A stretch of 64,000 nucleotides of DNA from positions 1-64,000 of IMG/VR virus record IMGVR_UViG_3300033146_001239; one strand, written 5' to 3'. Positions 1-64,000 of the stretch are shown piece by piece; positions within the stretch are counted from its first letter, which is position 1; each line of letters starts with the position of its first letter. Source of the stretch: a virus. The position numbers and the translations under genes are program-made. A model generated the notes under the pieces. It did no database searches, was not told where the DNA came from, and was given only the letters and a program-made list of their open reading frames with translations.

Positions 1-55
1 AATTAATATTTGCAATTAATTCCGCTTGCTCTTCTGTTATTTTAATTCTTTTCAT
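1..55 (-). CDS. Partial CDS, start of a protein with an ITE-type leader
   Basis: Only the first 18 codons are inside the window; the gene runs off the left edge. The start ATG overlaps the stop of the next gene upstream (TAATG), so the two are probably translationally coupled. The visible residues are MKRIKITEEQAELIANIN. They resemble the start of the unrelated 347-residue protein at 60070-61113 (MKKIIVTESQINYIKNF), which suggests a shared leader rather than shared function. Function cannot be judged from this fragment. Confidence 0.6.
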   Translation of the reverse strand, partial: MKRIKITEEQAELIANIN

Positions 56-309
56 TAGGCCACACTATTTTTTAAACCAGATTTCCAAAAATTTCTTTTA
101 ACCCATAATTGTTTATATAATTGGGTCAAGACATTTTTAGTTATATCAACAACTTTATCTTCAAGATGTTTATTACCTTTAACTTCTTTATTGATTATAT
201 CAACAACTTTATTTTTTAAATCATTACCATTTAGTTCACTTTTAACAATTGATTTAACATCTGCTTTCGTCAACTCTTCATGTAATCTATGTTTTATTAA
301 ATTTTTCAT
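55..309 (-). CDS. Small hypothetical protein with capsid-targeting-like leader
   Basis: 84 residues, rich in Lys, Asn and Val, predicted mostly helical. It starts MKNLIKHRLHEELTK, one of the recurring leaders in this phage, with an L-H-E|E site that fits a T4-type prohead-protease cut. The rest contains two copies of a phrase like KVVDI(I/T)(N/K)K, about 20 residues apart. A late-type promoter element lies 23 nt before the start codon. No family is recognised. Packaging inside the capsid is an inference from the leader only. Confidence 0.75.
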   Translation of the reverse strand: MKNLIKHRLHEELTKADVKSIVKSELNGNDLKNKVVDIINKEVKGNKHLEDKVVDITKNVLTQLYKQLWVKRNFWKSGLKNSVA

Positions 310-318
310 AAAGTTTCT

Positions 319-332
319 TTTATAATAAATAT
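319..332 (-). promoter_or_regulatory. ATATTTATTATAAA late-type element
   Basis: Read on the minus strand the element is ATATTTATTATAAA; its first base is 23 nt before the ATG at 309. It belongs to the repeated element class described under findings. Confidence 0.55.
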
Positions 333-368
333 AATGTTTTTAGTAAAAATGGGTTATTTAATAGTATA

Positions 369-1133
369 TTATAAACTAAAGATAGAATACATTCCACCGA
401 TACCAATTATTGGGGTAAATTCTAAACCAGAACTAATACCAACACCTATCATTGGTCCAAAATGCCATCTTTTCTTTTTAACAAATTTCTTAAACACTGG
501 GTTTTTCTTTGGGTTAATAATCGCACCATCTAATTTAGTCACATTAAATCCAGGGTAATCACTACGAACAAATATCTCTAAATTACCATTCAACTCTCGT
601 AAACCAGTTATAAGATTAAAACCAATTTTATCACTTAATAATGTTGTACCTAAATTTGTAACACCAGTACTATCATATTTGAATTTAGAAACACCCGATA
701 ATTTGCGAAAATTATATTTATCATAAATTGTATCATTCTTCCAATTAATACCTAATGTACTATCTGGGTAAACGATTAATTCACTAGGAATTTCAACTGG
801 GATTTCAACAACAGAACCATTAATTGTAGCAATGATTTGTGTTAAATTATAAACTTTACCCTTCTCTTTATCTAATTCATCTTTTAACTCACTATTATAT
901 TCACCTAAGTCTTTATTTTTAGTAATCAAAACCTGTTTAGCTTTTTCTAAATTACCAATTTTATTAACAGTTGTCCGTAGAGAATCGTTCTTAGCCTTTA
1001 TATTTTGTTCTAAAATATTGAGGTTAATATTTTTATTATGTAATACATACCCAGTACCACTCAATAGTAATACTAATATTATAATAATACCTATTAAATA
1101 TTTTGTTAATTTATTAGAATGCTGTTGAGTCAT
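369..1133 (-). CDS. Membrane-anchored coiled-coil protein, spanin-like candidate
   Basis: 254 residues. Residues about 13-31 form a single hydrophobic segment (YLIGIIIILVLLLSGTGYVL), followed by a helical, charge-rich stretch to about 100 that looks like a coiled coil. The C-terminus has glycine-rich strands (KRWHFGPMIGVGISSG... IGGMYSI) like the beta ends of a protein type common in phages of Bacteroidetes. Topology (inner-membrane anchor, periplasmic coil, outer-membrane-like end) and position after an amidase gene suggest a spanin-like lysis role. No lipobox is present. It overlaps the upstream gene by 20 nt. Function is inferred; gene reality is well supported. Confidence 0.75.
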   Translation of the reverse strand: MTQQHSNKLTKYLIGIIIILVLLLSGTGYVLHNKNINLNILEQNIKAKNDSLRTTVNKIGNLEKAKQVLITKNKDLGEYNSELKDELDKEKGKVYNLTQIIATINGSVVEIPVEIPSELIVYPDSTLGINWKNDTIYDKYNFRKLSGVSKFKYDSTGVTNLGTTLLSDKIGFNLITGLRELNGNLEIFVRSDYPGFNVTKLDGAIINPKKNPVFKKFVKKKRWHFGPMIGVGISSGLEFTPIIGIGGMYSIFSL

Positions 1134-1536
1134 AATTTTCCGCTTTATAATCTTGATTCATTTTTAAACCCCATTCATCAGACCAATTTTTATAATATCC
1201 ATGTAAAGCGTTTAAAGTTTTAATCGTTTCTTGTGTTAATTGTAAACCATTAGCATCAATATATAACCCATCCGTTTCGTTTAAAATCATTCTCCAAGCC
1301 ATACCACCCATATCTTGGAATCTACCAGAGAAAATAGCATTTCTATCTTCGCGATATATTTTTAATGATTCAAATTCAACTTTATTACTAACAGTCTCCA
1401 TGAATGATGTTTTCACTTCTTCAATATCCTGTTCATTAGCTGACTCACCATCAACATTTTCATTTGTTTCATCATATTCTCTAATAAGATTTAACATATT
1501 TTTTGTTTCATCATATTCATTAATTAATTTACTCAT
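1114..1536 (-). CDS. Hypothetical protein with duplicated N-terminal motif
   Basis: 140 residues, acidic N-terminal half. The start holds an internal duplication, LINEYDETKN followed by LIREYDETNE, 14 residues apart; each copy contains (I)-x-E, similar to the leader cut sites seen elsewhere in this phage. The second half (about 55-135) looks globular, with aromatic-rich segments such as GGMAWRMIL and YYKNWSDEWG. It lies between the amidase and the spanin-like gene and overlaps the latter. No family is recognised. Confidence 0.7.
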   Translation of the reverse strand: MSKLINEYDETKNMLNLIREYDETNENVDGESANEQDIEEVKTSFMETVSNKVEFESLKIYREDRNAIFSGRFQDMGGMAWRMILNETDGLYIDANGLQLTQETIKTLNALHGYYKNWSDEWGLKMNQDYKAENYDSTAF

Positions 1537-1541
1537 AGTTT

Positions 1542-2132
1542 TTATTTTTTCTTTAAGTTATTCAAATTAAATGTTGGTGATAAATCTGTATGTAATTTAC
1601 TAAAATTACTTCTAGTAACCATTCCATTAAATTTTTCTGGTACATTTAATTTGGTATTGTGACTAACCACTTTCTCATAAATATCAAACTTTTTCATTAA
1701 ATGTAGTAATAATTCACGTAATGATGAATATTGTTCATCAGTATATGTAGACCAAAAATCATAACCACGCCAATATTTATTAATCACATCACCAGTATAT
1801 TTAATATTACGTAAATTATAAAACTCATCACCAATTTGTGTTAACCACCCTTCATTAATCAAAGTAATTGGGATACTTGTTTGATTTATAGAATCACCAT
1901 CTATGAACTCGGAATAATATTTAGGGTCGTAATGTTGGTAAATAACACCATCTTTATCTATTGAAAATGCGGAAGTCTTTTTGTATTGACCACCGCATCT
2001 TTTCTTCCAACCATTAATAAATGACATATCATCACTAAACGAATTACCAACAATAATTCTATTTTTTTCAAAAACCTCTTTTACATAATTCGTTTCATTA
2101 AGTTTATATTTTTTTCTATCTATTTTTATCAT
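1542..2132 (-). CDS. Endolysin, N-acetylmuramoyl-L-alanine amidase (Amidase_2-like)
   Basis: 196 residues from the chosen ATG at 2132 (an ATG at 2165 would overlap the previous gene by 50 nt). The order of segments fits the Amidase_2/PGRP fold: IIVGNSFSDDM, then AFSIDKDGVIYQHYDPKYYS, then ITLINEGWL, then VVSHNTKL and HTDLSP near the C-terminus. In T7 lysozyme-type enzymes the first zinc ligand is a His where this protein has GNS; the later His residues are kept. The enzyme would cut the amide between muramic acid and the stem peptide. It has no signal peptide, so it would need a holin. Neighbours are membrane proteins, consistent with a lysis cassette. Confidence 0.75.
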   Translation of the reverse strand: MIKIDRKKYKLNETNYVKEVFEKNRIIVGNSFSDDMSFINGWKKRCGGQYKKTSAFSIDKDGVIYQHYDPKYYSEFIDGDSINQTSIPITLINEGWLTQIGDEFYNLRNIKYTGDVINKYWRGYDFWSTYTDEQYSSLRELLLHLMKKFDIYEKVVSHNTKLNVPEKFNGMVTRSNFSKLHTDLSPTFNLNNLKKK

Positions 2133-3087
2133 CACGCTTTTTAAATGTAATTTTATTAGAATCACCCTTTTCTAATGTTTTATTAGTACCAATTCTTTCA
2201 ATTGAATTTGAACTCTTATTCGGTCTATTTGGGATTTTGACACTAAAATTACGTCTATCCTTAACCTCTTTTATTTCATCAACTGATATTTTCTTCTCTT
2301 TTTCCTTTTTATGAGTTTCAATAATTTCTTCAATATCTATTGGTTGTTCTGGTTCCGCCTCTTTTGGTTTCGACTCTTCTATATTATCAATTTCAACTTC
2401 TTTACCATTATTCCCTAGAAAAATCTCCTTCTCAAGTGGTAATTCTTCATCACCAGTATTTATAAAACCTGAATCATCCCATTTCTTAATAATATTCTCT
2501 TTCGGGGTGAATACATCATCTAAATCAACTTTAGATTCTTTATTTTCCTCAATAATTGATTCTTCGTCTTCAATAATAGTTGTCTCTTCGTCTTCGATAA
2601 TAGTTGTTTCACCACCATCATTCGTTTCATCATCTTTAATCTTTTTATTAGTAAACGAAACTAATAGATGAAGAAATGATAATGATATCATTGGTATAAA
2701 ACCACCACCGATATACGCTAATATTTGTCTATGAAATTTAATATCACCATGACCAAATAACCCACCGACTAAATCAACCCAATCCTTAAACATTGGACTT
2801 GTAATGTCAATGTATTGATATGCGTAAAAAATGTTCCCAATCAATTGGATAAAAGTTACGATTATAAATGGAATATAAGCTGCATTACCAATTCTAGTTG
2901 TTATCCCAGCTAAAGCACTTAGTGCTGCAATCTCAATACCAATTGATAAGTATATCGCCCAACTTATTGGATTAGTTAACCCATACCAAGCTATGACGTG
3001 AGAAATTGAAACCCCAGCTGCAATTAATATTGGTAAAATATACGCTGATTTAATTATTACTGTTGAATTTCTAGTAAACCAATTCAT
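2116..3087 (-). CDS. Four-TM membrane protein with long acidic cytoplasmic tail
   Basis: 323 residues. Four hydrophobic segments lie in residues about 12-35, 38-60, 66-92 and 118-145. The remaining half is a charged tail with a repeated acidic phrase (ETTIIEDE twice, then ESIIEENKES) and a basic end (RPNKSSNS... KKRDDKNR). No family is recognised. Its place directly before the amidase gene makes a holin or holin-regulating role possible, but it is much longer than usual holins. It overlaps the amidase by 17 nt and the upstream gene by 1 nt (coupled). Confidence 0.7.
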   Translation of the reverse strand: MNWFTRNSTVIIKSAYILPILIAAGVSISHVIAWYGLTNPISWAIYLSIGIEIAALSALAGITTRIGNAAYIPFIIVTFIQLIGNIFYAYQYIDITSPMFKDWVDLVGGLFGHGDIKFHRQILAYIGGGFIPMISLSFLHLLVSFTNKKIKDDETNDGGETTIIEDEETTIIEDEESIIEENKESKVDLDDVFTPKENIIKKWDDSGFINTGDEELPLEKEIFLGNNGKEVEIDNIEESKPKEAEPEQPIDIEEIIETHKKEKEKKISVDEIKEVKDRRNFSVKIPNRPNKSSNSIERIGTNKTLEKGDSNKITFKKRDDKNR

Positions 3088-3407
3088 TAATCTTTTAATT
3101 TATTTCGTTTTTTATCATCCATATGTTTTAATTCGGTAATAGTAATACCTTTTTTATCACCTAATTCTTCTAATTCTAAATATTCCCACATAGATTCATC
3201 AAATAATGATTGAACATCATCCTTCGTTAAAACTTCTTTTGGTATTGAATTAACAACTGTTTCAATTGAGTCAATTTTTCCACTTAATTTGTTATGTTCA
3301 AACTCTCTATCACCATTTACACCACAACCGCGAAATGTTATAATTAATAATAATGTTATAGTAATCAACATACCATATTTCTTAGTAAATTCTAAAATTT
3401 TATTCAT
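3087..3407 (-). CDS. Small single-TM protein, possible holin
   Basis: 106 residues. One hydrophobic segment at about residues 12-27 (GMLITITLLLIITFRGCG), then a charged soluble domain of about 75 residues. One TM with a C-terminal soluble domain fits class III holins or i-spanins, but no family is recognised. It is the first gene of the presumed lysis cassette and has an ATATTTAT-type element 20 nt before its ATG. Confidence 0.7.
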   Translation of the reverse strand: MNKILEFTKKYGMLITITLLLIITFRGCGVNGDREFEHNKLSGKIDSIETVVNSIPKEVLTKDDVQSLFDESMWEYLELEELGDKKGITITELKHMDDKKRNKLKD

Positions 3408-3413
3408 AGTTCT

Positions 3414-3427
3414 TTTATTATAAATAT
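3414..3427 (-). promoter_or_regulatory. ATATTTATAATAAA late-type element
   Basis: Minus-strand ATATTTATAATAAA, 20 nt before the ATG at 3407. It would start transcription of the lysis cassette. Confidence 0.55.
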
Positions 3428-3431
3428 CTAG

Positions 3432-4265
3432 TTATTCGTTAATAAGTGAGTATAATTCAAAAGAATGATGTCTTAGTTTACGGATTGCTTTTTCTTTTAT
3501 TTGTCTAACTCGCTCTTTAGTTAAATCGAATTTCTCACCAATAGCTTCTAATGTCATTGGTTCATATTCTGGAAATAATCCGAAATATAATTCTATGATT
3601 TCACGTTCTCTTGGTGATATTTCGCTTAAGACACGATTTAATTCATCTTTAATTAAATCATCGTTATTAATTTCTATATCATCATCTTCATTAGATATAA
3701 TTGTTGATAAATCTTCACCAACATCATTGATTATTAAATTTAACGATGATATTTGTGGGTAATCAATATTTTCATAAATCACTGGCATTTCAAGGTCACC
3801 AATATTCTCACCAATATACGGTTCCCTACCTTCTTTAATTTCAAATTCCGCAATTTTCTTATTTATTTTAGATAGTTTATTAATAACATTAACTGGTAAT
3901 CGTATACCCCTTGAATTTTCGTTTAACCCTTGTAAAATACTTTGACGCACCCACCAAACGGCATATGATATAAATTTAAAACCCCTGGTATAATCGAACT
4001 TATAAGCAGCTTTAATCATACCTTCATTACCATCATTTATCATATCTGGTAATGTAACACCATTTCCTTGATATTCTTTAGCGATAGAAATAACAAATTT
4101 CAAATGTGCCGAAACTAATTCATCCACAGCATTAGTATCCCCATTCTGTATTCTAATCGCTAATTCTATTTCATCCTCCGATGTTAATTTTTTTTGTTTC
4201 TTTTCAATATCTTTAAAATATCTATTAAGACTTTCTTCTTTGGTATCTATAAATTTTCTTTTCAC
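3432..4265 (-). CDS. Sigma-70 family RNA polymerase sigma factor
   Basis: 277 residues. Region 1.2 is at about 13-45, region 2 at 47-118 (LPDMINDGNEGMIKAAYKFD, then GFKFISYAVWWVRQSI for 2.3-2.4), region 3 at about 130-185, and region 4 at 205-270 with SPREREIIELYFG and a helix-turn-helix ending LTKERVRQIKEKAIRKLR. Size and sequence closely follow the short primary sigma (RpoD) of Bacteroidetes, not the much smaller T4 gp55. It would redirect host RNA polymerase to phage promoters; its place beside gp46/gp47 matches the T4 position of gene 55. The start is GTG at 4265; the nearby ATG at 4269 is out of frame. Confidence 0.93.
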   Translation of the reverse strand: MKRKFIDTKEESLNRYFKDIEKKQKKLTSEDEIELAIRIQNGDTNAVDELVSAHLKFVISIAKEYQGNGVTLPDMINDGNEGMIKAAYKFDYTRGFKFISYAVWWVRQSILQGLNENSRGIRLPVNVINKLSKINKKIAEFEIKEGREPYIGENIGDLEMPVIYENIDYPQISSLNLIINDVGEDLSTIISNEDDDIEINNDDLIKDELNRVLSEISPREREIIELYFGLFPEYEPMTLEAIGEKFDLTKERVRQIKEKAIRKLRHHSFELYSLINE

Positions 4266-4289
4266 CCATAATTAGTTTATTTTATGTTA

Positions 4290-4302
4290 TTTATATAAAT
4301 AT
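4290..4302 (-). promoter_or_regulatory. ATATTTATATAAA element before the sigma gene
   Basis: Minus-strand ATATTTATATAAA, 37 nt before the GTG start of the sigma factor. The spacing is longer than the usual 20-25 nt. Confidence 0.4.
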
Positions 4303-4309
4303 AGAAAAA

Positions 4310-4846
4310 CTAATTTTCATCGTCTTTCGTTAATTTGGATAATAATTCTTTATCTCTAGTTGTAAAATTTTGGTATCCTTTATCAATGATTTCATTAATT
4401 AATCTTTGTTTTTCTTCATTAGTCATAGACGAAACATCGATTATTTTAGCATCTTCAATATCGGTACCACCAGATATTTTAAATTTTTCATAATTAGTAT
4501 TTAATATTTCACTATGTATTCTCATTAAAAAATCTCTAGTTGTCATTTCACTATTTAGATTATTTTTATCAGTTTCCTCAAATTTACCAAATAATGTATT
4601 ATAGACTGACACACTACCAACATCAACCGCATAATTATTCTTACCAAGTTCAAATAAGAAAAAGCCACGTTTATTCGAAGTGAAAAATTCTTTCAATTCA
4701 CCAACAGTTGCAACTGTTGAAAACGTAGCTATTACTATATTTTTATGTTCAACGAAATTAACGTCTAATTCAGAAATCGCTCTAATCTCATCCTTAACAC
4801 CCATTACTTTCCCTAGAACTATGATACAAAAATTTTTTAAATCCAT
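4310..4846 (-). CDS. Hypothetical protein
   Basis: 178 residues from ATG 4846, chosen because a host-type promoter ends just upstream and the longer reading would start inside it. It begins MDLKNFCIIVLGKVMG, with a hydrophobic strand early and then a mixed alpha/beta region. The C-terminal 40 residues (SSMTNEEKQRLINEIIDKGY) form a helical hairpin-like end often seen in small phage proteins. It lies between the sigma factor and gp46 and probably belongs to the early replication/recombination set. No family is recognised. Confidence 0.7.
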   Translation of the reverse strand: MDLKNFCIIVLGKVMGVKDEIRAISELDVNFVEHKNIVIATFSTVATVGELKEFFTSNKRGFFLFELGKNNYAVDVGSVSVYNTLFGKFEETDKNNLNSEMTTRDFLMRIHSEILNTNYEKFKISGGTDIEDAKIIDVSSMTNEEKQRLINEIIDKGYQNFTTRDKELLSKLTKDDEN

Positions 4847-4863
4847 ATTTTTATTTATATATA

Positions 4864-4894
4864 CAAATATATGAAAAAAATATGGATTTATCAA
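4864..4894 (-). promoter_or_regulatory. Bacteroidetes-type promoter, TTG-N20-TATATTTG
   Basis: On the minus strand TTG (4892-4894) is followed after 20 nt by TATATTTG (4864-4871), which fits the Bacteroidetes -7 box TAnnTTTG. It lies at the end of the gp46 gene and 25 nt (box start to ATG) before the gene starting at 4846. Confidence 0.5.
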
Positions 4895-4896
4895 GA

Positions 4897-7143
4897 TTAT
4901 TTAACAGTTAACTTGGATATATTACCAGTTTTAATAACCGTTAAAATATTATCTGACCAATCGGCAACTATTTTATTATGGGTTATAATAAAAATTTTAT
5001 CATACATCTCATTCATTTTTTGGAATAATAACTCGATATAATCTAAATTAATATTAGCCACTTTACCAAATACTTCATCAAATGTAATAAAATTAGGTGT
5101 TGCTAAGGTAGTTATTCTACCTAAGACAGCTCTTAATGCAATCGCTGACGCTGTTTTCTCAAAACCACTACCAGACTTTAAAGGTTTAGTAACATCATCA
5201 AGTATTATATTAAATTCAACATCATTCTTATCATTAATATCTAATTCAACATCAAAATTACATGTTTCACTTAACAATCTATGAAGTTCTGAGTTGATAA
5301 TTGGTAATACTGACCTAAGAATCAATTTACTTATACCTTTTTTCCCAACTAATTCAATATACGTTTTATAAACCTTTTCTATTTTATCCTCTTTAGTTAT
5401 TTCTTCTATTAATACCTCTTTTTCGTTAATATCAGTGTTAATATTGGATAATCTATTATTATTTTGATTAATACTATCGTTAATTGAGTTTTGTCTAACC
5501 ATTAATTTAGCAATTTCAGTATCTTCCCAAACAATTTGTGATTCTAACTGTTTATTAGACTCGATAATACTAATATTAAGGTTATATTCCTTCAATTGTG
5601 CACGTTTTTCGGTTATTTTATTACGAAGACCACCCATTTTCACTTCTAACCTATCGCGGGTTAATTCTAACTTATCTCGTTTATTAACAGTTTGTTTATC
5701 TTCACTCATACTTAATAATTTAGTATCAATTTCGTTAATTCTATCTGTTAACTCATTAATTGTTGTTTTGGTAACCTCAATAGTTTTAATATTATTGGAA
5801 ATAGTTTCACTATTGTCAACATCTTTTAATGGTTGACCACAAGTAGGACATATTTCACTATTTTTTAGATTAATATTTTCAGTCTCTAATGTTGCAACTT
5901 CATTTTCCAATTTACCAACATTAATTTTCAACTCATTACGTTCTTTATTTAAATTGAAATCTAATTCTTCATCATAAACAATGTCTTTTATCTTCTCAAT
6001 TTCTACGTTACCAAAATCAACTGATTTCTTAGCTTCAATACCTTCACTAATTAAACCCTCTATTTCGTCACTCAATTTATCTTTATCAATTGATAGAATC
6101 TTATCATCGATATTATGTTTAGATGCCAATAATTTATCCCTCGTTTTATTATGTTTATCGACTTCTGCTTCATTTTCTGATAATTCAATAGCTAACCTTT
6201 CATTAACAATATTAATTGATTCTATTTCACTTTTCAAATCATTAATATCTGTTGTTAATGTGGTAATATCATAATGATTCGCCTTCATTGTTTTAACGAA
6301 CTTATTATACATATCCCTAACAACCCTTTCCTTCTTCTCAATAGGGTCTAAACCGATAAACTTAGTTAATAATTTACCACGAGTTGTTGGTAAACTACTA
6401 ATTAAATCGGTTAGATTATCACTTGTGGCTAAAACCATTAATTCAAAATCTGCCTCAGAACCAATTGTATCTTTAATTTTTTTAGTTGTTTTAATACCAT
6501 CCTCACCTTTCAATTCTTCATATTCACCATCTGGTGTTATAATTGAATAACTAACTGAACCCCTAACAGTATAACCATTACCATTACGCTTTGGTGTCCT
6601 AGTAATTTTACGTTCAATTAAATAATCATCATTTTCAATTCTTATTCCACCCCTAACCACTACTTGATTACTATCACTATATTGGTTAAATATTTCCTCA
6701 TTTTTATCAGTTTTAGATGTTGTTCCAAAAAACAAAAATTTTAATGCATCAATAGAGAATGTCGTATTATGAGAAACAATATCGTTAGAATAAAATTCAT
6801 GTACTTCATCTACTTGTATATCATATAATGTATCCTTAATATCCATTAAATAACATTCTTTGATTGGTGATAATCCGAATCTAGTTTGAATTAATTCTCC
6901 AGGTTTAGCATTAATTAAATTAATAAACTCATCTTTATCGTTTTTTATTTTATGATAATCAGCACCTTCTACATATAAACCACTCTCTAACTCACATCTA
7001 TAAACATCGGCATTTTTTTCAGTTATACCACACCACGTTATATCTTTAAAACCATATTGGGTTTCAACCTTTAACCCTAAATCGCCATATTTTTGATATA
7101 TATCGTTTAATTCCCCTATCGTTAATTTTATTTCTTTTTCCAT
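4897..7143 (-). CDS. gp46-C: C-intein plus C-terminal part of the gp46/SbcC-like recombination ATPase
   Basis: 748 residues. Residues 1-126 are a C-intein: a YHKI block-B-like site at 63-66, then YDIQVDEVHEFYSNDIVSHN ending at Asn126 (blocks F and G). From Thr127 the gp46 extein begins TTFSIDALKFLFFG, the second half of a Walker A loop. Further on come long coiled coils around a CPTCGQPL zinc hook (about residue 440), a degenerate signature GSGFEKTAS, Walker B FITFDEVFG and an H-loop ITHNK. With gp47 it would form the Mre11/Rad50-type nuclease that resects DNA ends for recombination. Alone it lacks a complete ATP-binding loop; it needs trans-splicing with the product of 8166-8747. Stop is 3 nt before nothing recognised; start lies 1 nt after the endonuclease stop. 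Confidence 0.95.
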   Translation of the reverse strand: MEKEIKLTIGELNDIYQKYGDLGLKVETQYGFKDITWCGITEKNADVYRCELESGLYVEGADYHKIKNDKDEFINLINAKPGELIQTRFGLSPIKECYLMDIKDTLYDIQVDEVHEFYSNDIVSHNTTFSIDALKFLFFGTTSKTDKNEEIFNQYSDSNQVVVRGGIRIENDDYLIERKITRTPKRNGNGYTVRGSVSYSIITPDGEYEELKGEDGIKTTKKIKDTIGSEADFELMVLATSDNLTDLISSLPTTRGKLLTKFIGLDPIEKKERVVRDMYNKFVKTMKANHYDITTLTTDINDLKSEIESINIVNERLAIELSENEAEVDKHNKTRDKLLASKHNIDDKILSIDKDKLSDEIEGLISEGIEAKKSVDFGNVEIEKIKDIVYDEELDFNLNKERNELKINVGKLENEVATLETENINLKNSEICPTCGQPLKDVDNSETISNNIKTIEVTKTTINELTDRINEIDTKLLSMSEDKQTVNKRDKLELTRDRLEVKMGGLRNKITEKRAQLKEYNLNISIIESNKQLESQIVWEDTEIAKLMVRQNSINDSINQNNNRLSNINTDINEKEVLIEEITKEDKIEKVYKTYIELVGKKGISKLILRSVLPIINSELHRLLSETCNFDVELDINDKNDVEFNIILDDVTKPLKSGSGFEKTASAIALRAVLGRITTLATPNFITFDEVFGKVANINLDYIELLFQKMNEMYDKIFIITHNKIVADWSDNILTVIKTGNISKLTVK
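6766..7143 (-). other. C-intein coding segment (126 residues)
   Basis: The segment starts at its own ATG and ends with His-Asn before Thr, the canonical intein C-terminus. The usual block B threonine (TxxH) is replaced: the sequence is ADYH. The long C-half (126) and short N-half (29) make this an atypically split intein, comparable in layout to the AceL-TerL intein. It carries no endonuclease domain. Confidence 0.92.
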
Positions 7144-7144
7144 A

Positions 7145-8116
7145 TTATTCTTTTAAAAACTTAATACATTTATTTATAACTTCAACCCGATTATTTTTAT
7201 AATCATATTCATTAACATGTAATACTTGATATCCATCATTAATTATTAATTCATCTCTTTTTTCTTCTCTTTTTTTATTTTCAGATGTTTTTCTATGAAA
7301 ATAAGTTCCATCAAATTCAATTATTTTACCCTTATTCTTAATAAAAAAATCTGGTAAAATGTAACTTTCACCTAAATTTAATCTATATTCATGGTTTTTA
7401 CCACTTAAATCCTTTTTATTATTTAATAAAGTTGCAAAATAAATTTCATTATCTTTAATTAAAGATGGTTCTGTATTTATTATATCCCAAAACAAATCTT
7501 GTGATATTTTACTAAAATTAACCTTTTTATAATTACTTAACCATTTTCTCTGTCGCTCATTAAAAACTTTAATACCTTCTTCTTCACCATATTTATTTAT
7601 ACAAATTTCTTTTGAAAATGTAACTTGCCTTTCGGACCGTTTTACTTTAGCTTCCTCTAATGAGTAACCCTTGTTTATCCAATATTCTAAACTAGTGCTA
7701 CCTTTTTTACCATTAAGACTTCTTAATTCCTCTCTTTCATTCCATATTTTAGTCCCATCTTCATCACCAAATCTAGCAATACAACCACGTAAAGAAACTA
7801 ATTTTTGACCTTCTATTTGTAAGATAGCATCTTCCTCACTATACCCACGTTTAAACCAATATTCAATATTAACTGGTCTTAATGTCTTTATATGTTCTTT
7901 AGCTTCTAATTCACTAAACCCACGTTTAACCCAATATTTGGTATTATATGGGGAACCTTTTACTATTTCTACACCAGATTTTATTAAACGATTTCTGATT
8001 ACACTCTCATCAACATTATATTTTTTAGCTATAACATATATAGCTTCAAATTTATTAACATATGAATCAACCATATCATTAATTTCATCCTCATTAAAAT
8101 TATACCTTTTTCCCAT
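7145..8116 (-). CDS. Vsr-like homing endonuclease between the gp46 halves
   Basis: 323 residues. The N-terminus (about 5-50) looks like a helix-turn-helix (IYVIAKKYNVDESVIRNRL). Three repeats of the form YW-x-(K)RGYSxxEA follow (KYWVKRGFSELEA, EYWFKRGYSEEDA, EYWINKGYSLEEA), a motif known from phage homing endonucleases and probably involved in DNA binding. The C-terminal 80 residues hold a nuclease core: YILPDFFI, IIEFDGTYFH, then a helix and YQVLHVNEYDY, like the Vsr/PD-(D/E)XK fold. It would cut intein-free gp46 genes and so spread the whole fractured locus. It has its own late-type element and sits exactly between the intein halves. Confidence 0.88.
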   Translation of the reverse strand: MGKRYNFNEDEINDMVDSYVNKFEAIYVIAKKYNVDESVIRNRLIKSGVEIVKGSPYNTKYWVKRGFSELEAKEHIKTLRPVNIEYWFKRGYSEEDAILQIEGQKLVSLRGCIARFGDEDGTKIWNEREELRSLNGKKGSTSLEYWINKGYSLEEAKVKRSERQVTFSKEICINKYGEEEGIKVFNERQRKWLSNYKKVNFSKISQDLFWDIINTEPSLIKDNEIYFATLLNNKKDLSGKNHEYRLNLGESYILPDFFIKNKGKIIEFDGTYFHRKTSENKKREEKRDELIINDGYQVLHVNEYDYKNNRVEVINKCIKFLKE

Positions 8117-8125
8117 AATTTAATA

Positions 8126-8140
8126 TTTATTAATAAATAT
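8126..8140 (-). promoter_or_regulatory. ATATTTATTAATAAA element before the endonuclease gene
   Basis: Minus-strand ATATTTATTAATAAA, 24 nt before the endonuclease ATG. It would uncouple expression of the endonuclease and gp46-C from gp46-N. Confidence 0.5.
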
Positions 8141-8165
8141 ACCAGAAAACCAGAAAGGTAAGGGT

Positions 8166-8255
8166 TTATAAAAATTCATCTGGTATAAAACCTAACACAT
8201 CCTTTATTTTATCTAAGTCGACCTTTATAACTACCTCTGTATCAGAACGTAAACA
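8166..8255 (-). other. N-intein coding segment (29 residues)
   Basis: It begins with Cys165 right after the Lys of the Walker A loop and shows the block A pattern CLxxDTEV. It ends in the stop codon. The 29-residue size is close to the 25 residues of the AceL-TerL N-intein and far below the 80-100 of classic split inteins. Confidence 0.9.
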
Positions 8256-8747
8256 CTTACCACCTTGATTTTCTGGAATAGAATTAATTATTGTCATTCC
8301 CTTTAATTTATCAAAATAAATTGGTTCGTTATCACCGAATGATAATAAATTGTTTATCACTAACCATTTTAAATCCCAACGTAGATGTTTAGTTTCAGAT
8401 TCTTCGAATTCTACCGCAGCATTAACTTTATCATCTAAATTAATTATGTGTTTAAAATTAATTTCAACACCTTCACGTTTTAACCATTCCTTAAATAATT
8501 CACGCTGATAATTTACATCCATAATATTATCGATACCACTATCACCGATTTTAATTAACTCACCATCTTTATTCTTCCTATTCGGTCTAAAGATAACGTT
8601 AACTTTATCCTTTGCCACACCATATTTATTAGCAAAATATGTTTTAACTTTACTACGCGCTTCTCTAGTATAATTCTCTGGAGAATCGTCCCAATAAACT
8701 CTAATTTTACCATTCACTGGTATTTTATTATTATTATTATTCACCAT
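8166..8747 (-). CDS. gp46-N: N-terminal part of the gp46 ATPase plus N-intein
   Basis: 193 residues. Residues 1-164 are the N-extein: a 120-residue extension (starting with an Asn run, then GKIRVYWDDSPENY), then the Rad50/SbcC-like start WLVINNLLSFGDNEPIYFDK and the first half of the ATP loop, IPENQGGK. Cys165 begins the N-intein, CLRSDTEVVIKVDLDK, which ends at the stop codon after only 29 residues. Splicing to Thr127 of the partner restores ENQGGK-TTFS and a 786-residue protein. The start overlaps the upstream gene by 11 nt. Without the partner this would look like a truncated pseudogene, but both open frames are clean. Confidence 0.93.
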   Translation of the reverse strand: MVNNNNNKIPVNGKIRVYWDDSPENYTREARSKVKTYFANKYGVAKDKVNVIFRPNRKNKDGELIKIGDSGIDNIMDVNYQRELFKEWLKREGVEINFKHIINLDDKVNAAVEFEESETKHLRWDLKWLVINNLLSFGDNEPIYFDKLKGMTIINSIPENQGGKCLRSDTEVVIKVDLDKIKDVLGFIPDEFL

Positions 8748-9006
8748 ATATATCTATTTCTTTATTTTCGTTTCTATTTATTTTCCCTATATCCCCAACC
8801 TCTTTTGTTTTAACTGGTTCAACAAATTTATTTTGTATTGACTTTTCTTTCGTGATTCCCAAATCAACATTTAAAACTTTTGGTTTATTACCATATTTTT
8901 CAATCATAAAGGCATCTCTCAATAATTTATTAATAAAGCTATCAACCTCTAAATTATTAATCTTACAATAATCTCTAATATCTGATAATAATTTTTCGTT
9001 AATCAC
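8737..9006 (-). CDS. Small hypothetical protein
   Basis: 89 residues. The first 40 (LLSDIRDYCKINNLEVDSFINKLLRDAFMIEKYG) are helical and resemble a short conserved phage motif of the form DYCKxNN...F..K.LR..F.IEKYG; the rest is Lys/Glu-rich and probably disordered. It overlaps both neighbours (11 nt with gp46-N, 8 nt with the gene before it), so it belongs to the gp47-gp46 operon. Function unknown. Confidence 0.75.
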   Translation of the reverse strand: MINEKLLSDIRDYCKINNLEVDSFINKLLRDAFMIEKYGNKPKVLNVDLGITKEKSIQNKFVEPVKTKEVGDIGKINRNENKEIDIYGE

Positions 9007-9289
9007 TACTCTTTTCGTCTTTTGTATCCTTAGCTGGACCAGTTATTATATCATCAACTTCTGTTTCTGTTTGATGTAAAATACATAATTCCTTAGTATC
9101 TTCATCAACATTTATTTGAAGAATTGGTTTATCAATTCTATAGTAATGCTCACCATTAACTTGACCATATTCACCATTAACTAAATTAAATGAATCAAAT
9201 TCATTTGGTAAAGTGTTTAGGAAATTCTTTAATTCAGCAACCGTTATACTATATTTCCCACTTTCCTCATTTTTTATTTCTTCACCCAT
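8999..9289 (-). CDS. Small hypothetical acidic protein
   Basis: 96 residues, acidic, with a central beta-rich part (VAELKNFLNTLPNEFDSFNLVNGEYG) and a Glu/Asp-rich end. It follows the gp47 gene with a 1-nt gap. No family is recognised. Its position in the recombination operon is the only hint of a role. Confidence 0.72.
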   Translation of the reverse strand: MGEEIKNEESGKYSITVAELKNFLNTLPNEFDSFNLVNGEYGQVNGEHYYRIDKPILQINVDEDTKELCILHQTETEVDDIITGPAKDTKDEKSSD

Positions 9290-9290
9290 A

Positions 9291-10103
9291 TTACTTATTA
9301 ATTAAAATTTCTTTATTATTATCTAAATCATCTAATGACTTAATTGAAAATTGATAAAAACCATAATTCGTTATTATATCATGTTCCGTATATTTACCAG
9401 TTTCGACATCCCATAATAAAAAACCGTGACCAGTAATTGACTCACCAAAATCTTGTTGAATCAATGACCCACTATATGCAATATTAGCATCACCATTTTT
9501 AAAATTTTGTCGTAAGTGTATATCACCCAATAATACCATATCACAACCATCAAAATAATTAACACCAACCCCGCTATCGGTAAATTCATAACCAATAGAT
9601 GTTTTTGACCCAATTACTGGTGCATGAAATAATCCAACAATTTTTTTATCTGGATGTTGTTCTCGTGTTTCTTCAATATTTGGTCTAAGGTTATCCTCGA
9701 ATATTGAATACACAGCCCACATTATATTCTCATCCTCATAACAAATACTATTTTTAAAATAGTGAATATCATTATTATCGATTAAATTAATAACTGGCGT
9801 TAAAGAATCCATTCTATCTTTATTCTCTTCCAATAAATCATGGTTTCCAGCAATTAAAATTACTGGTGCAATTGAAACTAACTCAGTGAAAAACCAAGTT
9901 AATATATCAGTCAGCTCATTCGAGATAGTTATTTTTTGATGAACAATATCACCTACAACAACAATTCTAACTTCATTAAATTCATAATCCGATGCAATTT
10001 CTTTCGCCTTAATTATGAATTGTTCAATAATTTCACGATATTCTTCGTGTCTTTTATATGTTCTAAAGTGTATATCGCTAATGTGTATTAAAGATTTTAT
10101 CAT
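9291..10103 (-). CDS. gp47/SbcD (Mre11)-like recombination nuclease subunit
   Basis: 270 residues from ATG 10103, chosen because SLIHISDIHF follows at once and a promoter lies upstream. The metallophosphoesterase motifs appear in order: DIHF (about 8-11), VVVGDIVHQ, AGNHDLLEE, GLFHAPV and LLGDIHLRQ. With gp46 it forms the end-resection nuclease that feeds UvsX-driven recombination. T4 gp47 is about 340 residues, so the C-terminal capping part is shorter here. The gene opens the gp47-gp46 operon. Confidence 0.92.
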   Translation of the reverse strand: MIKSLIHISDIHFRTYKRHEEYREIIEQFIIKAKEIASDYEFNEVRIVVVGDIVHQKITISNELTDILTWFFTELVSIAPVILIAGNHDLLEENKDRMDSLTPVINLIDNNDIHYFKNSICYEDENIMWAVYSIFEDNLRPNIEETREQHPDKKIVGLFHAPVIGSKTSIGYEFTDSGVGVNYFDGCDMVLLGDIHLRQNFKNGDANIAYSGSLIQQDFGESITGHGFLLWDVETGKYTEHDIITNYGFYQFSIKSLDDLDNNKEILINK

Positions 10104-10118
10104 AAATATATTTTTTAA

Positions 10119-10149
10119 CAAAAATACTATATTTTTTTAACAATATCAA
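10119..10149 (-). promoter_or_regulatory. Bacteroidetes-type promoter, TTG-N20-TATTTTTG
   Basis: TTG (10147-10149) and TATTTTTG (10119-10126) on the minus strand, 20 nt apart. The -7 box starts 23 nt before the gp47 ATG. Confidence 0.5.
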
Positions 10150-10174
10150 TTAACCACGTATTTATTACTATGTA

Positions 10175-10936
10175 TTAATTTTTTAATTGTGTTTGGTATT
10201 TATGATGCATTAATAATTGTCTAGCCTCATGTTTCATATACATGATTGGAATTTTAGTAAACGATAAATCAGCTTTATTAAAATAACCAATCCAAATATG
10301 TCTACATTTTTTACCAGTCTCCATTTCCATCATCAACGCGTATGTACTTAATTGTAACGAATATACATTGTATTCACAGTCTTGTAAATGTGAAAATGGT
10401 GGTAGTAATGTTTTATTACCATAATCTGAATAGTAATTTATAACTTTATTCGACTTCCAATCGCCAACGTCAAAAAATTCATCGTCAACATCGATTATTA
10501 AATCAGCCGTACCAGCTATTTTAAACTCTTCTGAGAACATTATTCTTTCTGGATATATCTCAATACCCTCATCAATATTTAAGTCGTGATAGCCATTTAA
10601 AACAGCTCGCTCTAAATCATTTTCTGGAAATAACCATTTATTAGCAAATAAATATTTTTCTAATAGTTCGTGGACACCAGTACCATACTCATTAGCAGTA
10701 TCATTTAAATATTGCCAATATTCGATAATTTGCTCCTTACTCATACCATGATAAATCTCATTATGATGCCTAGTACCAAGTTTCGCAATAGCTTCAGCTA
10801 CTTTTTCCGTTTCGAATTCTGGTTCAATAGAAGATAATACAGTAGTAACAGATGTATATTGCTCACCTGTTTCTCTATGAATGTATATATGTGGTTCTGG
10901 GTCAAGATATACCACAGAGTTTAAACGTTTTGCCAT
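10175..10936 (-). CDS. PD-(D/E)XK nuclease (RecB/Cas4-like)
   Basis: 253 residues from ATG 10936; an ATG at 10987 would put the promoter inside the gene. The nuclease core is visible: helix GTGVHELLEKYL, then IAGTADLIIDVDD, DVGDWKSNK (the D...DxK triad) and QLSTYALMME, a RecB-family QxxxY motif. Such enzymes process DNA ends. It lies between gp47 and the primase and is probably part of the phage recombination or host-DNA breakdown set. The exact substrate cannot be told from sequence. Confidence 0.85.
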   Translation of the reverse strand: MAKRLNSVVYLDPEPHIYIHRETGEQYTSVTTVLSSIEPEFETEKVAEAIAKLGTRHHNEIYHGMSKEQIIEYWQYLNDTANEYGTGVHELLEKYLFANKWLFPENDLERAVLNGYHDLNIDEGIEIYPERIMFSEEFKIAGTADLIIDVDDEFFDVGDWKSNKVINYYSDYGNKTLLPPFSHLQDCEYNVYSLQLSTYALMMEMETGKKCRHIWIGYFNKADLSFTKIPIMYMKHEARQLLMHHKYQTQLKN

Positions 10937-10955
10937 AAATTTAAATAATTTATAA

Positions 10956-10987
10956 CAAAAATATGATATTTTTTTCATTTTATCCAA
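10956..10987 (-). promoter_or_regulatory. Bacteroidetes-type promoter, TTG-N21-TATTTTTG
   Basis: TATTTTTG at 10956-10963 on the minus strand, with TTG 21 nt upstream. The box starts 27 nt before the nuclease ATG. Confidence 0.4.
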
Positions 10988-11002
10988 ATATTTATAATAA
11001 AA
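10988..11002 (+). promoter_or_regulatory. ATATTTATAATAAAA late-type element (plus strand)
   Basis: Plus-strand copy, 22 nt before the ATG at 11010. It is back to back with the nuclease promoter on the other strand and helps to fix the orientation of the element class. Confidence 0.5.
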
Positions 11003-11009
11003 GTCTTAT

Positions 11010-11124
11010 ATGAAAAAATTAATTCAAAAAAAATTACGTGAAGATTTAGAATATTTACACACAACAGATGCCACCAAAGATGAATTTATTATCTAATGAA
11101 AGCAAGAAATGGTGGGATAAATAA
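11010..11124 (+). pseudogene. Frameshifted remnant of a leader-bearing gene
   Basis: The plus strand codes MKKLIQKKLREDLEYLHTT, then stops after 28 codons at 11096. The overlapping frame continues with QQMPPKMNLLSNESKKWWDK to a stop at 11124. Joined by one frameshift near 11065 these match the start of the neighbouring minus-strand protein (MKNFIKKALRENLDLEFLRT, then PENITLSDEEKSYIKN): same leader, then P-x-x-(I/M)-x-L-S-x-E-x-K. A promoter element still sits upstream. It is best read as a decayed copy of a leader gene; a functional 28-residue peptide is possible. Confidence 0.55.
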
Positions 11125-11134
11125 ATATAAAAAA

Positions 11135-11629
11135 TTAAGTGATAATATTAAGTAATTCATCTTTATTCGGAGCTTGATTAGATATACATATATTACCTAA
11201 ATCACTTGTTTTACAAGTGATATCACTATCTTGTGCTAATTTGTTCCAAATTTTTGGTACTTCGACATCATTCATACGTCTACCAATACCAGAGAATAAA
11301 TGACCATAAGTCATAATAATTGCTTTATATATTTTATAAGATAATCCTAAGCCACGTAATTCTTGTGCTAAAGTAATATGTATTTGAAATAGACCTAGTG
11401 ATGTAATTTGAATATCAGTAGCAATACCATCCGAAGCACTTGGTATTTGTGGAATGGTTACAAATATAGGTATAATCTTACTACCTGGGCCTTGTTCTAT
11501 TTTTAAATCTGACCAATTAATATTTTTAATATACGATTTTTCTTCATCACTAAGTGTGATATTCTCTGGAGTTCTTAAAAATTCTAAATCAAGATTTTCT
11601 CTCAAAGCTTTTTTTATAAAATTCTTCAT
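11135..11629 (-). CDS. Putative acetyltransferase-like protein with capsid-targeting-like leader
   Basis: 164 residues from ATG 11629, chosen because the leader MKNFIKKALREN starts there. The leader holds L-R-E|N, fitting a prohead-protease site. The middle resembles a GNAT fold: FQIHITLAQELRGLGLSYKIYKAII is placed like the acetyl-CoA-binding loop and helix, although the classic Q/RxxGxG/A is only partly kept (LRGLGLS). The end is TCKTSDLGNICISNQ. Function is a guess; a packaged enzyme injected with the DNA is the idea worth testing. The gene shares its 5' end region with the primase stop. Confidence 0.6.
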   Translation of the reverse strand: MKNFIKKALRENLDLEFLRTPENITLSDEEKSYIKNINWSDLKIEQGPGSKIIPIFVTIPQIPSASDGIATDIQITSLGLFQIHITLAQELRGLGLSYKIYKAIIMTYGHLFSGIGRRMNDVEVPKIWNKLAQDSDITCKTSDLGNICISNQAPNKDELLNIIT

Positions 11630-11640
11630 ATTAATAAATA

Positions 11641-12588
11641 TCACAAATCTGACTCTTTTAATTTATAAGCCGTTTTTAAATATCTAAGCAACCCAACTCT
11701 ACCATATTTTTCATTAATTAAAGAAATATCTAGTTTTTCTGGTAACAAAATAATTCTTATCCTACCACGTAATCTACCAGTATTTAAAATTCGATATAAA
11801 TCTTTTGCATCATCTTCCGCATCACCATCTAATACAACAACAATATATCCCATTGCTTTATCAATCAAAAGTTTTAAGAGTTTATCATACATGTATTTAC
11901 CAAGCAACGTAATCGAATTAGGTATAACAATATGGTCAAAACCACCTTCAACTAAATAAATTGTAGCATCCCAATTTATTAATTTTTCATTAAAAACTAT
12001 TGTTTGTTTTTCGATATCTGGATTTAAGTATTTTGGTTTTACTTTACCATAAGCTCTACCAACAAAATAATTTATCGTATCTTCATTGGATTGAGATGGG
12101 ATGATAACCCTACCAGCATATTCACCTTCTTTTATAAACCCAAGTTTATGTTTTTTAATGATATCCATAGAAACTCGTCTTTTAGTTAAGTATCTAATGG
12201 CCATATTATAATCAATGTCGTATGGATATTCTTCTGTCAATGGTAAATATTCTTTTGGTAGTTCGCTCATTACCTTGACCTCACCCTTTTCTTTATGAAA
12301 TTGATAATTTGGTGCGAATACTTTGAATTCCCTTAAATGTTTCGGGTCACCGTATCTAGATATTAGATATTTTAGCCCACCACTCATATTGTTTTGTTGG
12401 GCACAAGCCCAACATTTAAACACACCTTTTTCATAGTTAACTTCTAAATTACCCTTACCATCACCATCTGGTAAACCTTTGTCGTTAGCACATGCTGGAC
12501 AATCAAATGAAATTTGCCCTTTATCGGGATTATGTTTCTTATGGTCACCTAAAAAATCTTCTAATATGTCAACAATTGCGTCACTCAT
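11641..12588 (-). CDS. DNA primase (gp61/DnaG-like)
   Basis: 315 residues. A zinc ribbon is formed by C30-x2-C33 and C59-x2-C62 (FDCPAC, FKCWAC). Residues about 120-200 are the primase N-domain (KYLNPDIEKQTIVFNE is typical), and a TOPRIM domain follows with LVEGGFDHIV (Glu about 211) and VVLDGDAEDDA (Asp about 253). It makes RNA primers for the lagging strand with the helicase at 40396-41787. It is compact, as in T4 gp61. A host-type promoter places the start of transcription at or next to the ATG. Confidence 0.92.
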   Translation of the reverse strand: MSDAIVDILEDFLGDHKKHNPDKGQISFDCPACANDKGLPDGDGKGNLEVNYEKGVFKCWACAQQNNMSGGLKYLISRYGDPKHLREFKVFAPNYQFHKEKGEVKVMSELPKEYLPLTEEYPYDIDYNMAIRYLTKRRVSMDIIKKHKLGFIKEGEYAGRVIIPSQSNEDTINYFVGRAYGKVKPKYLNPDIEKQTIVFNEKLINWDATIYLVEGGFDHIVIPNSITLLGKYMYDKLLKLLIDKAMGYIVVVLDGDAEDDAKDLYRILNTGRLRGRIRIILLPEKLDISLINEKYGRVGLLRYLKTAYKLKESDL

Positions 12589-12592
12589 CCTA

Positions 12593-12623
12593 CAAAGATA
12601 TAATATTTAATTTTAAAAATCAA
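12593..12623 (-). promoter_or_regulatory. Bacteroidetes-type promoter, TTG-N20-TATCTTTG
   Basis: TTG (12621-12623) and TATCTTTG (12593-12600), 20 nt apart. The box starts only 12 nt before the primase ATG, so the mRNA would be leaderless or nearly so. Confidence 0.55.
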
Positions 12624-12673
12624 TTTAATTATAAAACATGACAAAAATCATAAAAAAATTACTTGAATAATTT

Positions 12674-12688
12674 CTATTTATTATTAGG
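12674..12688 (+). promoter_or_regulatory. CTATTTATTATTAGG, weak late-type element (plus strand)
   Basis: A near match to the ATATTTATWAT class, 50 nt before the small ORF at 12724. An inverted repeat GTTAT-ACCT-ATAAC (12688-12701) follows and could be an operator. Confidence 0.3.
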
Positions 12689-12723
12689 TTATACCTATAA
12701 CGTTAAATTAAAAAAAAAATATT

Positions 12724-12777
12724 ATGTGTAAGTGTAAAAAGAAAAAAATTAAACCTCAAACAAGCAGTAGTAAGTAA
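12724..12777 (+). CDS. 17-residue CxC peptide coupled to the next gene
   Basis: The ORF codes MCKCKKKKIKPQTSSSK. Its stop overlaps the ATG of the next gene (TAATG), so it may act as a leader peptide for translational coupling or be a tiny gene of its own. The CxC followed by a Lys run is unusual. Support comes only from the overlap and the purine-rich upstream run, so confidence is low to moderate. Confidence 0.45.
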   Translation: MCKCKKKKIKPQTSSSK

Positions 12778-13097
12778 TGAATATATTTTTATTTATTATC
12801 ATCTGTTACGGGATTTCAAATATAATTGTATTTAGTTATATTTTTGAAAAAATACGTGATGTGTTAGAGAAAGTTTCACCAAATTTTTTTGGTAAAATGG
12901 TTAATTGTATGATGTGTACTAGTACATGGATTGGATTTCTATTATCAACGATTGGTTATCTACTAAGTTACCCAGTCTTAAGCCCTATGTTACATTATGG
13001 TGTGGATATATTCTATTTAGCTATATTCTTAGATGGTATGTTAGCGTCTGGGTCGGTATGGTTAATTCATACAATTCAAGAATTTTTCGAAAAATAA
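12777..13097 (+). CDS. Small membrane protein, DUF1360-like
   Basis: 106 residues with three hydrophobic segments (about 3-22, 48-68, 75-100). Between the first two is FFGKMVNCMMCTSTWIGF, a CxxC-containing motif that fits the DUF1360-type phage/prophage membrane proteins (pattern N-C-x-x-C-T-x-x-W-x-G-F). It would sit in the inner membrane; no biochemical role is known. It is one of the few plus-strand genes and ends at a strong bidirectional terminator. Confidence 0.78.
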   Translation: MNIFLFIIICYGISNIIVFSYIFEKIRDVLEKVSPNFFGKMVNCMMCTSTWIGFLLSTIGYLLSYPVLSPMLHYGVDIFYLAIFLDGMLASGSVWLIHTIQEFFEK

Positions 13098-13124
13098 AAA
13101 AGGGGTTTTACAACCCCCTTTTTT
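13096..13124. terminator. Bidirectional terminator between convergent genes
   Basis: An A6-GGGG-TT arm pairs with AA-CCCC(C)-T7 across a short loop. It lies between the plus-strand membrane protein gene and the minus-strand resolvase gene and has a T-run on both strands. Confidence 0.8.
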
Positions 13125-13775
13125 TTATCTATCTTCTGGTAACCACTTACCTTCTTTGTGCATTTCTCCTAATACCGCAATATAGGCATCCGTCATATCA
13201 AAATTTTCTTTCTTTAATTTTCCCTTTTTATCGCGTAACCAAGCAATTTGTGGTTCTAATTCAACAACCTTATCCCAAACAACCTCTTTTTTATCAACAT
13301 CCCATGGATAAGCACCAAATAATACGGGTTTATTCTTTTTTAATTGTTTTTCAGTATAAGCCTCACCTTTTTTATTATGGGTTCGAATAGCTTTTAATTC
13401 TGGAAACCCATAAGCTCTAGCATCATATGATGATATAAAATCTGGTACCACACCTAATTTAGCATATACAGCTCTACTCAACATACCATTAAATCTAAGT
13501 AACGTTGCAACCGTATTAACATTATTCGAACGTAATAATGGTTCTTCAATTATTACTTTACCAATACCAGCATTAATATATTCATTTAAGAATTCATTAT
13601 CGAAAATATCAGCTTTTTTAATAAGCTCTTCCATCTTTGATTCTGGTTTAGGTTTTACTTTAGGTGTCACGTGATGTAACAAAAGTAATTTACCTTTATC
13701 CCCTAAATCTTTGAAAACTGCTATACCAATTGTTTTAGTTGAAATATCCAACCCTAGAATTAAATCTTTACCCAT
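13125..13775 (-). CDS. RuvC-like Holliday junction resolvase
   Basis: 216 residues with an RNase H-type fold: LILGLDISTKTIGIAV at the start (first Asp in GLDIS), VIIEEPLL (Glu about 78) and a C-terminal FDMTDAYIAV with the final Asp. These fit RuvC-like crossover-junction nucleases. The enzyme would cut branched DNA formed by recombination-driven replication before packaging, the job done by gp49 in T4. It is the last gene of the replication/recombination block; tail genes start next door. Confidence 0.82.
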   Translation of the reverse strand: MGKDLILGLDISTKTIGIAVFKDLGDKGKLLLLHHVTPKVKPKPESKMEELIKKADIFDNEFLNEYINAGIGKVIIEEPLLRSNNVNTVATLLRFNGMLSRAVYAKLGVVPDFISSYDARAYGFPELKAIRTHNKKGEAYTEKQLKKNKPVLFGAYPWDVDKKEVVWDKVVELEPQIAWLRDKKGKLKKENFDMTDAYIAVLGEMHKEGKWLPEDR

Positions 13776-13823
13776 ATTATTTATTTTTATTTAAAATAAT
13801 AATAAATTTTAAAAAATAAACAC

Positions 13824-15032
13824 TTATACAGTTATTTTTACAGATAAAGCTATAAAAGTTTGTGTTGGTATCTCAATTTGTTTATCTGGTTTAGCTAATG
13901 CTATCAATCTATTATTATCATCATATAAACCTAACTCCGACATTCTAATTACATCACCATTAGAATAAGTTGGATTAGTTGATACACCAAACTCATTTCT
14001 ATCCTTGATGCAAGTGATATTTTGTGCAACATCAGTTGCTATTGAATTAAATGTAACAGTTGTTGCGGATGTACCACTTAAATCGAAAGAATTAACGATA
14101 TCTGGGTGTGTTATTACAATAAAACCTTTATCTAAATATGATACACCTACAACTGTATCAGCACTTTGACTAGTAACATTACTAGTTTTATTATTAAACA
14201 TCATTTTATTTGCAACACTAAATGGTTTTACTTTATCAAAACCAGTCCCCCAACTTTTAGTTGGGTCACCATTAGGTCTTTTAATATCATCAGAAAATAA
14301 CATTGTTAATGGGTCACCAATATTACGAATATTAGTATTCGCAATTTCTTTTATATTATTATCTTGTTTTTCTGGTGAAGAAATTCCTTTTTGATATGTA
14401 CCATAAATATCATACGTACCACCACTAAATTGTATTGATATTTTAACCGATTTACCATCTAACATTTCACCATATTCATTTTGATTAATACCAATGACTA
14501 ATATTTTATCTTGATTAAGCCCACTTAATGCGGTGTTAGAATAACCACCATTAATATCATTTATATTCGAAAAATATTTCTTTTCGGTATCCGTTATTGG
14601 TAAACCAAAAGTCCTAAATAGATTACTATAATACGCATTTGAACCTGTTGTTATATTTCTATCAATTATTTCTTGAGTTAACCCAGATGATGATACCGTT
14701 TTACTACCTAATTTAACATTATTTGTGGTAACCATGTACGATGTTGATTCAATTGGTTTATAAATGATACCAGTTGGTAAAAAACGAATATTATTTCTTA
14801 TCATTGAACTATTTGATGAACTATTAGTATTGGTACTATTACCACCTAAAGAACCACCAATATTTGGTATCTTACCAGTTGGTAGAATCGAATTAGTATA
14901 ATAATTCGCATCGCTATCCCCTAAACCAAATTTAGTAATAATATTAATATCATTAACTAATAATCTTTGTCTACCATAAGGTGTTAATCTAGCGATTAAT
15001 GTTGTCGTTGTTGCACTTGTATTATAACCCAT
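13824..15032 (-). CDS. Tail fibre/baseplate protein, P2-gpH-like ends
   Basis: 402 residues. The N-terminus has LTPYGRQRLLVNDINIITKFGLGDSDANY and the C-terminus ELGLYDDNNRLIALAKPDKQ. Both are shared with the next gene (15046-17175) and resemble the N-terminal attachment module and the (E)(L/I)G(I/L)(Y/F)D motif of P2-type tail-collar fibre proteins. The middle is Ser/Thr/Asn-rich and probably a fibre shaft. It would be fixed to the baseplate. No receptor-binding domain is recognised. Confidence 0.68.
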   Translation of the reverse strand: MGYNTSATTTTLIARLTPYGRQRLLVNDINIITKFGLGDSDANYYTNSILPTGKIPNIGGSLGGNSTNTNSSSNSSMIRNNIRFLPTGIIYKPIESTSYMVTTNNVKLGSKTVSSSGLTQEIIDRNITTGSNAYYSNLFRTFGLPITDTEKKYFSNINDINGGYSNTALSGLNQDKILVIGINQNEYGEMLDGKSVKISIQFSGGTYDIYGTYQKGISSPEKQDNNIKEIANTNIRNIGDPLTMLFSDDIKRPNGDPTKSWGTGFDKVKPFSVANKMMFNNKTSNVTSQSADTVVGVSYLDKGFIVITHPDIVNSFDLSGTSATTVTFNSIATDVAQNITCIKDRNEFGVSTNPTYSNGDVIRMSELGLYDDNNRLIALAKPDKQIEIPTQTFIALSVKITV

Positions 15033-15045
15033 TTTATTTTACTTT

Positions 15046-17175
15046 TTAAAAATCCATACTTAATTCAATCATGATAGTATTACCATTGATTAATTCAACA
15101 GGTGTCATTAATTTACCAATCACAACTAACTCTTTATTATCATCATATATCCCAACTTCACTAACCCTAATATTTGTAGGGTTTGTTGATGGGTCTTGAC
15201 TCCTAGTTGGATTAGATGTTTGATTAAAATCAGCCGAATTTAATCGTATATCAAATATTGTTTTATATGTTGTCGCACCAATATATGTTTCTAAATTACC
15301 ATAGAAGAAACGTTCATCACCGAAATTTAAATTTTCATATAGTGATTGTATTGGAATATTTAGTGTATCAATTAAATTAAAAATTGTCGCACCAGTTGTT
15401 GTACCAGTTGAGATTACAAACCCATTTGTAGCTGGTGATTGATTTTCTAAAGCAGTTGGTGAAATGGTTTCACCAGACGCAACTGTAATTTGAGTACTTG
15501 TAAAATCAACCTCATTCCAAGCATCTGATAATGGTCTATCATCTATATCATCAACTATTTGATATAAGATTTTAAACTCATTCGCATAGAAACCTCTACC
15601 ATCATAACCAACATCTTCAATCTTTCTCATATATGGTAATAAATCGATATCTTCTAACCTAAATTCTAAATCACGTGTAGATGATGTTTCATTAGTTATT
15701 TTAGAATATTTTTGACAAGGTAATGGTGTTGTATAACCAGAACCATTTGAATTCATTAAACCGTATGTTATATACATTGTCTTAGTAGCTTCTAATATAC
15801 CAGAATTGGCCCCACCACTTGGTGCTACCAAGTTAACACTTAATACTGGTAATGTCCAATTTCTATTAGATTTATATGACATAGCAGCAACAATTTCTTC
15901 ATCATCTACCACAACTATTTTTAATTGTGGAAATACTTTACCGACAGCTTTAGGGGTTTTATTTCCGATTAATGTTGGTTCTTCGATTAAATCAACGTAT
16001 TCTATATTTGAAATACCTATAGTTTTAACATCGCCAGATGCGATAAAATCCATACCCATTATATCACCAGTACTACTACCAGAAAATTCTCGTCTATGGT
16101 ACATTAATGTTGGTATATGTAGTTTAACTGTCTTATCATGAACATTATCTATATAAAAGAATTCACCATAAAAATTAGATATAGTTCTATTAGTATAATG
16201 AATTATTGCGATATTTTTTTGACCTTTATCTAAACTAGATAAACCACCACATACGTCAGTACTATCATCACTACTTTCATTAATATCATACCCTAAATAT
16301 GGGAACATTGTTCCTAAATAATCATATGACCCAAAACGTTCATACCCTTCATATGTTGTAGATGTACCACTTAAACCTAAAATATTTTCAGAAAAAACAT
16401 TATTCATATTCCATAATGGAACATCATCTAATGATACGTTACATGAACTATTAAACGCTAGAGTACCAGTATCCCAATAAGCACTTTGATTTGCTTGACC
16501 GTATGCGTCATAAACCTCACCATGTTTATAAATAAAATACTCAATATTAACACTTTGACCAGATAAATTCGGTAGTTCTCTATCAACTGTTATTGTTGTA
16601 TCACCAGAAATACCAGCATGAATTTGATACCATAAGTTAGGTGTTGGTTCAATATTTTCGGCCAAAGTTAAATTACCTAATACATCATTAGTAAATTTAA
16701 ACATTATCCAATCACCTAATTCCCTATTCACAGATGAACCAATGTTTAAATCAGTACCACCAGTAAAGTTTGATGCAGCAATTACACCATTATCATTTAC
16801 ATATTCATTAGTTACCATAGTTGTGTAACCAGATGTTGTTGAACTAAATGCACCTCTTTCATCAGCTTCATTATTAGCAACAACTTTCATTACCCTAATA
16901 TCACCAGGTGATAATTCATTCAATACCTCAGTACCAGTATAAACATACGATTTGAAATCTGGTTGCCTATCTTTAGGTCTAAGTATATTGGAAGAACCGC
17001 TTAGTGCTGGGTCTGTTAAATTATTTTCAACTACTGTTTCTCTATCGTAATTGATTTCAGAATCACCAACACCCCAATAAGAAAAATTCAACAAACCTTG
17101 CGATAATTTTTCCCTACCAGTTTCAGTTAATTTCACACTAATAAAAGCATTTGTACATTTTATAATATAACTCAT
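15046..17175 (-). CDS. Tail fibre/baseplate protein, paralogue of the previous gene
   Basis: 709 residues. N-terminus: VKLTETGREKLSQGLLNFSYWGVGDSEINYD; C-terminus: VSEVGIYDDNKELVVIGKLMTPVEL. These ends match the 402-residue neighbour, while the long middle is unrelated, as if different shafts were put between the same two end modules. It is probably a structural protein attached to the baseplate. Downstream spacing of 13 nt indicates one operon. Confidence 0.68.
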   Translation of the reverse strand: MSYIIKCTNAFISVKLTETGREKLSQGLLNFSYWGVGDSEINYDRETVVENNLTDPALSGSSNILRPKDRQPDFKSYVYTGTEVLNELSPGDIRVMKVVANNEADERGAFSSTTSGYTTMVTNEYVNDNGVIAASNFTGGTDLNIGSSVNRELGDWIMFKFTNDVLGNLTLAENIEPTPNLWYQIHAGISGDTTITVDRELPNLSGQSVNIEYFIYKHGEVYDAYGQANQSAYWDTGTLAFNSSCNVSLDDVPLWNMNNVFSENILGLSGTSTTYEGYERFGSYDYLGTMFPYLGYDINESSDDSTDVCGGLSSLDKGQKNIAIIHYTNRTISNFYGEFFYIDNVHDKTVKLHIPTLMYHRREFSGSSTGDIMGMDFIASGDVKTIGISNIEYVDLIEEPTLIGNKTPKAVGKVFPQLKIVVVDDEEIVAAMSYKSNRNWTLPVLSVNLVAPSGGANSGILEATKTMYITYGLMNSNGSGYTTPLPCQKYSKITNETSSTRDLEFRLEDIDLLPYMRKIEDVGYDGRGFYANEFKILYQIVDDIDDRPLSDAWNEVDFTSTQITVASGETISPTALENQSPATNGFVISTGTTTGATIFNLIDTLNIPIQSLYENLNFGDERFFYGNLETYIGATTYKTIFDIRLNSADFNQTSNPTRSQDPSTNPTNIRVSEVGIYDDNKELVVIGKLMTPVELINGNTIMIELSMDF

Positions 17176-17194
17176 AGTTTAATCTTTTCTTTAT

Positions 17195-17209
17195 TTTAAT
17201 TATAAATAT
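17195..17209 (-). promoter_or_regulatory. ATATTTATAATTAAA late-type element
   Basis: Minus-strand match, 34 nt before the ATG at 17175. It would start the pair of paralogous fibre genes. Confidence 0.45.
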
Positions 17210-17228
17210 CCAATAGTAAAGAATTCAA

Positions 17229-18626
17229 TTAAGAATTAGCCATTATTGTTATTGGTACAACCTCAGTTGTTTTAATTCGTTCAAGTATATCACCACTTAT
17301 TGTCTCATAAATTTTATGGTTAATTATTTTATAATATAAAGTATCACCTACACCATAACCCGTTAAATCTAATGTTTGTGAATACATTATTTCACCAATA
17401 ATATAATTTTGAGTACCACTAAATATTATATTACTACAATTAGAATCATCACTTAAATAAAATTCAAAATAACCTAACGTATTTTGCGGTGGAAATAAAA
17501 GCCTCCAAATTATTTCTGGATTAAATAATGTAATACTATTCTGAACATACGGAATTGATTGATATATTATCAATATTATATCATCAACTATTAAATTACC
17601 CTCTAAAATAATTTTTCTCGGATTGGATAAGTCGGAATTATAATCTATATACGGTGCTAATGTTACACCATTTATTGATACAATCACACCACCATTCTGA
17701 TTTAATGATGTAAAAATTTCATATTTATTAGTATCAGTATTATAATATACTGAATTAGAACCTTCACCACCAGTACTACCAGATGTAATCATTGGAACTA
17801 CAAATGAATCGTGTGTAGTACTATTTACGTTATTATTCGAACCAATCACACCAATTAATGTGATTATATCACTAGTTTTCAAACCACTATTAAATGTGAT
17901 TAAATTATTTAATATAGTATAATCAATATTTTTTGATAATGTTAAACCATTCAAATTAACTATAATTTCACCATTATAATTATCAGTAAAATAAATTTGT
18001 GTTTGACCATCAAAATCTGGTATAATACTCCTTAAATATAATGAATTTAATGGTGTAACATTACCAGATGGTATATTAAGTAACGGTATTGTAGCATCTG
18101 TGAATAAAACAAAATAAAAATCTAAATCTGGTACGTATTTATCATATAATTCACCAACAAAGTAGTCTTTAGTATCTATCGTTAAACCTAACCTCCCCAA
18201 TATGTCAGTACAAACAAAATCATGAAAAAATATTTTAATTAAATATTCACCATCCATATTTAAGGTAGCTGCAACTATTTCAGTATTAAATGACGCTGAT
18301 AATGGGATGTTTAACTCTTGGTAAACTATCGAATCACTAAACCCAGATAACTGAGAATCGTATTTATATATTTCTAAATTAAATGTTGTAGCTGTCGTAC
18401 CACCAGTCAATAAAAAACCTAGATTAACTAATTCAGAATATCCATTAACAATATGAACACAAGTATCCCCAGTTGTTAAACCACTTACAATTTTACAACC
18501 ACCACTAACAGTATATCTTGGTTGTTCATAAATACAAATATCGGAACTCATGTTTACGTTCAAGATATCACTATTTCTAATAACATTAGAATTATTCTGT
18601 ACATATATTGGTTGTTGATATCTCAT
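17229..18626 (-). CDS. Tail fibre-like protein with NG-DY repeats
   Basis: 465 residues, beta-rich and low in charge. Two repeats are plain: LNGLTLSKNIDYTILNNLIT...SDIITLIG and INGVTLAPYIDYNSD...IVDDIILIIY. They follow the pattern NGxxL-x3-DY...D(I)I-x-I, common in phage fibre shafts. No enzymatic domain is seen. The stop overlaps the next start, so it is transcribed with its neighbours. Confidence 0.65.
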   Translation of the reverse strand: MRYQQPIYVQNNSNVIRNSDILNVNMSSDICIYEQPRYTVSGGCKIVSGLTTGDTCVHIVNGYSELVNLGFLLTGGTTATTFNLEIYKYDSQLSGFSDSIVYQELNIPLSASFNTEIVAATLNMDGEYLIKIFFHDFVCTDILGRLGLTIDTKDYFVGELYDKYVPDLDFYFVLFTDATIPLLNIPSGNVTPLNSLYLRSIIPDFDGQTQIYFTDNYNGEIIVNLNGLTLSKNIDYTILNNLITFNSGLKTSDIITLIGVIGSNNNVNSTTHDSFVVPMITSGSTGGEGSNSVYYNTDTNKYEIFTSLNQNGGVIVSINGVTLAPYIDYNSDLSNPRKIILEGNLIVDDIILIIYQSIPYVQNSITLFNPEIIWRLLFPPQNTLGYFEFYLSDDSNCSNIIFSGTQNYIIGEIMYSQTLDLTGYGVGDTLYYKIINHKIYETISGDILERIKTTEVVPITIMANS

Positions 18627-18859
18627 TAATAATTAATATTTAATTCAATTATTTTTTTATCACTACGTAAACCGAATGGTATATTAATTTTAAATTCATC
18701 AGAAAGATAAACTTGTTTAAAATTTTGTGTAAAACCAATAAAACCGTATACATTAATATAATCTTCTATGTCTACTAAACTATAAATTAACCCCACATTA
18801 ATTTTACTTTCATAGTTGTCACACACATTCGCTTCTATATTTTTTAATAATTTAGACAT
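18626..18859 (-). CDS. Small hypothetical tail-region protein
   Basis: 77 residues, MSKLLKNIEANVCDNYESK... ending FGLRSDKKIIELNINY. No family is recognised. It overlaps the fibre-like gene by 1 nt. An ATATTTATTATATA element directly abuts the ATG, which would give an almost leaderless mRNA if it is a promoter. Confidence 0.6.
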   Translation of the reverse strand: MSKLLKNIEANVCDNYESKINVGLIYSLVDIEDYINVYGFIGFTQNFKQVYLSDEFKINIPFGLRSDKKIIELNINY

Positions 18860-18881
18860 ATATAATAAATATATTAAATTT

Positions 18882-20747
18882 CTAAAGTTTTATCCCTAAT
18901 GATTCTGATGATTCACCAATTACTATATGTGAACCACCACCTTCATCACCATTTACATCAATTATTGATATTTTACCAATAAATGATGAACCATCGTTCA
19001 TATCATAAATTGATAAACCATTACAATTTAATGAATTAACATCAATAGTTGAGCAAGGATTAGTGTTCACACCTTTTAATTCTTTCGAATTCGGATTAGT
19101 TATTATTATACCATCATTTGATGATGCATTAGTAATTACTTGTTCATTTGATTTAATTGGGTTAACTGGATTAATTGGGTTAACTGGATTAATTGGGTTA
19201 ACTGGATTAATTGGGTTAACTGGTTCAAATGGTATAATAGGTTTAGTCATTTCTTTAATTGGTAATTCAATTATTGAAATATCGATATTAGTATCACCAG
19301 TACCAATTATCCCACACGGACCGATTTCGTTACAAGTAATTAAACTATATCTTTTGTATTGAAATTTTTGTTGGTCAAAAATAGAATTTCTATAGACAGT
19401 TGTTGCACCCCAAATTGACGTTGACGGTACTACTTGTTCAAATAATTCATACCAATAATTATTCACTAAATTGATAAACTCATTTAAATCACAATATGTG
19501 TATTGATTTGGACCTAATTCACAATTATTTATTAAACCTAAATAAATTTCGTATAACCACCTTAGTGTTGGGTATGATTGTAAAACTTTTCTATCTTTAA
19601 CATCAACTAATTCAGATAACATAACCTCAATAAATGTTTGAACATCCGTTATATCATTAATATTTGTTGATAATAAATCATTAAGATTTGTACCACCAGA
19701 AAAAATATCATAATTAAGTACACACTCATTATTTATTAGAAAATCAAACACACCACACTCTATAGCTGACGCACCATCTAAATTTAAATCAATTTCTTTA
19801 GTATTTAAAACTAACCTCTCATGATTAACATTATAATTTGTATCTCGTTGAATTAAATTATAATTTCTATCATCAACACCATTTAAATTTACCCACGATT
19901 TTTTATTATCAATTTCTCGTGTTAAATCAAAACCAGGGCAAGAGTTTATTAATATATCCTCAACACGTGTTTGAGTACAAACCTTATTTAATTTAATATT
20001 ATCCAATAATAATGAAAAATTACATGAACAACCATTCATAGTGAAACCTATTTTAATTTCTTCATTAGTAATCGAATTAATAAAATCTTCATCACATATT
20101 GAATATTCAACATGTACCCAATCTGAATCAAACGTATTACCACTAACAAACGAACAATTATCACCTAAATTATTCTTCACACATTCAATTAATCCATCAC
20201 AATTATCACCAGTAAATAATATACCAGTATTCTCATTACCATTTATAAAATTTCCAAAATCATTTGTGGTTGAATAAAACTCATTTTCGTTTACATTAAC
20301 CCATCCAGAACTACCACTAGTTGGGTTACTAGAATATTGTTCTGTTGACATTATTACAGAATTTAGTATAATATTCTCTAAATTAGGTAATACATTACAA
20401 GTACTACCACTATTACTACAAGATAATAAATTTTCACAATTAAATTGTATTAAAAAATCGAACGATATATTTAAACAACACACCTCATCTTCATCAATAA
20501 TAAAGGTAGTCCCACCACTATCGTTTGTTGATAAAATAGTTGTAAACTCATCCATATTTTCGGTACAATCGTATGGGCACTCACACCTAGATTGGGTAGG
20601 ATTCCAAACACCACCTTGTAAAAAACAACAATATTCACCAACCGAATCAGTTGTATCACCACTAGTATTTCCTACAATAACACCATCTTCACATCTAATA
20701 TTATTTAGTTCTACACCATATATGTTATAACAAGTATTATAACCCAT
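18882..20747 (-). CDS. Cysteine-rich structural protein with PVNPIN repeat
   Basis: 621 residues. The N-terminal 110 residues are Cys-rich (CCFLQGG, RCECPYDC, CCLNISF), then a beta-rich part with CBM/jelly-roll-like phrases (GWVNVNENEF, NTGILFTGDNCDG). Near residue 510 is a proline linker of four PVNPIN units. It starts MGYNTCYN, echoing the MGYNT start of the protein at 13824. Probably a tail adhesin or fibre component; the ligand is unknown. Confidence 0.62.
   Translation of the reverse strand: MGYNTCYNIYGVELNNIRCEDGVIVGNTSGDTTDSVGEYCCFLQGGVWNPTQSRCECPYDCTENMDEFTTILSTNDSGGTTFIIDEDEVCCLNISFDFLIQFNCENLLSCSNSGSTCNVLPNLENIILNSVIMSTEQYSSNPTSGSSGWVNVNENEFYSTTNDFGNFINGNENTGILFTGDNCDGLIECVKNNLGDNCSFVSGNTFDSDWVHVEYSICDEDFINSITNEEIKIGFTMNGCSCNFSLLLDNIKLNKVCTQTRVEDILINSCPGFDLTREIDNKKSWVNLNGVDDRNYNLIQRDTNYNVNHERLVLNTKEIDLNLDGASAIECGVFDFLINNECVLNYDIFSGGTNLNDLLSTNINDITDVQTFIEVMLSELVDVKDRKVLQSYPTLRWLYEIYLGLINNCELGPNQYTYCDLNEFINLVNNYWYELFEQVVPSTSIWGATTVYRNSIFDQQKFQYKRYSLITCNEIGPCGIIGTGDTNIDISIIELPIKEMTKPIIPFEPVNPINPVNPINPVNPINPVNPIKSNEQVITNASSNDGIIITNPNSKELKGVNTNPCSTIDVNSLNCNGLSIYDMNDGSSFIGKISIIDVNGDEGGGSHIVIGESSESLGIKL
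19153..19223 (-). repeat. Four tandem 18-bp units coding PVNPIN
   Basis: The plus strand shows ttaattgggttaactgga four times in a row with almost no change. On the coding strand this gives a six-residue Pro/Asn spacer. The perfect copies suggest recent slippage, so copy number may vary between relatives. Confidence 0.85.
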
Positions 20748-20772
20748 TTATCTATTTATTTTATTTTTGTTA

Positions 20773-23487
20773 TTAACAAGTACTATTATCAATTATCACT
20801 TGTTTTTCTAATTCACAATTATTATTATCAACAATTCTTACTATATAATTATCCTCACTTACATTATTAATCGTATAATAATCTAAATTAGTTTCATCAA
20901 CATATGCACCATTTAAGTATATTTTAAATGACGAATTTCCAATAATATTACTAATTATAATATTATGACAATTTTCAACAGTTAAATCAAATGTTAGTTC
21001 ACATGGTGAATTAACCCCACATATACTATTAGAATCACAAACCCTTATATTTTCACCATTATAGTTAATAATTTTAGTATCATATCCTAACCCACAACAG
21101 CAAGCTACCGCATCTTCAGTTTCGATATTTGGGAAATCGTGAAGATTTATTGTACTATAATTATTTTCAAAATTAAATATTACATACCCATTAACACCAA
21201 TATCAATTGATTCAGCACCACAATTACTTGGTGGGGTTCTTAATAAAACACATTGTACTTCATCTATACCATTATAACCACTAATTGCGTGATAATCATT
21301 ACCTAAATTTTCACAACAACGAATACCTTCTGCTAAACTTAAATTAGGGAAACCAATTAAAAATGTCGTCATATATGTATCAAACGTAAACGATACTACC
21401 CCATTATGGTCGACAGTATAATCTAAGTAACTACAAGGTATATCAACCTCATTGATATTACACTTATAATCTATTTTTAATATTTTATCATCTATTTCAA
21501 AATCACAATTACAAACACTTTTACGTGGTTTTGGTTTTGGACTATCTACTATTTCACTAGAAATATTAATACAATTTGTCGCATCATTACCTTGAGAATC
21601 AATTACCGATATAACTGTTTCTTGAAATCGAATACCATTAAAATCACCACCACTATCATTCATATATAAATTAGTAATTCCAGATGAAACATATTCTTTA
21701 TGTAAAGTAACAGATGAAAAATCTGGAATTAAACAATTAAATTGGTCTAAATATTCTTGCCCCTTATCATAAGGTCCAACATGTGGGTTATTACCCGTTG
21801 TTATATCAACAACTGCATGTTCCCCACCAGTTTCTCTATACCATTGCCCAGCCTTTTGAAAATACATATTAGGTGTATTTGGTAATATTTTAGGGAAACC
21901 ATCTTCATCAATATTCAATTTATCTAAATCCACATCAATATCTAATTCACGTAAAACATCTTTAAATAAATTAATATCTAATGGTTTATTTATCGTATAA
22001 ACATATTCATTAAATTTATATAACCCAGTTGGTGTACCGATAAATTTGAAAAACATTTCAATCACTTTTCTAGTACCTTTTGATTTCCAAATCCACGGTG
22101 TATTTATTATTAATCTTCTCCAAAATTCAATTTCTTGTTCTGAAATTGATAACCCCCTTGAATGACCCCTAAACCCTTGATTATTACGAGTTAAATATGA
22201 TGTTAATACGTCATTATTAACCAATGACGATGTTAATTCCCAACCAAGAGACCTACCTAATATTCTAACAATATTATCAGGTATATTATCTTTTTTATCA
22301 TATGTTACAGTATGTGCATGTGAAATACCATCAATATGTGATAAAATCTCATCATATTCCCTTCCATAAATTTTTAATGTTTTATTCATTTTAGCACCAC
22401 TAGTTTCATGTTCACCACCTAAACAATCTGGTGTTGTATCAAAATCAGATATTGAATCACTTGTTAAAAATCTAGCAATCATATTTGAATCAACTTCATC
22501 CGATTTATCAGCCATATTAATTAATTTTGTAACATATTGTACATATTCTGGTGTATTAAAATCTAAATTATAACCATCAGATACTGGCCAAATAAATGAA
22601 TCATTTTTTGTTAAAACAACCCCAGAATCTAAAACCTCATTATATGTGAATGTTGATTTATAATTTGGAATTGTTAATCTATTTAATAAATAATTTTCGA
22701 ATAACGATAACCCCTCAAAAAATGTCTCAAATAATTCAGTTTTAGGTTTAATATGATAATTCTCAGATGTATACCCACTAATATTAGGAAATGGGTTACC
22801 ATTTACTTTAAAATTCAAAACACCAAAATTAGTATCAGTAACCGCTGTATAATCTAATATTTCCTCACCATTAATAATATAATCATTAAAATTAATACTA
22901 AAATTCCTTAAATTATAATTATTATATGAATTTAATAATATGGCTTCACTTGAGAAATCAATATTATATAAATTAACGATTTGATTTGCATTAACAGAAA
23001 AAGTTGAGAAATTATTTATACTATCATAATAATAATTTTCAATAGTATTCCCAGTATAATTAAAACTAGATAATGGTGTGTTCATATATTGTTGAACATA
23101 TAATGAAGCTGGCCATTCACTAATAATAATTTCTAAACTAGTTCTAATAAATTCTCGTAATGAACCAAATAACGCATAATTTCTTAATTTTGTTTCATTT
23201 AAATTAAGTTTTAATGTTTCATCTGATACTAATGAACTTAAAATATTATTATTATTATTTGGGTTTATCGAATCAAGAGTATAAAATTTAGAATAATTAT
23301 TAGTTTTAAAGATACGACTAACTTTATCATCTAAATTAGTATCAATAATAAAATTACCATTAGTGAATGTAATATTATCGCTATTAGCAATTTGTTGACC
23401 AACAAGACCATCACTAAAATTACGATATTCTATACCATCCGAAAAAAACACCCTCTGGGCGTAACCAACCACTTTAACCTTACCCAT
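20773..23487 (-). CDS. Large tail protein with Cys-rich and SprB-like C-terminus
   Basis: 904 residues. The first 640 residues look like a long structural domain (TSLEIIISEWPASLYVQQY, then RRLIINTPWIWKSKGTRKVIEMFFKFIGTP). Around 660-830 lie three Cys-rich modules with NCxIS/CNCDF/RCCENLG patterns. The last 70 residues match an SprB-type repeat (YYTINNVSEDNYIVRIVDNNNCE). SprB repeats are typical of Bacteroidetes surface adhesins, so the end may bind host surface. Structural role is inferred from position and composition. Confidence 0.65.
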   Translation of the reverse strand: MGKVKVVGYAQRVFFSDGIEYRNFSDGLVGQQIANSDNITFTNGNFIIDTNLDDKVSRIFKTNNYSKFYTLDSINPNNNNNILSSLVSDETLKLNLNETKLRNYALFGSLREFIRTSLEIIISEWPASLYVQQYMNTPLSSFNYTGNTIENYYYDSINNFSTFSVNANQIVNLYNIDFSSEAILLNSYNNYNLRNFSINFNDYIINGEEILDYTAVTDTNFGVLNFKVNGNPFPNISGYTSENYHIKPKTELFETFFEGLSLFENYLLNRLTIPNYKSTFTYNEVLDSGVVLTKNDSFIWPVSDGYNLDFNTPEYVQYVTKLINMADKSDEVDSNMIARFLTSDSISDFDTTPDCLGGEHETSGAKMNKTLKIYGREYDEILSHIDGISHAHTVTYDKKDNIPDNIVRILGRSLGWELTSSLVNNDVLTSYLTRNNQGFRGHSRGLSISEQEIEFWRRLIINTPWIWKSKGTRKVIEMFFKFIGTPTGLYKFNEYVYTINKPLDINLFKDVLRELDIDVDLDKLNIDEDGFPKILPNTPNMYFQKAGQWYRETGGEHAVVDITTGNNPHVGPYDKGQEYLDQFNCLIPDFSSVTLHKEYVSSGITNLYMNDSGGDFNGIRFQETVISVIDSQGNDATNCINISSEIVDSPKPKPRKSVCNCDFEIDDKILKIDYKCNINEVDIPCSYLDYTVDHNGVVSFTFDTYMTTFLIGFPNLSLAEGIRCCENLGNDYHAISGYNGIDEVQCVLLRTPPSNCGAESIDIGVNGYVIFNFENNYSTINLHDFPNIETEDAVACCCGLGYDTKIINYNGENIRVCDSNSICGVNSPCELTFDLTVENCHNIIISNIIGNSSFKIYLNGAYVDETNLDYYTINNVSEDNYIVRIVDNNNCELEKQVIIDNSTC

Positions 23488-23650
23488 ATAATTCTTTATT
23501 TAAAATCTTCATAATATCATTCATATTGTTAATATAAGGTATTCTTATTAAATGTATACCATTATCGTCACAATATTTATTCTTAATAACATCATTCACT
23601 TTCCGTTTTTCAAAACCACTAATACCACCAAAAACATTTATTCTACCCAT
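23480..23650 (-). pseudogene. Remnant of a homing endonuclease C-terminus
   Basis: A 56-residue open frame, MGRINVFGGISGFEKRKVND... ending IMKILNKELYG. The phrase FEKRKxNDxIKNxYCxxNGIxLIRIPY is the C-terminal signature of a class of phage homing endonucleases (Vsr-like/PD-(D/E)XK), but the catalytic N-terminal part is absent. It overlaps the next gene by 8 nt. Most likely a decayed intergenic endonuclease; a functional small protein cannot be excluded. Confidence 0.6.
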
Positions 23651-23654
23651 TATA

Positions 23655-24569
23655 TTAAATGTTTACTATATTATTAAATTGTTTTGTGAAATCAATGTTA
23701 GTTCTTTCTTCACGAACCTCAAATAATGGTTTACCAGTAAACTCTTCTTTGATTTCATATAAATTATATTGTTTATAAATTTCATCGTTAAAATTATAAA
23801 TAGTATAAATACCATCTTCTAATGATTTAGTTTGATTTGCCATCATAGCATAAGCTAATGTTTCAATATCATGTTCAACCATTTCTATTTCAATCATTAT
23901 TGGGTCAAAAAATGTGTTAGTAATTATAACTTCTTGACCTATTTTACCTATATCTGGTAACGCATTAGGTTTTACATTTGGGGCTGATGCTGGGGTTACA
24001 GTACAAAATGATAATGAACTGGTATCATCAAAAACATAACGTTCTGATTGTGTTATAGAATTAGGGTTATTATTAAATGTTGGTACTGAAAAATTGTTAG
24101 ATGTAATTATTGTGAAAAAATTTTGTTGTTTTCGTTCATCTAACGTTGGGTTCATTTGTATATATTCAACTCTATAACCCACTAAATTATTATTTTGAAA
24201 CGCTTCTTGATGTTCTGGTGATATTGTTGATAAATCAAAAACAATACCTTTAGTGTCTGGAAACGGTGCTAAAACCCCACAAGCGGTAATAGTCGTTCTA
24301 ATTTCTTTTGGTTTAATAATAATCGTATAAAAACCCTTTGCTTGTATAATATTAGTTTCTAATTTTAAAGTATACAACCCACCGAAAATTTCAAATGTAT
24401 TACTAGTGTTATTTGGGTTAGCTGTTTTAATTAAAACAGAATTTGGATTTAATTTAGTTAATTCAGTATCCCCTATTGACGTTCTAGACGGTGTATAATG
24501 TAAAAATATTTCCACATCTTGTGGTCTAATATCCGCGCCCCTTACTATTCCATATGCTCCAGTGCTCAT
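23655..24569 (-). CDS. Structural protein of the tail region, unknown
   Basis: 304 residues, beta-rich, few cysteines. It starts MSTGAYGIVRGADIRPQDVEIFLHYTPSR. There is a long strand-rich core to about 190, then TPASAPNVKPNALPDIGKIGQEVIITNTFFDPI, and a C-terminal helical part. No family is recognised. Four genes here (23655-27851) are packed with 0-4 nt gaps or overlaps and probably code parts of one tail or baseplate assembly. Confidence 0.65.
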   Translation of the reverse strand: MSTGAYGIVRGADIRPQDVEIFLHYTPSRTSIGDTELTKLNPNSVLIKTANPNNTSNTFEIFGGLYTLKLETNIIQAKGFYTIIIKPKEIRTTITACGVLAPFPDTKGIVFDLSTISPEHQEAFQNNNLVGYRVEYIQMNPTLDERKQQNFFTIITSNNFSVPTFNNNPNSITQSERYVFDDTSSLSFCTVTPASAPNVKPNALPDIGKIGQEVIITNTFFDPIMIEIEMVEHDIETLAYAMMANQTKSLEDGIYTIYNFNDEIYKQYNLYEIKEEFTGKPLFEVREERTNIDFTKQFNNIVNI

Positions 24570-24572
24570 AAT

Positions 24573-25361
24573 TTATATATTTTGTTTTATTATATTATAA
24601 TACCCATTACCAAATCGCATTAAATGGTTAACAGATTCGATTTCAGATAATTTTAAATGTGGTTCAAATATAACATTCTCACCTCTTTCAATAAATACAT
24701 CACTTTGTATTTCTGGGGGGAAAACCACACCTAAATATTCTTCTAATTTCGTTATAGCCGATAATGAAGTGTTAGTTTTATTAAAACCTTCATTAAATGC
24801 CGTAAATTTTGTTTCAATTATAGATTCATAATTTCCATGAACATTAACAACCCTTCTAGTTTTTTGATTATTATCTTCAAAATATAACCCACTACTTTGT
24901 AAATTAGTACCAAAATTTGGGTCGGAAATATCACCTTTAATTGTATATTTCGTAACACCATTTGGTTGGAAATCAAAAACCCTAGTTCTACCATCAACTG
25001 AAATACCTAAAAAATTATCGTATACTTCAGATTCAACATCAAAACCTGGTAGATATTGTGTAACACCATAATTTTGACATTCGGATAATTTACTACTGCT
25101 AAAACCACTTAATAAACCACCATATGTATAATAACCACTAACATCCACACCTATTTGTCTAACATTATGGGTATCACCAGTCATAGTAAATGTTAAATTT
25201 GATGATTTATATTCCATATCTTCATTAATACCAATATCATCAAATGTTTGTGTTAAAAATATAGGAATATAAATAGTACTAGCAGTCATTAACCCATATG
25301 TTACATCTGGGTTACGACTATATAAATCTTCTATTAATATTTTCCTTTTAATTAATCTCAT
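24573..25361 (-). CDS. Structural protein of the tail region, unknown
   Basis: 262 residues. The N-terminus (RLIKRKILIEDLYSRN) is basic; the middle is rich in Gly/Ser/Tyr turns (VSGYYTYGGLLSGFSSSKL); the C-terminus is helical (LKLSEIESVNHLMRFGNGYY). No enzymatic motif is seen. The stop of the upstream gene overlaps its start (ATGA type), so translation is coupled. Confidence 0.65.
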   Translation of the reverse strand: MRLIKRKILIEDLYSRNPDVTYGLMTASTIYIPIFLTQTFDDIGINEDMEYKSSNLTFTMTGDTHNVRQIGVDVSGYYTYGGLLSGFSSSKLSECQNYGVTQYLPGFDVESEVYDNFLGISVDGRTRVFDFQPNGVTKYTIKGDISDPNFGTNLQSSGLYFEDNNQKTRRVVNVHGNYESIIETKFTAFNEGFNKTNTSLSAITKLEEYLGVVFPPEIQSDVFIERGENVIFEPHLKLSEIESVNHLMRFGNGYYNIIKQNI

Positions 25362-26146
25362 TAAATTATTTCAGTTTCATATAAATTTATTAACACTTCA
25401 TTACTAGAATAAACAATATTTTGATTATATGTAGTGTCTAAATAATAAATATATTTATTATTCTCTCTTTTTAAAATATATTTAGTATAAATCACATCAA
25501 TAACCTCGTTAGCGTTTAATACTGGTGTTGAACTTGTCATCATTTTATGTGAAAAACCTGTTTTAGCATTATTAAATTCAGCTTTCATATAAATAGAAGT
25601 CCCAGTCGTTGTATACATTTCATCATCTTTATTATTATATAAAAATAACCCCTCAGCAAAACCACTTGGGTTTGTTATTGGGTCTGATAAATTAAATTGA
25701 ATATTTTCAGATTCAAAATCACCACCAGGTGTTGTAACTAAAAATTGTGGGTGTATTGTTACATCAAATAATTTATCACCAATTGTTGGTTTATCATTAT
25801 TATAAAATGATAACCTTAAAAACGATTCTTTTAAATTATTTCTACGAAACCTTAAATCATCATTAACAAAATCAATGTCACCGTATGTGTTACCAGCAAT
25901 AAAATGTAATTTATATCTAACAAATTTCATTTTATTGCCAGAATTATCATACGGCGAAAATCTAACACGTTCATAATCAACTATTTTATTAATAGAACCC
26001 CTAATACCAGTTTCAACAAATTTACGTTCAATTATATCTGATTGGTCTACTGGGCTAAATGATGTTGAAATTGGAATCTTGATTAATAATTCCGTTACAC
26101 CAGATAATGTACCATTATTTATTTGTATCTTCTTAACATCCACCAC
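25361..26146 (-). CDS. Structural protein of the tail region, unknown
   Basis: 261 residues, beta-rich: GTLSGVTELLIKIPISTSFSPVDQSD at the start, and IDVIYTKYILKRENNKYIYYLD near the end. It overlaps the 572-residue upstream protein by 14 nt and the downstream one by 1 nt. It is likely a tail or baseplate component by position only. Confidence 0.63.
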   Translation of the reverse strand: MVDVKKIQINNGTLSGVTELLIKIPISTSFSPVDQSDIIERKFVETGIRGSINKIVDYERVRFSPYDNSGNKMKFVRYKLHFIAGNTYGDIDFVNDDLRFRRNNLKESFLRLSFYNNDKPTIGDKLFDVTIHPQFLVTTPGGDFESENIQFNLSDPITNPSGFAEGLFLYNNKDDEMYTTTGTSIYMKAEFNNAKTGFSHKMMTSSTPVLNANEVIDVIYTKYILKRENNKYIYYLDTTYNQNIVYSSNEVLINLYETEII

Positions 26147-27851
26147 AACCTCGTTTTATTTCATAATTATCACCATCTAATGGGTCACCTAATGGGTCTC
26201 TTGGGTCATTAGGACTTGTTGGCTGATAATATAAATCAGTCAAACTAAATGGGTCTTGCCTCCTTACATTTAAAAAAATGTTTTTATATAAATAATGTGT
26301 ACCATTAGTAAAAGGATAATCTAATGGTGGTGTACTAGTATCACTAAAACCTAATGATAAAAGGTCGCGCCATAATAATCTCCCATCACCTAAATCTGTT
26401 GAATATAATGGTGGACCATATACATTTATATCCCCTTGTTCAATATATGACGAAAATTGTCTAATTTGAATCCGATGATGTGGGTTATATAAATAACCTT
26501 CTTGTCTACCATTAGCTTCACGATTATTGGTATTAAATCTATGTGAAACTTCCGATAATACATTTTCTATTAATGAAAATTCGTTATATTCAACAACATC
26601 CCCGTAAAATAATTCTTGACTAAAATCTATATCAAGTTCTAATGGAACATGTGTTACAATTGGTGTTAACCCACCGTTATGGATTCTTCTAATATCTGAT
26701 ACATTAGTCATCGAATTAATTGTATCAGTGTATGGAATATCAATACCACTACTAATTTTAGAAAAACCTAAGTTATGTCTCTTAATAATCGTCAAAAAAA
26801 CCTCAGATAGTGGTCGACTTAAATTATCTGATAAATATGTGATATCAACATCTTCAGTTGTACCAGAACCACCGTTAAAAACATATTGAACTGTTTGGTC
26901 AGAATAGATGTTTTTAGCAATACTTAATGGATAAACCTCATAATCATTAACATCAGTTATTCTTTTAAATTTTCTAAAATAGTAAATAGATTCTCTTCGA
27001 TTATTTCCACTACTACCCATAACACGCCTCATTCTAGCATTAAAGATATTGTTAATCAATTCACTACTAGTATCTACCACAAACACATACTCACCCATAG
27101 TACCATCTTTATAACCCAATTGTTTAACCTTAAAATCACCATTTAAATTAAATGGACTTAATCCATTAATATTTACTTTATCACCAACTTTTAAACCATG
27201 TTTTACAGGTGTTCTAAGTGTATTCATTTGTCTATTACCAATTTCTATAGTAGTTAATTCAATTATCAATAAACCACCGTTAACAATAGTATGACCCGAA
27301 TCTATACTATGTGGGTACGTAATAATCAATTCCCAATTTGGTATACCACTAGTAGGTGTTAATTCAAAACACTCGTTTCCAGGGGTCATCTTTTCAAATT
27401 TACACGCATTACTAGGATTTTGAGTATCAAATGGTTTATAAAACCCAAACCACCCATCAACTTCTTTTAAATTAGTGTTAAACGATTCTTTGTATGTTAA
27501 ATCTTCTTCGTCTATTGAGCTACCATTACTAGGAAATGTTTTATCCCTAAATCTAAATTCATCGAAGATACCCCAATGGTTTACATTTGTTGTTGTCACC
27601 CATTCATTATTGTTATCACCATTCACTTCGAATAACGGGTTACTAAATAATGTTTTAATTGTTCCCAAAAAACGATATTTTTTACACCTATTACGTTCTA
27701 ATTGAAATTCATCGTATTGGTTAACCATTTCATTAATTTCATTTGGAACCAATAGACGATTATTATTGTTAAGAGGGATTTTAACATTAAAACCCTTATT
27801 AACCGATAATTGTGAATCTTCTTTATTTAATCTTTTAACGATTCTTTCCAT
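26133..27851 (-). CDS. Tail-region structural protein, unknown
   Basis: 572 residues. It contains VKHGLKVGDKVNINGLSPFNLNGDFKV (about 205-232), like the 'HGL..GD.V.I.G' turns of phage beta-sandwich adaptors, and a C-terminal Pro/Asp-rich tail ending RGCGGC. The C-terminal double-Cys end is odd and could form a disulfide or metal site. It directly follows the 1590-residue protein gene. No family name can be given. Confidence 0.65.
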   Translation of the reverse strand: MERIVKRLNKEDSQLSVNKGFNVKIPLNNNNRLLVPNEINEMVNQYDEFQLERNRCKKYRFLGTIKTLFSNPLFEVNGDNNNEWVTTTNVNHWGIFDEFRFRDKTFPSNGSSIDEEDLTYKESFNTNLKEVDGWFGFYKPFDTQNPSNACKFEKMTPGNECFELTPTSGIPNWELIITYPHSIDSGHTIVNGGLLIIELTTIEIGNRQMNTLRTPVKHGLKVGDKVNINGLSPFNLNGDFKVKQLGYKDGTMGEYVFVVDTSSELINNIFNARMRRVMGSSGNNRRESIYYFRKFKRITDVNDYEVYPLSIAKNIYSDQTVQYVFNGGSGTTEDVDITYLSDNLSRPLSEVFLTIIKRHNLGFSKISSGIDIPYTDTINSMTNVSDIRRIHNGGLTPIVTHVPLELDIDFSQELFYGDVVEYNEFSLIENVLSEVSHRFNTNNREANGRQEGYLYNPHHRIQIRQFSSYIEQGDINVYGPPLYSTDLGDGRLLWRDLLSLGFSDTSTPPLDYPFTNGTHYLYKNIFLNVRRQDPFSLTDLYYQPTSPNDPRDPLGDPLDGDNYEIKRGCGGC

Positions 27852-27857
27852 ATTAAA

Positions 27858-30800
27858 TTAAGTTGTTGGGGTATGTATTGTTATTATGGTAGATGTACAC
27901 ACAATGTTTGCATCACGAGCTTGGCATTGATAATCAGTATCAGCTGTTGATACAGTGAATGTTGGATTACTTGACCAACTTGACCAACCGCTATCATTCA
28001 CTCTATATTGATACGATGGAGTTCCACCATTAGCGTATAATGTAATAGTAGTTGAATCAACTGGGTAACCACCACAAATTAATGTTGGTGGTTCAGTAAC
28101 CGTAACTGTTTTATCAATTAGACAACCCCAATTACTAGTTACCGAATAATAATCATAAAGTTTAACAATATAATCACCAGCTGGTATTAATATTCCAGCA
28201 TCAAAGGTAACGGTATTAGTCGATGGTATTCCACTACTATTATATTTAATAATTTTTTCATCAATTAATGTACCACCATCATCATATAATTGTATTTTAT
28301 ACGCATTAACATTATGTTGATGGTAATTAGAATAAATTTGTTGATTACTTTCTGGAACACCACCACCAAAACTAACTTTTATTGATGCGTTATCACCACC
28401 ATGACAACTAACATGATTAACTTCGTCAATCGTTAATTGTAAACTAATTGGTTGATAAATCGTTTGATTAATAGATGTTGTACAACCATTATCATCTGTA
28501 ACAATAAAATTATATGGACTAGCACCTAAATTATTTTTAATATAGGTATTATTTCCTAATAATTCATCTGGACCAAAACCATAATTAATAGTGTATGGTG
28601 GTGTTCCACCATAAATAGAACCATATAACGACCCGTTTGTGTTACCATTACATCTTAATCCAAGACCATTGTTATTAATCACCATACCTAATTGATTTGG
28701 ATTAACCATATTAATATTAACACTATTAATTGGTGGTGTGAGATAATTACCGTTAACCATTATAGTATTTGGTGTCCCACCATTATTATCAAAAACCTCT
28801 AAAATATAATTACCTTCGATTAAATTACTAAAACTAGAACCAAAACTATCATAACCATTCGACGCGGAGGTTAAATGTATATCATATGGTGTAACACCAC
28901 CATTCACGCTTACATTTACTTGCCCATCACCTACATCATGACAACTAATATTCGTCCATTGAACAATAATATTCATTGGTGGTGGTGTTATTAATGAAAT
29001 GTGATAAAATTCACTAACGTTACCATCACTAATTATTGTTTGATAATTACCACCACATAAACCACTAAATTCGACTGGGAATTGATTATACTGATTGCTT
29101 ATCACCGCTGTACTACTACTTAATGTAATATTATAGTTACCACCTGGTGGGTTACCACCAGAAATATTATTTACTGTTATATTACCATTACAAACACCGA
29201 ATGATGTTGGGTTTATTGAGCTGATGTTTGCTACCATAGCTGGTGGTTCATTTATCATAAACACCCCTCGTGCACTACCATTAGTTGAATCTATAACAGT
29301 TATTATATATGTTCCACTAAAAAGGTTTGTAAACGATAATAAATTATTATTAACACCATTTAACCATTGATTAAAACCATTTGGTCCTATAATTTCATAT
29401 TCATAAGGTTCATCACCACCTAAAATTTCAACAGTTAACGTTCCATTATTACCACCCACTAATGTTACATCTGTTGTAACACCTTCTAAAATAAAATCAT
29501 TTTGTGGGAAATAATCACAATCCGTTAAAAACCTAGTATTTAATTTATTAATTGCTGATTTACTAGGTCGTAACCCAAAATAAAAATAATATGAATTATT
29601 ATACGGTAAACCTTTAACATCTGGTTGAAAATCTGGTGATGGTGTGTTATTACCAAAACCATATTCAGCATCACCAGCACCATAATTATAACCATTAAAA
29701 CCTCTAAATATTGTATGAGCTGAATACCCATTAATACTAACAAAACCAGGGTCATACATTTTACCCGCAACAACACCATCAAATATACCATTAATTGCCG
29801 CATTAGGTGTATTTAAACCCCTTATACCATATCTAACATACTCATCAAATATATCTTGACTTTCTGGACCATTTAATAATTCTAATGGTATTGGTTGGTC
29901 TAACACACCATCACACGTTTGAGGTCCAGAATTATCTATATAATTATTCCATTGACCAGTATCTAACATACCGATGGTATTATTAACATCAACGTTTTGT
30001 GTTGCACCAGACCACCCATCTTCTTCATCTATATTCCTACCTAATTCAGATTGTAACCTAATATGACGACTTTGACAGTAATTTACAAATAACCCTAATG
30101 GGTTAACATTCATAAATAACCCATCTTCCCCACCACCATAACCAATTATACCACTTTCAGTTACAATTGTTTGTAATTGACCTGTACTTGGGTTAACACA
30201 TTCTACTTCCGTTGTATCAAATAATGGACCTCTATTATATGTTGTAGTTGGGATTCTATCAATTATGTATGGGAATCCATCAACATCACATTTATATGTA
30301 CCACCTAAACAAGTAATATCAGTTGCATATAATTTATGCCCATTAGAGTACGGTGCATAATACATATGATTATCAAATTCTTTAATTAAACCCGTTGATA
30401 TAACCCTAGTTTCCCATGCTTTTTCAGCCATCGGTGTATGTAAATCTACACCAAAAAAATCTTGAAAAGAATCAACTAAATCTGGTTGTGGTTGAACTGA
30501 TGTATCAGCAATATGATTTTCCATACAAAATAAATTAGAATTATGTGTACATGTATAATCAACATCACAAAATGTTCTACGTTTAGCTTTCCGTTTATAC
30601 TTAAATAAAAAATAATATAATGTACCATTAATCCAATCATTATAAAAATCAAAAGTAAACATTTCAAAATAATCAGCCAAACCAGAACCAACACAAGAAA
30701 TATACTTAAAACCACTAGCATCAATCGTTCCAGGTGGATACGAAGAATTATTATATTTGGTATGGAATACTGGGTGTGTATCAGTACTTTGGTCAGTATC

Positions 30801-32630
30801 ATAAATATTTAAAGTACAACCACCATCATTACCACTACAAGAAATATCATTACAATTATCATTACAATCACAACATTCACATCCTGGTGCAAAAATAGCA
30901 CCTTGTGGGTTACCACCACAATTAACACCACTAGTACTAGACTGTTCACATTTCATACTTAAACACCCTAAATATTTAATTGATGGGATTGGTTGAGATG
31001 TACTGCTGACTGGGCAAAAACTCGCACTAATACACCAATTTAAAACCGTTCCCCCACAACATCTTAAAGGGCAAAACGTATTTTGCCACCCAGTAATAAA
31101 TGAACATAACCACCTTTCAATACTTAGTATTACATTATTAACAATATTCATTATCCAATTTATAACCCAAATTAAAATATTTATAATCGGTATTATAAAT
31201 TTATTTAACATTGTAACAATTATAACTAATACTGATAATAACGTCATTATTATACTAAATAATGGGTTAACATTTGTATCCATCCTACTATAAGGAAAAT
31301 TTGTTTTATCATCACAACGGTCAACCTCTTTAATACCAACCCAATTACGATTATCAACACCAAAACCAATATTAGCTTGGAATCGTGGAATAAAATTTCT
31401 AATGGTATAGATTTTATTCCATTTCATTTTAAAAAAATTTCTATCACTGGTATTACTATCAAAATTATAATCAATTTCGGAATCATCAGTTGGGTTATGT
31501 GGTACTAAATATTCAGCTTTTTCTCTAATTCTTCCCTCACCCCCAGTAACATCCATTTTAATTCTAAATCTAACTTCAGCTTCAGAAAATAAACCCTTCC
31601 TTGGGTCTTCTGATTCAACTAAATTACCAAATTCGTCAGTAACCATTGGTTTTAAATTCATTGGGACTTGGTACACCCATGTACCATCATCATCAATAAC
31701 TCGACCACCTTTAATTAACTTATATTCAACATTACCATCCTCAGTTTTTCGAATCATTTCTATATTTCCAGCACCAGTAGTTAATTCACATAATTTACCA
31801 GTTTTCTTTCTAGCCCTACAATGTCTATTAATACTATGTTTATCCTCATCTGCGATAACACTACCCATAAAAATAGCTGATGATTCGATACGTTCTGGAA
31901 TATTATAATCAACACGATTAATTCCAACATCACAATCTTCATTTTCACCCCAAAATGGTTTAACATCAACTGATGTTGTACCTTTAATTATATGTCTTAA
32001 ACTATCTAAATCGTTAGATACTTTAAATTTAGTTGGGGAATCAAATAATGTACTAACACTACCATTTACTGTTAAATCATATGGTCTACGCGTTGCAAAA
32101 CCAATATCTGAAACATCAACATCTAAATGTATTGTATGTGTACCGACTGGTATACCAAATAACATAAAATCACCAGCGTTATTAGTTGTTGTCGTAAATT
32201 TATAATATTTTTTATAAATTTCCAACATAACATCATTATCTAAAACTTCTCGTTTATTTGGAAAACTACCAACTGGTAAATGACACTCATTTTTTCTTTT
32301 TTTAGGTAATAAATTATATCTAACACCTTTATCATTTTTATCTGTAGTATGTTCATATGGGTATAATCCAGATATTAACCCATTAGATGAATCAATTTCA
32401 TCTAATGGAATAAAAATTGAAACTTTAGCATTAGGTATACCAAAACCTTCATTGGCTGTAACTCTACCAATAACAACACCATAATCAGCACAAAATTTTC
32501 GATAAATTTCTTCTTGTGATATTCTTAATGAAAGAATATCTAAAAAATCAAATTTCTGTTCTAACTTAAATTTTAGATAATATGGTCTTTCATCTAAATT
32601 TGTACGTATCCTAATAGTTTTTTCACTCAT
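27858..32630 (-). CDS. 1590-residue tail adhesin with carboxypeptidase-regulatory-like, hydrophobic, Cys-rich and SprB-like parts
   Basis: Residues about 50-175 form a carboxypeptidase-regulatory-like beta-sandwich (VIGRVTANEGFGIPNAKVSIF; FMLFGIPVGTHTIHLDV). Residues about 447-505 are strongly hydrophobic (MTLLSVLVIIVTMLNKFIIP, then ILIWVINWIMNIVNNVILSI), unusual for a tail protein. Next is a Cys-rich stretch (about 510-610; CPLRCCGG, CECCDCNDNCND). From about 1053 to the end are SprB-like repeats (GGxxPYxYxxxG...GxYxxxVxDxxG). SprB repeats belong to Bacteroidetes gliding adhesins, so this is a probable host-recognition protein and hints at the host. It is the largest gene in the tail block after the 1839-residue hub. 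Confidence 0.75.
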   Translation of the reverse strand: MSEKTIRIRTNLDERPYYLKFKLEQKFDFLDILSLRISQEEIYRKFCADYGVVIGRVTANEGFGIPNAKVSIFIPLDEIDSSNGLISGLYPYEHTTDKNDKGVRYNLLPKKRKNECHLPVGSFPNKREVLDNDVMLEIYKKYYKFTTTTNNAGDFMLFGIPVGTHTIHLDVDVSDIGFATRRPYDLTVNGSVSTLFDSPTKFKVSNDLDSLRHIIKGTTSVDVKPFWGENEDCDVGINRVDYNIPERIESSAIFMGSVIADEDKHSINRHCRARKKTGKLCELTTGAGNIEMIRKTEDGNVEYKLIKGGRVIDDDGTWVYQVPMNLKPMVTDEFGNLVESEDPRKGLFSEAEVRFRIKMDVTGGEGRIREKAEYLVPHNPTDDSEIDYNFDSNTSDRNFFKMKWNKIYTIRNFIPRFQANIGFGVDNRNWVGIKEVDRCDDKTNFPYSRMDTNVNPLFSIIMTLLSVLVIIVTMLNKFIIPIINILIWVINWIMNIVNNVILSIERWLCSFITGWQNTFCPLRCCGGTVLNWCISASFCPVSSTSQPIPSIKYLGCLSMKCEQSSTSGVNCGGNPQGAIFAPGCECCDCNDNCNDISCSGNDGGCTLNIYDTDQSTDTHPVFHTKYNNSSYPPGTIDASGFKYISCVGSGLADYFEMFTFDFYNDWINGTLYYFLFKYKRKAKRRTFCDVDYTCTHNSNLFCMENHIADTSVQPQPDLVDSFQDFFGVDLHTPMAEKAWETRVISTGLIKEFDNHMYYAPYSNGHKLYATDITCLGGTYKCDVDGFPYIIDRIPTTTYNRGPLFDTTEVECVNPSTGQLQTIVTESGIIGYGGGEDGLFMNVNPLGLFVNYCQSRHIRLQSELGRNIDEEDGWSGATQNVDVNNTIGMLDTGQWNNYIDNSGPQTCDGVLDQPIPLELLNGPESQDIFDEYVRYGIRGLNTPNAAINGIFDGVVAGKMYDPGFVSINGYSAHTIFRGFNGYNYGAGDAEYGFGNNTPSPDFQPDVKGLPYNNSYYFYFGLRPSKSAINKLNTRFLTDCDYFPQNDFILEGVTTDVTLVGGNNGTLTVEILGGDEPYEYEIIGPNGFNQWLNGVNNNLLSFTNLFSGTYIITVIDSTNGSARGVFMINEPPAMVANISSINPTSFGVCNGNITVNNISGGNPPGGNYNITLSSSTAVISNQYNQFPVEFSGLCGGNYQTIISDGNVSEFYHISLITPPPMNIIVQWTNISCHDVGDGQVNVSVNGGVTPYDIHLTSASNGYDSFGSSFSNLIEGNYILEVFDNNGGTPNTIMVNGNYLTPPINSVNINMVNPNQLGMVINNNGLGLRCNGNTNGSLYGSIYGGTPPYTINYGFGPDELLGNNTYIKNNLGASPYNFIVTDDNGCTTSINQTIYQPISLQLTIDEVNHVSCHGGDNASIKVSFGGGVPESNQQIYSNYHQHNVNAYKIQLYDDGGTLIDEKIIKYNSSGIPSTNTVTFDAGILIPAGDYIVKLYDYYSVTSNWGCLIDKTVTVTEPPTLICGGYPVDSTTITLYANGGTPSYQYRVNDSGWSSWSSNPTFTVSTADTDYQCQARDANIVCTSTIITIHTPTT

Positions 32631-32632
32631 TT

Positions 32633-32917
32633 TTAATCATTTGTATCATCATCACCACAATCATCACAATCCTTTTCTTTATTATAAGATTTACCAATTG
32701 TAATTATCCACCCAGTTATTTTATTAATAACATTTTTATCATTCATTACAATATAACCAAATAATATGGCAACTGTTAATATTAATATTAATGGTAAAAA
32801 TATCATAGAAATTAAGAATAGAAATATCCTAATAATTAAAGAAAATTTCATAAATTTAACCTCTTTATTTTCTTTTTCAGTTTTTAGTTCACTATTTTTT
32901 GAATTCTTACAAGCCAT
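32633..32917 (-). CDS. Small membrane protein among tail genes
   Basis: 94 residues. Residues about 26-58 are hydrophobic (IIRIFLFLISMIFLPLILIL, then TVAILFGYIV), enough for one or two membrane passes; the ends are charged and the C-terminus has a DCDDCGDDD cluster. It stops 3 nt before the 1590-residue adhesin gene, whose product also has a hydrophobic stretch. A role with that protein is possible but unproven. Confidence 0.65.
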   Translation of the reverse strand: MACKNSKNSELKTEKENKEVKFMKFSLIIRIFLFLISMIFLPLILILTVAILFGYIVMNDKNVINKITGWIITIGKSYNKEKDCDDCGDDDTND

Positions 32918-32965
32918 ATCATTTTATTTTTTAATAATATAGGTTAAAATAAATTAAAATCAATA

Positions 32966-33883
32966 TTATGTTCGAACTCTAATTTCTAATTCTTCTATAG
33001 TTATTGAGCATTTACTACCCTTGACCATATTTTCTCTCCACGGTATAAATTCTAAATTATTTATATTACCAATTAATTCTGGTGATATACCTTGTTTAAA
33101 ACCCTCTAATATTGAGAATTTATGGTCCAATTGTTTCGCACCATCAACACCACATAAACCTCTTTCACCATACCCAACTAACATTTCAATTGGTTGTTTA
33201 TTAGTTATTGAATTAACACTTCGCCTATATTTTTCATACTCATTTATTTTAGATAAATATTCATTATATGGTACACCTAAACCATACTTATCTTCCGTTC
33301 TAACGACACCATGTTTATGTAACACACTATTAATTGTGGTGTATGGTACACCTATTTTTTTACTAATACTTAACATAGACGAACCAGATTTATATAATTT
33401 TAAAATTTCATCAGTATTTGGGTTATCGTATTCATAAATATTATCTAACGATATACCATTTTCGTGTAATAAATTAATCACTGTTCTTTTACTACAACCA
33501 ATTTCCCCACCAACTTCGATTGACGATAAACCACTTTGATATAATCGAATTATATCACCAACATTAAATTTAGACCCCCGTTTTTTACCAACCTTACTTT
33601 CACTAATTGACCTAGTAACACCCATTGATTTAAGTATACGTTGTGGTACTGTTGATGATACACCTAATCGATTACCAATTTCAATTGTGGATAACCCATC
33701 TTCTAAATACAATTTTCTAATCATGGCATAACGTTTTTCTCGTTCTAATTCGGTTTTACTAACGGTTTCATTAAAAATTCTCCCACAACTCTTACATTTA
33801 TAACGTTGTACCTTATTTTTATCTTTACCATTTTTTTGTGTTTTACCACCACAGTGGATACATTTTAAATTCTCTTTTACCAT
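32966..33883 (-). CDS. Free-standing HNH-type homing endonuclease
   Basis: 305 residues. A zinc ribbon (C8-x2-C11 and C30-x2-C33) starts the protein, followed by three or four helix-turn-helix units with similar phrases (LSTIEIGNRLGVSS, LSSIEVGGEIGCSK, MLSISKKIGVPY). The C-terminal part has QLDHKFSILEGF and GNINNLEFIPWRENMVKGSK, the His/Asn pattern of an HNH nuclease. It lies between gp6 and the adhesin block, cut off by its own weak TATTTATAA element, so it is a mobile selfish gene rather than a tail component. Confidence 0.82.
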   Translation of the reverse strand: MVKENLKCIHCGGKTQKNGKDKNKVQRYKCKSCGRIFNETVSKTELEREKRYAMIRKLYLEDGLSTIEIGNRLGVSSTVPQRILKSMGVTRSISESKVGKKRGSKFNVGDIIRLYQSGLSSIEVGGEIGCSKRTVINLLHENGISLDNIYEYDNPNTDEILKLYKSGSSMLSISKKIGVPYTTINSVLHKHGVVRTEDKYGLGVPYNEYLSKINEYEKYRRSVNSITNKQPIEMLVGYGERGLCGVDGAKQLDHKFSILEGFKQGISPELIGNINNLEFIPWRENMVKGSKCSITIEELEIRVRT

Positions 33884-33946
33884 AATATAACCCTTTTTTT
33901 ATAAATAGTTAATATTTCTAAAAAGTCAACACTTATGTGTTATTTA

Positions 33947-35773
33947 TTATGTCCGTACCTTGCAGCGAATATCTTGTGCTGGGTATTTAACTTCAAACAT
34001 AGTTGTTGGTTCACCAAAAATAGTGTGTTGACCTAATAAATCTATTTCTCTAGTTGCACTATCAACTAATGGTTGTGATATTTCATTAGTTGAGTATTTA
34101 CCAGAACCTATTTTATTAAAGAATTTTAAATCTACTACATTAAGAACACCATTTACATTATTTATATTTTCAATTAATTGACCGATATAAATATTATCAC
34201 CCATTTGAAATTTATTTTTATCTAAATATTTAGTTGTAACATTAATAACTTCGGTCACGATTTGTGTTTGGGCAAAACCTTTTTCAATAAATAAATCAAT
34301 ATCGACACCTAAATTAACAATTCGCCCATTATTAACTTGAACATAATCATTTAACATTCTATAATCTGAAAGATATTCAGCAATATTTTCTTTTAATGTA
34401 TTTGTTGATTGGTTAGTTAATTTACCATTTTCATCTAACCCAATAATATAAATCGCAACTTTATTTTGATGTTCAAAAATACCACTTCTAAATGGTGAAC
34501 CAAAATCACCTGGCATCTTAGATATTAATACATTATAATCTTTAATTGTTACAGCTCTATTTTGTGATGCGAAATTATACCTTATCAAATTTCTAATTTC
34601 ATCAACTGATGGTTCATCTTTACCACCTAATGCTGGTATCTTATTAACAACACTTAATGATGTACTCACTGTGGTATTAATAGCATTATTTGGGCCGTTT
34701 ACTATAACATCAGCACTTGTAACCTTATTAAGCACAAATGGACCAATATTAGTGTCCGCACCACCACCTATTCGATATTGAACAAACATTGTATTATTAG
34801 ATTGTGGGATTTCACCTAATGATAAATTATTAATGATATTACCAATCTGGTCTACACTTTGTTTTGAAATATCAAAATCACATAATGAATCAATATCCGC
34901 CATACCAGAACCAAAAATTAATTTAGTGAAACCCATATCAGTATATTCACTAATAAATCGTTTATTAACCGAAATATAATTACCAACATCAATCGATGGG
35001 TTATCAGAAACACTAGTACCGTTTGGGTCTGAAATAAAAATCTTATCATCAACTAACGCATCAACTTCCCACCAACGATTATCCATATCTAAAAATTGAT
35101 TAATATTTGGTATTGACGTATAATTAGTCCCAGGTAGTGTAATAACTGAATTAATTGAAATTACATTATTTTCTGGTAATATAACTTCTAAAAATGGTTT
35201 TTCATCTACAGGGTTAATAACCCTTTGATAAATTTTAGTCACACCATTCACAACAATTTCTTGTTTAGTAATATCATAAGCTGTTATGATATTATTATTA
35301 TCAGTAACTGGTGTAATTATTCTATTTGGTATCCCGCCTTTTCTAAATGGTGAATTAAAATCAATATCTTCAGTAGTCTCGAAAACTTTACCAGCACCGC
35401 TAATTTGAGCACCTTGACGCACTAATGGCGCGTATTGCCAATCTGGGTGGTCCCCGTCTACTGGTATTCTAACCGTAAATTCAGCCATTGTAACAGATGG
35501 TCGTTTACCAGGTACTTTTAACCCAAATGTTCTCGCTAATGATAAAACAGAGCGTCTTTCTTTGGCGTAATCTATTTGAGTTTCATTAAACATTCTATCA
35601 GTATGATGAGATAATATATCACCAATACCAGCATTTAATTCAATCATCATCATACCAACAGACGCATCATTAAAGTCTGCCATAACGTCTGGGTAATATC
35701 TTTGAGTAAAATTAATTAATTCACTTCGCATATCTGCGAAATTTCGTGCATAATACGCTAATTTCTTTGCCAT
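33947..35773 (-). CDS. Baseplate wedge protein, T4 gp6-like (Baseplate_J family)
   Basis: 608 residues (T4 gp6 has 660). The N-terminus has FADMRSELINFTQRYYPDVMADFNDASVGMMMIELNAGIGD, the typical start of gp6-type wedge proteins, then ARTFGLKVPGKRPS. The C-terminal part has TIKDYNVLISKMPGDFGSP, a Baseplate_J motif. Two copies would form the core of each wedge around the hub. It is the first minus-strand gene left of a divergent promoter pair. Confidence 0.88.
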   Translation of the reverse strand: MAKKLAYYARNFADMRSELINFTQRYYPDVMADFNDASVGMMMIELNAGIGDILSHHTDRMFNETQIDYAKERRSVLSLARTFGLKVPGKRPSVTMAEFTVRIPVDGDHPDWQYAPLVRQGAQISGAGKVFETTEDIDFNSPFRKGGIPNRIITPVTDNNNIITAYDITKQEIVVNGVTKIYQRVINPVDEKPFLEVILPENNVISINSVITLPGTNYTSIPNINQFLDMDNRWWEVDALVDDKIFISDPNGTSVSDNPSIDVGNYISVNKRFISEYTDMGFTKLIFGSGMADIDSLCDFDISKQSVDQIGNIINNLSLGEIPQSNNTMFVQYRIGGGADTNIGPFVLNKVTSADVIVNGPNNAINTTVSTSLSVVNKIPALGGKDEPSVDEIRNLIRYNFASQNRAVTIKDYNVLISKMPGDFGSPFRSGIFEHQNKVAIYIIGLDENGKLTNQSTNTLKENIAEYLSDYRMLNDYVQVNNGRIVNLGVDIDLFIEKGFAQTQIVTEVINVTTKYLDKNKFQMGDNIYIGQLIENINNVNGVLNVVDLKFFNKIGSGKYSTNEISQPLVDSATREIDLLGQHTIFGEPTTMFEVKYPAQDIRCKVRT

Positions 35774-35784
35774 AGTAATAATGT

Positions 35785-35798
35785 TTTATAATAAATAT
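35785..35798 (-). promoter_or_regulatory. ATATTTATTATAAA element before gp6
   Basis: Minus-strand element, 25 nt before the gp6 ATG. A plus-strand copy lies 43 bp away for the divergent acetyltransferase gene, so each gene has its own correctly oriented copy. Confidence 0.6.
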
Positions 35799-35827
35799 CT
35801 AACTTATTTATTTTAAAAATCAAGTCT

Positions 35828-35842
35828 ATATTTATTATTAAA
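35828..35842 (+). promoter_or_regulatory. ATATTTATTATTAAA element before the acetyltransferase gene
   Basis: Plus-strand element, 23 nt before the ATG at 35851. Confidence 0.6.
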
Positions 35843-35850
35843 CAATTTAC

Positions 35851-36324
35851 ATGAAAATAAATGAAATTTATAATATTTTAATTACCGAAACAAAAGAAGG
35901 TATTTCTTTCATAATAGATGATAGTGATATAGAACTTTCTGATTCAACATTAATTGAAGGTGTAATTGATGGTGAAGTTTTTGGTCACATCACAATTTCA
36001 TTTACAACCAACGGTTATTGGAAGTTTGAAGATGAAATGGATGAAGAGGGGTATGATGAATTATTCCCAGATGATAGTTTTGCAACAATCGAAGTACTCG
36101 AAGTAAATGACGAGTTTAAAGGTCAAAATTTAGCTAGACCATTAATGTTGAAAGCATTGGATTATATAAAAGAAAATGGTGAGAACGTTATTTATCTAAA
36201 CGCCTCACCTATGGGTTTCACTGGATTAGGGTTATCTAATCTAGTTAATTTTTATAAATCATTTGGTTTCAGAATTATTGTTGATGATTATTCTGGAAAT
36301 AAAGAAATGATTCTATATCTTTAA
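35851..36324 (+). CDS. GNAT-type N-acetyltransferase with capsid-targeting-like leader
   Basis: 157 residues. It starts MKINEIYNILITETKEG with an I-T-E|T site. The GNAT fold is clear: ATIEVLEVNDEFKGQNLARPLMLKAL gives the acetyl-CoA loop (Q-N-L-A near the classic Q-x-x-G-x-A) and NLVNFYKSFGFRI is the usual last strand-helix motif. It acetylates an unknown substrate. It is alone on the plus strand between two tail genes, and its 3' end overlaps the amidase stop by 4 nt. Leader plus late-type element suggest it is made late and packed into the capsid. Confidence 0.8.
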   Translation: MKINEIYNILITETKEGISFIIDDSDIELSDSTLIEGVIDGEVFGHITISFTTNGYWKFEDEMDEEGYDELFPDDSFATIEVLEVNDEFKGQNLARPLMLKALDYIKENGENVIYLNASPMGFTGLGLSNLVNFYKSFGFRIIVDDYSGNKEMILYL

Positions 36325-36941
36325 AAATTTTCTTCGACACTTAAAATCGCTGTAACATGCATCGCACCCACTTGTGATATAAATTTTTGTGTCAACATTT
36401 TTTTACACTCAATCATATTAGTATAAAAACCAGACTCTGTTAATATAGCTGGACCAGCTGTTTTTGTTAAAATAGTAAACCTAGATTCTTTATCATTATC
36501 ACCATCTGATGTATCCCTTCTCATCCTAAAAAGATTAGTTTTTTCAGCATGTTTAAAAAATACATCAGCAATTGGGTCTGACGACGTTCTACCTGGTGAT
36601 GTATAAACTTCATAACCACTAGCAGATTCAACACCAGCCGCATTACCATGTATAGATATGGTCACAACTTCTTCACCAGTTTTACTCCTAACATGATTTA
36701 TTCTATTAGCTCTTTCAGTTAACCCAATATCATATTCCTCTGGATTAACAACATAATAACTAATATTATATAATTCTAACATTTCTATTATTTTTTCCCT
36801 AATTTCGCGAACATATACCCATTCGAATAATTGAGAACCATCAGCCCATACTGGACTTCGTTTACCAGGTGTATCAGAACCATGACCAGCGTCTAATGCC
36901 CAAATATAGTTTGAATCACCAATAACTAATTTACCTTTCAT
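36321..36941 (-). CDS. N-acetylmuramoyl-L-alanine amidase (Amidase_3)
   Basis: 206 residues. The zinc-amidase motifs are in order: WALDAGHGSDTPGKRSP (first His), LFEWVYV (Glu), ISIHGNAA (second His) and ILTESGFYTN (catalytic Glu). It cuts between muramic acid and peptide. It sits among baseplate wedge genes, so it could be a tail-linked enzyme for entry, or a second endolysin beside the one at 1542-2132. It has no signal peptide. Confidence 0.88.
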   Translation of the reverse strand: MKGKLVIGDSNYIWALDAGHGSDTPGKRSPVWADGSQLFEWVYVREIREKIIEMLELYNISYYVVNPEEYDIGLTERANRINHVRSKTGEEVVTISIHGNAAGVESASGYEVYTSPGRTSSDPIADVFFKHAEKTNLFRMRRDTSDGDNDKESRFTILTKTAGPAILTESGFYTNMIECKKMLTQKFISQVGAMHVTAILSVEENF

Positions 36942-37960
36942 ACTTTAATACCTATTAATTTTAATTCTTTATCCCATTCAGTTGTATTAGCATCAGACAA
37001 CTCATCTAATTCATCTTCACCAACGCCATATAAATCCATCATATATTCAGTCATTTTCCCAGTTGTATGTGTTAAATTAAGTGTCCTATTAAATAATACT
37101 ACTTGTTCCTTTATACTATATTTTTCAATATTTTCTAATTTCTCTATCCAATACTCAAATTCTTCTATTTTTTCTTCTACTTGAGGTCCGTATTGATTTA
37201 ACCAATTATCGTGTAAGAAAAAACCATATAATTCACCCAAAGCTTCTACATCATTAGATATAATCGATAACCCATCAAAATAACCTAAATCAACTAAATC
37301 ATCAAACGTATATTCTTTTTCTTGTATGTACTCATAAGCTGAATCATAATCTTTAAAATTAGTATCATATTCTTCATTAAAGGTTTCAACACCATAATCA
37401 TCTAATTCAGATTCCATATTACCTCTCATTTCATCAACAATATAACCCATTTGTTCTTCTAAGACCCCTTTTATATTCGGCAACATTTCCAAATTTTCTA
37501 TAACTCTCTCAACTATTGGATATTCGGATAAACCTATTTCCCTTTTAATCATATCAACAATATATGAATACATATCTGTTGTTGAAAAACCTTCTATTGA
37601 ATCATAAACCCTACTTAGACCCCATTGATACCAATCATTTACATTGTGAATATTAACCCAAAATTTAAATAACCTTATTAAAACTTCCGATAAACTACTT
37701 AATAACAATCTAAGTTTACGCTCAATAATTTTAATAATGTTTTCACGTCTTTTCTCATTACCATGAAAACCTTTAGTTAATAACATACTATATTTATATT
37801 CTAATTCATATAAATACTCTAAATGTTCCTCTAATTCATCGCTATCGGTATCTTGTGGTTCAGACCACATAGATTTATCGAAAACTTTAAATGAATTTAT
37901 TTCTGGCATAGTATGCTCAGATAATAATTTTTTAATTAATTTATCTTTAATATTTTCCAT
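36938..37960 (-). CDS. Helical hypothetical protein with capsid-targeting-like leader
   Basis: 340 residues, strongly helical and acidic. It starts MENIKDKLIKKLLSEHTMPE; L-S-E|H fits a leader cut site. The body has no recognised domain but is rich in Tyr, Glu and Trp (NVNDWYQWGLSRVYDSIEG, EFEYWIEKLENIEKYSIKEQ). The start lies 6 nt after gp25. Function unknown; the leader suggests a packaged or capsid-interacting protein even though it lies in a baseplate cluster. Confidence 0.68.
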   Translation of the reverse strand: MENIKDKLIKKLLSEHTMPEINSFKVFDKSMWSEPQDTDSDELEEHLEYLYELEYKYSMLLTKGFHGNEKRRENIIKIIERKLRLLLSSLSEVLIRLFKFWVNIHNVNDWYQWGLSRVYDSIEGFSTTDMYSYIVDMIKREIGLSEYPIVERVIENLEMLPNIKGVLEEQMGYIVDEMRGNMESELDDYGVETFNEEYDTNFKDYDSAYEYIQEKEYTFDDLVDLGYFDGLSIISNDVEALGELYGFFLHDNWLNQYGPQVEEKIEEFEYWIEKLENIEKYSIKEQVVLFNRTLNLTHTTGKMTEYMMDLYGVGEDELDELSDANTTEWDKELKLIGIKV

Positions 37961-37966
37961 TATAGT

Positions 37967-38341
37967 TTAATTAATATCTTTCGATTCATAAACATCGTCA
38001 GTTACAGTATAATCAATCCTAACAATCGCTGCATAAACAACATCTTCTGCTTGCTCAACCTTAACCTCATCAATTTGTAGGTTAGGCATATATCTAGTAA
38101 CAACATCCTTAATTTCTTGTTTTATACTACTCAATGTTATATTATCATTTGGTTCGAAAATAAACTTAAGTAAATTTGTACCGAAATTAGGTAAATAAAA
38201 TCTAGTACCCCTTTGAGTTAAAATTAAATGCATTAAATCAGCTTTAATCGCACTTTCATCAGTAGTTGTTATATCTAAATAATAACCTTTTAGACTATCC
38301 TTAAACGGAAAATTGATATTTATACCTTTATCTTTTGCCAT
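37967..38341 (-). CDS. Baseplate wedge protein, T4 gp25-like (GPW_gp25)
   Basis: 124 residues, close to T4 gp25 (132). The family pattern is plain: ADLMHLILTQRGTRFYLPNFGTNLLKFIFEPND, then IKQEIKDVVTRYMPNLQIDEV. It nucleates sheath polymerisation on the baseplate wedge. It lies two genes before gp6, a common order in contractile-tail phages. Confidence 0.93.
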   Translation of the reverse strand: MAKDKGININFPFKDSLKGYYLDITTTDESAIKADLMHLILTQRGTRFYLPNFGTNLLKFIFEPNDNITLSSIKQEIKDVVTRYMPNLQIDEVKVEQAEDVVYAAIVRIDYTVTDDVYESKDIN

Positions 38342-38357
38342 AATTTTATGTTAAACA

Positions 38358-38372
38358 TTTATTTATAAATAT
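38358..38372 (-). promoter_or_regulatory. ATATTTATAAATAAA element before gp25
   Basis: Minus-strand element 31 nt before the gp25 ATG, just after the nrdJ terminator. Confidence 0.5.
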
Positions 38373-38380
38373 CAATTATA

Positions 38381-38414
38381 AAATTAAAAGAGTGGTTAAC
38401 CACTCTTTTAATTT
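38381..38414 (-). terminator. 34-nt perfect palindrome ending the reductase operon
   Basis: The two 17-nt halves are exact inverted copies (aaattaaaagagtggtt and its complement). It begins at the reductase stop codon. A-T tracts flank a GAGTGG-type core, as in factor-independent terminators. Confidence 0.75.
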
Positions 38415-40372
38415 TAATCAGTATTAAATGTGCCAACATCGACACTAATTAGTTCATCATTGGTAACATCTACCTCACAATTCCCACTGGAGCAAGCGAC
38501 TTCACCTTTAAAATTAGTAGTATCTGTTAATTCTACAACTTTAGTTAAATCTATGTTTGATAAATGTTTAAGCATTGAATTAAATGTCTCTTCTGAAATA
38601 TCTTCGAATGGGGCTTGTTTATAACTACCAGAATCATATGGTAATACTGATATACCATTAAATGTATCCCTATTTTCCCACATCCAATTACCAACATCTG
38701 GCCATTCAGTATAATCAATTTCATTCGTTATATTACCATCATTATCTCTTTTATATGTCTTCTTAATTGAAACTGTAACAGAAACATTATGATGATTAGA
38801 ACCTTTTACATGACCACCACTAATCCATTCAGTATTAAAACGTTTAACACGTTCTAATAATTCAAGTGGTGATTCATCCCTAAATATAGCCCCATCTGGT
38901 GCTTTAACTGGTACTGAAATCACTGCTTGTTCTGTTGGTCTGAAAAATTCATCTTCGATTAATTCTGGATGATTATCAGCTAAATATTGATAAATTGATT
39001 CATTTTTACCAACACGTATTCTTCTAATATAATATGGTGCGTGCCAAGCATGTATTCCAGATGATGACCCAACTACTAATGAACTAGTACCCGATGGTTT
39101 TACTGATGTTGTTCTAGCCGCTGGATTAATACCTATTAAATCAGCAACTCTTATATTTTCTTTTACAACAACTTTTGACGCTTCATTCAAGTCAAATGGT
39201 AAAACACCACCAGAGGCAATCCCAGTCATACTCACACCTAATAACGCTTCTTTTTCAGCAGTTCGTTTCCATATATCTCTTAGATAATGAAAATCTGTAT
39301 AACCAGCTTGTAACGTACCAATAAAAGATGCGGCTTTAACTAATTTATTAAGATGTTCTTGTGAATTAACAACCGTTACATCAACTTCAGTTAAATTACA
39401 AAATCCATTAGCTTTTAATGAAATTTCAGCACATGGGTTTGTCCCAACATCTTTATCATTAGTAAAAAAAACACCTGGTTCACCAGAATTTGAAGCTTCT
39501 ATTTTTCCCCATAATTCCATAAACTTAGCTTTAGTAATTTTATGTCGTAAAATAGTTGCAGAATTATTAGCACGACCACGTTGAGGGTTTAATTCCCACC
39601 AATTACCAAACTTACAAGATAACATTTCTTCATCGTCTAACGAAAATAACGAAATTAATGCAGCTCTCCTAATACCACCAGCCAAAACAGCATCCGCAAT
39701 GTGACAAACAATGTCATGAGTTTCTAATGGTGTTAGTTTATCACCATCCTCTTTTTTATTTAAAATACCCTTAATATTATGGATACAATCTTTTAATGGT
39801 TGTGGGCCTGGTGCTTTACCGCCAGAGGTTACTAATTCAGCACCTTTCTGTCTAATATCTGAATAATCAAAGATTGGTTTAGATGTATTCATACCAAAAT
39901 AACTTTTCATTAATAATTTAATCGCATCGGCCCACCCTTCAATCGAATCTGCAACTAAATAACGTCTAGTTCTATTTAGATTAGGTTTTCTAATTTCTGG
40001 TAATTTTTCAACATGATGTTTTTGAACCGAATAACCTACACCTGTACCACCTAATAATAAAAACATTGTTTCTGAAAATGCTCTCCAATCATCAATAGGT
40101 AAATACGAACAGTTGTATAATCTATTTGGGCTTATTTCTATTGGTTTACCGCCAAATTGTAAACTACGCATTGATGGTAGAACCTCTTTATTGAAGACGT
40201 ATTCGTAATTTTCCCTTATTTCTTTTTCCAGTTGTGGGTAATGTTTTATATGCATTTCCATATTTCTAGTTACGATTTCTTCCCAGGTCTCTCGTCTCTT
40301 TAATTCTGGGATATATCTTCCGTATTTCATATGTACGGTTATATCAGATAAAATTTTTCTAGATACACTCAT
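38414..40372 (-). CDS. nrdJ: Class II (adenosylcobalamin-dependent) ribonucleoside-triphosphate reductase
   Basis: 652 residues. Landmarks: YNCSYLPIDDW with the first redox Cys; FLLLGGTGVGYSVQ; NPCAEISL (active-site Cys and Glu); FCNLTEVDV (second redox Cys); KPSGTSSLVVGSSSGIHAWH; and a C-terminal CSSGNCE pair that re-reduces the active site. This is the RTPR type (Lactobacillus-like, 739 residues there, so this one is compact). It converts NTPs to dNTPs with vitamin B12 and feeds phage DNA synthesis. B12 must come from the host. It follows the helicase by 23 nt. Confidence 0.93.
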   Translation of the reverse strand: MSVSRKILSDITVHMKYGRYIPELKRRETWEEIVTRNMEMHIKHYPQLEKEIRENYEYVFNKEVLPSMRSLQFGGKPIEISPNRLYNCSYLPIDDWRAFSETMFLLLGGTGVGYSVQKHHVEKLPEIRKPNLNRTRRYLVADSIEGWADAIKLLMKSYFGMNTSKPIFDYSDIRQKGAELVTSGGKAPGPQPLKDCIHNIKGILNKKEDGDKLTPLETHDIVCHIADAVLAGGIRRAALISLFSLDDEEMLSCKFGNWWELNPQRGRANNSATILRHKITKAKFMELWGKIEASNSGEPGVFFTNDKDVGTNPCAEISLKANGFCNLTEVDVTVVNSQEHLNKLVKAASFIGTLQAGYTDFHYLRDIWKRTAEKEALLGVSMTGIASGGVLPFDLNEASKVVVKENIRVADLIGINPAARTTSVKPSGTSSLVVGSSSGIHAWHAPYYIRRIRVGKNESIYQYLADNHPELIEDEFFRPTEQAVISVPVKAPDGAIFRDESPLELLERVKRFNTEWISGGHVKGSNHHNVSVTVSIKKTYKRDNDGNITNEIDYTEWPDVGNWMWENRDTFNGISVLPYDSGSYKQAPFEDISEETFNSMLKHLSNIDLTKVVELTDTTNFKGEVACSSGNCEVDVTNDELISVDVGTFNTD

Positions 40373-40395
40373 TTACTTTTCTTCTTTTTTAATTG

Positions 40396-41787
40396 TTATG
40401 TACCACTTAAAAGTGATTCTTTTTTATTCATTGCATCGATAACTATTCGTTGGTTTTCAGCCTCTTTATTCTTTTTGGCTGCTAACATAGAAATACCACC
40501 ACCACTTTTAGTTACATCAATCTGCATAGTACCATTATTAAAAATAATATCATAAAAGATAATACCATCTTTACCAAATCTAGATTTAAGTATTGCTAAT
40601 GTTGCAGTACCATCTTCTTTTTGGTCTAATGTTTTAGCAATTGAGACAATGAAATGACCTATCTGACCTCTTTTAATTGAACCACCCATTTGGTCTGATT
40701 CAACGACTTCTGCTTTAATTGAGCTTCTGTTACCTTGAACAGCAGTCCACCCAGCTACATCGAAATCAACTAATAATGTTTCAAACGACCTCATTATATC
40801 ACCTTCTGCATCCCAAGTGTTCTGAAATGATTTAGTTGGTACAATACAATCGATATAATCTAATAAAATTAAGTCTGGTTTGAAACCTTTTGCTCTTTCT
40901 TGTCTAAGGAATTGTCTAACTTTTTGCATTGATGTCCCATCTGATGGGAATTTCTTTAACATAATTCTACCTTTACTGTTCTTTTTGGTTTCAATGAGTT
41001 CTTGTAATTCATCTCTATGATTAGATAATTCACTAAGTTCAATTCCAGACCAACACGATAAGTGTTTTCTCTGAATTACTTTCGGCATATCCTCAAAAAA
41101 GATTTGTAATACATTGTACCCTAAATCCATAGCACTATTGGCTATTTTTGTAATCATTGTTGTTTTTCCAACTCCAAAGGGGGCTAATATAACACCAAGT
41201 TCACCTTTTGCTAGACCACCATTCATATGTTCATCTAAACCAGCAATACCTGTTGGTATTGGGTCTCTAAAATCATCAGCAAGAACGGTATCAATTGAAT
41301 CTAACACGTCGACACCTTGACCTTTATCGTCACCAATCTCAAGGACCTTCTTTATCATCTCTTCGGCTTGGTCGTAATTGTCAGAATCACCCTTATCAAC
41401 TAATACTTTTAGTTTTGCAACAACTTTCTTTAATTCTTGTTGTTTACAGAAACCCATACCTTGTTTTTGGATTAATTCAGTGTCGTGTAAGTCAACTTCT
41501 TTGATTTCATCTAAGACAGTTTCGGTATACTCTAAACGAATTTCATCATTTATATCCACTTTTAAGCGAATTCGCAACGTTTCGTAATTAGGTATAATTT
41601 CACTCTCATCCCAAGCATCTTTAATTTTAACCATTAATGTTCGCATTGGTTCTTCATCAAAATAATTCGGTTCAAGAATATCTATGATAGAATTTGCGAA
41701 TTTATGGTCAGTTAAAACTTGTGCAAGAAGTCTGATTTGGAAATCATAACCTAAGTACCCTAACGTGTTATTATTTGTTTTACTCAT
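40396..41787 (-). CDS. Replicative DNA helicase, DnaB/gp41-like
   Basis: 463 residues (T4 gp41 has 475). Walker A is LAPFGVGKTTM at about 203; Walker B is DLILLDYIDC at about 305; AGWTAVQGNRSSI follows, with GGSIKRGQIGHFIVSIAK near the C-terminus. The N-terminal domain (about 1-160) is helical. It unwinds DNA at the fork together with the primase at 11641-12588. It is the distal gene of the gp32-UvsX-RNase H block. No intein is present in it, unlike the gp41 genes known from some phages. Confidence 0.92.
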   Translation of the reverse strand: MSKTNNNTLGYLGYDFQIRLLAQVLTDHKFANSIIDILEPNYFDEEPMRTLMVKIKDAWDESEIIPNYETLRIRLKVDINDEIRLEYTETVLDEIKEVDLHDTELIQKQGMGFCKQQELKKVVAKLKVLVDKGDSDNYDQAEEMIKKVLEIGDDKGQGVDVLDSIDTVLADDFRDPIPTGIAGLDEHMNGGLAKGELGVILAPFGVGKTTMITKIANSAMDLGYNVLQIFFEDMPKVIQRKHLSCWSGIELSELSNHRDELQELIETKKNSKGRIMLKKFPSDGTSMQKVRQFLRQERAKGFKPDLILLDYIDCIVPTKSFQNTWDAEGDIMRSFETLLVDFDVAGWTAVQGNRSSIKAEVVESDQMGGSIKRGQIGHFIVSIAKTLDQKEDGTATLAILKSRFGKDGIIFYDIIFNNGTMQIDVTKSGGGISMLAAKKNKEAENQRIVIDAMNKKESLLSGT

Positions 41788-41816
41788 TCTGAAACTCTTT
41801 GTAAAAATAAATATGT

Positions 41817-42281
41817 CTAAAGTTCAACTTCTCCATATTTTTTAGTAAATTTTTTACTACCCAATGTTTTTCTAATATTATAAACAATATCTGGTATAAG
41901 TGACTTAATATCAATTTGATATCTCACCGCTGGTGGGTAAACAGTACCATCAAAATCACCCTTAATTACTGATTCCTTATCGATTTTTATTTCAAAAGAA
42001 AATATGTGTTCTTTATCATAAATGTTATCCGTTGGAACATCTTCTTGCTTTTGTTCAACATATGGGTTAAATCTACCCCATAAATAATCATCAGTTTTTT
42101 CTTTTAAATCTGATTTAATTAATGAAACACAATCCTCATATAACCATTTTAAATCCATAGAATCTAAAACATTATCATTATAACCTAACACATTGAAATA
42201 TCTTTGAACTATTATGTGTCCATTGATGTATAATAAAAATTCAAATCTTTGTTCAATACTTCTTTTTTCTCTTTTTTCCAT
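41817..42281 (-). CDS. Hypothetical protein of the replication block
   Basis: 154 residues, MEKREKRSIEQRFEFLLYINGHIIVQRYF... with a clear alpha/beta mix and a Lys-rich C-terminus (TLGSKKFTKKYGEVEL). It lies between the 73-residue ORF and the helicase. No family is recognised; position suggests a replisome accessory role. Confidence 0.7.
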   Translation of the reverse strand: MEKREKRSIEQRFEFLLYINGHIIVQRYFNVLGYNDNVLDSMDLKWLYEDCVSLIKSDLKEKTDDYLWGRFNPYVEQKQEDVPTDNIYDKEHIFSFEIKIDKESVIKGDFDGTVYPPAVRYQIDIKSLIPDIVYNIRKTLGSKKFTKKYGEVEL

Positions 42282-42293
42282 TTTTATTGATTT

Positions 42294-42515
42294 TTAAATT
42301 AAACTTTTTTCTCTATTTATTATTCTTTTAAATGGGAATAAATAATTATCCATATTATAATCCCTAATTATATCCGTTAATCTATGTTCTTTCATTAACT
42401 TATGAACATTTTTAAGACTTCTACCTTCGAAATCTATTGGAGCACCAATCATTGAATCTAATGCTTGGGTGGCTTGTTGTGTCATTAACGGCTTTTTAAT
42501 TACCTTGTACACCAT
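42294..42515 (-). CDS. Small hypothetical protein of the replication block
   Basis: 73 residues, basic at both ends: MVYKVIKKPLMTQQATQALD and MDNYLFPFKRIINREKSLI. It overlaps the RNase H gene by 20 nt, which suggests coupled translation. Too short for a safe assignment; a helicase-loader role would be a guess. Confidence 0.65.
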   Translation of the reverse strand: MVYKVIKKPLMTQQATQALDSMIGAPIDFEGRSLKNVHKLMKEHRLTDIIRDYNMDNYLFPFKRIINREKSLI

Positions 42516-43314
42516 TAGTTATCCCCTCTATGATGTTCGTATAGACTTTTAACGGCTTTTTTTTATTATTAACTCTTTCATCTTGTAATTCTGTTGCTCG
42601 ATTAATTAACCAATTAACATCAACTTTTTGTGTTTTAACTTCTGGAAAATATTTTAATAATGTTTGTAAACCAAGGCCTTTAATACCTTTAATCGAGTCT
42701 GATGTATCACCAACAACAATTTTAGTGAATAACGCATTAAATAATGGGATTCCTATAGTTTCTAAATAATTAGATTTAGTTAATTCAATTTTTTTATCAA
42801 TTAAATAAATTTTCACATTATCATCAATCAACTGACCCATATCTCTATCGTTTGTCATAATAGTAATTTTATATTCACCATTATTATTATTATTACAAAA
42901 ATAGGCAATACAATCATCACCCTCGATTATATCATCTTGATATTGTCGAATAGATAATTCTTCTAAATAAGTAGAAACGATATTTTTTTGTATTAAGAAA
43001 TCTGGGTCTGGAATACTACCATTAACATAATCTTTACCGCGACCACTTTTGTAGTCGCTATATAGATTATATCGTAGTTTACCACTAAATTTTCCATCCC
43101 AAAATACATATACTTGTTGAAAAAAACTTTCATGTAAACGTTTTCGTAATAATGTTAAAAATTGATAAACACCACCAATATGGTCACCATCACGATTAAT
43201 TTCATTTTTAGCCCCGTTATACGCTCTTTTTAGTAAAGCGTTCCCATCAACTAATAATACATGTATTTGTTTTTGCTCAGAACTCATTCCCCGTTTGGGT
43301 GGTCTTCGATTCAT
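42496..43314 (-). CDS. RNase H / flap endonuclease (5'-3' exonuclease family)
   Basis: 272 residues (T4 RNase H has 305). Metal-site motifs appear in order: VLLVDGNALLKRAY, VYVFWDGKFSGKLRYNLYSDYKSGRG, EGDDCIAYF, MTNDRDMGQL and KIVVGDTSDSIKGIKGLG (the helix-hairpin-helix). It removes RNA primers and flaps on the lagging strand. It follows UvsX closely and overlaps the next small gene. Confidence 0.9.
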   Translation of the reverse strand: MNRRPPKRGMSSEQKQIHVLLVDGNALLKRAYNGAKNEINRDGDHIGGVYQFLTLLRKRLHESFFQQVYVFWDGKFSGKLRYNLYSDYKSGRGKDYVNGSIPDPDFLIQKNIVSTYLEELSIRQYQDDIIEGDDCIAYFCNNNNNGEYKITIMTNDRDMGQLIDDNVKIYLIDKKIELTKSNYLETIGIPLFNALFTKIVVGDTSDSIKGIKGLGLQTLLKYFPEVKTQKVDVNWLINRATELQDERVNNKKKPLKVYTNIIEGITNGVQGN

Positions 43315-43354
43315 CGCATAAATTTTTAAAGGTTAAACAATTTGTAAATGTATA

Positions 43355-44467
43355 TTAACTAACATACATGTCTCTCATCGATTCATCACTTGGTTCTGAC
43401 TCCTCAATAGTAATATCACCATCGGCAATATTTAATTTAGCTAAAAGATAATCTCTATGTTCATCAACATATTCATTCTTTTCAGCTGGGTTAATAAACC
43501 CGTGTGGTGTTGATGCAATTACACCATCCCAAGTTACACCACCAATTTGATTTTTTACAATCTTAATTTTTGCTTTAGTACCGAATGCATATTTAGCACC
43601 TTTACTAGTCGCGTCTAATGTAGACGTACCGTGAGATTGAATTCCACCCATGTGGATAATCTGTCTAGCCCCATAATAGAATGCTTCACCACCTTTATGC
43701 TTGATTACACCAGCACCTTGCATAGAATCAATCCATATTTTTTGAACACCCACAAAAGTATTCGTATACTCTTTACCTTCTTTTCTTGATGAAGGGATTC
43801 TGTGGTTAAGTATAGATTTAAAGGAAGTTTCTAATGAACCAGCATTCCACATATTATTTTTAGATTTAGATTTCCAAGATTGGAATCCATTGATTGAACC
43901 TATTGAATCCCAGAAGAAACAAAACTCAACTGGATATTCACCATTAGCTTGTTTATCTAATAATTCTTCAATAAACCTTGCAACATCTTCGTTTACAGCC
44001 TCACCTCGTACTTCTTTTTTCTCTTTAGCTTCTTGATAATCGAACTTACCATATTTTTCTAAAAGAGCATCATTATTTATGTATAAGAATTCACCAACAT
44101 AGTTAATAATTTCACCAGTTGATTCGTCAGTAACTTCTTCATACTTAATACCAATTTCTTTAGCATGTTCCCAAGACCAAGAATTTTCAGTATCAATTAT
44201 TACTGGTAAAATACCTAAAGATTGACATCCTACAACACCTTCATATACTGCTGTTGATTTACCAGTATCTGAAAACCCTCTAAATAATGTCACATAACCT
44301 TTAGCAACCCCAGGTAAACCAATAGCATCTTTATATGCTTTAGAGAATGGTATGTATGTTAATGGTTTATCTTTAACAGATAAATCACTTATACCTAAAT
44401 CTTTTCGTATATCAGCCATGCTAAATGTTTTTTTCTTTATTGGTTTTTTTGGACTTTTTTTTGGCAT
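43355..44467 (-). CDS. UvsX/RecA-like recombinase
   Basis: 370 residues (T4 UvsX has 391). Walker A is FRGFSDTGKSTAVYEG, then LPVIIDTENSWSWEHA; Walker B is VEFCFFWDSIGS. The DNA-binding loop region (KEYTNTFVGVQKIWIDSMQGAGVI) and AFGTKAKIKIVKNQIGG follow. It pairs homologous strands and starts recombination-dependent replication with gp32 and gp46/47. The start is a basic stretch (KKSPKKPIKKKTF). Confidence 0.93.
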   Translation of the reverse strand: MPKKSPKKPIKKKTFSMADIRKDLGISDLSVKDKPLTYIPFSKAYKDAIGLPGVAKGYVTLFRGFSDTGKSTAVYEGVVGCQSLGILPVIIDTENSWSWEHAKEIGIKYEEVTDESTGEIINYVGEFLYINNDALLEKYGKFDYQEAKEKKEVRGEAVNEDVARFIEELLDKQANGEYPVEFCFFWDSIGSINGFQSWKSKSKNNMWNAGSLETSFKSILNHRIPSSRKEGKEYTNTFVGVQKIWIDSMQGAGVIKHKGGEAFYYGARQIIHMGGIQSHGTSTLDATSKGAKYAFGTKAKIKIVKNQIGGVTWDGVIASTPHGFINPAEKNEYVDEHRDYLLAKLNIADGDITIEESEPSDESMRDMYVS

Positions 44468-44496
44468 TTTAATTTTTTTAATAAAACGTTATTGTT

Positions 44497-44522
44497 AAAA
44501 TGCGTAGCTAGCTACGCATTTT
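44497..44522 (-). terminator. 26-nt perfect palindrome after gp32
   Basis: aaaatgcgtagct is followed by its exact complement, with a T-run beyond. It lies between the gp32 stop and the UvsX start and would lower read-through, setting gp32 above UvsX. An operator role is possible but less likely. Confidence 0.72.
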
Positions 44523-44546
44523 TTAATTTATGGTCATTACCTTTTT

Positions 44547-45446
44547 TTAAAATGGTAAATCATCGTCCTCATCCGCTGGTGGGGTGGTAGATTCTGGTGC
44601 TGGTGTATTTGTTACAGCCGCAGTTTGTTCTTTAATTTCCTCACCAGTTGATGGTGATGCTTCATCAGCACCCATAGTTATTGGTTCAGCATTAGTTTCT
44701 AACTCAACTTTATCAGCCCATTGCCCTTTTTCTTTATCCCAAACAGGTTCACCACCTTTAACGATAATTTTTAAGAATTCGTAAGGTTTAATAGCGTAAA
44801 CATCTCTCCAAGTTCTTTTATCATCTAACCAACCTTTTGCCACTTCTGCTTCAGCGTGTAATGGTTTAGAGTCATCAAAAAGAATTGAATTAACTTGAGG
44901 TCTACCGTTTTGGTCTCTTGTAATATTTATGATTAAATCTCTACCAGTTGTAGCGTCAGTGATATTACCTTTAGCTCTAATTATAGCGATTATTTTATCT
45001 AAAATACCAGTACCACGATAATCATGATTGAATCTCCAGAATTTAGGACCATGAGCCTCATTTTCTCTGTCAATTAATTTAGTAACGTAAGTACGTCTAG
45101 ATGTGTAATCTTTTGCTAAGGTTTTATTAGAGTCTTTACCAGTTGCTAATAATGCTTCTCTAGCCTCACAGAACGGACATGGTTTGTCATCGTTATGATT
45201 TAAACATGCGAATTTTTTCCATTTACCATCGATTTGTTTGCTATGAACATACATTTCTTTAAACGGTGTTTCACCATTCTCTGTAGGTAAAATTCTAACA
45301 TATTTAGTTGCTGAGTTTACACCATCTGGTAAGAAAGTGTTGAAGTAATTATCTAGACTGAATTCAGTCTTATTTGTTGTTTTTTTCTTTGTATTATTAT
45401 CGTATTGTGCCATCATCGCTTGTACGATATCGTTTGTTTCTGCCAT
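44547..45446 (-). CDS. Single-stranded DNA-binding protein, gp32-like
   Basis: 299 residues (T4 gp32 has 301). A zinc-binding cluster is visible at FACLNHNDDKPCPFCEA (Cys, His, Cys, Cys). The core has aromatic strands (RRTYVTKLIDRENE, GPKFWRFNHDYRG), then an acidic/Pro/Thr tail that ends DEDDDLPF. That tip resembles bacterial SSB tips (DDDIPF) more than the end of T4 gp32. It coats ssDNA at the fork. The mRNA leader holds eight AGAAATA elements, likely for self-control. Confidence 0.92.
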   Translation of the reverse strand: MAETNDIVQAMMAQYDNNTKKKTTNKTEFSLDNYFNTFLPDGVNSATKYVRILPTENGETPFKEMYVHSKQIDGKWKKFACLNHNDDKPCPFCEAREALLATGKDSNKTLAKDYTSRRTYVTKLIDRENEAHGPKFWRFNHDYRGTGILDKIIAIIRAKGNITDATTGRDLIINITRDQNGRPQVNSILFDDSKPLHAEAEVAKGWLDDKRTWRDVYAIKPYEFLKIIVKGGEPVWDKEKGQWADKVELETNAEPITMGADEASPSTGEEIKEQTAAVTNTPAPESTTPPADEDDDLPF

Positions 45447-45447
45447 A

Positions 45448-45586
45448 GTATTTCTATTTTGCGTATTTCTATTAATTTATTTCTATATCTCCCGTATTTC
45501 TATTTGCGTATTTCTATTAAGTATTTCTGTTTCGTATTTCTATTTTTCTCCTTTCTTTAAATGTTAATATTATCGTTATTTCTATA
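45448..45586 (-). promoter_or_regulatory. Eight AGAAATA elements in the gp32 leader
   Basis: In mRNA sense the motif is AATAGAAATACG. Copies start (plus coordinates) at 45448, 45463, 45477, 45494, 45508, 45521, 45534 and 45576, so seven are spaced 13-17 nt and lie right before the ATG. T4 gp32 binds repeats and a pseudoknot in its own leader to stop translation. These A-rich unstructured repeats could do the same. The stretch 45447-45751 holds this array, the promoter element below and a terminator; no gene was seen. Confidence 0.7.
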
Positions 45587-45598
45587 TTATATAAATAT
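45586..45598 (-). promoter_or_regulatory. ATATTTATATAAT element before gp32
   Basis: Minus-strand ATATTTATATAAT, 152 nt before the gp32 ATG, which gives a long leader that includes the repeat array. Confidence 0.4.
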
Positions 45599-45700
45599 CA
45601 AAAAAACCAGAAAAGTCAAGCTTTAACGACATTAATTTCAACAAAAATATGATACTTTTTTAACTTTCGCCACTATTATTTTAAAAAATTTTAATAAAAA

Positions 45701-45728
45701 AAAACCAGACCTATAATAGTCTGGTTTT
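45701..45728 (-). terminator. Terminator after the acidic leader protein gene
   Basis: aaaaccagac pairs with gtctggtttt over an 8-nt loop; on the minus strand a T-run follows. It separates the tail/acidic protein transcript from gp32. Confidence 0.78.
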
Positions 45729-45751
45729 AAAGTATTTAATTTTCCTTAAAT

Positions 45752-46480
45752 TTAGTATGTTATATCCTCTTCTTCAAAATCATTAAATGAATCTTGGATA
45801 GTATTTGAATTATAATCACCTTCAACATCTTGTTGAGTTAAAACTAATTCTTTTTCATCATCGTCAGTATCCATTACATCATATTTACCTTTTTTTTCTG
45901 ACCAATAATCAGTTAATTTAAGACTATATGGGTATGAATCCAATGAACGCATTTCTAATTTTTCCTCTTCACTAGGCATACGCTTATCAATTTCTATTTC
46001 CATATCTTCAATTTTCTTAGATATACTATCCATTTTTTGTAAACTACCTTGTAATTCACTAAATTTACTCATTAATATATCCATTTTTTGATTAGCAGAA
46101 TTAGCAATATTTTTAGTTTCTTCATTATCTTTAACTAAATCAGTAATATCAATTTCAACTTCATCTTCAGCTGGTTCTTCTGGAAGTGGTTCATCTAATG
46201 GTTCATCATCAAATTCACCAAAATCATCACCACTATCTAAATCAATCGGTTTGTCTTCAAAGTCCTCTTTTTCATCTGAACCTTCTTCTGAATCCTCTAA
46301 CCCATCGGTATCCTCTGCATCATCTGGTATTGGTTCGTCACCAGGAACTTCACCTAATACCAACTCCTCATCAGATTCGATATCAGTATCAACAGTATCT
46401 CTAGCGTCGAAGAAATCGTATTCATAAAGTAATTTATGCTTCTTTAATTCTTCTTTTAATAATTTTTCGTTTATACCCAT
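45752..46480 (-). CDS. Highly acidic protein with capsid-targeting-like leader
   Basis: 242 residues. It starts MGINEKLLKEELKKHKLLYE (L-K-E|E). Residues about 25-115 are almost all Asp/Glu/Pro/Gly, then a coiled coil (DILMSKFSELQGSLQKMDSI, KKIEDMEIEIDKR), and a conserved-looking end (MRSLDSYPYSLKLTDYW). Acidic plus coiled coil plus leader fits a capsid core or internal protein. It could also be a tail-linked protein; no family name is known to me. Confidence 0.7.
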   Translation of the reverse strand: MGINEKLLKEELKKHKLLYEYDFFDARDTVDTDIESDEELVLGEVPGDEPIPDDAEDTDGLEDSEEGSDEKEDFEDKPIDLDSGDDFGEFDDEPLDEPLPEEPAEDEVEIDITDLVKDNEETKNIANSANQKMDILMSKFSELQGSLQKMDSISKKIEDMEIEIDKRMPSEEEKLEMRSLDSYPYSLKLTDYWSEKKGKYDVMDTDDDEKELVLTQQDVEGDYNSNTIQDSFNDFEEEDITY

Positions 46481-46493
46481 CGTAAATATATTT

Positions 46494-46667
46494 TTATACT
46501 AATAATTCTCTACCATCATCAGTAATCATTCTCTTATTAACTCTTTCGATTAACCCATCCTTTTTTGTTGGGATTATGCAAGTCTCATCTTTGCATACTT
46601 CACCTTCTTCTATATTATCATTTAAGAATTCATCTAGGTTATCGTTTAATTTTTTATCTTCATCCAT
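46494..46667 (-). CDS. 57-residue acidic protein
   Basis: The open frame codes MDEDKKLNDNLDEFLNDNIE... ending RMITDDGRELLV, with CKDETCIIPTKKDGL in the middle (a C-x4-C pair). Clean start and stop, coding-like composition and tight packing between two real genes support it. An ATATTTATAGATATA element lies 42 nt upstream. Function unknown. Confidence 0.65.
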   Translation of the reverse strand: MDEDKKLNDNLDEFLNDNIEEGEVCKDETCIIPTKKDGLIERVNKRMITDDGRELLV

Positions 46668-46694
46668 AATCTTTAGTTTAAGAATTGTTATCTA

Positions 46695-46709
46695 TATATC
46701 TATAAATAT
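46695..46709 (-). promoter_or_regulatory. ATATTTATAGATATA element
   Basis: Variant of the late-type element, 42 nt before the 57-residue gene and just after the stop of the gene at 46716. Confidence 0.35.
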
Positions 46710-46715
46710 AACGAA

Positions 46716-47111
46716 TTAGGTAAAAATTCGTTCAATATTATAAATGGTTAACACATTTTTACTGTTTAAAATTAACTTTCCTTGATATAAATCCCAATCT
46801 ATTTTATATTTTTTAACATCAATATTGTGGATATCCTCACCAACTTCATTCTGAATTAATTTATTTAAGGCATTAATTGTATAAATAGCCATACCTCTCT
46901 TATGTATTGGAATTGCATTTGGAAACAATAATTTTAAATTAACTTTCTTCTTCACTTTAAATTTAAAGGTAACAATTAATTTACTTTCATCATCTAAATT
47001 TTTAAAGATGAAGACTTTATCTTTGTTTATATTAAATTTGGTTTCTAAGTAATTTAAGAACCAATCTAACCTCTCTGGGAATATAAAAGATGCTACTAAT
47101 ATTTTATTCAT
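46716..47111 (-). CDS. Hypothetical protein
   Basis: 131 residues, basic, alpha/beta: MNKILVASFIFPERLDWFLN, VFIFKNLDDESKLIVTFKFK, LLFPNAIPIHKRGMAIYTINALNKLI. The last phrase looks conserved and compact, but no family is recognised. It overlaps the 200-residue gene by 8 nt. The two share a host-type promoter and so may act early, apart from the tail genes around them. Confidence 0.7.
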   Translation of the reverse strand: MNKILVASFIFPERLDWFLNYLETKFNINKDKVFIFKNLDDESKLIVTFKFKVKKKVNLKLLFPNAIPIHKRGMAIYTINALNKLIQNEVGEDIHNIDVKKYKIDWDLYQGKLILNSKNVLTIYNIERIFT

Positions 47112-47706
47112 TATCTATAGAGTATAAAAATGGTAAATATCTTATGTTATCATCTAGCGCAGCGATATCATTACCATACTCTATAAGTATCTCATCAATG
47201 TCTAAAAAACCACCAACTAATTTTTTAAATTTATTAATTATACTATCTCTTGAGATACCAGCGAATTCGCAAATATCAAGGTCAAAACTAAAAATTATTT
47301 TATCACCATAAATATAAATTACACGGTCATCTTTTATTATACCTTTAGGGTTTTTTAATTCGCTTAATTTTTTAGATATTTTGTCTAACTTTTTTTTAGA
47401 ATAATGTATTGGGTCTATATAGATAAAATTTATATCATTAACAAATTGTAAAAAACAAATATTTACAAATTCAACAACTATTTGATTAAATTTATCTTTC
47501 TTTTCATTTTTATCAAAAGTCCAATATAATTTATCTGTAATATTATGTTTTAAAATATTAAAAGTCGGAAATAAATTTTTAACATCTTTAAAACCAATAA
47601 CCAATGTTGGTAATCCTTGAATTATATCATCATAGGACTCTACCATATTAAACCGAGGGTTAATATTAAAAAAATTCTTTGTAACAATATTTCCAATTAT
47701 TTTCAT
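47104..47706 (-). CDS. Hypothetical protein
   Basis: 200 residues: MKIIGNIVTKNFFNINPRFN, LPTLVIGFKDVKNLFPTFN, then KDDRVIYIYGDKIIFSFDLDICEFAGISRD. The strand-rich middle and Lys-rich helices suggest a globular enzyme-like or binding fold. Its promoter overlaps the end of the hub gene. No family is recognised. Confidence 0.7.
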   Translation of the reverse strand: MKIIGNIVTKNFFNINPRFNMVESYDDIIQGLPTLVIGFKDVKNLFPTFNILKHNITDKLYWTFDKNEKKDKFNQIVVEFVNICFLQFVNDINFIYIDPIHYSKKKLDKISKKLSELKNPKGIIKDDRVIYIYGDKIIFSFDLDICEFAGISRDSIINKFKKLVGGFLDIDEILIEYGNDIAALDDNIRYLPFLYSIDNE

Positions 47707-47710
47707 ATTA

Positions 47711-47741
47711 CAAAGATATAATTTTCTTTTAAGAAAATCAA
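47711..47741 (-). promoter_or_regulatory. Bacteroidetes-type promoter, TTG-N20-TATCTTTG
   Basis: TTG (47739-47741) and TATCTTTG (47711-47718), exactly the spacing and -7 box of the primase promoter. The box starts 12 nt before the ATG at 47706, so the mRNA would be leaderless or nearly so. Confidence 0.55.
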
Positions 47742-50700
47742 TTAATCTTGTGGTGCTAACCCTTTTTTAAATTTACATTTACCTAAAACACCAGATTCTA
47801 ATAATAATAATGGGTCTTTATCAAAATATCTATTATTGGTCCAAGTACCACCATTTTTATTTTCAAAGATACTAAAATGTAAATGTAATCCAGTACTATG
47901 ACCAGCGGTATCTACACCATTAATTATTTTTTTATTTTGAATACCACCAATCGCCGCAATAATTTGGCCTTGTTTAACTGTTTTATTAATTGCAGACGAA
48001 AAATCAACACCAGAAATTATTTCTTTTCCACCACTTGTTGTGCCACTTGGGATTGCTAGAATAGAATCGTCAACATCGTATAAATGACCATATAATGAAA
48101 AATATTTATGACCAGTTTCTTTAATTTCATGACTAATCACCATATATAAACCATAACCACCTGGATTCATTTTCAATGTAACTATTTTCCCACCAGCAAC
48201 TGCTTTTACATCCGAACCTAATTTAATTTTATTCGTTTTTCCAAAATCAACACCATTATGGTGACCAGTTTTTCCATTTAATGTTCTAATACCATAAAGT
48301 GCTGTGACACGTAATTCATCTAATGGGTCTGTAAATGTAAAACCAGTTAAATTTTTAACATCTTCTGTATGTATTTTTTTACCAGCGACTTCTCTTTCAG
48401 TATATGGTCCAACATTTGCTTTTGTAAAATCACCAGAATTTGGAATTGCCCCTAACATATTCATATATAATGAAACCTCATCTATTAGCTTAGTTTTAGT
48501 TGATTTAATCCTAACACCTTTAAATCTAGTAGACATATGATTAGGTTTTATCGAATGACTAACTTTAATTATTAAATAAGCACCCTTAAACATCGGAATA
48601 TTATTTAATTGGAAATACATCATAGGTTGAATCATTGCATCACCTAACATTTCAACTTCACATGAATATGAACGAGTATTATATATATTAAATAAATTTT
48701 GACCTATTGTTGACCTATTTATTTCAGAACCACGCATAGATATATCATCAAGTATTTTTAATGATTCTTGTGTTTCTGAAAATTCCTCTTGGTCTAAACT
48801 AACATCTTTAAAATAATTTTGATTTTCTTGACCATAATTTACAGCAAAAATTGGTGCACTACCAAATTTATTATCTGGGTCATCCATGTTAACCCCATCA
48901 CTTGGATATTTACCATCCTCACCCATATCTAAATGAATTGATTTCTGACCAGAATAAACACAAACAAATGATGGACCATTTTCATGACTAATTTCTAATG
49001 AATCATCTAAATAAGAAAATGGTCTAAACGCGTCTTTTAATCCACCAATAGTTTTATAATTAATATAATTAGGTAATGGTATAAAATTAAAATAATTATC
49101 ACTTAATAACCTACTAACAACGTCATAAAAACTTTGATTCAAATCACCCATAATATTTTTCTTTAATGTATTTGGGTTTATCAAAAATTTATCACCAATA
49201 TCTTCAAAATCTCTATCTAAAAATTTAAATGTATCAATTAAATTACCGCCACGTAAGCACGAATTATTTCTATCATCGTTTCCAACACCCGCAACCCATT
49301 TTTCAAATATAGATTTAATTGAACGATATAACGTTAATTTTACCATATCATTATCAATCGAATTAAACATTTGTTCTTTAATTTCTTCATCTCTATTAAC
49401 ACCATCTTTATTACTCTTTTCGACTAATCTATGATATTCCAATGATAAAGTTGTTAAATAATTTTTAAAATCTGTTTTTTTAATATTTAATTTTATATTA
49501 TCAGTGGTATGATTAACAAATTTATTTCTTTTTTTATTACCATCATCGCTATATACATTCCAAATACGCCACGACCCATTAATCATTTTTAAATCAACAT
49601 TAGTAAACAATGTATATAATTCTTTTTGTATCTGAGTGTTATTTTTCAATTCAGTTATAAAATTTTTACTATTTCCATATTCTTCAATACCCCAAATTCT
49701 ACGGTAATTATCTCTATTAAAATGATTATAATAATCATTTGGTGTTATAACACCATTTTTAATGTCATCCCAACTATCATATAAGCTAATTAAATCTGAA
49801 TAACTATCAACTATTTCTAATTTAGATTTAATATTTAACCAAGAAGTGTTCCCCCATTTAGTAAACTCAGTTATAAATAAATCCTTAACTTGTTTTGGTA
49901 AATCACAAATAACCCTCTCAATTTTTAACCCCACAATATCAGAATCATGACAAAATTGCATTGAGCAAGATAATTCCGTTAAACCAAGGTCAACTTCTAA
50001 ACCTTGTATAAACCCATTACCATAACTAAAATATTGTGTCAAATATTCATATTTTTCTGGTTTATTATTTGAATCCATAAATGGAATATAATAATGTGAA
50101 CCATTATTATATTTAATTGGGTCAACATTTTTACTTAAACGCCATAACAACCCACCAATAAATAATATCCAAGTATACGGTAATTTTAGATAACTAGAAC
50201 GCTCACTAAGTAAACCTTGAATAACTTGATTACTTAAAACACCTGGTGATTTATTTGTTTGATTTATTATATTATTTTTAATGTTAAATGTATTATCATC
50301 AGATTCATATTGTTGGATTAATGGTAATGTATGTAAAAATAAAAAGGCTTTCGATATATTATCTTGTGCATAATAAAATTCACTACCAAATAAATCAAAT
50401 TCATGTGTATGGTTTTCACCATCACTATCTTGAATATTAAAAATAAAACCTGGAATATAAAATCCATCTTGATTTAATATAGGGGTTACTTCCAACGAAT
50501 CCCTCATTACCCATCGCATATCTGGTAATAATGGTATTAATTTAGGGTCAAATGAAGAATAACCTACAGTTGAACATTTTTCAAATTTATCAATTGTTAA
50601 CCCACTTAATGATTTTTCTATATCATACCCAAAACCAATAGAAACGTCATAGATATTTCGTAAACCATTTGGGTAATTTACACCATTTATTCTAGGTGTT

Positions 50701-53261
50701 TTTTTGTTTAGATAAGTACTTGAATGAATTGTTTGGACACCAGAAGTTAATTGACTATCTATTTTATCTGAATTTCTATAAAAATACGATGGTACTGGTA
50801 CAACAGTATTAGCTGTGTTATTATCATTTAATTCGTAAAATACTTGACAACCAAAATTAGGGTCAAATAGTGACCAACCTGGTGTATTTCTCTCACCTTC
50901 TTTAGTATCAACAGTATTTTTATTTAAATCTTTCCCACCAACTAAAACATCATTTAATTTATAATCATCAATGATAGTCACACCATAATTAGGTAACATT
51001 CTAGGTTCAATAGTATTAATAAATTTAATATATGTATCTGGTCTATTATTATTATTTTTAATAAAATTACACTGTGAATCGGTTTTTAACCATCTTTCTT
51101 TAACTGGTTCCCCATAACTACCCATAGATATTGCATCATCAGTTTTAACTATTTTAGTAGTATTTAAATTATTAGTTAATGGTATATACCCATCAGCATC
51201 ATAATTATATTCATAATAATTACCATTACTTTTAAAATACGGTCTATCTTTAATATTTAATTGATTATTACCATTACCATCAACCAATTCTTTAATAATT
51301 TTTTCGGGTTTTAAATACCCACTAGTATCAATAACCGTATAAATCGATGTGTTTTTTTTATTTCGTAACCCATCAAATAAATTATTAGCTTCCAATTTAG
51401 CCATAGCATTTATCTCATTTTCATTAAGATATTTAGCAGTATGGTTAAAAAATATTAGCATTCTATCTAAAACTACTTTAGTAATACCCCAATTATTTGA
51501 ATCAGTGAAAAAATTAGTTTTATATGGATTAGTAGTACCATCAACTAATTCTAATGGGTTTATTAAATACCACCCTATTTCATAACCACTTAAACTAAAA
51601 CGTTCATCGTCTCTTTTAACTACTGAAATTAACCCATCTAATAATTCTTCAATATATTTTACTTCATCAGAATTAGGTAAAACATTACCCAACCACGCTT
51701 CGTATTTGTTTTTATTAACACCATCAACCTCAAAATATTCTGGCCAAGGATAAATTACATCACCTTTAATGTCAGATACACTACCCTTTATTTTTTTAGC
51801 GTTTCCATTACTAGTTTTTAACCAAGTTTTCTCTGCATTAATACTAACATCTTTAATTGTTTCATAAAAAGCATCGACATGTGCTGCTAATATAGTTATT
51901 ACACGTCTAATTGTTGGTACAAAACCTAAAGTTTCTTCCGTAATATCAGACATTTTTTCACTTAACTCTATTCTTAACTTCTTTAAAGATTTTTCTAAAT
52001 TAATTTTTATAGAATCAATTTTATTTAATAAAATTTTATATGGATAAAAAGTAGGGGTTTCTCTTTTAGGTATTAAACTATCAGAATCTTCAATAATACC
52101 TAAATATATATTTTTTGTAACATTATCTAAACCTAGATTACTTTGAACATCCGCACTTGTTTTACTAATAAATTTTAAACCATTTTTAATATCTTTATCA
52201 GTTAATTTATAAGAAGAACTAATATTACCAGAATTATAATCTTTAACTGTTTCATTAATTAATTTCTGATTAACAAAGTCGTCATGATAATTTTTAGCAT
52301 CATTTGATAAATCTTTATCCCGTAAATAAACACCATTCAAATTATATTTTATATTCCCATCATTCATTTTTCCCATTTCTCTATTATGTGAAACAATTGA
52401 ATTTCTAATATCTAATAATTTACTTAATTTATTTTCAGTTGCACTAACTCGTTTAGCTAAATCATCATCACGTTTCATTTTTTCAAAACTAGTATTTAAT
52501 GAATCCATATCATCAAAATATTTACCAATAGTTGGTAATTCAAACCCAATATCATTACCATCACTATCTTTTAACGATAAATATTTTTCTTGTAGTTTTT
52601 TAAATTTTTGACCACCAATATCTGTAAAAACATTACCCCTTATATAACCTAATAACATATCACTAAGAAATGCATATGTATAACCAATAAAAACACATTT
52701 TATATCAAAATTACCAGTTTGAGAATTAAATTTACTAGTAAATTTGGTTAAATGTAAACAATAATTAACCGATTTACCATAATAACCTTGAACCTTTAAT
52801 TTAAATATGGGGTATGGTAAATCAAAAAAAACATTATATTTTGATTTTTTACCAGATGCAAATACACTACTACCCCTAACATCTACCATATTAATAATTA
52901 TCATTGGTGCTAGTGATGAATTAAATTCAATATTAATATCTGTTAAACCTAAACCTTCTAAATTTTCCCCCGATTTATTAAACGTAGTACTAACTTGTGT
53001 AAAATTAGTTGTTAACATATTAGTATTACCATATTCTGAACCATTTGGTATTAATAAATTACCATCGTCAATAATATTAACATTAGTTAAATTATTAGTA
53101 TTATTACTTAAGACACTCCTACCTTTACGTTCAGCTGTTAATTCAACTATAATATTTAATTTTTCTAATGGTATTAAACTACCATTAGTGATTTCATTCA
53201 TATTATTAACATCCAAATAAATTTGTTTGTTAATTGTATTACCACTTGTATTATTTCCCAT
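47742..53261 (-). CDS. Giant baseplate hub protein with C-terminal M23 peptidase
   Basis: 1839 residues. The long N-terminal part is a structural region (VELTAERKGRSVLSNN; DIKCVFIGYTYAFLSDMLLGY; then DAMIQPMMYFQLNNIPMFKG and KPNHMSTRFKGVRI near 1590). Residues about 1650-1820 form an M23 (LytM/lysostaphin-type) zinc endopeptidase: TGHHNGVDFG gives His...Asp, YFSLYGHL, and GLHLHFSIF gives HxH. It would cut peptidoglycan cross-links during DNA entry, replacing the lysozyme of T4 gp5. It is the largest gene in the window and ends the tail block. Confidence 0.85.
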   Translation of the reverse strand: MGNNTSGNTINKQIYLDVNNMNEITNGSLIPLEKLNIIVELTAERKGRSVLSNNTNNLTNVNIIDDGNLLIPNGSEYGNTNMLTTNFTQVSTTFNKSGENLEGLGLTDINIEFNSSLAPMIIINMVDVRGSSVFASGKKSKYNVFFDLPYPIFKLKVQGYYGKSVNYCLHLTKFTSKFNSQTGNFDIKCVFIGYTYAFLSDMLLGYIRGNVFTDIGGQKFKKLQEKYLSLKDSDGNDIGFELPTIGKYFDDMDSLNTSFEKMKRDDDLAKRVSATENKLSKLLDIRNSIVSHNREMGKMNDGNIKYNLNGVYLRDKDLSNDAKNYHDDFVNQKLINETVKDYNSGNISSSYKLTDKDIKNGLKFISKTSADVQSNLGLDNVTKNIYLGIIEDSDSLIPKRETPTFYPYKILLNKIDSIKINLEKSLKKLRIELSEKMSDITEETLGFVPTIRRVITILAAHVDAFYETIKDVSINAEKTWLKTSNGNAKKIKGSVSDIKGDVIYPWPEYFEVDGVNKNKYEAWLGNVLPNSDEVKYIEELLDGLISVVKRDDERFSLSGYEIGWYLINPLELVDGTTNPYKTNFFTDSNNWGITKVVLDRMLIFFNHTAKYLNENEINAMAKLEANNLFDGLRNKKNTSIYTVIDTSGYLKPEKIIKELVDGNGNNQLNIKDRPYFKSNGNYYEYNYDADGYIPLTNNLNTTKIVKTDDAISMGSYGEPVKERWLKTDSQCNFIKNNNNRPDTYIKFINTIEPRMLPNYGVTIIDDYKLNDVLVGGKDLNKNTVDTKEGERNTPGWSLFDPNFGCQVFYELNDNNTANTVVPVPSYFYRNSDKIDSQLTSGVQTIHSSTYLNKKTPRINGVNYPNGLRNIYDVSIGFGYDIEKSLSGLTIDKFEKCSTVGYSSFDPKLIPLLPDMRWVMRDSLEVTPILNQDGFYIPGFIFNIQDSDGENHTHEFDLFGSEFYYAQDNISKAFLFLHTLPLIQQYESDDNTFNIKNNIINQTNKSPGVLSNQVIQGLLSERSSYLKLPYTWILFIGGLLWRLSKNVDPIKYNNGSHYYIPFMDSNNKPEKYEYLTQYFSYGNGFIQGLEVDLGLTELSCSMQFCHDSDIVGLKIERVICDLPKQVKDLFITEFTKWGNTSWLNIKSKLEIVDSYSDLISLYDSWDDIKNGVITPNDYYNHFNRDNYRRIWGIEEYGNSKNFITELKNNTQIQKELYTLFTNVDLKMINGSWRIWNVYSDDGNKKRNKFVNHTTDNIKLNIKKTDFKNYLTTLSLEYHRLVEKSNKDGVNRDEEIKEQMFNSIDNDMVKLTLYRSIKSIFEKWVAGVGNDDRNNSCLRGGNLIDTFKFLDRDFEDIGDKFLINPNTLKKNIMGDLNQSFYDVVSRLLSDNYFNFIPLPNYINYKTIGGLKDAFRPFSYLDDSLEISHENGPSFVCVYSGQKSIHLDMGEDGKYPSDGVNMDDPDNKFGSAPIFAVNYGQENQNYFKDVSLDQEEFSETQESLKILDDISMRGSEINRSTIGQNLFNIYNTRSYSCEVEMLGDAMIQPMMYFQLNNIPMFKGAYLIIKVSHSIKPNHMSTRFKGVRIKSTKTKLIDEVSLYMNMLGAIPNSGDFTKANVGPYTEREVAGKKIHTEDVKNLTGFTFTDPLDELRVTALYGIRTLNGKTGHHNGVDFGKTNKIKLGSDVKAVAGGKIVTLKMNPGGYGLYMVISHEIKETGHKYFSLYGHLYDVDDSILAIPSGTTSGGKEIISGVDFSSAINKTVKQGQIIAAIGGIQNKKIINGVDTAGHSTGLHLHFSIFENKNGGTWTNNRYFDKDPLLLLESGVLGKCKFKKGLAPQD

Positions 53262-53574
53262 ATAATTTAATGTGATTAATTATCTTATCTTGATATCTTT
53301 TTAATGCATTTTTAAATGTAAATGGTATTGATATAATTTCCCCGTCTGGAATATCAAATTCTAACCCACCCCATTGTGAATTTCTAGCCATAATTAAAAA
53401 ACCATGATATGGGTTATTATAATATTTTTCACTTAATTTGTCAAGCCTTGTTACACCTTTTTTATAAACTTCCGTTTTATCGTTTAACATTGGTTCTAAG
53501 GTAATACCAGGCAATGGAGTTATATCACCATTATTTCTATATAATTCATATCTATCAAAATATTGTACATCCAT
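53251..53574 (-). CDS. LysM/gp53-like baseplate protein
   Basis: 107 residues. The segment TRLDKLSEKYYNNPYHGFLIMARN, then FDIPDGEIISIPF, fits the LysM fold; T4 wedge protein gp53 contains such a domain. It starts 1 nt after the OmpA-domain gene stop and overlaps the hub gene by 11 nt. A wedge or hub adaptor is likely. Confidence 0.7.
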   Translation of the reverse strand: MDVQYFDRYELYRNNGDITPLPGITLEPMLNDKTEVYKKGVTRLDKLSEKYYNNPYHGFLIMARNSQWGGLEFDIPDGEIISIPFTFKNALKRYQDKIINHIKLYGK

Positions 53575-53575
53575 A

Positions 53576-56500
53576 TTAATTAGTTTTTACTTTTACATTT
53601 TGTAAAACAACGTTATTTTGTTTAATTGTAACAATTCCATTAGAAAAATCACTTAATTTTAATGTAGTAGGTTTATCAATCATTATATTATTAATTCTCA
53701 CATCGTAATTCTCATTAAAATCAAATAAATCAGTCCCAATTATTTTTGTTAAAATATTTCTAAATTGTAATAAATAAGTCCCACTTTCAATTTTATCACC
53801 ATTAATTCGTTCAATAGAATATATAAATTCATTTTCAATGATTTCATCATTATCATCAATAGCATTATCAACAATTACACTAAATTTTTGTGGTTCATCA
53901 CTAACAATTTCTTGTTTATTATCATTTATTAAATTTAATACTTGATTAACAACTTTATTTTTTTTAGTTGAATTAACACCAGCTTTAACTTCATCACCAC
54001 CTTGCCCAGATATTTCATCACCTTCTTTTTTATTAGGTTTAATCATTGTACCTGGTACCAATTTACCTTGAGAACCATTCATTTTAATTCTATCAGCTCT
54101 TTCATCATAAACTTGAGTATTAGCAAAGAAATTATGCGATACCGCATTCTGTAGTCTATTAATTGGTCCAACTAAACTAGACCCACCAATAAATTTAAAG
54201 GACATATCAACATTAACTATCATAGGTTGAACCCCTATCCCCTCTGGGTTTAAATCCCAAACTAATGGTTCATAACTAAAGTTTACATTATCAATCACAA
54301 TTTTAGTATTATAAAAATCACCAATTCTTAATATACAAATAGGTGGTCTACCAAATGCTAAATTACCAACACCACTAGAATCAGTTGGACCTTGCCTTGT
54401 ACATTGTTTTAAAAATGTTAATCGACTATTTAACCCTTCTGGTGTCATAGAATGAAATGCTGGGTGGAAATATTTTAATTGTTCACGAATATCATCAAAT
54501 ATAAATCTATCTGTTCGTTGTAATTCAAGAAAATAATCACACTCACTATATTTATGCATTGATTTTGGTTTCTTATTATTATTTACCTTTTCTTTCGGAG
54601 AAATAATATTATTTTTATTATTATCTATATTAAACTTTGGTTCATATTCTAATCGAATAAGTACTTTTCTATTTTTTTTATAACCCAATGTTTCATAATT
54701 TTCTACATCATTTGGTAATACAATAGGGTTAAGTGTGTGTGTAAAAGCACCTTCTGGTTTTAAATCTATTTGTTTTTCTTTAATATTACTCGCACCAGCT
54801 TTAATTTTTTTTAAAATCCATTCACCACGTGCTTTTGATAAATTATTATTATAATCACTTGGTGTACCATCTGGTTGACCAATACTAGCATAGCCTAAGA
54901 TAGTTATCTTTAATTCATTATTAATATCTTCATTTAATTTTAAAATTAAATCATCTAATTTATCTTGATAACCTTCATTTAGACTAAAGTATGTTCTATT
55001 GTAATGCGTTGTTTCTGTCACACCATCACCACCATTTTCAATCCCATATGTTGGTATAGTTGTCGGACACCCGCCACTATATTCATATTTATCTTGTATA
55101 ATTTCCGAATCATTTGGAAAATAAAATTCATATTCTTTTTTATCAATATCTTTATTATCAACCTTTTCATCAGTATTAGTATCATCTTCAAGTTCATTTT
55201 TATTTTTCTCATCATCAGTAACTTCCCCGTTAAACCCAGTATCTGGGTCTTGACACCCAGCAAATGTTGAATAAATTTCAGATTCTGATGCAATATTTCT
55301 CATATTATTCATTACTGATGGGTGGTCAACTATAATTTGAAATTGTAATGTACCTAACCTTTCAGTATGATTATAAGTATAAATTGGTTCACCTCTCCCT
55401 ATAAATGGAATAGTTTCCCAATTAACACTTGAATTATCAGTAAAATTTATACCATATGGTGGAAACCACATTATCCTCCCTTTATCACCAGTAATTGGGT
55501 CACCTGGTCCAACTTCACAAGGATATTTTTCTTTTAAATCAGCTGAATGGTCAGCCCACGCTAAGTTTTCAATTGAAAACATAAAATTCTTTATATTTTC
55601 ACCTAATTCTTTATCTGGATTATAATATGGACCAATTTTAGGGAAACCATTACCCTTATCATCAGCACCTAATACAGAATCACTTAAACCATCACGAATT
55701 ATTGTAGATTTTTTTGTCGTACTAAAAAAACCACTATGTTTTTGTAAATTTTCAACTTGATTATATCTACGCATGGTTGACCATACACGACATAACGTCT
55801 CTTTACCATCAACTTTACATGTTACCCCAGAACCTTTACTCATATCATTTTTTAAATATGAATATGGTGTATAAATACTATCAGAAAATTTTACATCTTT
55901 ATCTGATGATTTAGTTATCAATGTCCTCGCAATTCCAGCATTAAATAATTCCTTTGTTTTATACAACAAACTTTCTTTATTGTTTTTATACGGATTTATT
56001 AATCCATGGTTAATTTCTTGTATTTCAGTAGTAGTAACATCAATAAATAATTTATCACGATATTCTGGTGCTAAATCATAATTACCAAAATTTGGGTTTT
56101 CAATTGTGTTAGTAACCTTTTTCTCTACTTTTTCTATTAAATCAACATCCCATTGAAATTCGTGAACGTCAGTATTATTATCTTCTTTTTCACAAACACG
56201 ATAACTATCATAATAGTCACTATATGCAGCACCAATTGTACCTTGAAAACGATTACTATCGATTATAACATCAGGCTTATCACTCGCATAGTACCTGGCA
56301 TTTATACCATCATCACCCTTCCTTTTATCCTCATAACCAGGTTTATAACAATTTTGATTTACGTTAAAAAATAATGTATTAATCTGACCTTTACCAGTAT
56401 TACTAATAAAATTGTTATTTGTTTGTAAATTACTTGCAAATTGATTAGTTTGTAAATAACTCTTACAAAATAATTTAGGTGCATATTCAAATGAACCAGA

Positions 56501-57364
56501 AGCCATTAAACTAACTGGCAATTCTAACCCAGCTACTCTTGAGAAAAAATTACCAACTTTACCTAAAGTACTCTTTGGTACTGTAATATCATAATTTGGT
56601 GTAAATATTTCACCACCAGTCAATAAATCTAAAGGATTTGTATTTATTCTACCAATAGTTTCTTGTTGTAAACCAAAAGCCGCATTATTACCCATTGCTC
56701 TAGCTAATTCAGATGCACCTATGTTTCCTAACAGTGTATCGTTAATAATACCAGTTGATGATAATCCTCTACCAACTATTGATGCTCTTACATCGTATCC
56801 ACTAGCTAAACTACCATCTGGATTAATACCAACATCACCTTGAAGGAAACCACCAATTACATTTATAGCTTCGGTTGAAGGACCACCTAGGTTAATATGT
56901 TGATTTTCATCTAGATAACCATTAACCTGTTTACTCATTGTACCAGGTATTAATCGACCTATATCTCTTGTTTCATAGTTATCTGGTACATAGTAATTAG
57001 TTAGTATATCTACTTCCCTAAATTCATTAGATATTGTTGTTAAATAATTATCATCAGTATTAACTTCATCATAACCAACACCTAAATGACCTTCATTACC
57101 TATATTTCCAATTGGAGAAGAAAACGTAGATGTAGTTTCAGTTGATATATCGAAATCTCTATAAGGATTGTTGGATAAGCGTACTTCACGATAACCCTCA
57201 CTAACATCATCTAAGTTTTGAACATCTGTAACAGCACCTATATTGATTATCGCTTCATGCCCAATACCATGCATTTCTGATAAAATGCTACTATCTGGCA
57301 TTAAATTTAAATTTAATAAATAATCTCTTAAATCTGGTGATATTGAATTAATATTTGCTGACAT
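53576..57364 (-). CDS. Baseplate/tail-tube protein with inserted OmpA-like domain
   Basis: 1262 residues from ATG 57364; the longer frame to 57391 would cover the promoter. Two structural blocks (MWFPPYGINFTDNSSVNWET; LGTLQFQIIVDHPSVMNNMR) come before, and (FAFGRPPICILRIGDFYNTK-like; WDLNPEGIGVQPMIVNVDMS) after, an OmpA-like domain at about 785-911: ITILGYASIGQPDG, NNNLSKARGEWILKKIKAGA and KKNRKVLIRLEY. OmpA-like domains bind peptidoglycan, so the tail may hold on to the wall. The role in the tail is inferred from neighbours. Confidence 0.75.
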   Translation of the reverse strand: MSANINSISPDLRDYLLNLNLMPDSSILSEMHGIGHEAIINIGAVTDVQNLDDVSEGYREVRLSNNPYRDFDISTETTSTFSSPIGNIGNEGHLGVGYDEVNTDDNYLTTISNEFREVDILTNYYVPDNYETRDIGRLIPGTMSKQVNGYLDENQHINLGGPSTEAINVIGGFLQGDVGINPDGSLASGYDVRASIVGRGLSSTGIINDTLLGNIGASELARAMGNNAAFGLQQETIGRINTNPLDLLTGGEIFTPNYDITVPKSTLGKVGNFFSRVAGLELPVSLMASGSFEYAPKLFCKSYLQTNQFASNLQTNNNFISNTGKGQINTLFFNVNQNCYKPGYEDKRKGDDGINARYYASDKPDVIIDSNRFQGTIGAAYSDYYDSYRVCEKEDNNTDVHEFQWDVDLIEKVEKKVTNTIENPNFGNYDLAPEYRDKLFIDVTTTEIQEINHGLINPYKNNKESLLYKTKELFNAGIARTLITKSSDKDVKFSDSIYTPYSYLKNDMSKGSGVTCKVDGKETLCRVWSTMRRYNQVENLQKHSGFFSTTKKSTIIRDGLSDSVLGADDKGNGFPKIGPYYNPDKELGENIKNFMFSIENLAWADHSADLKEKYPCEVGPGDPITGDKGRIMWFPPYGINFTDNSSVNWETIPFIGRGEPIYTYNHTERLGTLQFQIIVDHPSVMNNMRNIASESEIYSTFAGCQDPDTGFNGEVTDDEKNKNELEDDTNTDEKVDNKDIDKKEYEFYFPNDSEIIQDKYEYSGGCPTTIPTYGIENGGDGVTETTHYNRTYFSLNEGYQDKLDDLILKLNEDINNELKITILGYASIGQPDGTPSDYNNNLSKARGEWILKKIKAGASNIKEKQIDLKPEGAFTHTLNPIVLPNDVENYETLGYKKNRKVLIRLEYEPKFNIDNNKNNIISPKEKVNNNKKPKSMHKYSECDYFLELQRTDRFIFDDIREQLKYFHPAFHSMTPEGLNSRLTFLKQCTRQGPTDSSGVGNLAFGRPPICILRIGDFYNTKIVIDNVNFSYEPLVWDLNPEGIGVQPMIVNVDMSFKFIGGSSLVGPINRLQNAVSHNFFANTQVYDERADRIKMNGSQGKLVPGTMIKPNKKEGDEISGQGGDEVKAGVNSTKKNKVVNQVLNLINDNKQEIVSDEPQKFSVIVDNAIDDNDEIIENEFIYSIERINGDKIESGTYLLQFRNILTKIIGTDLFDFNENYDVRINNIMIDKPTTLKLSDFSNGIVTIKQNNVVLQNVKVKTN

Positions 57365-57373
57365 AATTTTTCC

Positions 57374-57388
57374 TTTATTAATAAATAT
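57374..57388 (-). promoter_or_regulatory. ATATTTATTAATAAA late-type element
   Basis: 24 nt before the ATG at 57364; this is what decided that start. Confidence 0.55.
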
Positions 57389-57427
57389 CAATTTAAGTAA
57401 TTTCTATTATAAATAAATAATATATAG

Positions 57428-57471
57428 TATTATAATATATATTATATTAATATATAATTATATAAATTATA
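57428..57471. other. 44-bp block of only A and T
   Basis: It holds a 16-bp perfect palindrome, tataatatatattata (57431-57446), and lies between the tape measure stop and the next promoter. It could be a weak hairpin, an easily melted site or simply spacer. No gene is seen in 57392-57518. Confidence 0.5.
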
Positions 57472-57518
57472 GAAGATTGTGATTTTTTTTAATTATGCAA
57501 CTATTTCGTTAATTATTT

Positions 57519-60068
57519 TTAAACAGGGTTAGGGTTTAATTTTCCACCACCAATTGCTTTTCTTAATTCTCCTTGTATTAAACTACTCAATTCTCTTAAT
57601 AATTGAGGGTCGTCATTGAAATTTATTTTACTATCAGTACCATTTATAGTTATTGGACCAAATTCTATCTTCAATGGTTTAAAATTAATATCCATTGATT
57701 TAATGTTAGTTTCATTACTAGTTGATTTATCTAACATTTTATCAACTGGACCACCTTTTTTAGCACCAATTATTGTATCATTAGGTGAAATAGATTGAAT
57801 TGGTTCACCTGGTCTTGAAACAAAATCATCAACCATATTATTTGGTCCTGTTATTGAACCATTAGGTCTCGCATATTGGGTTGGTCTTTCATAATTTAGT
57901 TCATTATATAAACCATATCCAAGTCCACCGATACCACCAGCTAATGCCCCCCAAGGACCAAACATAGCACCCATTCCAGCACCTTGTAACGCTGAACTAC
58001 CAACACCTATAGCTTGACCCCAACCACCATGTTGGTCTTCTAATTGTTGTCTTCCATAATCTAATCCCATACTACCAGCAGTACCTAATAAACCAAGTCC
58101 CATTCTTGTACCCATACCCCATTTAGTATTTTGCATACCATACCCAGCACGTTTTAATATATTTGGTTTAGTGAATGTTTTGTAATTAGTACCTTTAGTC
58201 TGTTGCATCCATCGACCTTTTGAATTCTTACTTAAACCCATAAATGATTTATTACCACTAATTCCTCCAACACCACCAGGGCCACCACCAGGGCCACCAC
58301 CTACACTAGCGGTCATATTAAATCCCATTCCAAGTGCGGCTCCATTAGCAAGCCACATCCCTGCTTTAAATAAACCAAATCCAGCTAATCCAGTTAATAA
58401 GGCGGTTGTCACCTTACCACCAACACCTTTATCACCATCAAAAAATGAAGCTAAAAATTCACCAACCTTCGCACCCCAATTTTTCATCGTTTCAGCGACT
58501 TTAGTTAATGTGCCGTCCTTTGATATAGATTTCACGAAATCTTTCAAAATTGGGGTTAATTTAGCGTCTAAACCTTTTAAGAATGGTAATAATGTTATCT
58601 TTAAAGACTCAACTAGATTAGAAAGCGTTTCATCAAATGTTTTTGAAGCAATAGCTCTATCCTCCAATGTCTTTTTCTCACCAATTATTTGATTTTCCAT
58701 ACCAGATGTAATATATTTAACCAATTTCGGGTCACCGTTAACGTTTATCGTCCAACCTTTTTTATCTTTATTCCATTGGGCATTTGATGCTATAAATTCT
58801 TTAGCTTCTTGTGAAAGTTTTGGGTCAATCATCGTTTTTATTTTAGAGTTTTTAGCAAATGCTTTAGAGCTTTCAGCTAGTTCTTTATAGTCTATACCCA
58901 AACTTTTAGCCACTTCACGTAACCTATGCATTTCCATTCCAGAAATTTCAAATTCTTTAGTTTCTTTATTAAATTGAGCAGTCCCAGTGGTAGCCTTAAT
59001 TATTGATTGTTGAAGACCTTCCATGTCATGTCGTGCCTGGTACATTAACGTAAATGGGTCGGCTAAATTAGACCACGCACCTCCTAAAACTTGTAGATTT
59101 GCGGCCATTTCAACGGCACCTTCTGGTGTAATTAATTTATCAGCAACACCAGCAATTGACTCCATTGACATTTTAAACCTAATGGATTCTGCTGTCATTT
59201 TTTTCATATTAGCAAGGCCACCTTTAAAATTATAACCTTGAGCTAATTTAAGGTTTTTAACCATGTCTTTAGAAAATTTACTAGCATTTACACCCATACC
59301 TTGAGCTAATTGAACGCCTTCTTCCATTAAATCACGGGCACGTTCAGCTGAATAACCGAAATTTTCTAAATTAGCCGCGTATTCAGCTGCAATACCAGAA
59401 TCACCCATAAAAGCACCTTCTTGTAATTCAGCCATTGCGGTTAACCCTTGTTCACTTAACATAACGGTTTTACCTAATTGTTCAGAATAACTTTGTTGAA
59501 GTTTAGCCAACCCTTTCATATTAACACCCATTTGTGTTGTATGAATTGCTGTTTTATTAATCGTGTTAAAAACTTTTTCAGATTCTTTACCCATTAACCC
59601 CATACTAAGGGTTGCCATTCTAACCGCTTTATCTTGTTCTGTGTAATAACCAGGTATTTGTTTAGCGAATTTCCATGTCCCATCTTTAATAGTATTCCCA
59701 ATCGCTTTATGAAGTTTAAGTGATTCACGTTGTTTTTTTATTTTTTTCTCATACAATTCGTTTTGCATTTTGAGAAATTTTACTTCATCTTCTATTAAAT
59801 CAGCCTCGCGTTCCAGTTGGTCACCAATCTTGCCACCAATTTTTTTAGCTTCTTTACGTAATTCAACCGCCTTTTTTTCAAGTTTTTCAACTTTACGTTG
59901 TTGCAATTTTAGGTTTCGATATAATTTTACAGCATCACCTAATGCGGTAACATAACTACCCATTGATTTATTAGCAGCCTTTGAAGCTGTTTCAAGTTCT
60001 TCAGCTTCTTTTCTCCATTTACCGACTTCTTTTCTCCATTTACCGAATTCTTCTTCAATTTTAGCCAT
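57519..60068 (-). CDS. Tail tape measure protein
   Basis: 849 residues. The N-terminal 130 are coiled coil with a near repeat, GKWRKEVGKWRKEAEE. Then comes a typical tape-measure body (TINKTAIHTTQMGVNMKGL, VQLAQGMGVNASKFSK, LQVLGGAWSNLADPF), a hydrophobic Gly-rich part at about 545-720 (TALLTGLAGFGLFKAGMWLA) and a soluble end. It sets tail length and is placed between the hub-assembly gene and baseplate genes. At 849 residues the tail would be roughly in the T4 range if the 1.5 A per residue rule holds. Confidence 0.88.
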   Translation of the reverse strand: MAKIEEEFGKWRKEVGKWRKEAEELETASKAANKSMGSYVTALGDAVKLYRNLKLQQRKVEKLEKKAVELRKEAKKIGGKIGDQLEREADLIEDEVKFLKMQNELYEKKIKKQRESLKLHKAIGNTIKDGTWKFAKQIPGYYTEQDKAVRMATLSMGLMGKESEKVFNTINKTAIHTTQMGVNMKGLAKLQQSYSEQLGKTVMLSEQGLTAMAELQEGAFMGDSGIAAEYAANLENFGYSAERARDLMEEGVQLAQGMGVNASKFSKDMVKNLKLAQGYNFKGGLANMKKMTAESIRFKMSMESIAGVADKLITPEGAVEMAANLQVLGGAWSNLADPFTLMYQARHDMEGLQQSIIKATTGTAQFNKETKEFEISGMEMHRLREVAKSLGIDYKELAESSKAFAKNSKIKTMIDPKLSQEAKEFIASNAQWNKDKKGWTINVNGDPKLVKYITSGMENQIIGEKKTLEDRAIASKTFDETLSNLVESLKITLLPFLKGLDAKLTPILKDFVKSISKDGTLTKVAETMKNWGAKVGEFLASFFDGDKGVGGKVTTALLTGLAGFGLFKAGMWLANGAALGMGFNMTASVGGGPGGGPGGVGGISGNKSFMGLSKNSKGRWMQQTKGTNYKTFTKPNILKRAGYGMQNTKWGMGTRMGLGLLGTAGSMGLDYGRQQLEDQHGGWGQAIGVGSSALQGAGMGAMFGPWGALAGGIGGLGYGLYNELNYERPTQYARPNGSITGPNNMVDDFVSRPGEPIQSISPNDTIIGAKKGGPVDKMLDKSTSNETNIKSMDINFKPLKIEFGPITINGTDSKINFNDDPQLLRELSSLIQGELRKAIGGGKLNPNPV

Positions 60069-60069
60069 T

Positions 60070-61113
60070 TTACATTATCACTATTTTAACTATGGCATCA
60101 CCGTTATAACCTAATGCAGTACCATTTATAGTTGGTAATACTTGATAAGTGGAACCACGAATTATTTCGGCATCACCTAGAATTTTAAACGTAACGTTTT
60201 GTTTTTCATAAAATACCTTTCTATCATCAATATTTAATTGACCGTTATACGTTCCACCATGTTTTGTTTTAGGCATTATAACGTTACCGTTATTGGTTAA
60301 ATTAACATTTAATCTAAACTTAATTTCACCATTTGTTAATTCGTCACCATTTTTTTCTTTAGTATCATGAACGTTTAACCCATATTTTTTTAATATATTA
60401 TCCATAGCTATATAACCTTTAGGGAAAAAGAATATATTATCCATACTTAAAAAACTAGGTTCAAACACCATAGATTTTAATATCTTATCCTTCCCTTCCA
60501 ACCACTTTTCTCTAATATTTCTCTTGAATTCATCTTCATTACTTTTAATTTTGTTAGCTAATTCTATATCACGTTTTTCTTTCTCCCTTTGTTTTTCTTT
60601 TTCACTTGATTTTTTATCTAACCTTTTAGAACCATGTTTGAAAACATTATCATTATCATCGTCTGCTTTACCGTTTGGTAAAATTTGTGACATTAAATAA
60701 TTGTTTATCCTAATATTTTTTATCTCATCATCAATGGTGTATGATAATTGTAAATATGGTTCACCATTATTAAACTTTAATGCACGGTGTTTATTTAAAG
60801 TGTAATAAGTACCACCCATACCACTGTTATCGTTATCTGATATTATAAAATCTAAATACAGTTCATCACCGTTTATTTCAATGATTTTAAATGAATAATA
60901 ATCTAAAAGTTTCCAATTAATATCATCAGCATTAAAATCATATTCACCAGTAGCAATCATCAATATATCACCAGGTTTTACTGAATCTAACATACCACTA
61001 AATTTTGAAATAATATCTGACAAAAATCTTTTCTTAGCGTCAGATTTATCAGATTCTACAATAAAATTCTTTATATAATTGATTTGACTTTCAGTTACTA
61101 TAATTTTTTTCAT
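60070..61113 (-). CDS. Hypothetical protein with ITE-type leader, in the tail block
   Basis: 347 residues. It starts MKKIIVTESQINYIKNFIVE; I-V-E|S fits a leader cut site. Residues about 35-155 look like a small beta barrel (KPGDILMIATGEYDFNADD, FKIIEINGDELYLDFII). A charged helix (SSEKEKQREKEKRDIELANK) joins it to a C-terminal domain with VNVNLTNNGNVIMPK-like strands (about 250-347). No family is recognised. It precedes the tape measure gene by 1 nt. Confidence 0.7.
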   Translation of the reverse strand: MKKIIVTESQINYIKNFIVESDKSDAKKRFLSDIISKFSGMLDSVKPGDILMIATGEYDFNADDINWKLLDYYSFKIIEINGDELYLDFIISDNDNSGMGGTYYTLNKHRALKFNNGEPYLQLSYTIDDEIKNIRINNYLMSQILPNGKADDDNDNVFKHGSKRLDKKSSEKEKQREKEKRDIELANKIKSNEDEFKRNIREKWLEGKDKILKSMVFEPSFLSMDNIFFFPKGYIAMDNILKKYGLNVHDTKEKNGDELTNGEIKFRLNVNLTNNGNVIMPKTKHGGTYNGQLNIDDRKVFYEKQNVTFKILGDAEIIRGSTYQVLPTINGTALGYNGDAIVKIVIM

Positions 61114-61121
61114 TCTATTCG

Positions 61122-61136
61122 TTTATATATAAATAT
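61122..61136 (-). promoter_or_regulatory. ATATTTATATATAAA late-type element
   Basis: Minus-strand element 23 nt before the ATG at 61113. Confidence 0.55.
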
Positions 61137-61147
61137 GTTAAACATTA

Positions 61148-61354
61148 TTATAATTGATTGGAATATTCATTATAAATTGATTTAACTGATTCACCAGTAT
61201 GTTTCGTTATTCTAGTACCATTTGATTTATTAACAACATTTTTACTTCTTTCATTCATTTGAATATTTTGTTGATGTAAAGTCTCTAAGAAAAATCTACG
61301 TTCAATCGTTGGCATATTCATAACATCTGAATATGATTGATGAAGATGGTTCAT
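61148..61354 (-). CDS. C-terminal part of the hub-assembly protein in another frame
   Basis: 68 residues if read from its first ATG: YSDVMNMPTIERRFFLETLHQQN. The coding look continues upstream of that ATG (KKHLWEEVYVTMNHLHQ) in the +1 frame relative to the end of the 387-residue gene. The joined text, FFWPNERI followed by KKHLWEEVYVTMNHL, reads like one protein with the D-V-x-x-MP-x-x-x-RR-F end of T4-like hub-assembly proteins. So it is more likely reached by frameshifting than started at 61354. The GGGAGGAGG at this place is coding (WEEV), not necessarily a ribosome site. Confidence 0.7.
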   Translation of the reverse strand: MNHLHQSYSDVMNMPTIERRFFLETLHQQNIQMNERSKNVVNKSNGTRITKHTGESVKSIYNEYSNQL

Positions 61355-61385
61355 TGTAACATAAACCTCCTCCCATAAATGTTTT

Positions 61386-61412
61386 TTAAATTCGCTCGTT
61401 AGGCCAAAAAAA
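61386..61412 (-). other. Candidate +1 (or -2) frameshift window
   Basis: On the minus strand the 387-residue frame reads TTT TTT TGG CCT AAC GAG CGA ATT TAA. A T7 run (61406-61412) starts the window, and the stop follows at 61386-61388. The +1 frame is open through the whole window. A slip of the ATT codon onto TTT, or a slip in the T7 run, would join the two frames into about 466 residues. Confidence 0.5.
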
Positions 61413-62549
61413 TTGTTGTGTAAGGGGAAGAAAGGTGGCTACAGGTTCCCTCCCAGGAACCTCAATATTTATTGCTAAATCTACTCCAGATTCTATTTTA
61501 TCAATGTGTTCTGAAAAATCTAATGAATCACCAATTCGTAATGAATTAATAAATTCATCAATAACATTAATATCACGGCTACCGTTGACTTCAACGATTT
61601 GTTGCCTAAATCTATGGTTAACAATATTTGGTGCGTCTAAACCTAATATTTCTCGTTCATATTCTATATAAGTATCAATGGTTTCTAAATCACCAACAGT
61701 TAGTAATTTATATTTTATCGTTGTATTTGAACGTTTAAAAGTATATGTTAATAAACCTTCTCTATCTGGTTCGTCACCTAATTTTTTTGTTTTTAATGTA
61801 TTTAAATCAAATATTGTATTAATTTCTTCACCAGTGATTGGGTCAGTAATAATAATTGGATATTTTGAACCATAACCAGTTGCTCGTAACCAAATTAATA
61901 TAGCATTTCTATCGCCCGAATGTAAATCTTTTAAGTTAATATCTTCATCTAATATTTTACGTTCTAATAAAACATTAATAAATTCACCACTTTGAATTAA
62001 ATTTGGTGATGTTAATATATTTTCATCAGATGCATTCAAATAAGCAACTTTAATTGATTTACGTTTATGTGGATATATTTTACCTTCCGATGGTAAAGGA
62101 ATTAAATCATATGCTTGTTGACTCACCACTTTTTGTATTGGTCTATAACCGATTGGTGCGTTTTTAATTGAACTATTAACACTTACTGGGTCTGGTGCTT
62201 GATATACTGTCTTAGGTACGTATTCTTCTTTTGGTTCTTCACGTTTAGTGATATAAGTTTCGGTTTCAGTTTCAGCTAAATCTGGTCTACGTTCTAACGC
62301 TAGAATACGTTCTAATTCATACCTATCCCTCTCATCTAACTCACCTTCTTCTTTAAGTTTTTGTTGGAGATATTTTTTATTTTTTTGATTTCTTATTTGC
62401 TCATTAGTTAATTCTAGCATATCATCATTAGCTTTTTGTTCACCTTCACTTACTGGTGGTTGCTCAAATGTTGGTTCATTAGCAGCATTTTTATTAGCTT
62501 CGTTAATCATTTCTTGTGTTGGAATCACATTCGGTTTTCTATCGCCCAT
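61386..62549 (-). CDS. Baseplate hub-assembly protein/tail chaperone, gp26-like
   Basis: 387 residues. The first 130 are charged and helical, probably flexible. From about 140 comes a domain with LIPLPSEGKIYPHKRKSIKV, LTSPNLIQSGEFINVLLERK, LKDLHSGDRNAILIWLRATG, then TDPITGEEINTIFDLN. This pattern fits the T4 baseplate-assembly family (gp26-type) that sits before the tape measure. The end, PLTQQFFWPNERI, stops at TAA, after which the likely rest of the protein continues in the +1 frame (61148-61354 entry). Confidence 0.65.
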   Translation of the reverse strand: MGDRKPNVIPTQEMINEANKNAANEPTFEQPPVSEGEQKANDDMLELTNEQIRNQKNKKYLQQKLKEEGELDERDRYELERILALERRPDLAETETETYITKREEPKEEYVPKTVYQAPDPVSVNSSIKNAPIGYRPIQKVVSQQAYDLIPLPSEGKIYPHKRKSIKVAYLNASDENILTSPNLIQSGEFINVLLERKILDEDINLKDLHSGDRNAILIWLRATGYGSKYPIIITDPITGEEINTIFDLNTLKTKKLGDEPDREGLLTYTFKRSNTTIKYKLLTVGDLETIDTYIEYEREILGLDAPNIVNHRFRQQIVEVNGSRDINVIDEFINSLRIGDSLDFSEHIDKIESGVDLAINIEVPGREPVATFLPLTQQFFWPNERI

Positions 62550-62626
62550 TTTTAAAACTTTTATATTAATTGTTATTTTTAGTAATCTAATAAATAAATA
62601 CGATAAATAAAGTTTTTCAAAAAAAA

Positions 62627-62648
62627 AAGAATATTAAACAATATTCTT
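62627..62648 (-). terminator. Terminator 2 after the tail tube gene
   Basis: aagaatatt pairs with aatattctt; on the minus strand a long T-run follows. With the next hairpin it separates tube from hub-assembly transcripts. Confidence 0.7.
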
Positions 62649-62657
62649 AAAAACAAA

Positions 62658-62690
62658 ATACCTGGTACAATTTGACCTCGTACCAGGTAT
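62658..62690 (-). terminator. Terminator 1 after the tail tube gene
   Basis: An 11-bp stem, atacctggtac with gtaccaggtat, over an 11-nt loop. It lies 32 nt past the tube stop codon and may slow or end transcription of sheath/tube mRNA; the T-run is weak here. Confidence 0.6.
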
Positions 62691-62721
62691 ATAAAAACAT
62701 AAATATTTGAATTTTAGTGTT

Positions 62722-63210
62722 TCAGAAGATTAAAATAGCTCTATCGAATCTTAAAGTTGCTTTTATCTCAGCAATACCATCATCATCCATTGATAAATCA
62801 CCAAAATTGACATTGGTTAACATTGTCCCTTGAAGTTGCCATTTTTCAATAACAACACCAGTTGGGTCTAACATTTCTACTTCTACATTTTTCTTATAAC
62901 CAGCAGCATAACCTTGTCTACCAGTTATTGATTCTGAATGCAATCTCACCCACTCCATTATTGCTTGTGATGCTGATGGTCCAATTGGGTCCCTCAATCC
63001 AACCTCAATAGTACTCCATGTGAATCTACCTATAACCCAAGTTGATGTATTTAAAAATGGTATTTCAACATCTTTTTGTTCGATAGATGGTCTACTAGCA
63101 CTAGCTAACCACCATTCTTGAATCCCTAATTCAGCTGGGAATCTTATTAACCATCGATTTTTTTTCTTTGGTTCGTATGTGATAGGCATTTTTAATAGTA
63201 AGTCTGACAT
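62722..63210 (-). CDS. Tail tube protein, gp19-like
   Basis: 162 residues (T4 gp19 has 163). It contains NRWLIRFPAELGIQEWWLAS, PFLNTSTWVIGRFTWSTIEV, LRDPIGPSASQAIMEWVRLH and VNFGDLSMDDDGIAEIKATL, the usual gp19/tube pattern. Hexameric rings stack to form the inner tube under the sheath. It follows the sheath gene and is followed by two hairpins, so it may be strongly expressed. Confidence 0.93.
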   Translation of the reverse strand: MSDLLLKMPITYEPKKKNRWLIRFPAELGIQEWWLASASRPSIEQKDVEIPFLNTSTWVIGRFTWSTIEVGLRDPIGPSASQAIMEWVRLHSESITGRQGYAAGYKKNVEVEMLDPTGVVIEKWQLQGTMLTNVNFGDLSMDDDGIAEIKATLRFDRAILIF

Positions 63211-63240
63211 ATTAATTGTTTTTTAAAAATTATTATTCCT

Positions 63241-63254
63241 TTTATAATAAATAT
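63241..63254 (-). promoter_or_regulatory. ATATTTATTATAAA late-type element before the tube gene
   Basis: 44 nt before the tube ATG, and just after the sheath terminator. Confidence 0.5.
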
Positions 63255-63295
63255 CACTGTTTTGAAAAATTACAAAAAAAAATGTGATAAAAAAT

Positions 63296-63323
63296 AAAAA
63301 CCATTACAATTGTAATGGTTTTT
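63296..63323 (-). terminator. 28-nt perfect palindrome after the sheath gene
   Basis: aaaaaccattacaa is followed by its exact complement. It lies 22 nt past the sheath stop and has T-runs on both sides. Confidence 0.78.
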
Positions 63324-63344
63324 ATATATTATTCTTATAATATT

Positions 63345-64000
63345 TTAAATATCATCGAAACTAGCACCAGTGTTCGTTAGAACGAAATCAACACAAATAT
63401 ACTCTAAACTTCTAGTTGGTTTGATATAAATTTTACCACAAAGTTCATTTCTATCAATTGATTCTGGTGAATCATCTAATTGAACTCTAAAGTCAGTTAA
63501 ACCTCTTTGAGCTCTTATGTTATTTAAAATTGGGTTAACTAATGTTAAAAATTGATTTCTTACAACATCATCATTTTGTTCAAATAATAATCTGATAGCA
63601 ACCGCAGATACTAATTTTCTAGTCTGTAATAGTAATCTTCTAACATTAATACGGTTAAGAGCTGTATCATTAACTTGAAGTGTTTTATTACCCCAAATTT
63701 TAATACCGTCTGTTGCGTAATATGCTAATGGATTAACTCTACCTTCATAAAGTATATCTCTATTAACCTCAGTTAATTTCTTTCTTACTTGTATAGCGTT
63801 AACATCACCTCTTTGGATACCAGCTACCGCAAACCATGGGAATGCAATATTATCTGTTAATGCTACGTTTCTAACAACATCTCGTGTAGGTGGAACCCAA
63901 ACATAAACGTTATTTTCAGCATCATTAATTTGAATCCATGGCCAATAAGTTGCAGTATAATTACTATCGAATTCACCGTCTAATCTATCAACAACGTCGT
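63345..64000 (-). CDS. Tail sheath protein, gp18-like (C-terminal part)
   Basis: 217 residues are in the window; the 5' end lies beyond 64000. The visible part includes YWPWIQINDAENNVYVWVPP, FPWFAVAGIQRGDVNAIQV, EVNRDILYEGRVNPLAYYA, IKIWGNKTLQ, NRINVRRLLLQTRKLVSAVA and SLEYICVDFVLTNTGASFDD. This is the conserved C-terminal domain of contractile-tail sheaths (gp18 type). The sheath contracts to drive the tube through the envelope. The gene reads to a clean stop at 63345. Confidence 0.95.
   Translation of the reverse strand, partial: DVVDRLDGEFDSNYTATYWPWIQINDAENNVYVWVPPTRDVVRNVALTDNIAFPWFAVAGIQRGDVNAIQVRKKLTEVNRDILYEGRVNPLAYYATDGIKIWGNKTLQVNDTALNRINVRRLLLQTRKLVSAVAIRLLFEQNDDVVRNQFLTLVNPILNNIRAQRGLTDFRVQLDDSPESIDRNELCGKIYIKPTRSLEYICVDFVLTNTGASFDDI

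What the first reader, a model, noticed from the sequence alone, without database searches (positions are those of the whole stretch)
4897..8747. gp46 recombination ATPase fractured by an atypically split intein inside its ATP-binding loop
Seen in sequence: the 193-residue ORF ends ...IPENQGGK followed by Cys-Leu-Arg-Ser-Asp-Thr-Glu-Val and stops 29 residues after that Cys. The 748-residue ORF has 126 residues that end HEFYSNDIVSHN, then TTFSIDALKFLFFG and a normal zinc hook, Walker B and H-loop. Joining K164 to T127 restores a P-loop-like GGKTT and gives 786 residues. Established: intein block A (C..DTEV), block F and terminal His-Asn with a Cys/Ser/Thr +1; split inteins in fractured phage genes (gp41, NrdJ and others) and short-N-half types such as AceL-TerL. 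Inference: the protein is made only after trans-splicing, and ATPase activity cannot exist in either half. I do not know of a described gp46 case.
Basis: partly seen in the sequence, partly recalled or inferred. Interest (0 to 1): 0.95.

Follow-up and report, generated by a model that had tools for sequence, protein, structure and literature searches.

The report
Split intein breaks a phage recombination gene
In this phage the gene for the recombination/repair ATPase gp46 is cut in two inside its ATP-binding loop by a mobile split intein with its own DNA-cutting gene, so the working enzyme can probably only be made when the two protein halves are spliced together; the same site in related phages is empty, cis-intein or fractured, a ready-made series for studying how genes get broken and mended.

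Summary
The gp46/SbcC-like gene is in two pieces, N-half 8166-8747(-) and C-half 4897-7143(-), separated by a 323-codon gene (7145-8116, -) that the finding did not name: an EDxHD/Vsr-type homing endonuclease. The N-half carries a 29-residue intein start (Cys1), the C-half a 126-residue intein end (His-Asn, +1 Thr). In 78 relatives (IMG/VR) gp46 is continuous and the two exteins abut to the base at GGK|T. At this site I also found 14 further distinct phages with the same three-part fracture, 2 split without endonuclease, 1 with endonuclease relic plus another ORF, and 2 distinct continuous cis inteins (147-151 aa). The cis form folds (pLDDT 96) as a Hint intein closest to VidaL. The occupied/empty pattern needs at least 13 changes on the gp46 tree, and in measurable pairs the unit is less diverged at synonymous sites than its host gene: a mobile unit. 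New here: a 33-nt non-coding element before the endonuclease; a pattern for it matched 15 stretches in 2.9 million viral contigs, all inside this unit. The kind ("fractured genes", Dassa 2009) is known; I found no published gp46 case. Splicing itself is untested.

The parts
8256..8747 (-). N-extein of gp46 (164 aa): N-terminal region and Walker A up to ...PENQGGK
   Evidence: aligns at 29-57% identity to the N-terminal part of continuous gp46 relatives and ends exactly at their GGK
8169..8255 (-). N-intein, 29 residues, Cys1, CLRSDTEV...LGFIPDEFL, followed by stop 8166-8168
   Evidence: all split forms at this site have a 29-residue N-intein ending [LI]GF[LI]P[DEN]E[LF][KL]; equivalent residues form the first strand and helix of the Hint fold in the cis homologue
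8132..8164 (-). 33-nt conserved non-coding element, promoter-like (CTTACC ... TATATT), between N-intein stop and endonuclease start
   Evidence: 82% mean pairwise identity vs 46-53% in its flanks; found only in endonuclease-bearing gp46 units; pattern scan of 2.9 million viral contigs gave 15 matches, all in such units
7145..8116 (-). EDxHD/Vsr-type homing endonuclease, 323 aa; residues 1-215 helical DNA-binding part, residues 226-323 nuclease domain
   Evidence: DUF559 above cut-off, Vsr weak; nuclease domain resembles I-Bth0305I 3r3p, Foldseek prob 1.00; two domains with different nearest kin
6766..7143 (-). C-intein, 126 residues, starts one nt after the endonuclease stop; block B ADYH, block F LYDIQVDEVHEFYSN, C-terminal SHN
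   Evidence: TIGR01443 above cut-off; invariant H64, D108, N120, S124, H125, N126
4900..6765 (-). C-extein of gp46 (622 aa), +1 Thr, zinc hook CPTCG, Walker B, H-loop
   Evidence: PHROG 77 SbcC-like, match starts at the residue after the intein
9291..10121 (-). gp47/SbcD-like nuclease gene upstream (partner subunit, intact; context)
   Evidence: Metallophos 2.1e-11, PHROG 100 SbcD-like 1.6e-20

Best explanation
This is a fractured gp46 gene: a mobile unit made of a class-1, atypically split intein (29 + 126 residues; Cys1, His-Asn, +1 Thr) plus an EDxHD/Vsr homing endonuclease with its own leader element has inserted between the Lys and Thr codons of the Walker A motif. Shown: the three-part anatomy, the exact empty site, the intein fold of the cis homologue, patchy distribution, and purifying selection on the parts in related units. 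Inferred: the two gp46 halves are made as separate inactive proteins; the short N-intein docks into the C-intein; trans-splicing excises both intein parts and joins ...GGK to TTF... to give the 786-residue gp46 with a complete ATP-binding loop, which works with gp47. The endonuclease, made from the gene between the halves, cuts gp46 alleles of co-infecting phages that lack the unit near the P-loop codons, and repair copies the unit in. The insertion point protects the unit, because only an exact deletion gives back a working gene.
For: Empty site exact to the base in 78 relatives. Intein: TIGR01443 above cut-off in the window and listed at E<=1 for 20 of 23 homologues; AlphaFold2 model of the cis homologue L016 pLDDT 96.1, pTM 0.87, best PDB matches VidaL (E 5.5e-11, TM 0.81), NrdJ-1 and gp41-1 inteins; by sequence also VidaL (E 1.8e-7) and gp41-1. 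Catalytic His/Asn invariant in 13 diverse C-inteins; Cys1 in every N-intein seen at the site. Same three-part layout at the same codon in 14 further distinct phages. Endonuclease: DUF559/Vsr by profile, nuclease domain like I-Bth0305I. Mobility: at least 13 empty/occupied changes forced on the gp46 tree; occupied and empty sister pairs at 84-86% protein identity; dS of intein and endonuclease below dS of extein in the pairs that can be measured, e.g. L090/L136 0.40-0.70 vs 1.70. Selection: dN/dS 0.05-0.35 for intein parts and endonuclease. No RNA-intron family in the region.
Against: No protein-level evidence: splicing, DNA cleavage and ATPase activity are untested. Block B has Ala instead of the usual Thr (ADYH; TxxH is canonical), though this holds for the whole gp46-site group including the cis forms, so it does not single out a dead copy. 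The window itself has no close relative: its own dN/dS is only measurable at saturated distance. Its leader element has a 1-nt deletion relative to the others, and its endonuclease lacks a stretch around the WDKD region present in the gp46-site kin, though the L023-type nuclease domain is similarly built; so the window's endonuclease could be weakened.
Confidence: 0.93

Rival explanations
1. gp46 works as two non-covalently assembled polypeptides, as in T4-like phages whose nrdA or gene 43 was split by an endonuclease (PMC2988022); the intein remnants are non-functional tails.
For: Precedent exists for split genes whose halves assemble without splicing. An endonuclease sits between the halves as in those cases.
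Against: The break falls inside Walker A; both intein parts keep the catalytic residues in all fractured copies and evolve under purifying selection (dN/dS 0.05-0.24 for the C-intein); no copy split at this place lacks either intein part; cis versions remain in frame.
Confidence: 0.04
2. The interruption is an assembly or sequencing artefact, or a pseudogene (frameshifted gp46).
For: Metagenome-derived record of 68 kb.
Against: 1.5 kb of ordered insert with intact open frames; same arrangement in 14 further distinct phages from other samples; low dN/dS of the parts in relatives.
Confidence: 0.01
3. On origin (not on function): the intein was ancestrally continuous and was split independently several times; the two cis inteins (L016, L061) are primitive rather than re-fused.
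For: An AU test does not reject a tree in which all split forms exclude the cis forms (p 0.084); naturally split inteins are generally believed to come from continuous ones (PMC12707363).
Against: All split forms share one split point and a 29-residue N-intein; the nearest outgroup inteins used (L142, L145) also have a separate C-half; in the best rooted tree the cis forms lie inside the split forms (80/83 support), beside the endonuclease-less split L077, in which a short deletion of the intergenic stretch would fuse the frames.
Confidence: 0.3

Closest known systems
Fractured genes (Dassa et al. 2009, NAR 37:2560; PMID 19264795): enzyme gene broken by a split intein with a free-standing, often Vsr-related endonuclease gene between the halves
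   Same: Same three-part order, phage DNA-metabolism host gene, split intein, Vsr-type endonuclease (description from my own knowledge of the abstract; the paper is not held)
   Different: Host gene gp46 not found in any text I could search; I could not read that paper's list of eight enzyme types, so a gp46 case there is not excluded
Atypically split inteins AceL-TerL, GOS-TerL, Cat, VidaL
   Same: Short N-intein (25-37 aa in the TerL ones, 29 here), long C-intein; VidaL is the best PDB match by sequence and fold (PMC11766414)
   Different: AceL-TerL and GOS-TerL sit in the terminase; only 26% identity to VidaL in the structural alignment; host gene here is gp46
gp41-1, NrdJ-1 split inteins
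   Same: Hint fold, phage-type fractured genes; next best structural matches
   Different: Split at the canonical endonuclease site with a long N-intein
I-Bth0305I / EDxHD homing endonucleases
   Same: Nuclease domain fold match (3r3p, prob 1.00, TM 0.67 on the target); multi-domain DNA-binding part (PMC3943268)
   Different: I-Bth0305I is encoded in a group I intron (own knowledge); here the gene lies between split-intein halves
Split PolB with HNH endonuclease in phage MIJ3 (PMC6892783)
   Same: Phage gene in two ORFs with split intein and endonuclease between
   Different: PolB, long N-intein (block B in the N-part), HNH nuclease
I-TevI autorepression (Edgell et al. 2004, reviewed in PMC3943268)
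   Same: Endonuclease with a promoter-overlapping element before its gene that resembles its target site
   Different: Here only a sequence resemblance, different nuclease family, split intein rather than group I intron

Membership tests
Intein (class 1, Hint) | Cys/Ser at position 1, His-Asn at the C-end, Cys/Ser/Thr at +1 | tested here: met
   Cys1, SHN, Thr+1 in window; conserved in relatives
Intein (class 1, Hint) | Hint fold | tested here: met
   Cis homologue at the same site: pLDDT 96.1; VidaL TM 0.81, E 5.5e-11. The window's two fragments were not folded together.
Intein (class 1, Hint) | Block B TxxH | tested here: inconclusive
   His invariant, Thr replaced by Ala (ADYH) in the gp46-site group
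Intein (class 1, Hint) | Empty site in homologues restores the host protein exactly | tested here: met
   78 continuous relatives, gap 0 nt
Intein (class 1, Hint) | Protein splicing takes place | not testable with these tools
   needs expression or mass spectrometry
Naturally split intein of atypical type | Short N-part on one polypeptide, C-part over 100 aa on another | tested here: met
   29 and 126 aa in separate ORFs; usage as in PMC12707363 and PMC11766414
Fractured gene (Dassa 2009) | Conserved enzyme gene broken by split intein with free-standing endonuclease gene in between | tested here: met
   repeated in 14 further distinct phages
EDxHD/Vsr homing endonuclease | Vsr-like nuclease domain with conserved acidic/His residues | tested here: met
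   D256, E267, H274 invariant in 20 homologues; 3r3p fold match
EDxHD/Vsr homing endonuclease | Cleaves the empty allele and promotes its own copying | not testable with these tools
   only indirect: patchy distribution and lower dS of the unit
gp46/SbcC/Rad50 | Walker A, zinc hook, Walker B in one joined chain | tested here: met
   PHROG 77 E 5e-49 over residues 68-784 of the joined chain; Walker A is a variant (PENQGGKT)

The most novel reading that the evidence does not exclude
The 33-nt leader element is a combined promoter and operator recognised by the endonuclease, a reversed look-alike of its gp46 target, so that the endonuclease regulates its own synthesis and that of the C-half of gp46 encoded one nucleotide behind it: the homing enzyme would set when and how much of the phage's recombination ATPase can be spliced together.
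Probability: 0.15. Interest if true: 0.8.

Novelty: new member of a known kind. Interest (0 to 1): 0.62.

Why it matters
gp46 is the motor of the phage's double-strand-break processing complex, the very machinery expected to help copy the unit during homing, so the unit interrupts a protein it may depend on. More generally, one codon position in one gene family shows empty, split with endonuclease, split without it, split with an endonuclease relic, and continuous intein states, with near relatives on both sides. That makes two open questions testable: how split inteins arise, and whether a gene broken this way can be mended by re-fusion. The short N-intein (29 aa) is also of use for protein labelling.

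Tried and rejected
Group I/II intron: no Rfam match in 6500-9000 even at E<=1. RNA structure in the leader: 2 pairs, no covariation. Leader element as a general promoter of this phage: no match to the pattern elsewhere in the window with 3 mismatches (the window's own copy escapes that pattern by its 1-nt deletion), next best PWM score 14.4 against 37.7-49.6 in the units. A standard sigma-70 scan does not report the element, so 'promoter' is only a reading. Resemblance of the element's complement to the gp46 target: not significant in a plain column-shuffle test (182/300), 6/1000 in a composition-weighted test made second; one base covaries with the target in 15 of 15 units, but that represents only about two independent events; treated as a lead only. 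PDB sequence search with the endonuclease: nothing relevant. Including the isolated 29-aa N-inteins in the alignment misplaced them, so the model used cis and C-intein rows. A scan of bacterial genome contigs gave only 13 distant intein relatives (38-42% at best); their host genes were not examined. The N-half alone has no significant profile match.
Full report
OBSERVATION. The two ORFs are present as described: 193 aa at 8166-8747(-) and 748 aa at 4897-7143(-). The record is a 68-kb virus fragment with gp47/SbcD-like, primase, sigma factor and baseplate genes, i.e. a tailed phage. Between the halves lies a 323-codon ORF, 7145-8116(-), not named in the finding's text.

THE JOIN. Fourteen relatives of the C-extein in IMG/VR were collected first. 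In each, one open frame of about 790 codons holds both parts, and the residue aligned with K164 is followed directly by the residue aligned with T127, with no base between...PxNxGGK|T[TS].... After wider scans, 78 rows of the gp46 family had this empty site (a few rows are near-identical copies). The joined 786-aa chain matches PHROG 77 (SbcC-like) at 5e-49 over residues 68-784.

THE INTEIN. NCBIfam TIGR01443 (intein C-terminal region) matches C-half residues 107-127 above its cut-off, and 20 of 23 homologues at E<=1. Two relatives, L016 (=L017) and L061, have the same intein at the same codon in one continuous frame (933-codon gp46 in L016; inteins of 151 and 147 aa). The L016 intein, modelled from natural sequences only, has pLDDT 96.1 and pTM 0.87; the best PDB matches are VidaL, NrdJ-1 and gp41-1, VidaL also being best by sequence. 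Across 13 diverse C-inteins the block B His, block F Asp, and terminal Ser-His-Asn are invariant. Block B has ADxH rather than TxxH in the gp46-site group. In the phage-record collection only distant relatives of the C-intein appear, mostly in terminase.

THE ENDONUCLEASE. Profiles give DUF559 (above cut-off) and Vsr (weak); the predicted nuclease domain resembles I-Bth0305I, 3r3p, Foldseek probability 1.00 although E is 0.12, preceded by a helical region. Asp256, Glu267 and His274 are invariant in 20 homologues. The window's protein looks like a chimera: residues 1-215 are 60-65% identical to the endonucleases of the nearest gp46 units, whereas residues 226-323 are 62% identical to L022 and 57% to a terminase-associated copy (L164), but only 30-40% to gp46-unit copies. 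That fits a nuclease domain exchanged while the target-binding part was kept (inference). The C-half start codon follows the endonuclease stop after one nucleotide, and overlaps the end of the endonuclease gene in L018, L019 and L020, which suggests translational coupling (inference).

STATES OF THE SITE. At exactly the same codon I found: empty (78 rows); split with endonuclease (15 distinct: window, L018, L019, L020, L052, L073, L082, L090, L096, L133, L136, L137, L217, L218, L221; L082, L090, L136 and L217 with further ORFs after the endonuclease); split without endonuclease (L077, L134); split with a 141-codon ORF, similar by eye to the extra ORF of L217, and a short relic reading VDPSVIIKRLKTN that matches the endonuclease (L060; relic seen); cis (L016, L061). 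All split forms have a 29-residue N-intein. On the gp46 tree starred branches force at least 13 empty/occupied changes (short search). Closest occupied/empty pairs share 84-86% of gp46 residues (L052/L054, L082/L058, L137/L124). Synonymous divergence of intein and endonuclease is lower than that of the C-extein, e.g. L090/L136 0.40-0.70 vs 1.70, L019/L218 0.59-1.13 vs 1.92; this does not hold for window/L073, which is saturated. The endonuclease-bearing inteins are not one clade (AU p 0.0002), so the endonuclease was lost (or gained) more than once; cis forms sit among split forms in the best tree but the alternative is not rejected (AU p 0.084).

RECURRENCE. Other, distant gp46 lineages have C-halves of the same kind whose PHROG 77 match starts right behind the intein, at profile position 334 as in the window (L026, L029, L035, L142, L147, L155; 337 in L149 and 356 in L033); where the N-half was read, it breaks after GK (L026, L029, L030, L033, L035, L042, L045). 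So gp46 Walker A is a repeated home of such units. The same C-intein family also occurs behind terminase-like and helicase-like P-loops, judged by the sequence after the intein.

LEADER ELEMENT. Between the N-intein stop and the endonuclease start lies a 33-nt non-coding element (window 8132-8164, -), consensus CTTTACCTTTYTGRTTANANGGTTATATTTATA, 82% mean pairwise identity against 46-53% in its flanks. PWM scores in the units are 37.7-49.6; the next best in all loci held then is 14.4 (the window's own copy, one base shorter, is not scored by that model). A pattern for it matched 15 stretches in 2.9 million viral contigs, every one inside a fractured gp46 (11 known, 4 new). It is absent from the endonuclease-less forms. 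It reads like a promoter; its complement resembles the gp46 target (AAYYARAAAGGTAAR vs AAYYAAGGTGGTAAR), with mixed statistics. I-TevI represses itself through a target-like element overlapping its promoter (PMC3943268); that is a lead, not a demonstration.

KNOWN OR NEW. The architecture is that of fractured genes (Dassa 2009, cited from memory; not held) and the split is of the known atypical type (PMC11766414, PMC12707363). Searches of the open literature found no gp46, Rad50 or SbcC case, but the gene list of the 2009 paper could not be read. I file it as a new member of a known kind with unusually complete evolutionary context. Everything about splicing and cutting remains a prediction from sequence.

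Noticed in passing
window 8132-8164 (-); A4: 33-nt conserved non-coding element found only in endonuclease-bearing gp46 split inteins; promoter-like, complement resembles the gp46 target site.
   Followed up: partly
window 7148-8116 (-): Endonuclease is chimeric: DNA-binding part akin to gp46-site endonucleases, nuclease domain akin to those of L022 and of a terminase unit (L164).
   Followed up: partly
L016 5425-8226 and L061 5560-6000: Continuous (cis) version of the same intein at the same codon, possibly re-fused from a split ancestor.
   Followed up: partly
L060 4981-6000; L217: Endonuclease replaced by a 141-codon ORF of unknown function with a short endonuclease relic (VDPSVIIKRLKTN); a similar-looking ORF follows the endonuclease in L217, so the unit may carry passenger genes (others in L082, L090, L136).
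   Followed up: partly
L016 3947-4877 and L002 3924-5760: gp47 genes interrupted: a ~125-nt insert with a frame break in L016/L017, and a ~1-kb insertion in L002.
   Followed up: no
L024 4135-8060: A ClpA-like ATPase gene appears fractured after a P-loop (STGVGK|C) with the same type of endonuclease and a C-intein-like segment.
   Followed up: no
L141 3645-6698: One open frame starting SbcD-like, with a C-intein homologue ending about 570 residues in, followed by SbcC-like sequence: a possible SbcD-SbcC fusion with cis intein.
   Followed up: no
L034/L178, L151-L176, L187-L204: The same C-intein family in terminase-like P-loops, often preceded by a hydrophobic N-terminal extension (e.g. ...IIYFLIQLIEKYEFR) on the C-half.
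   Followed up: no
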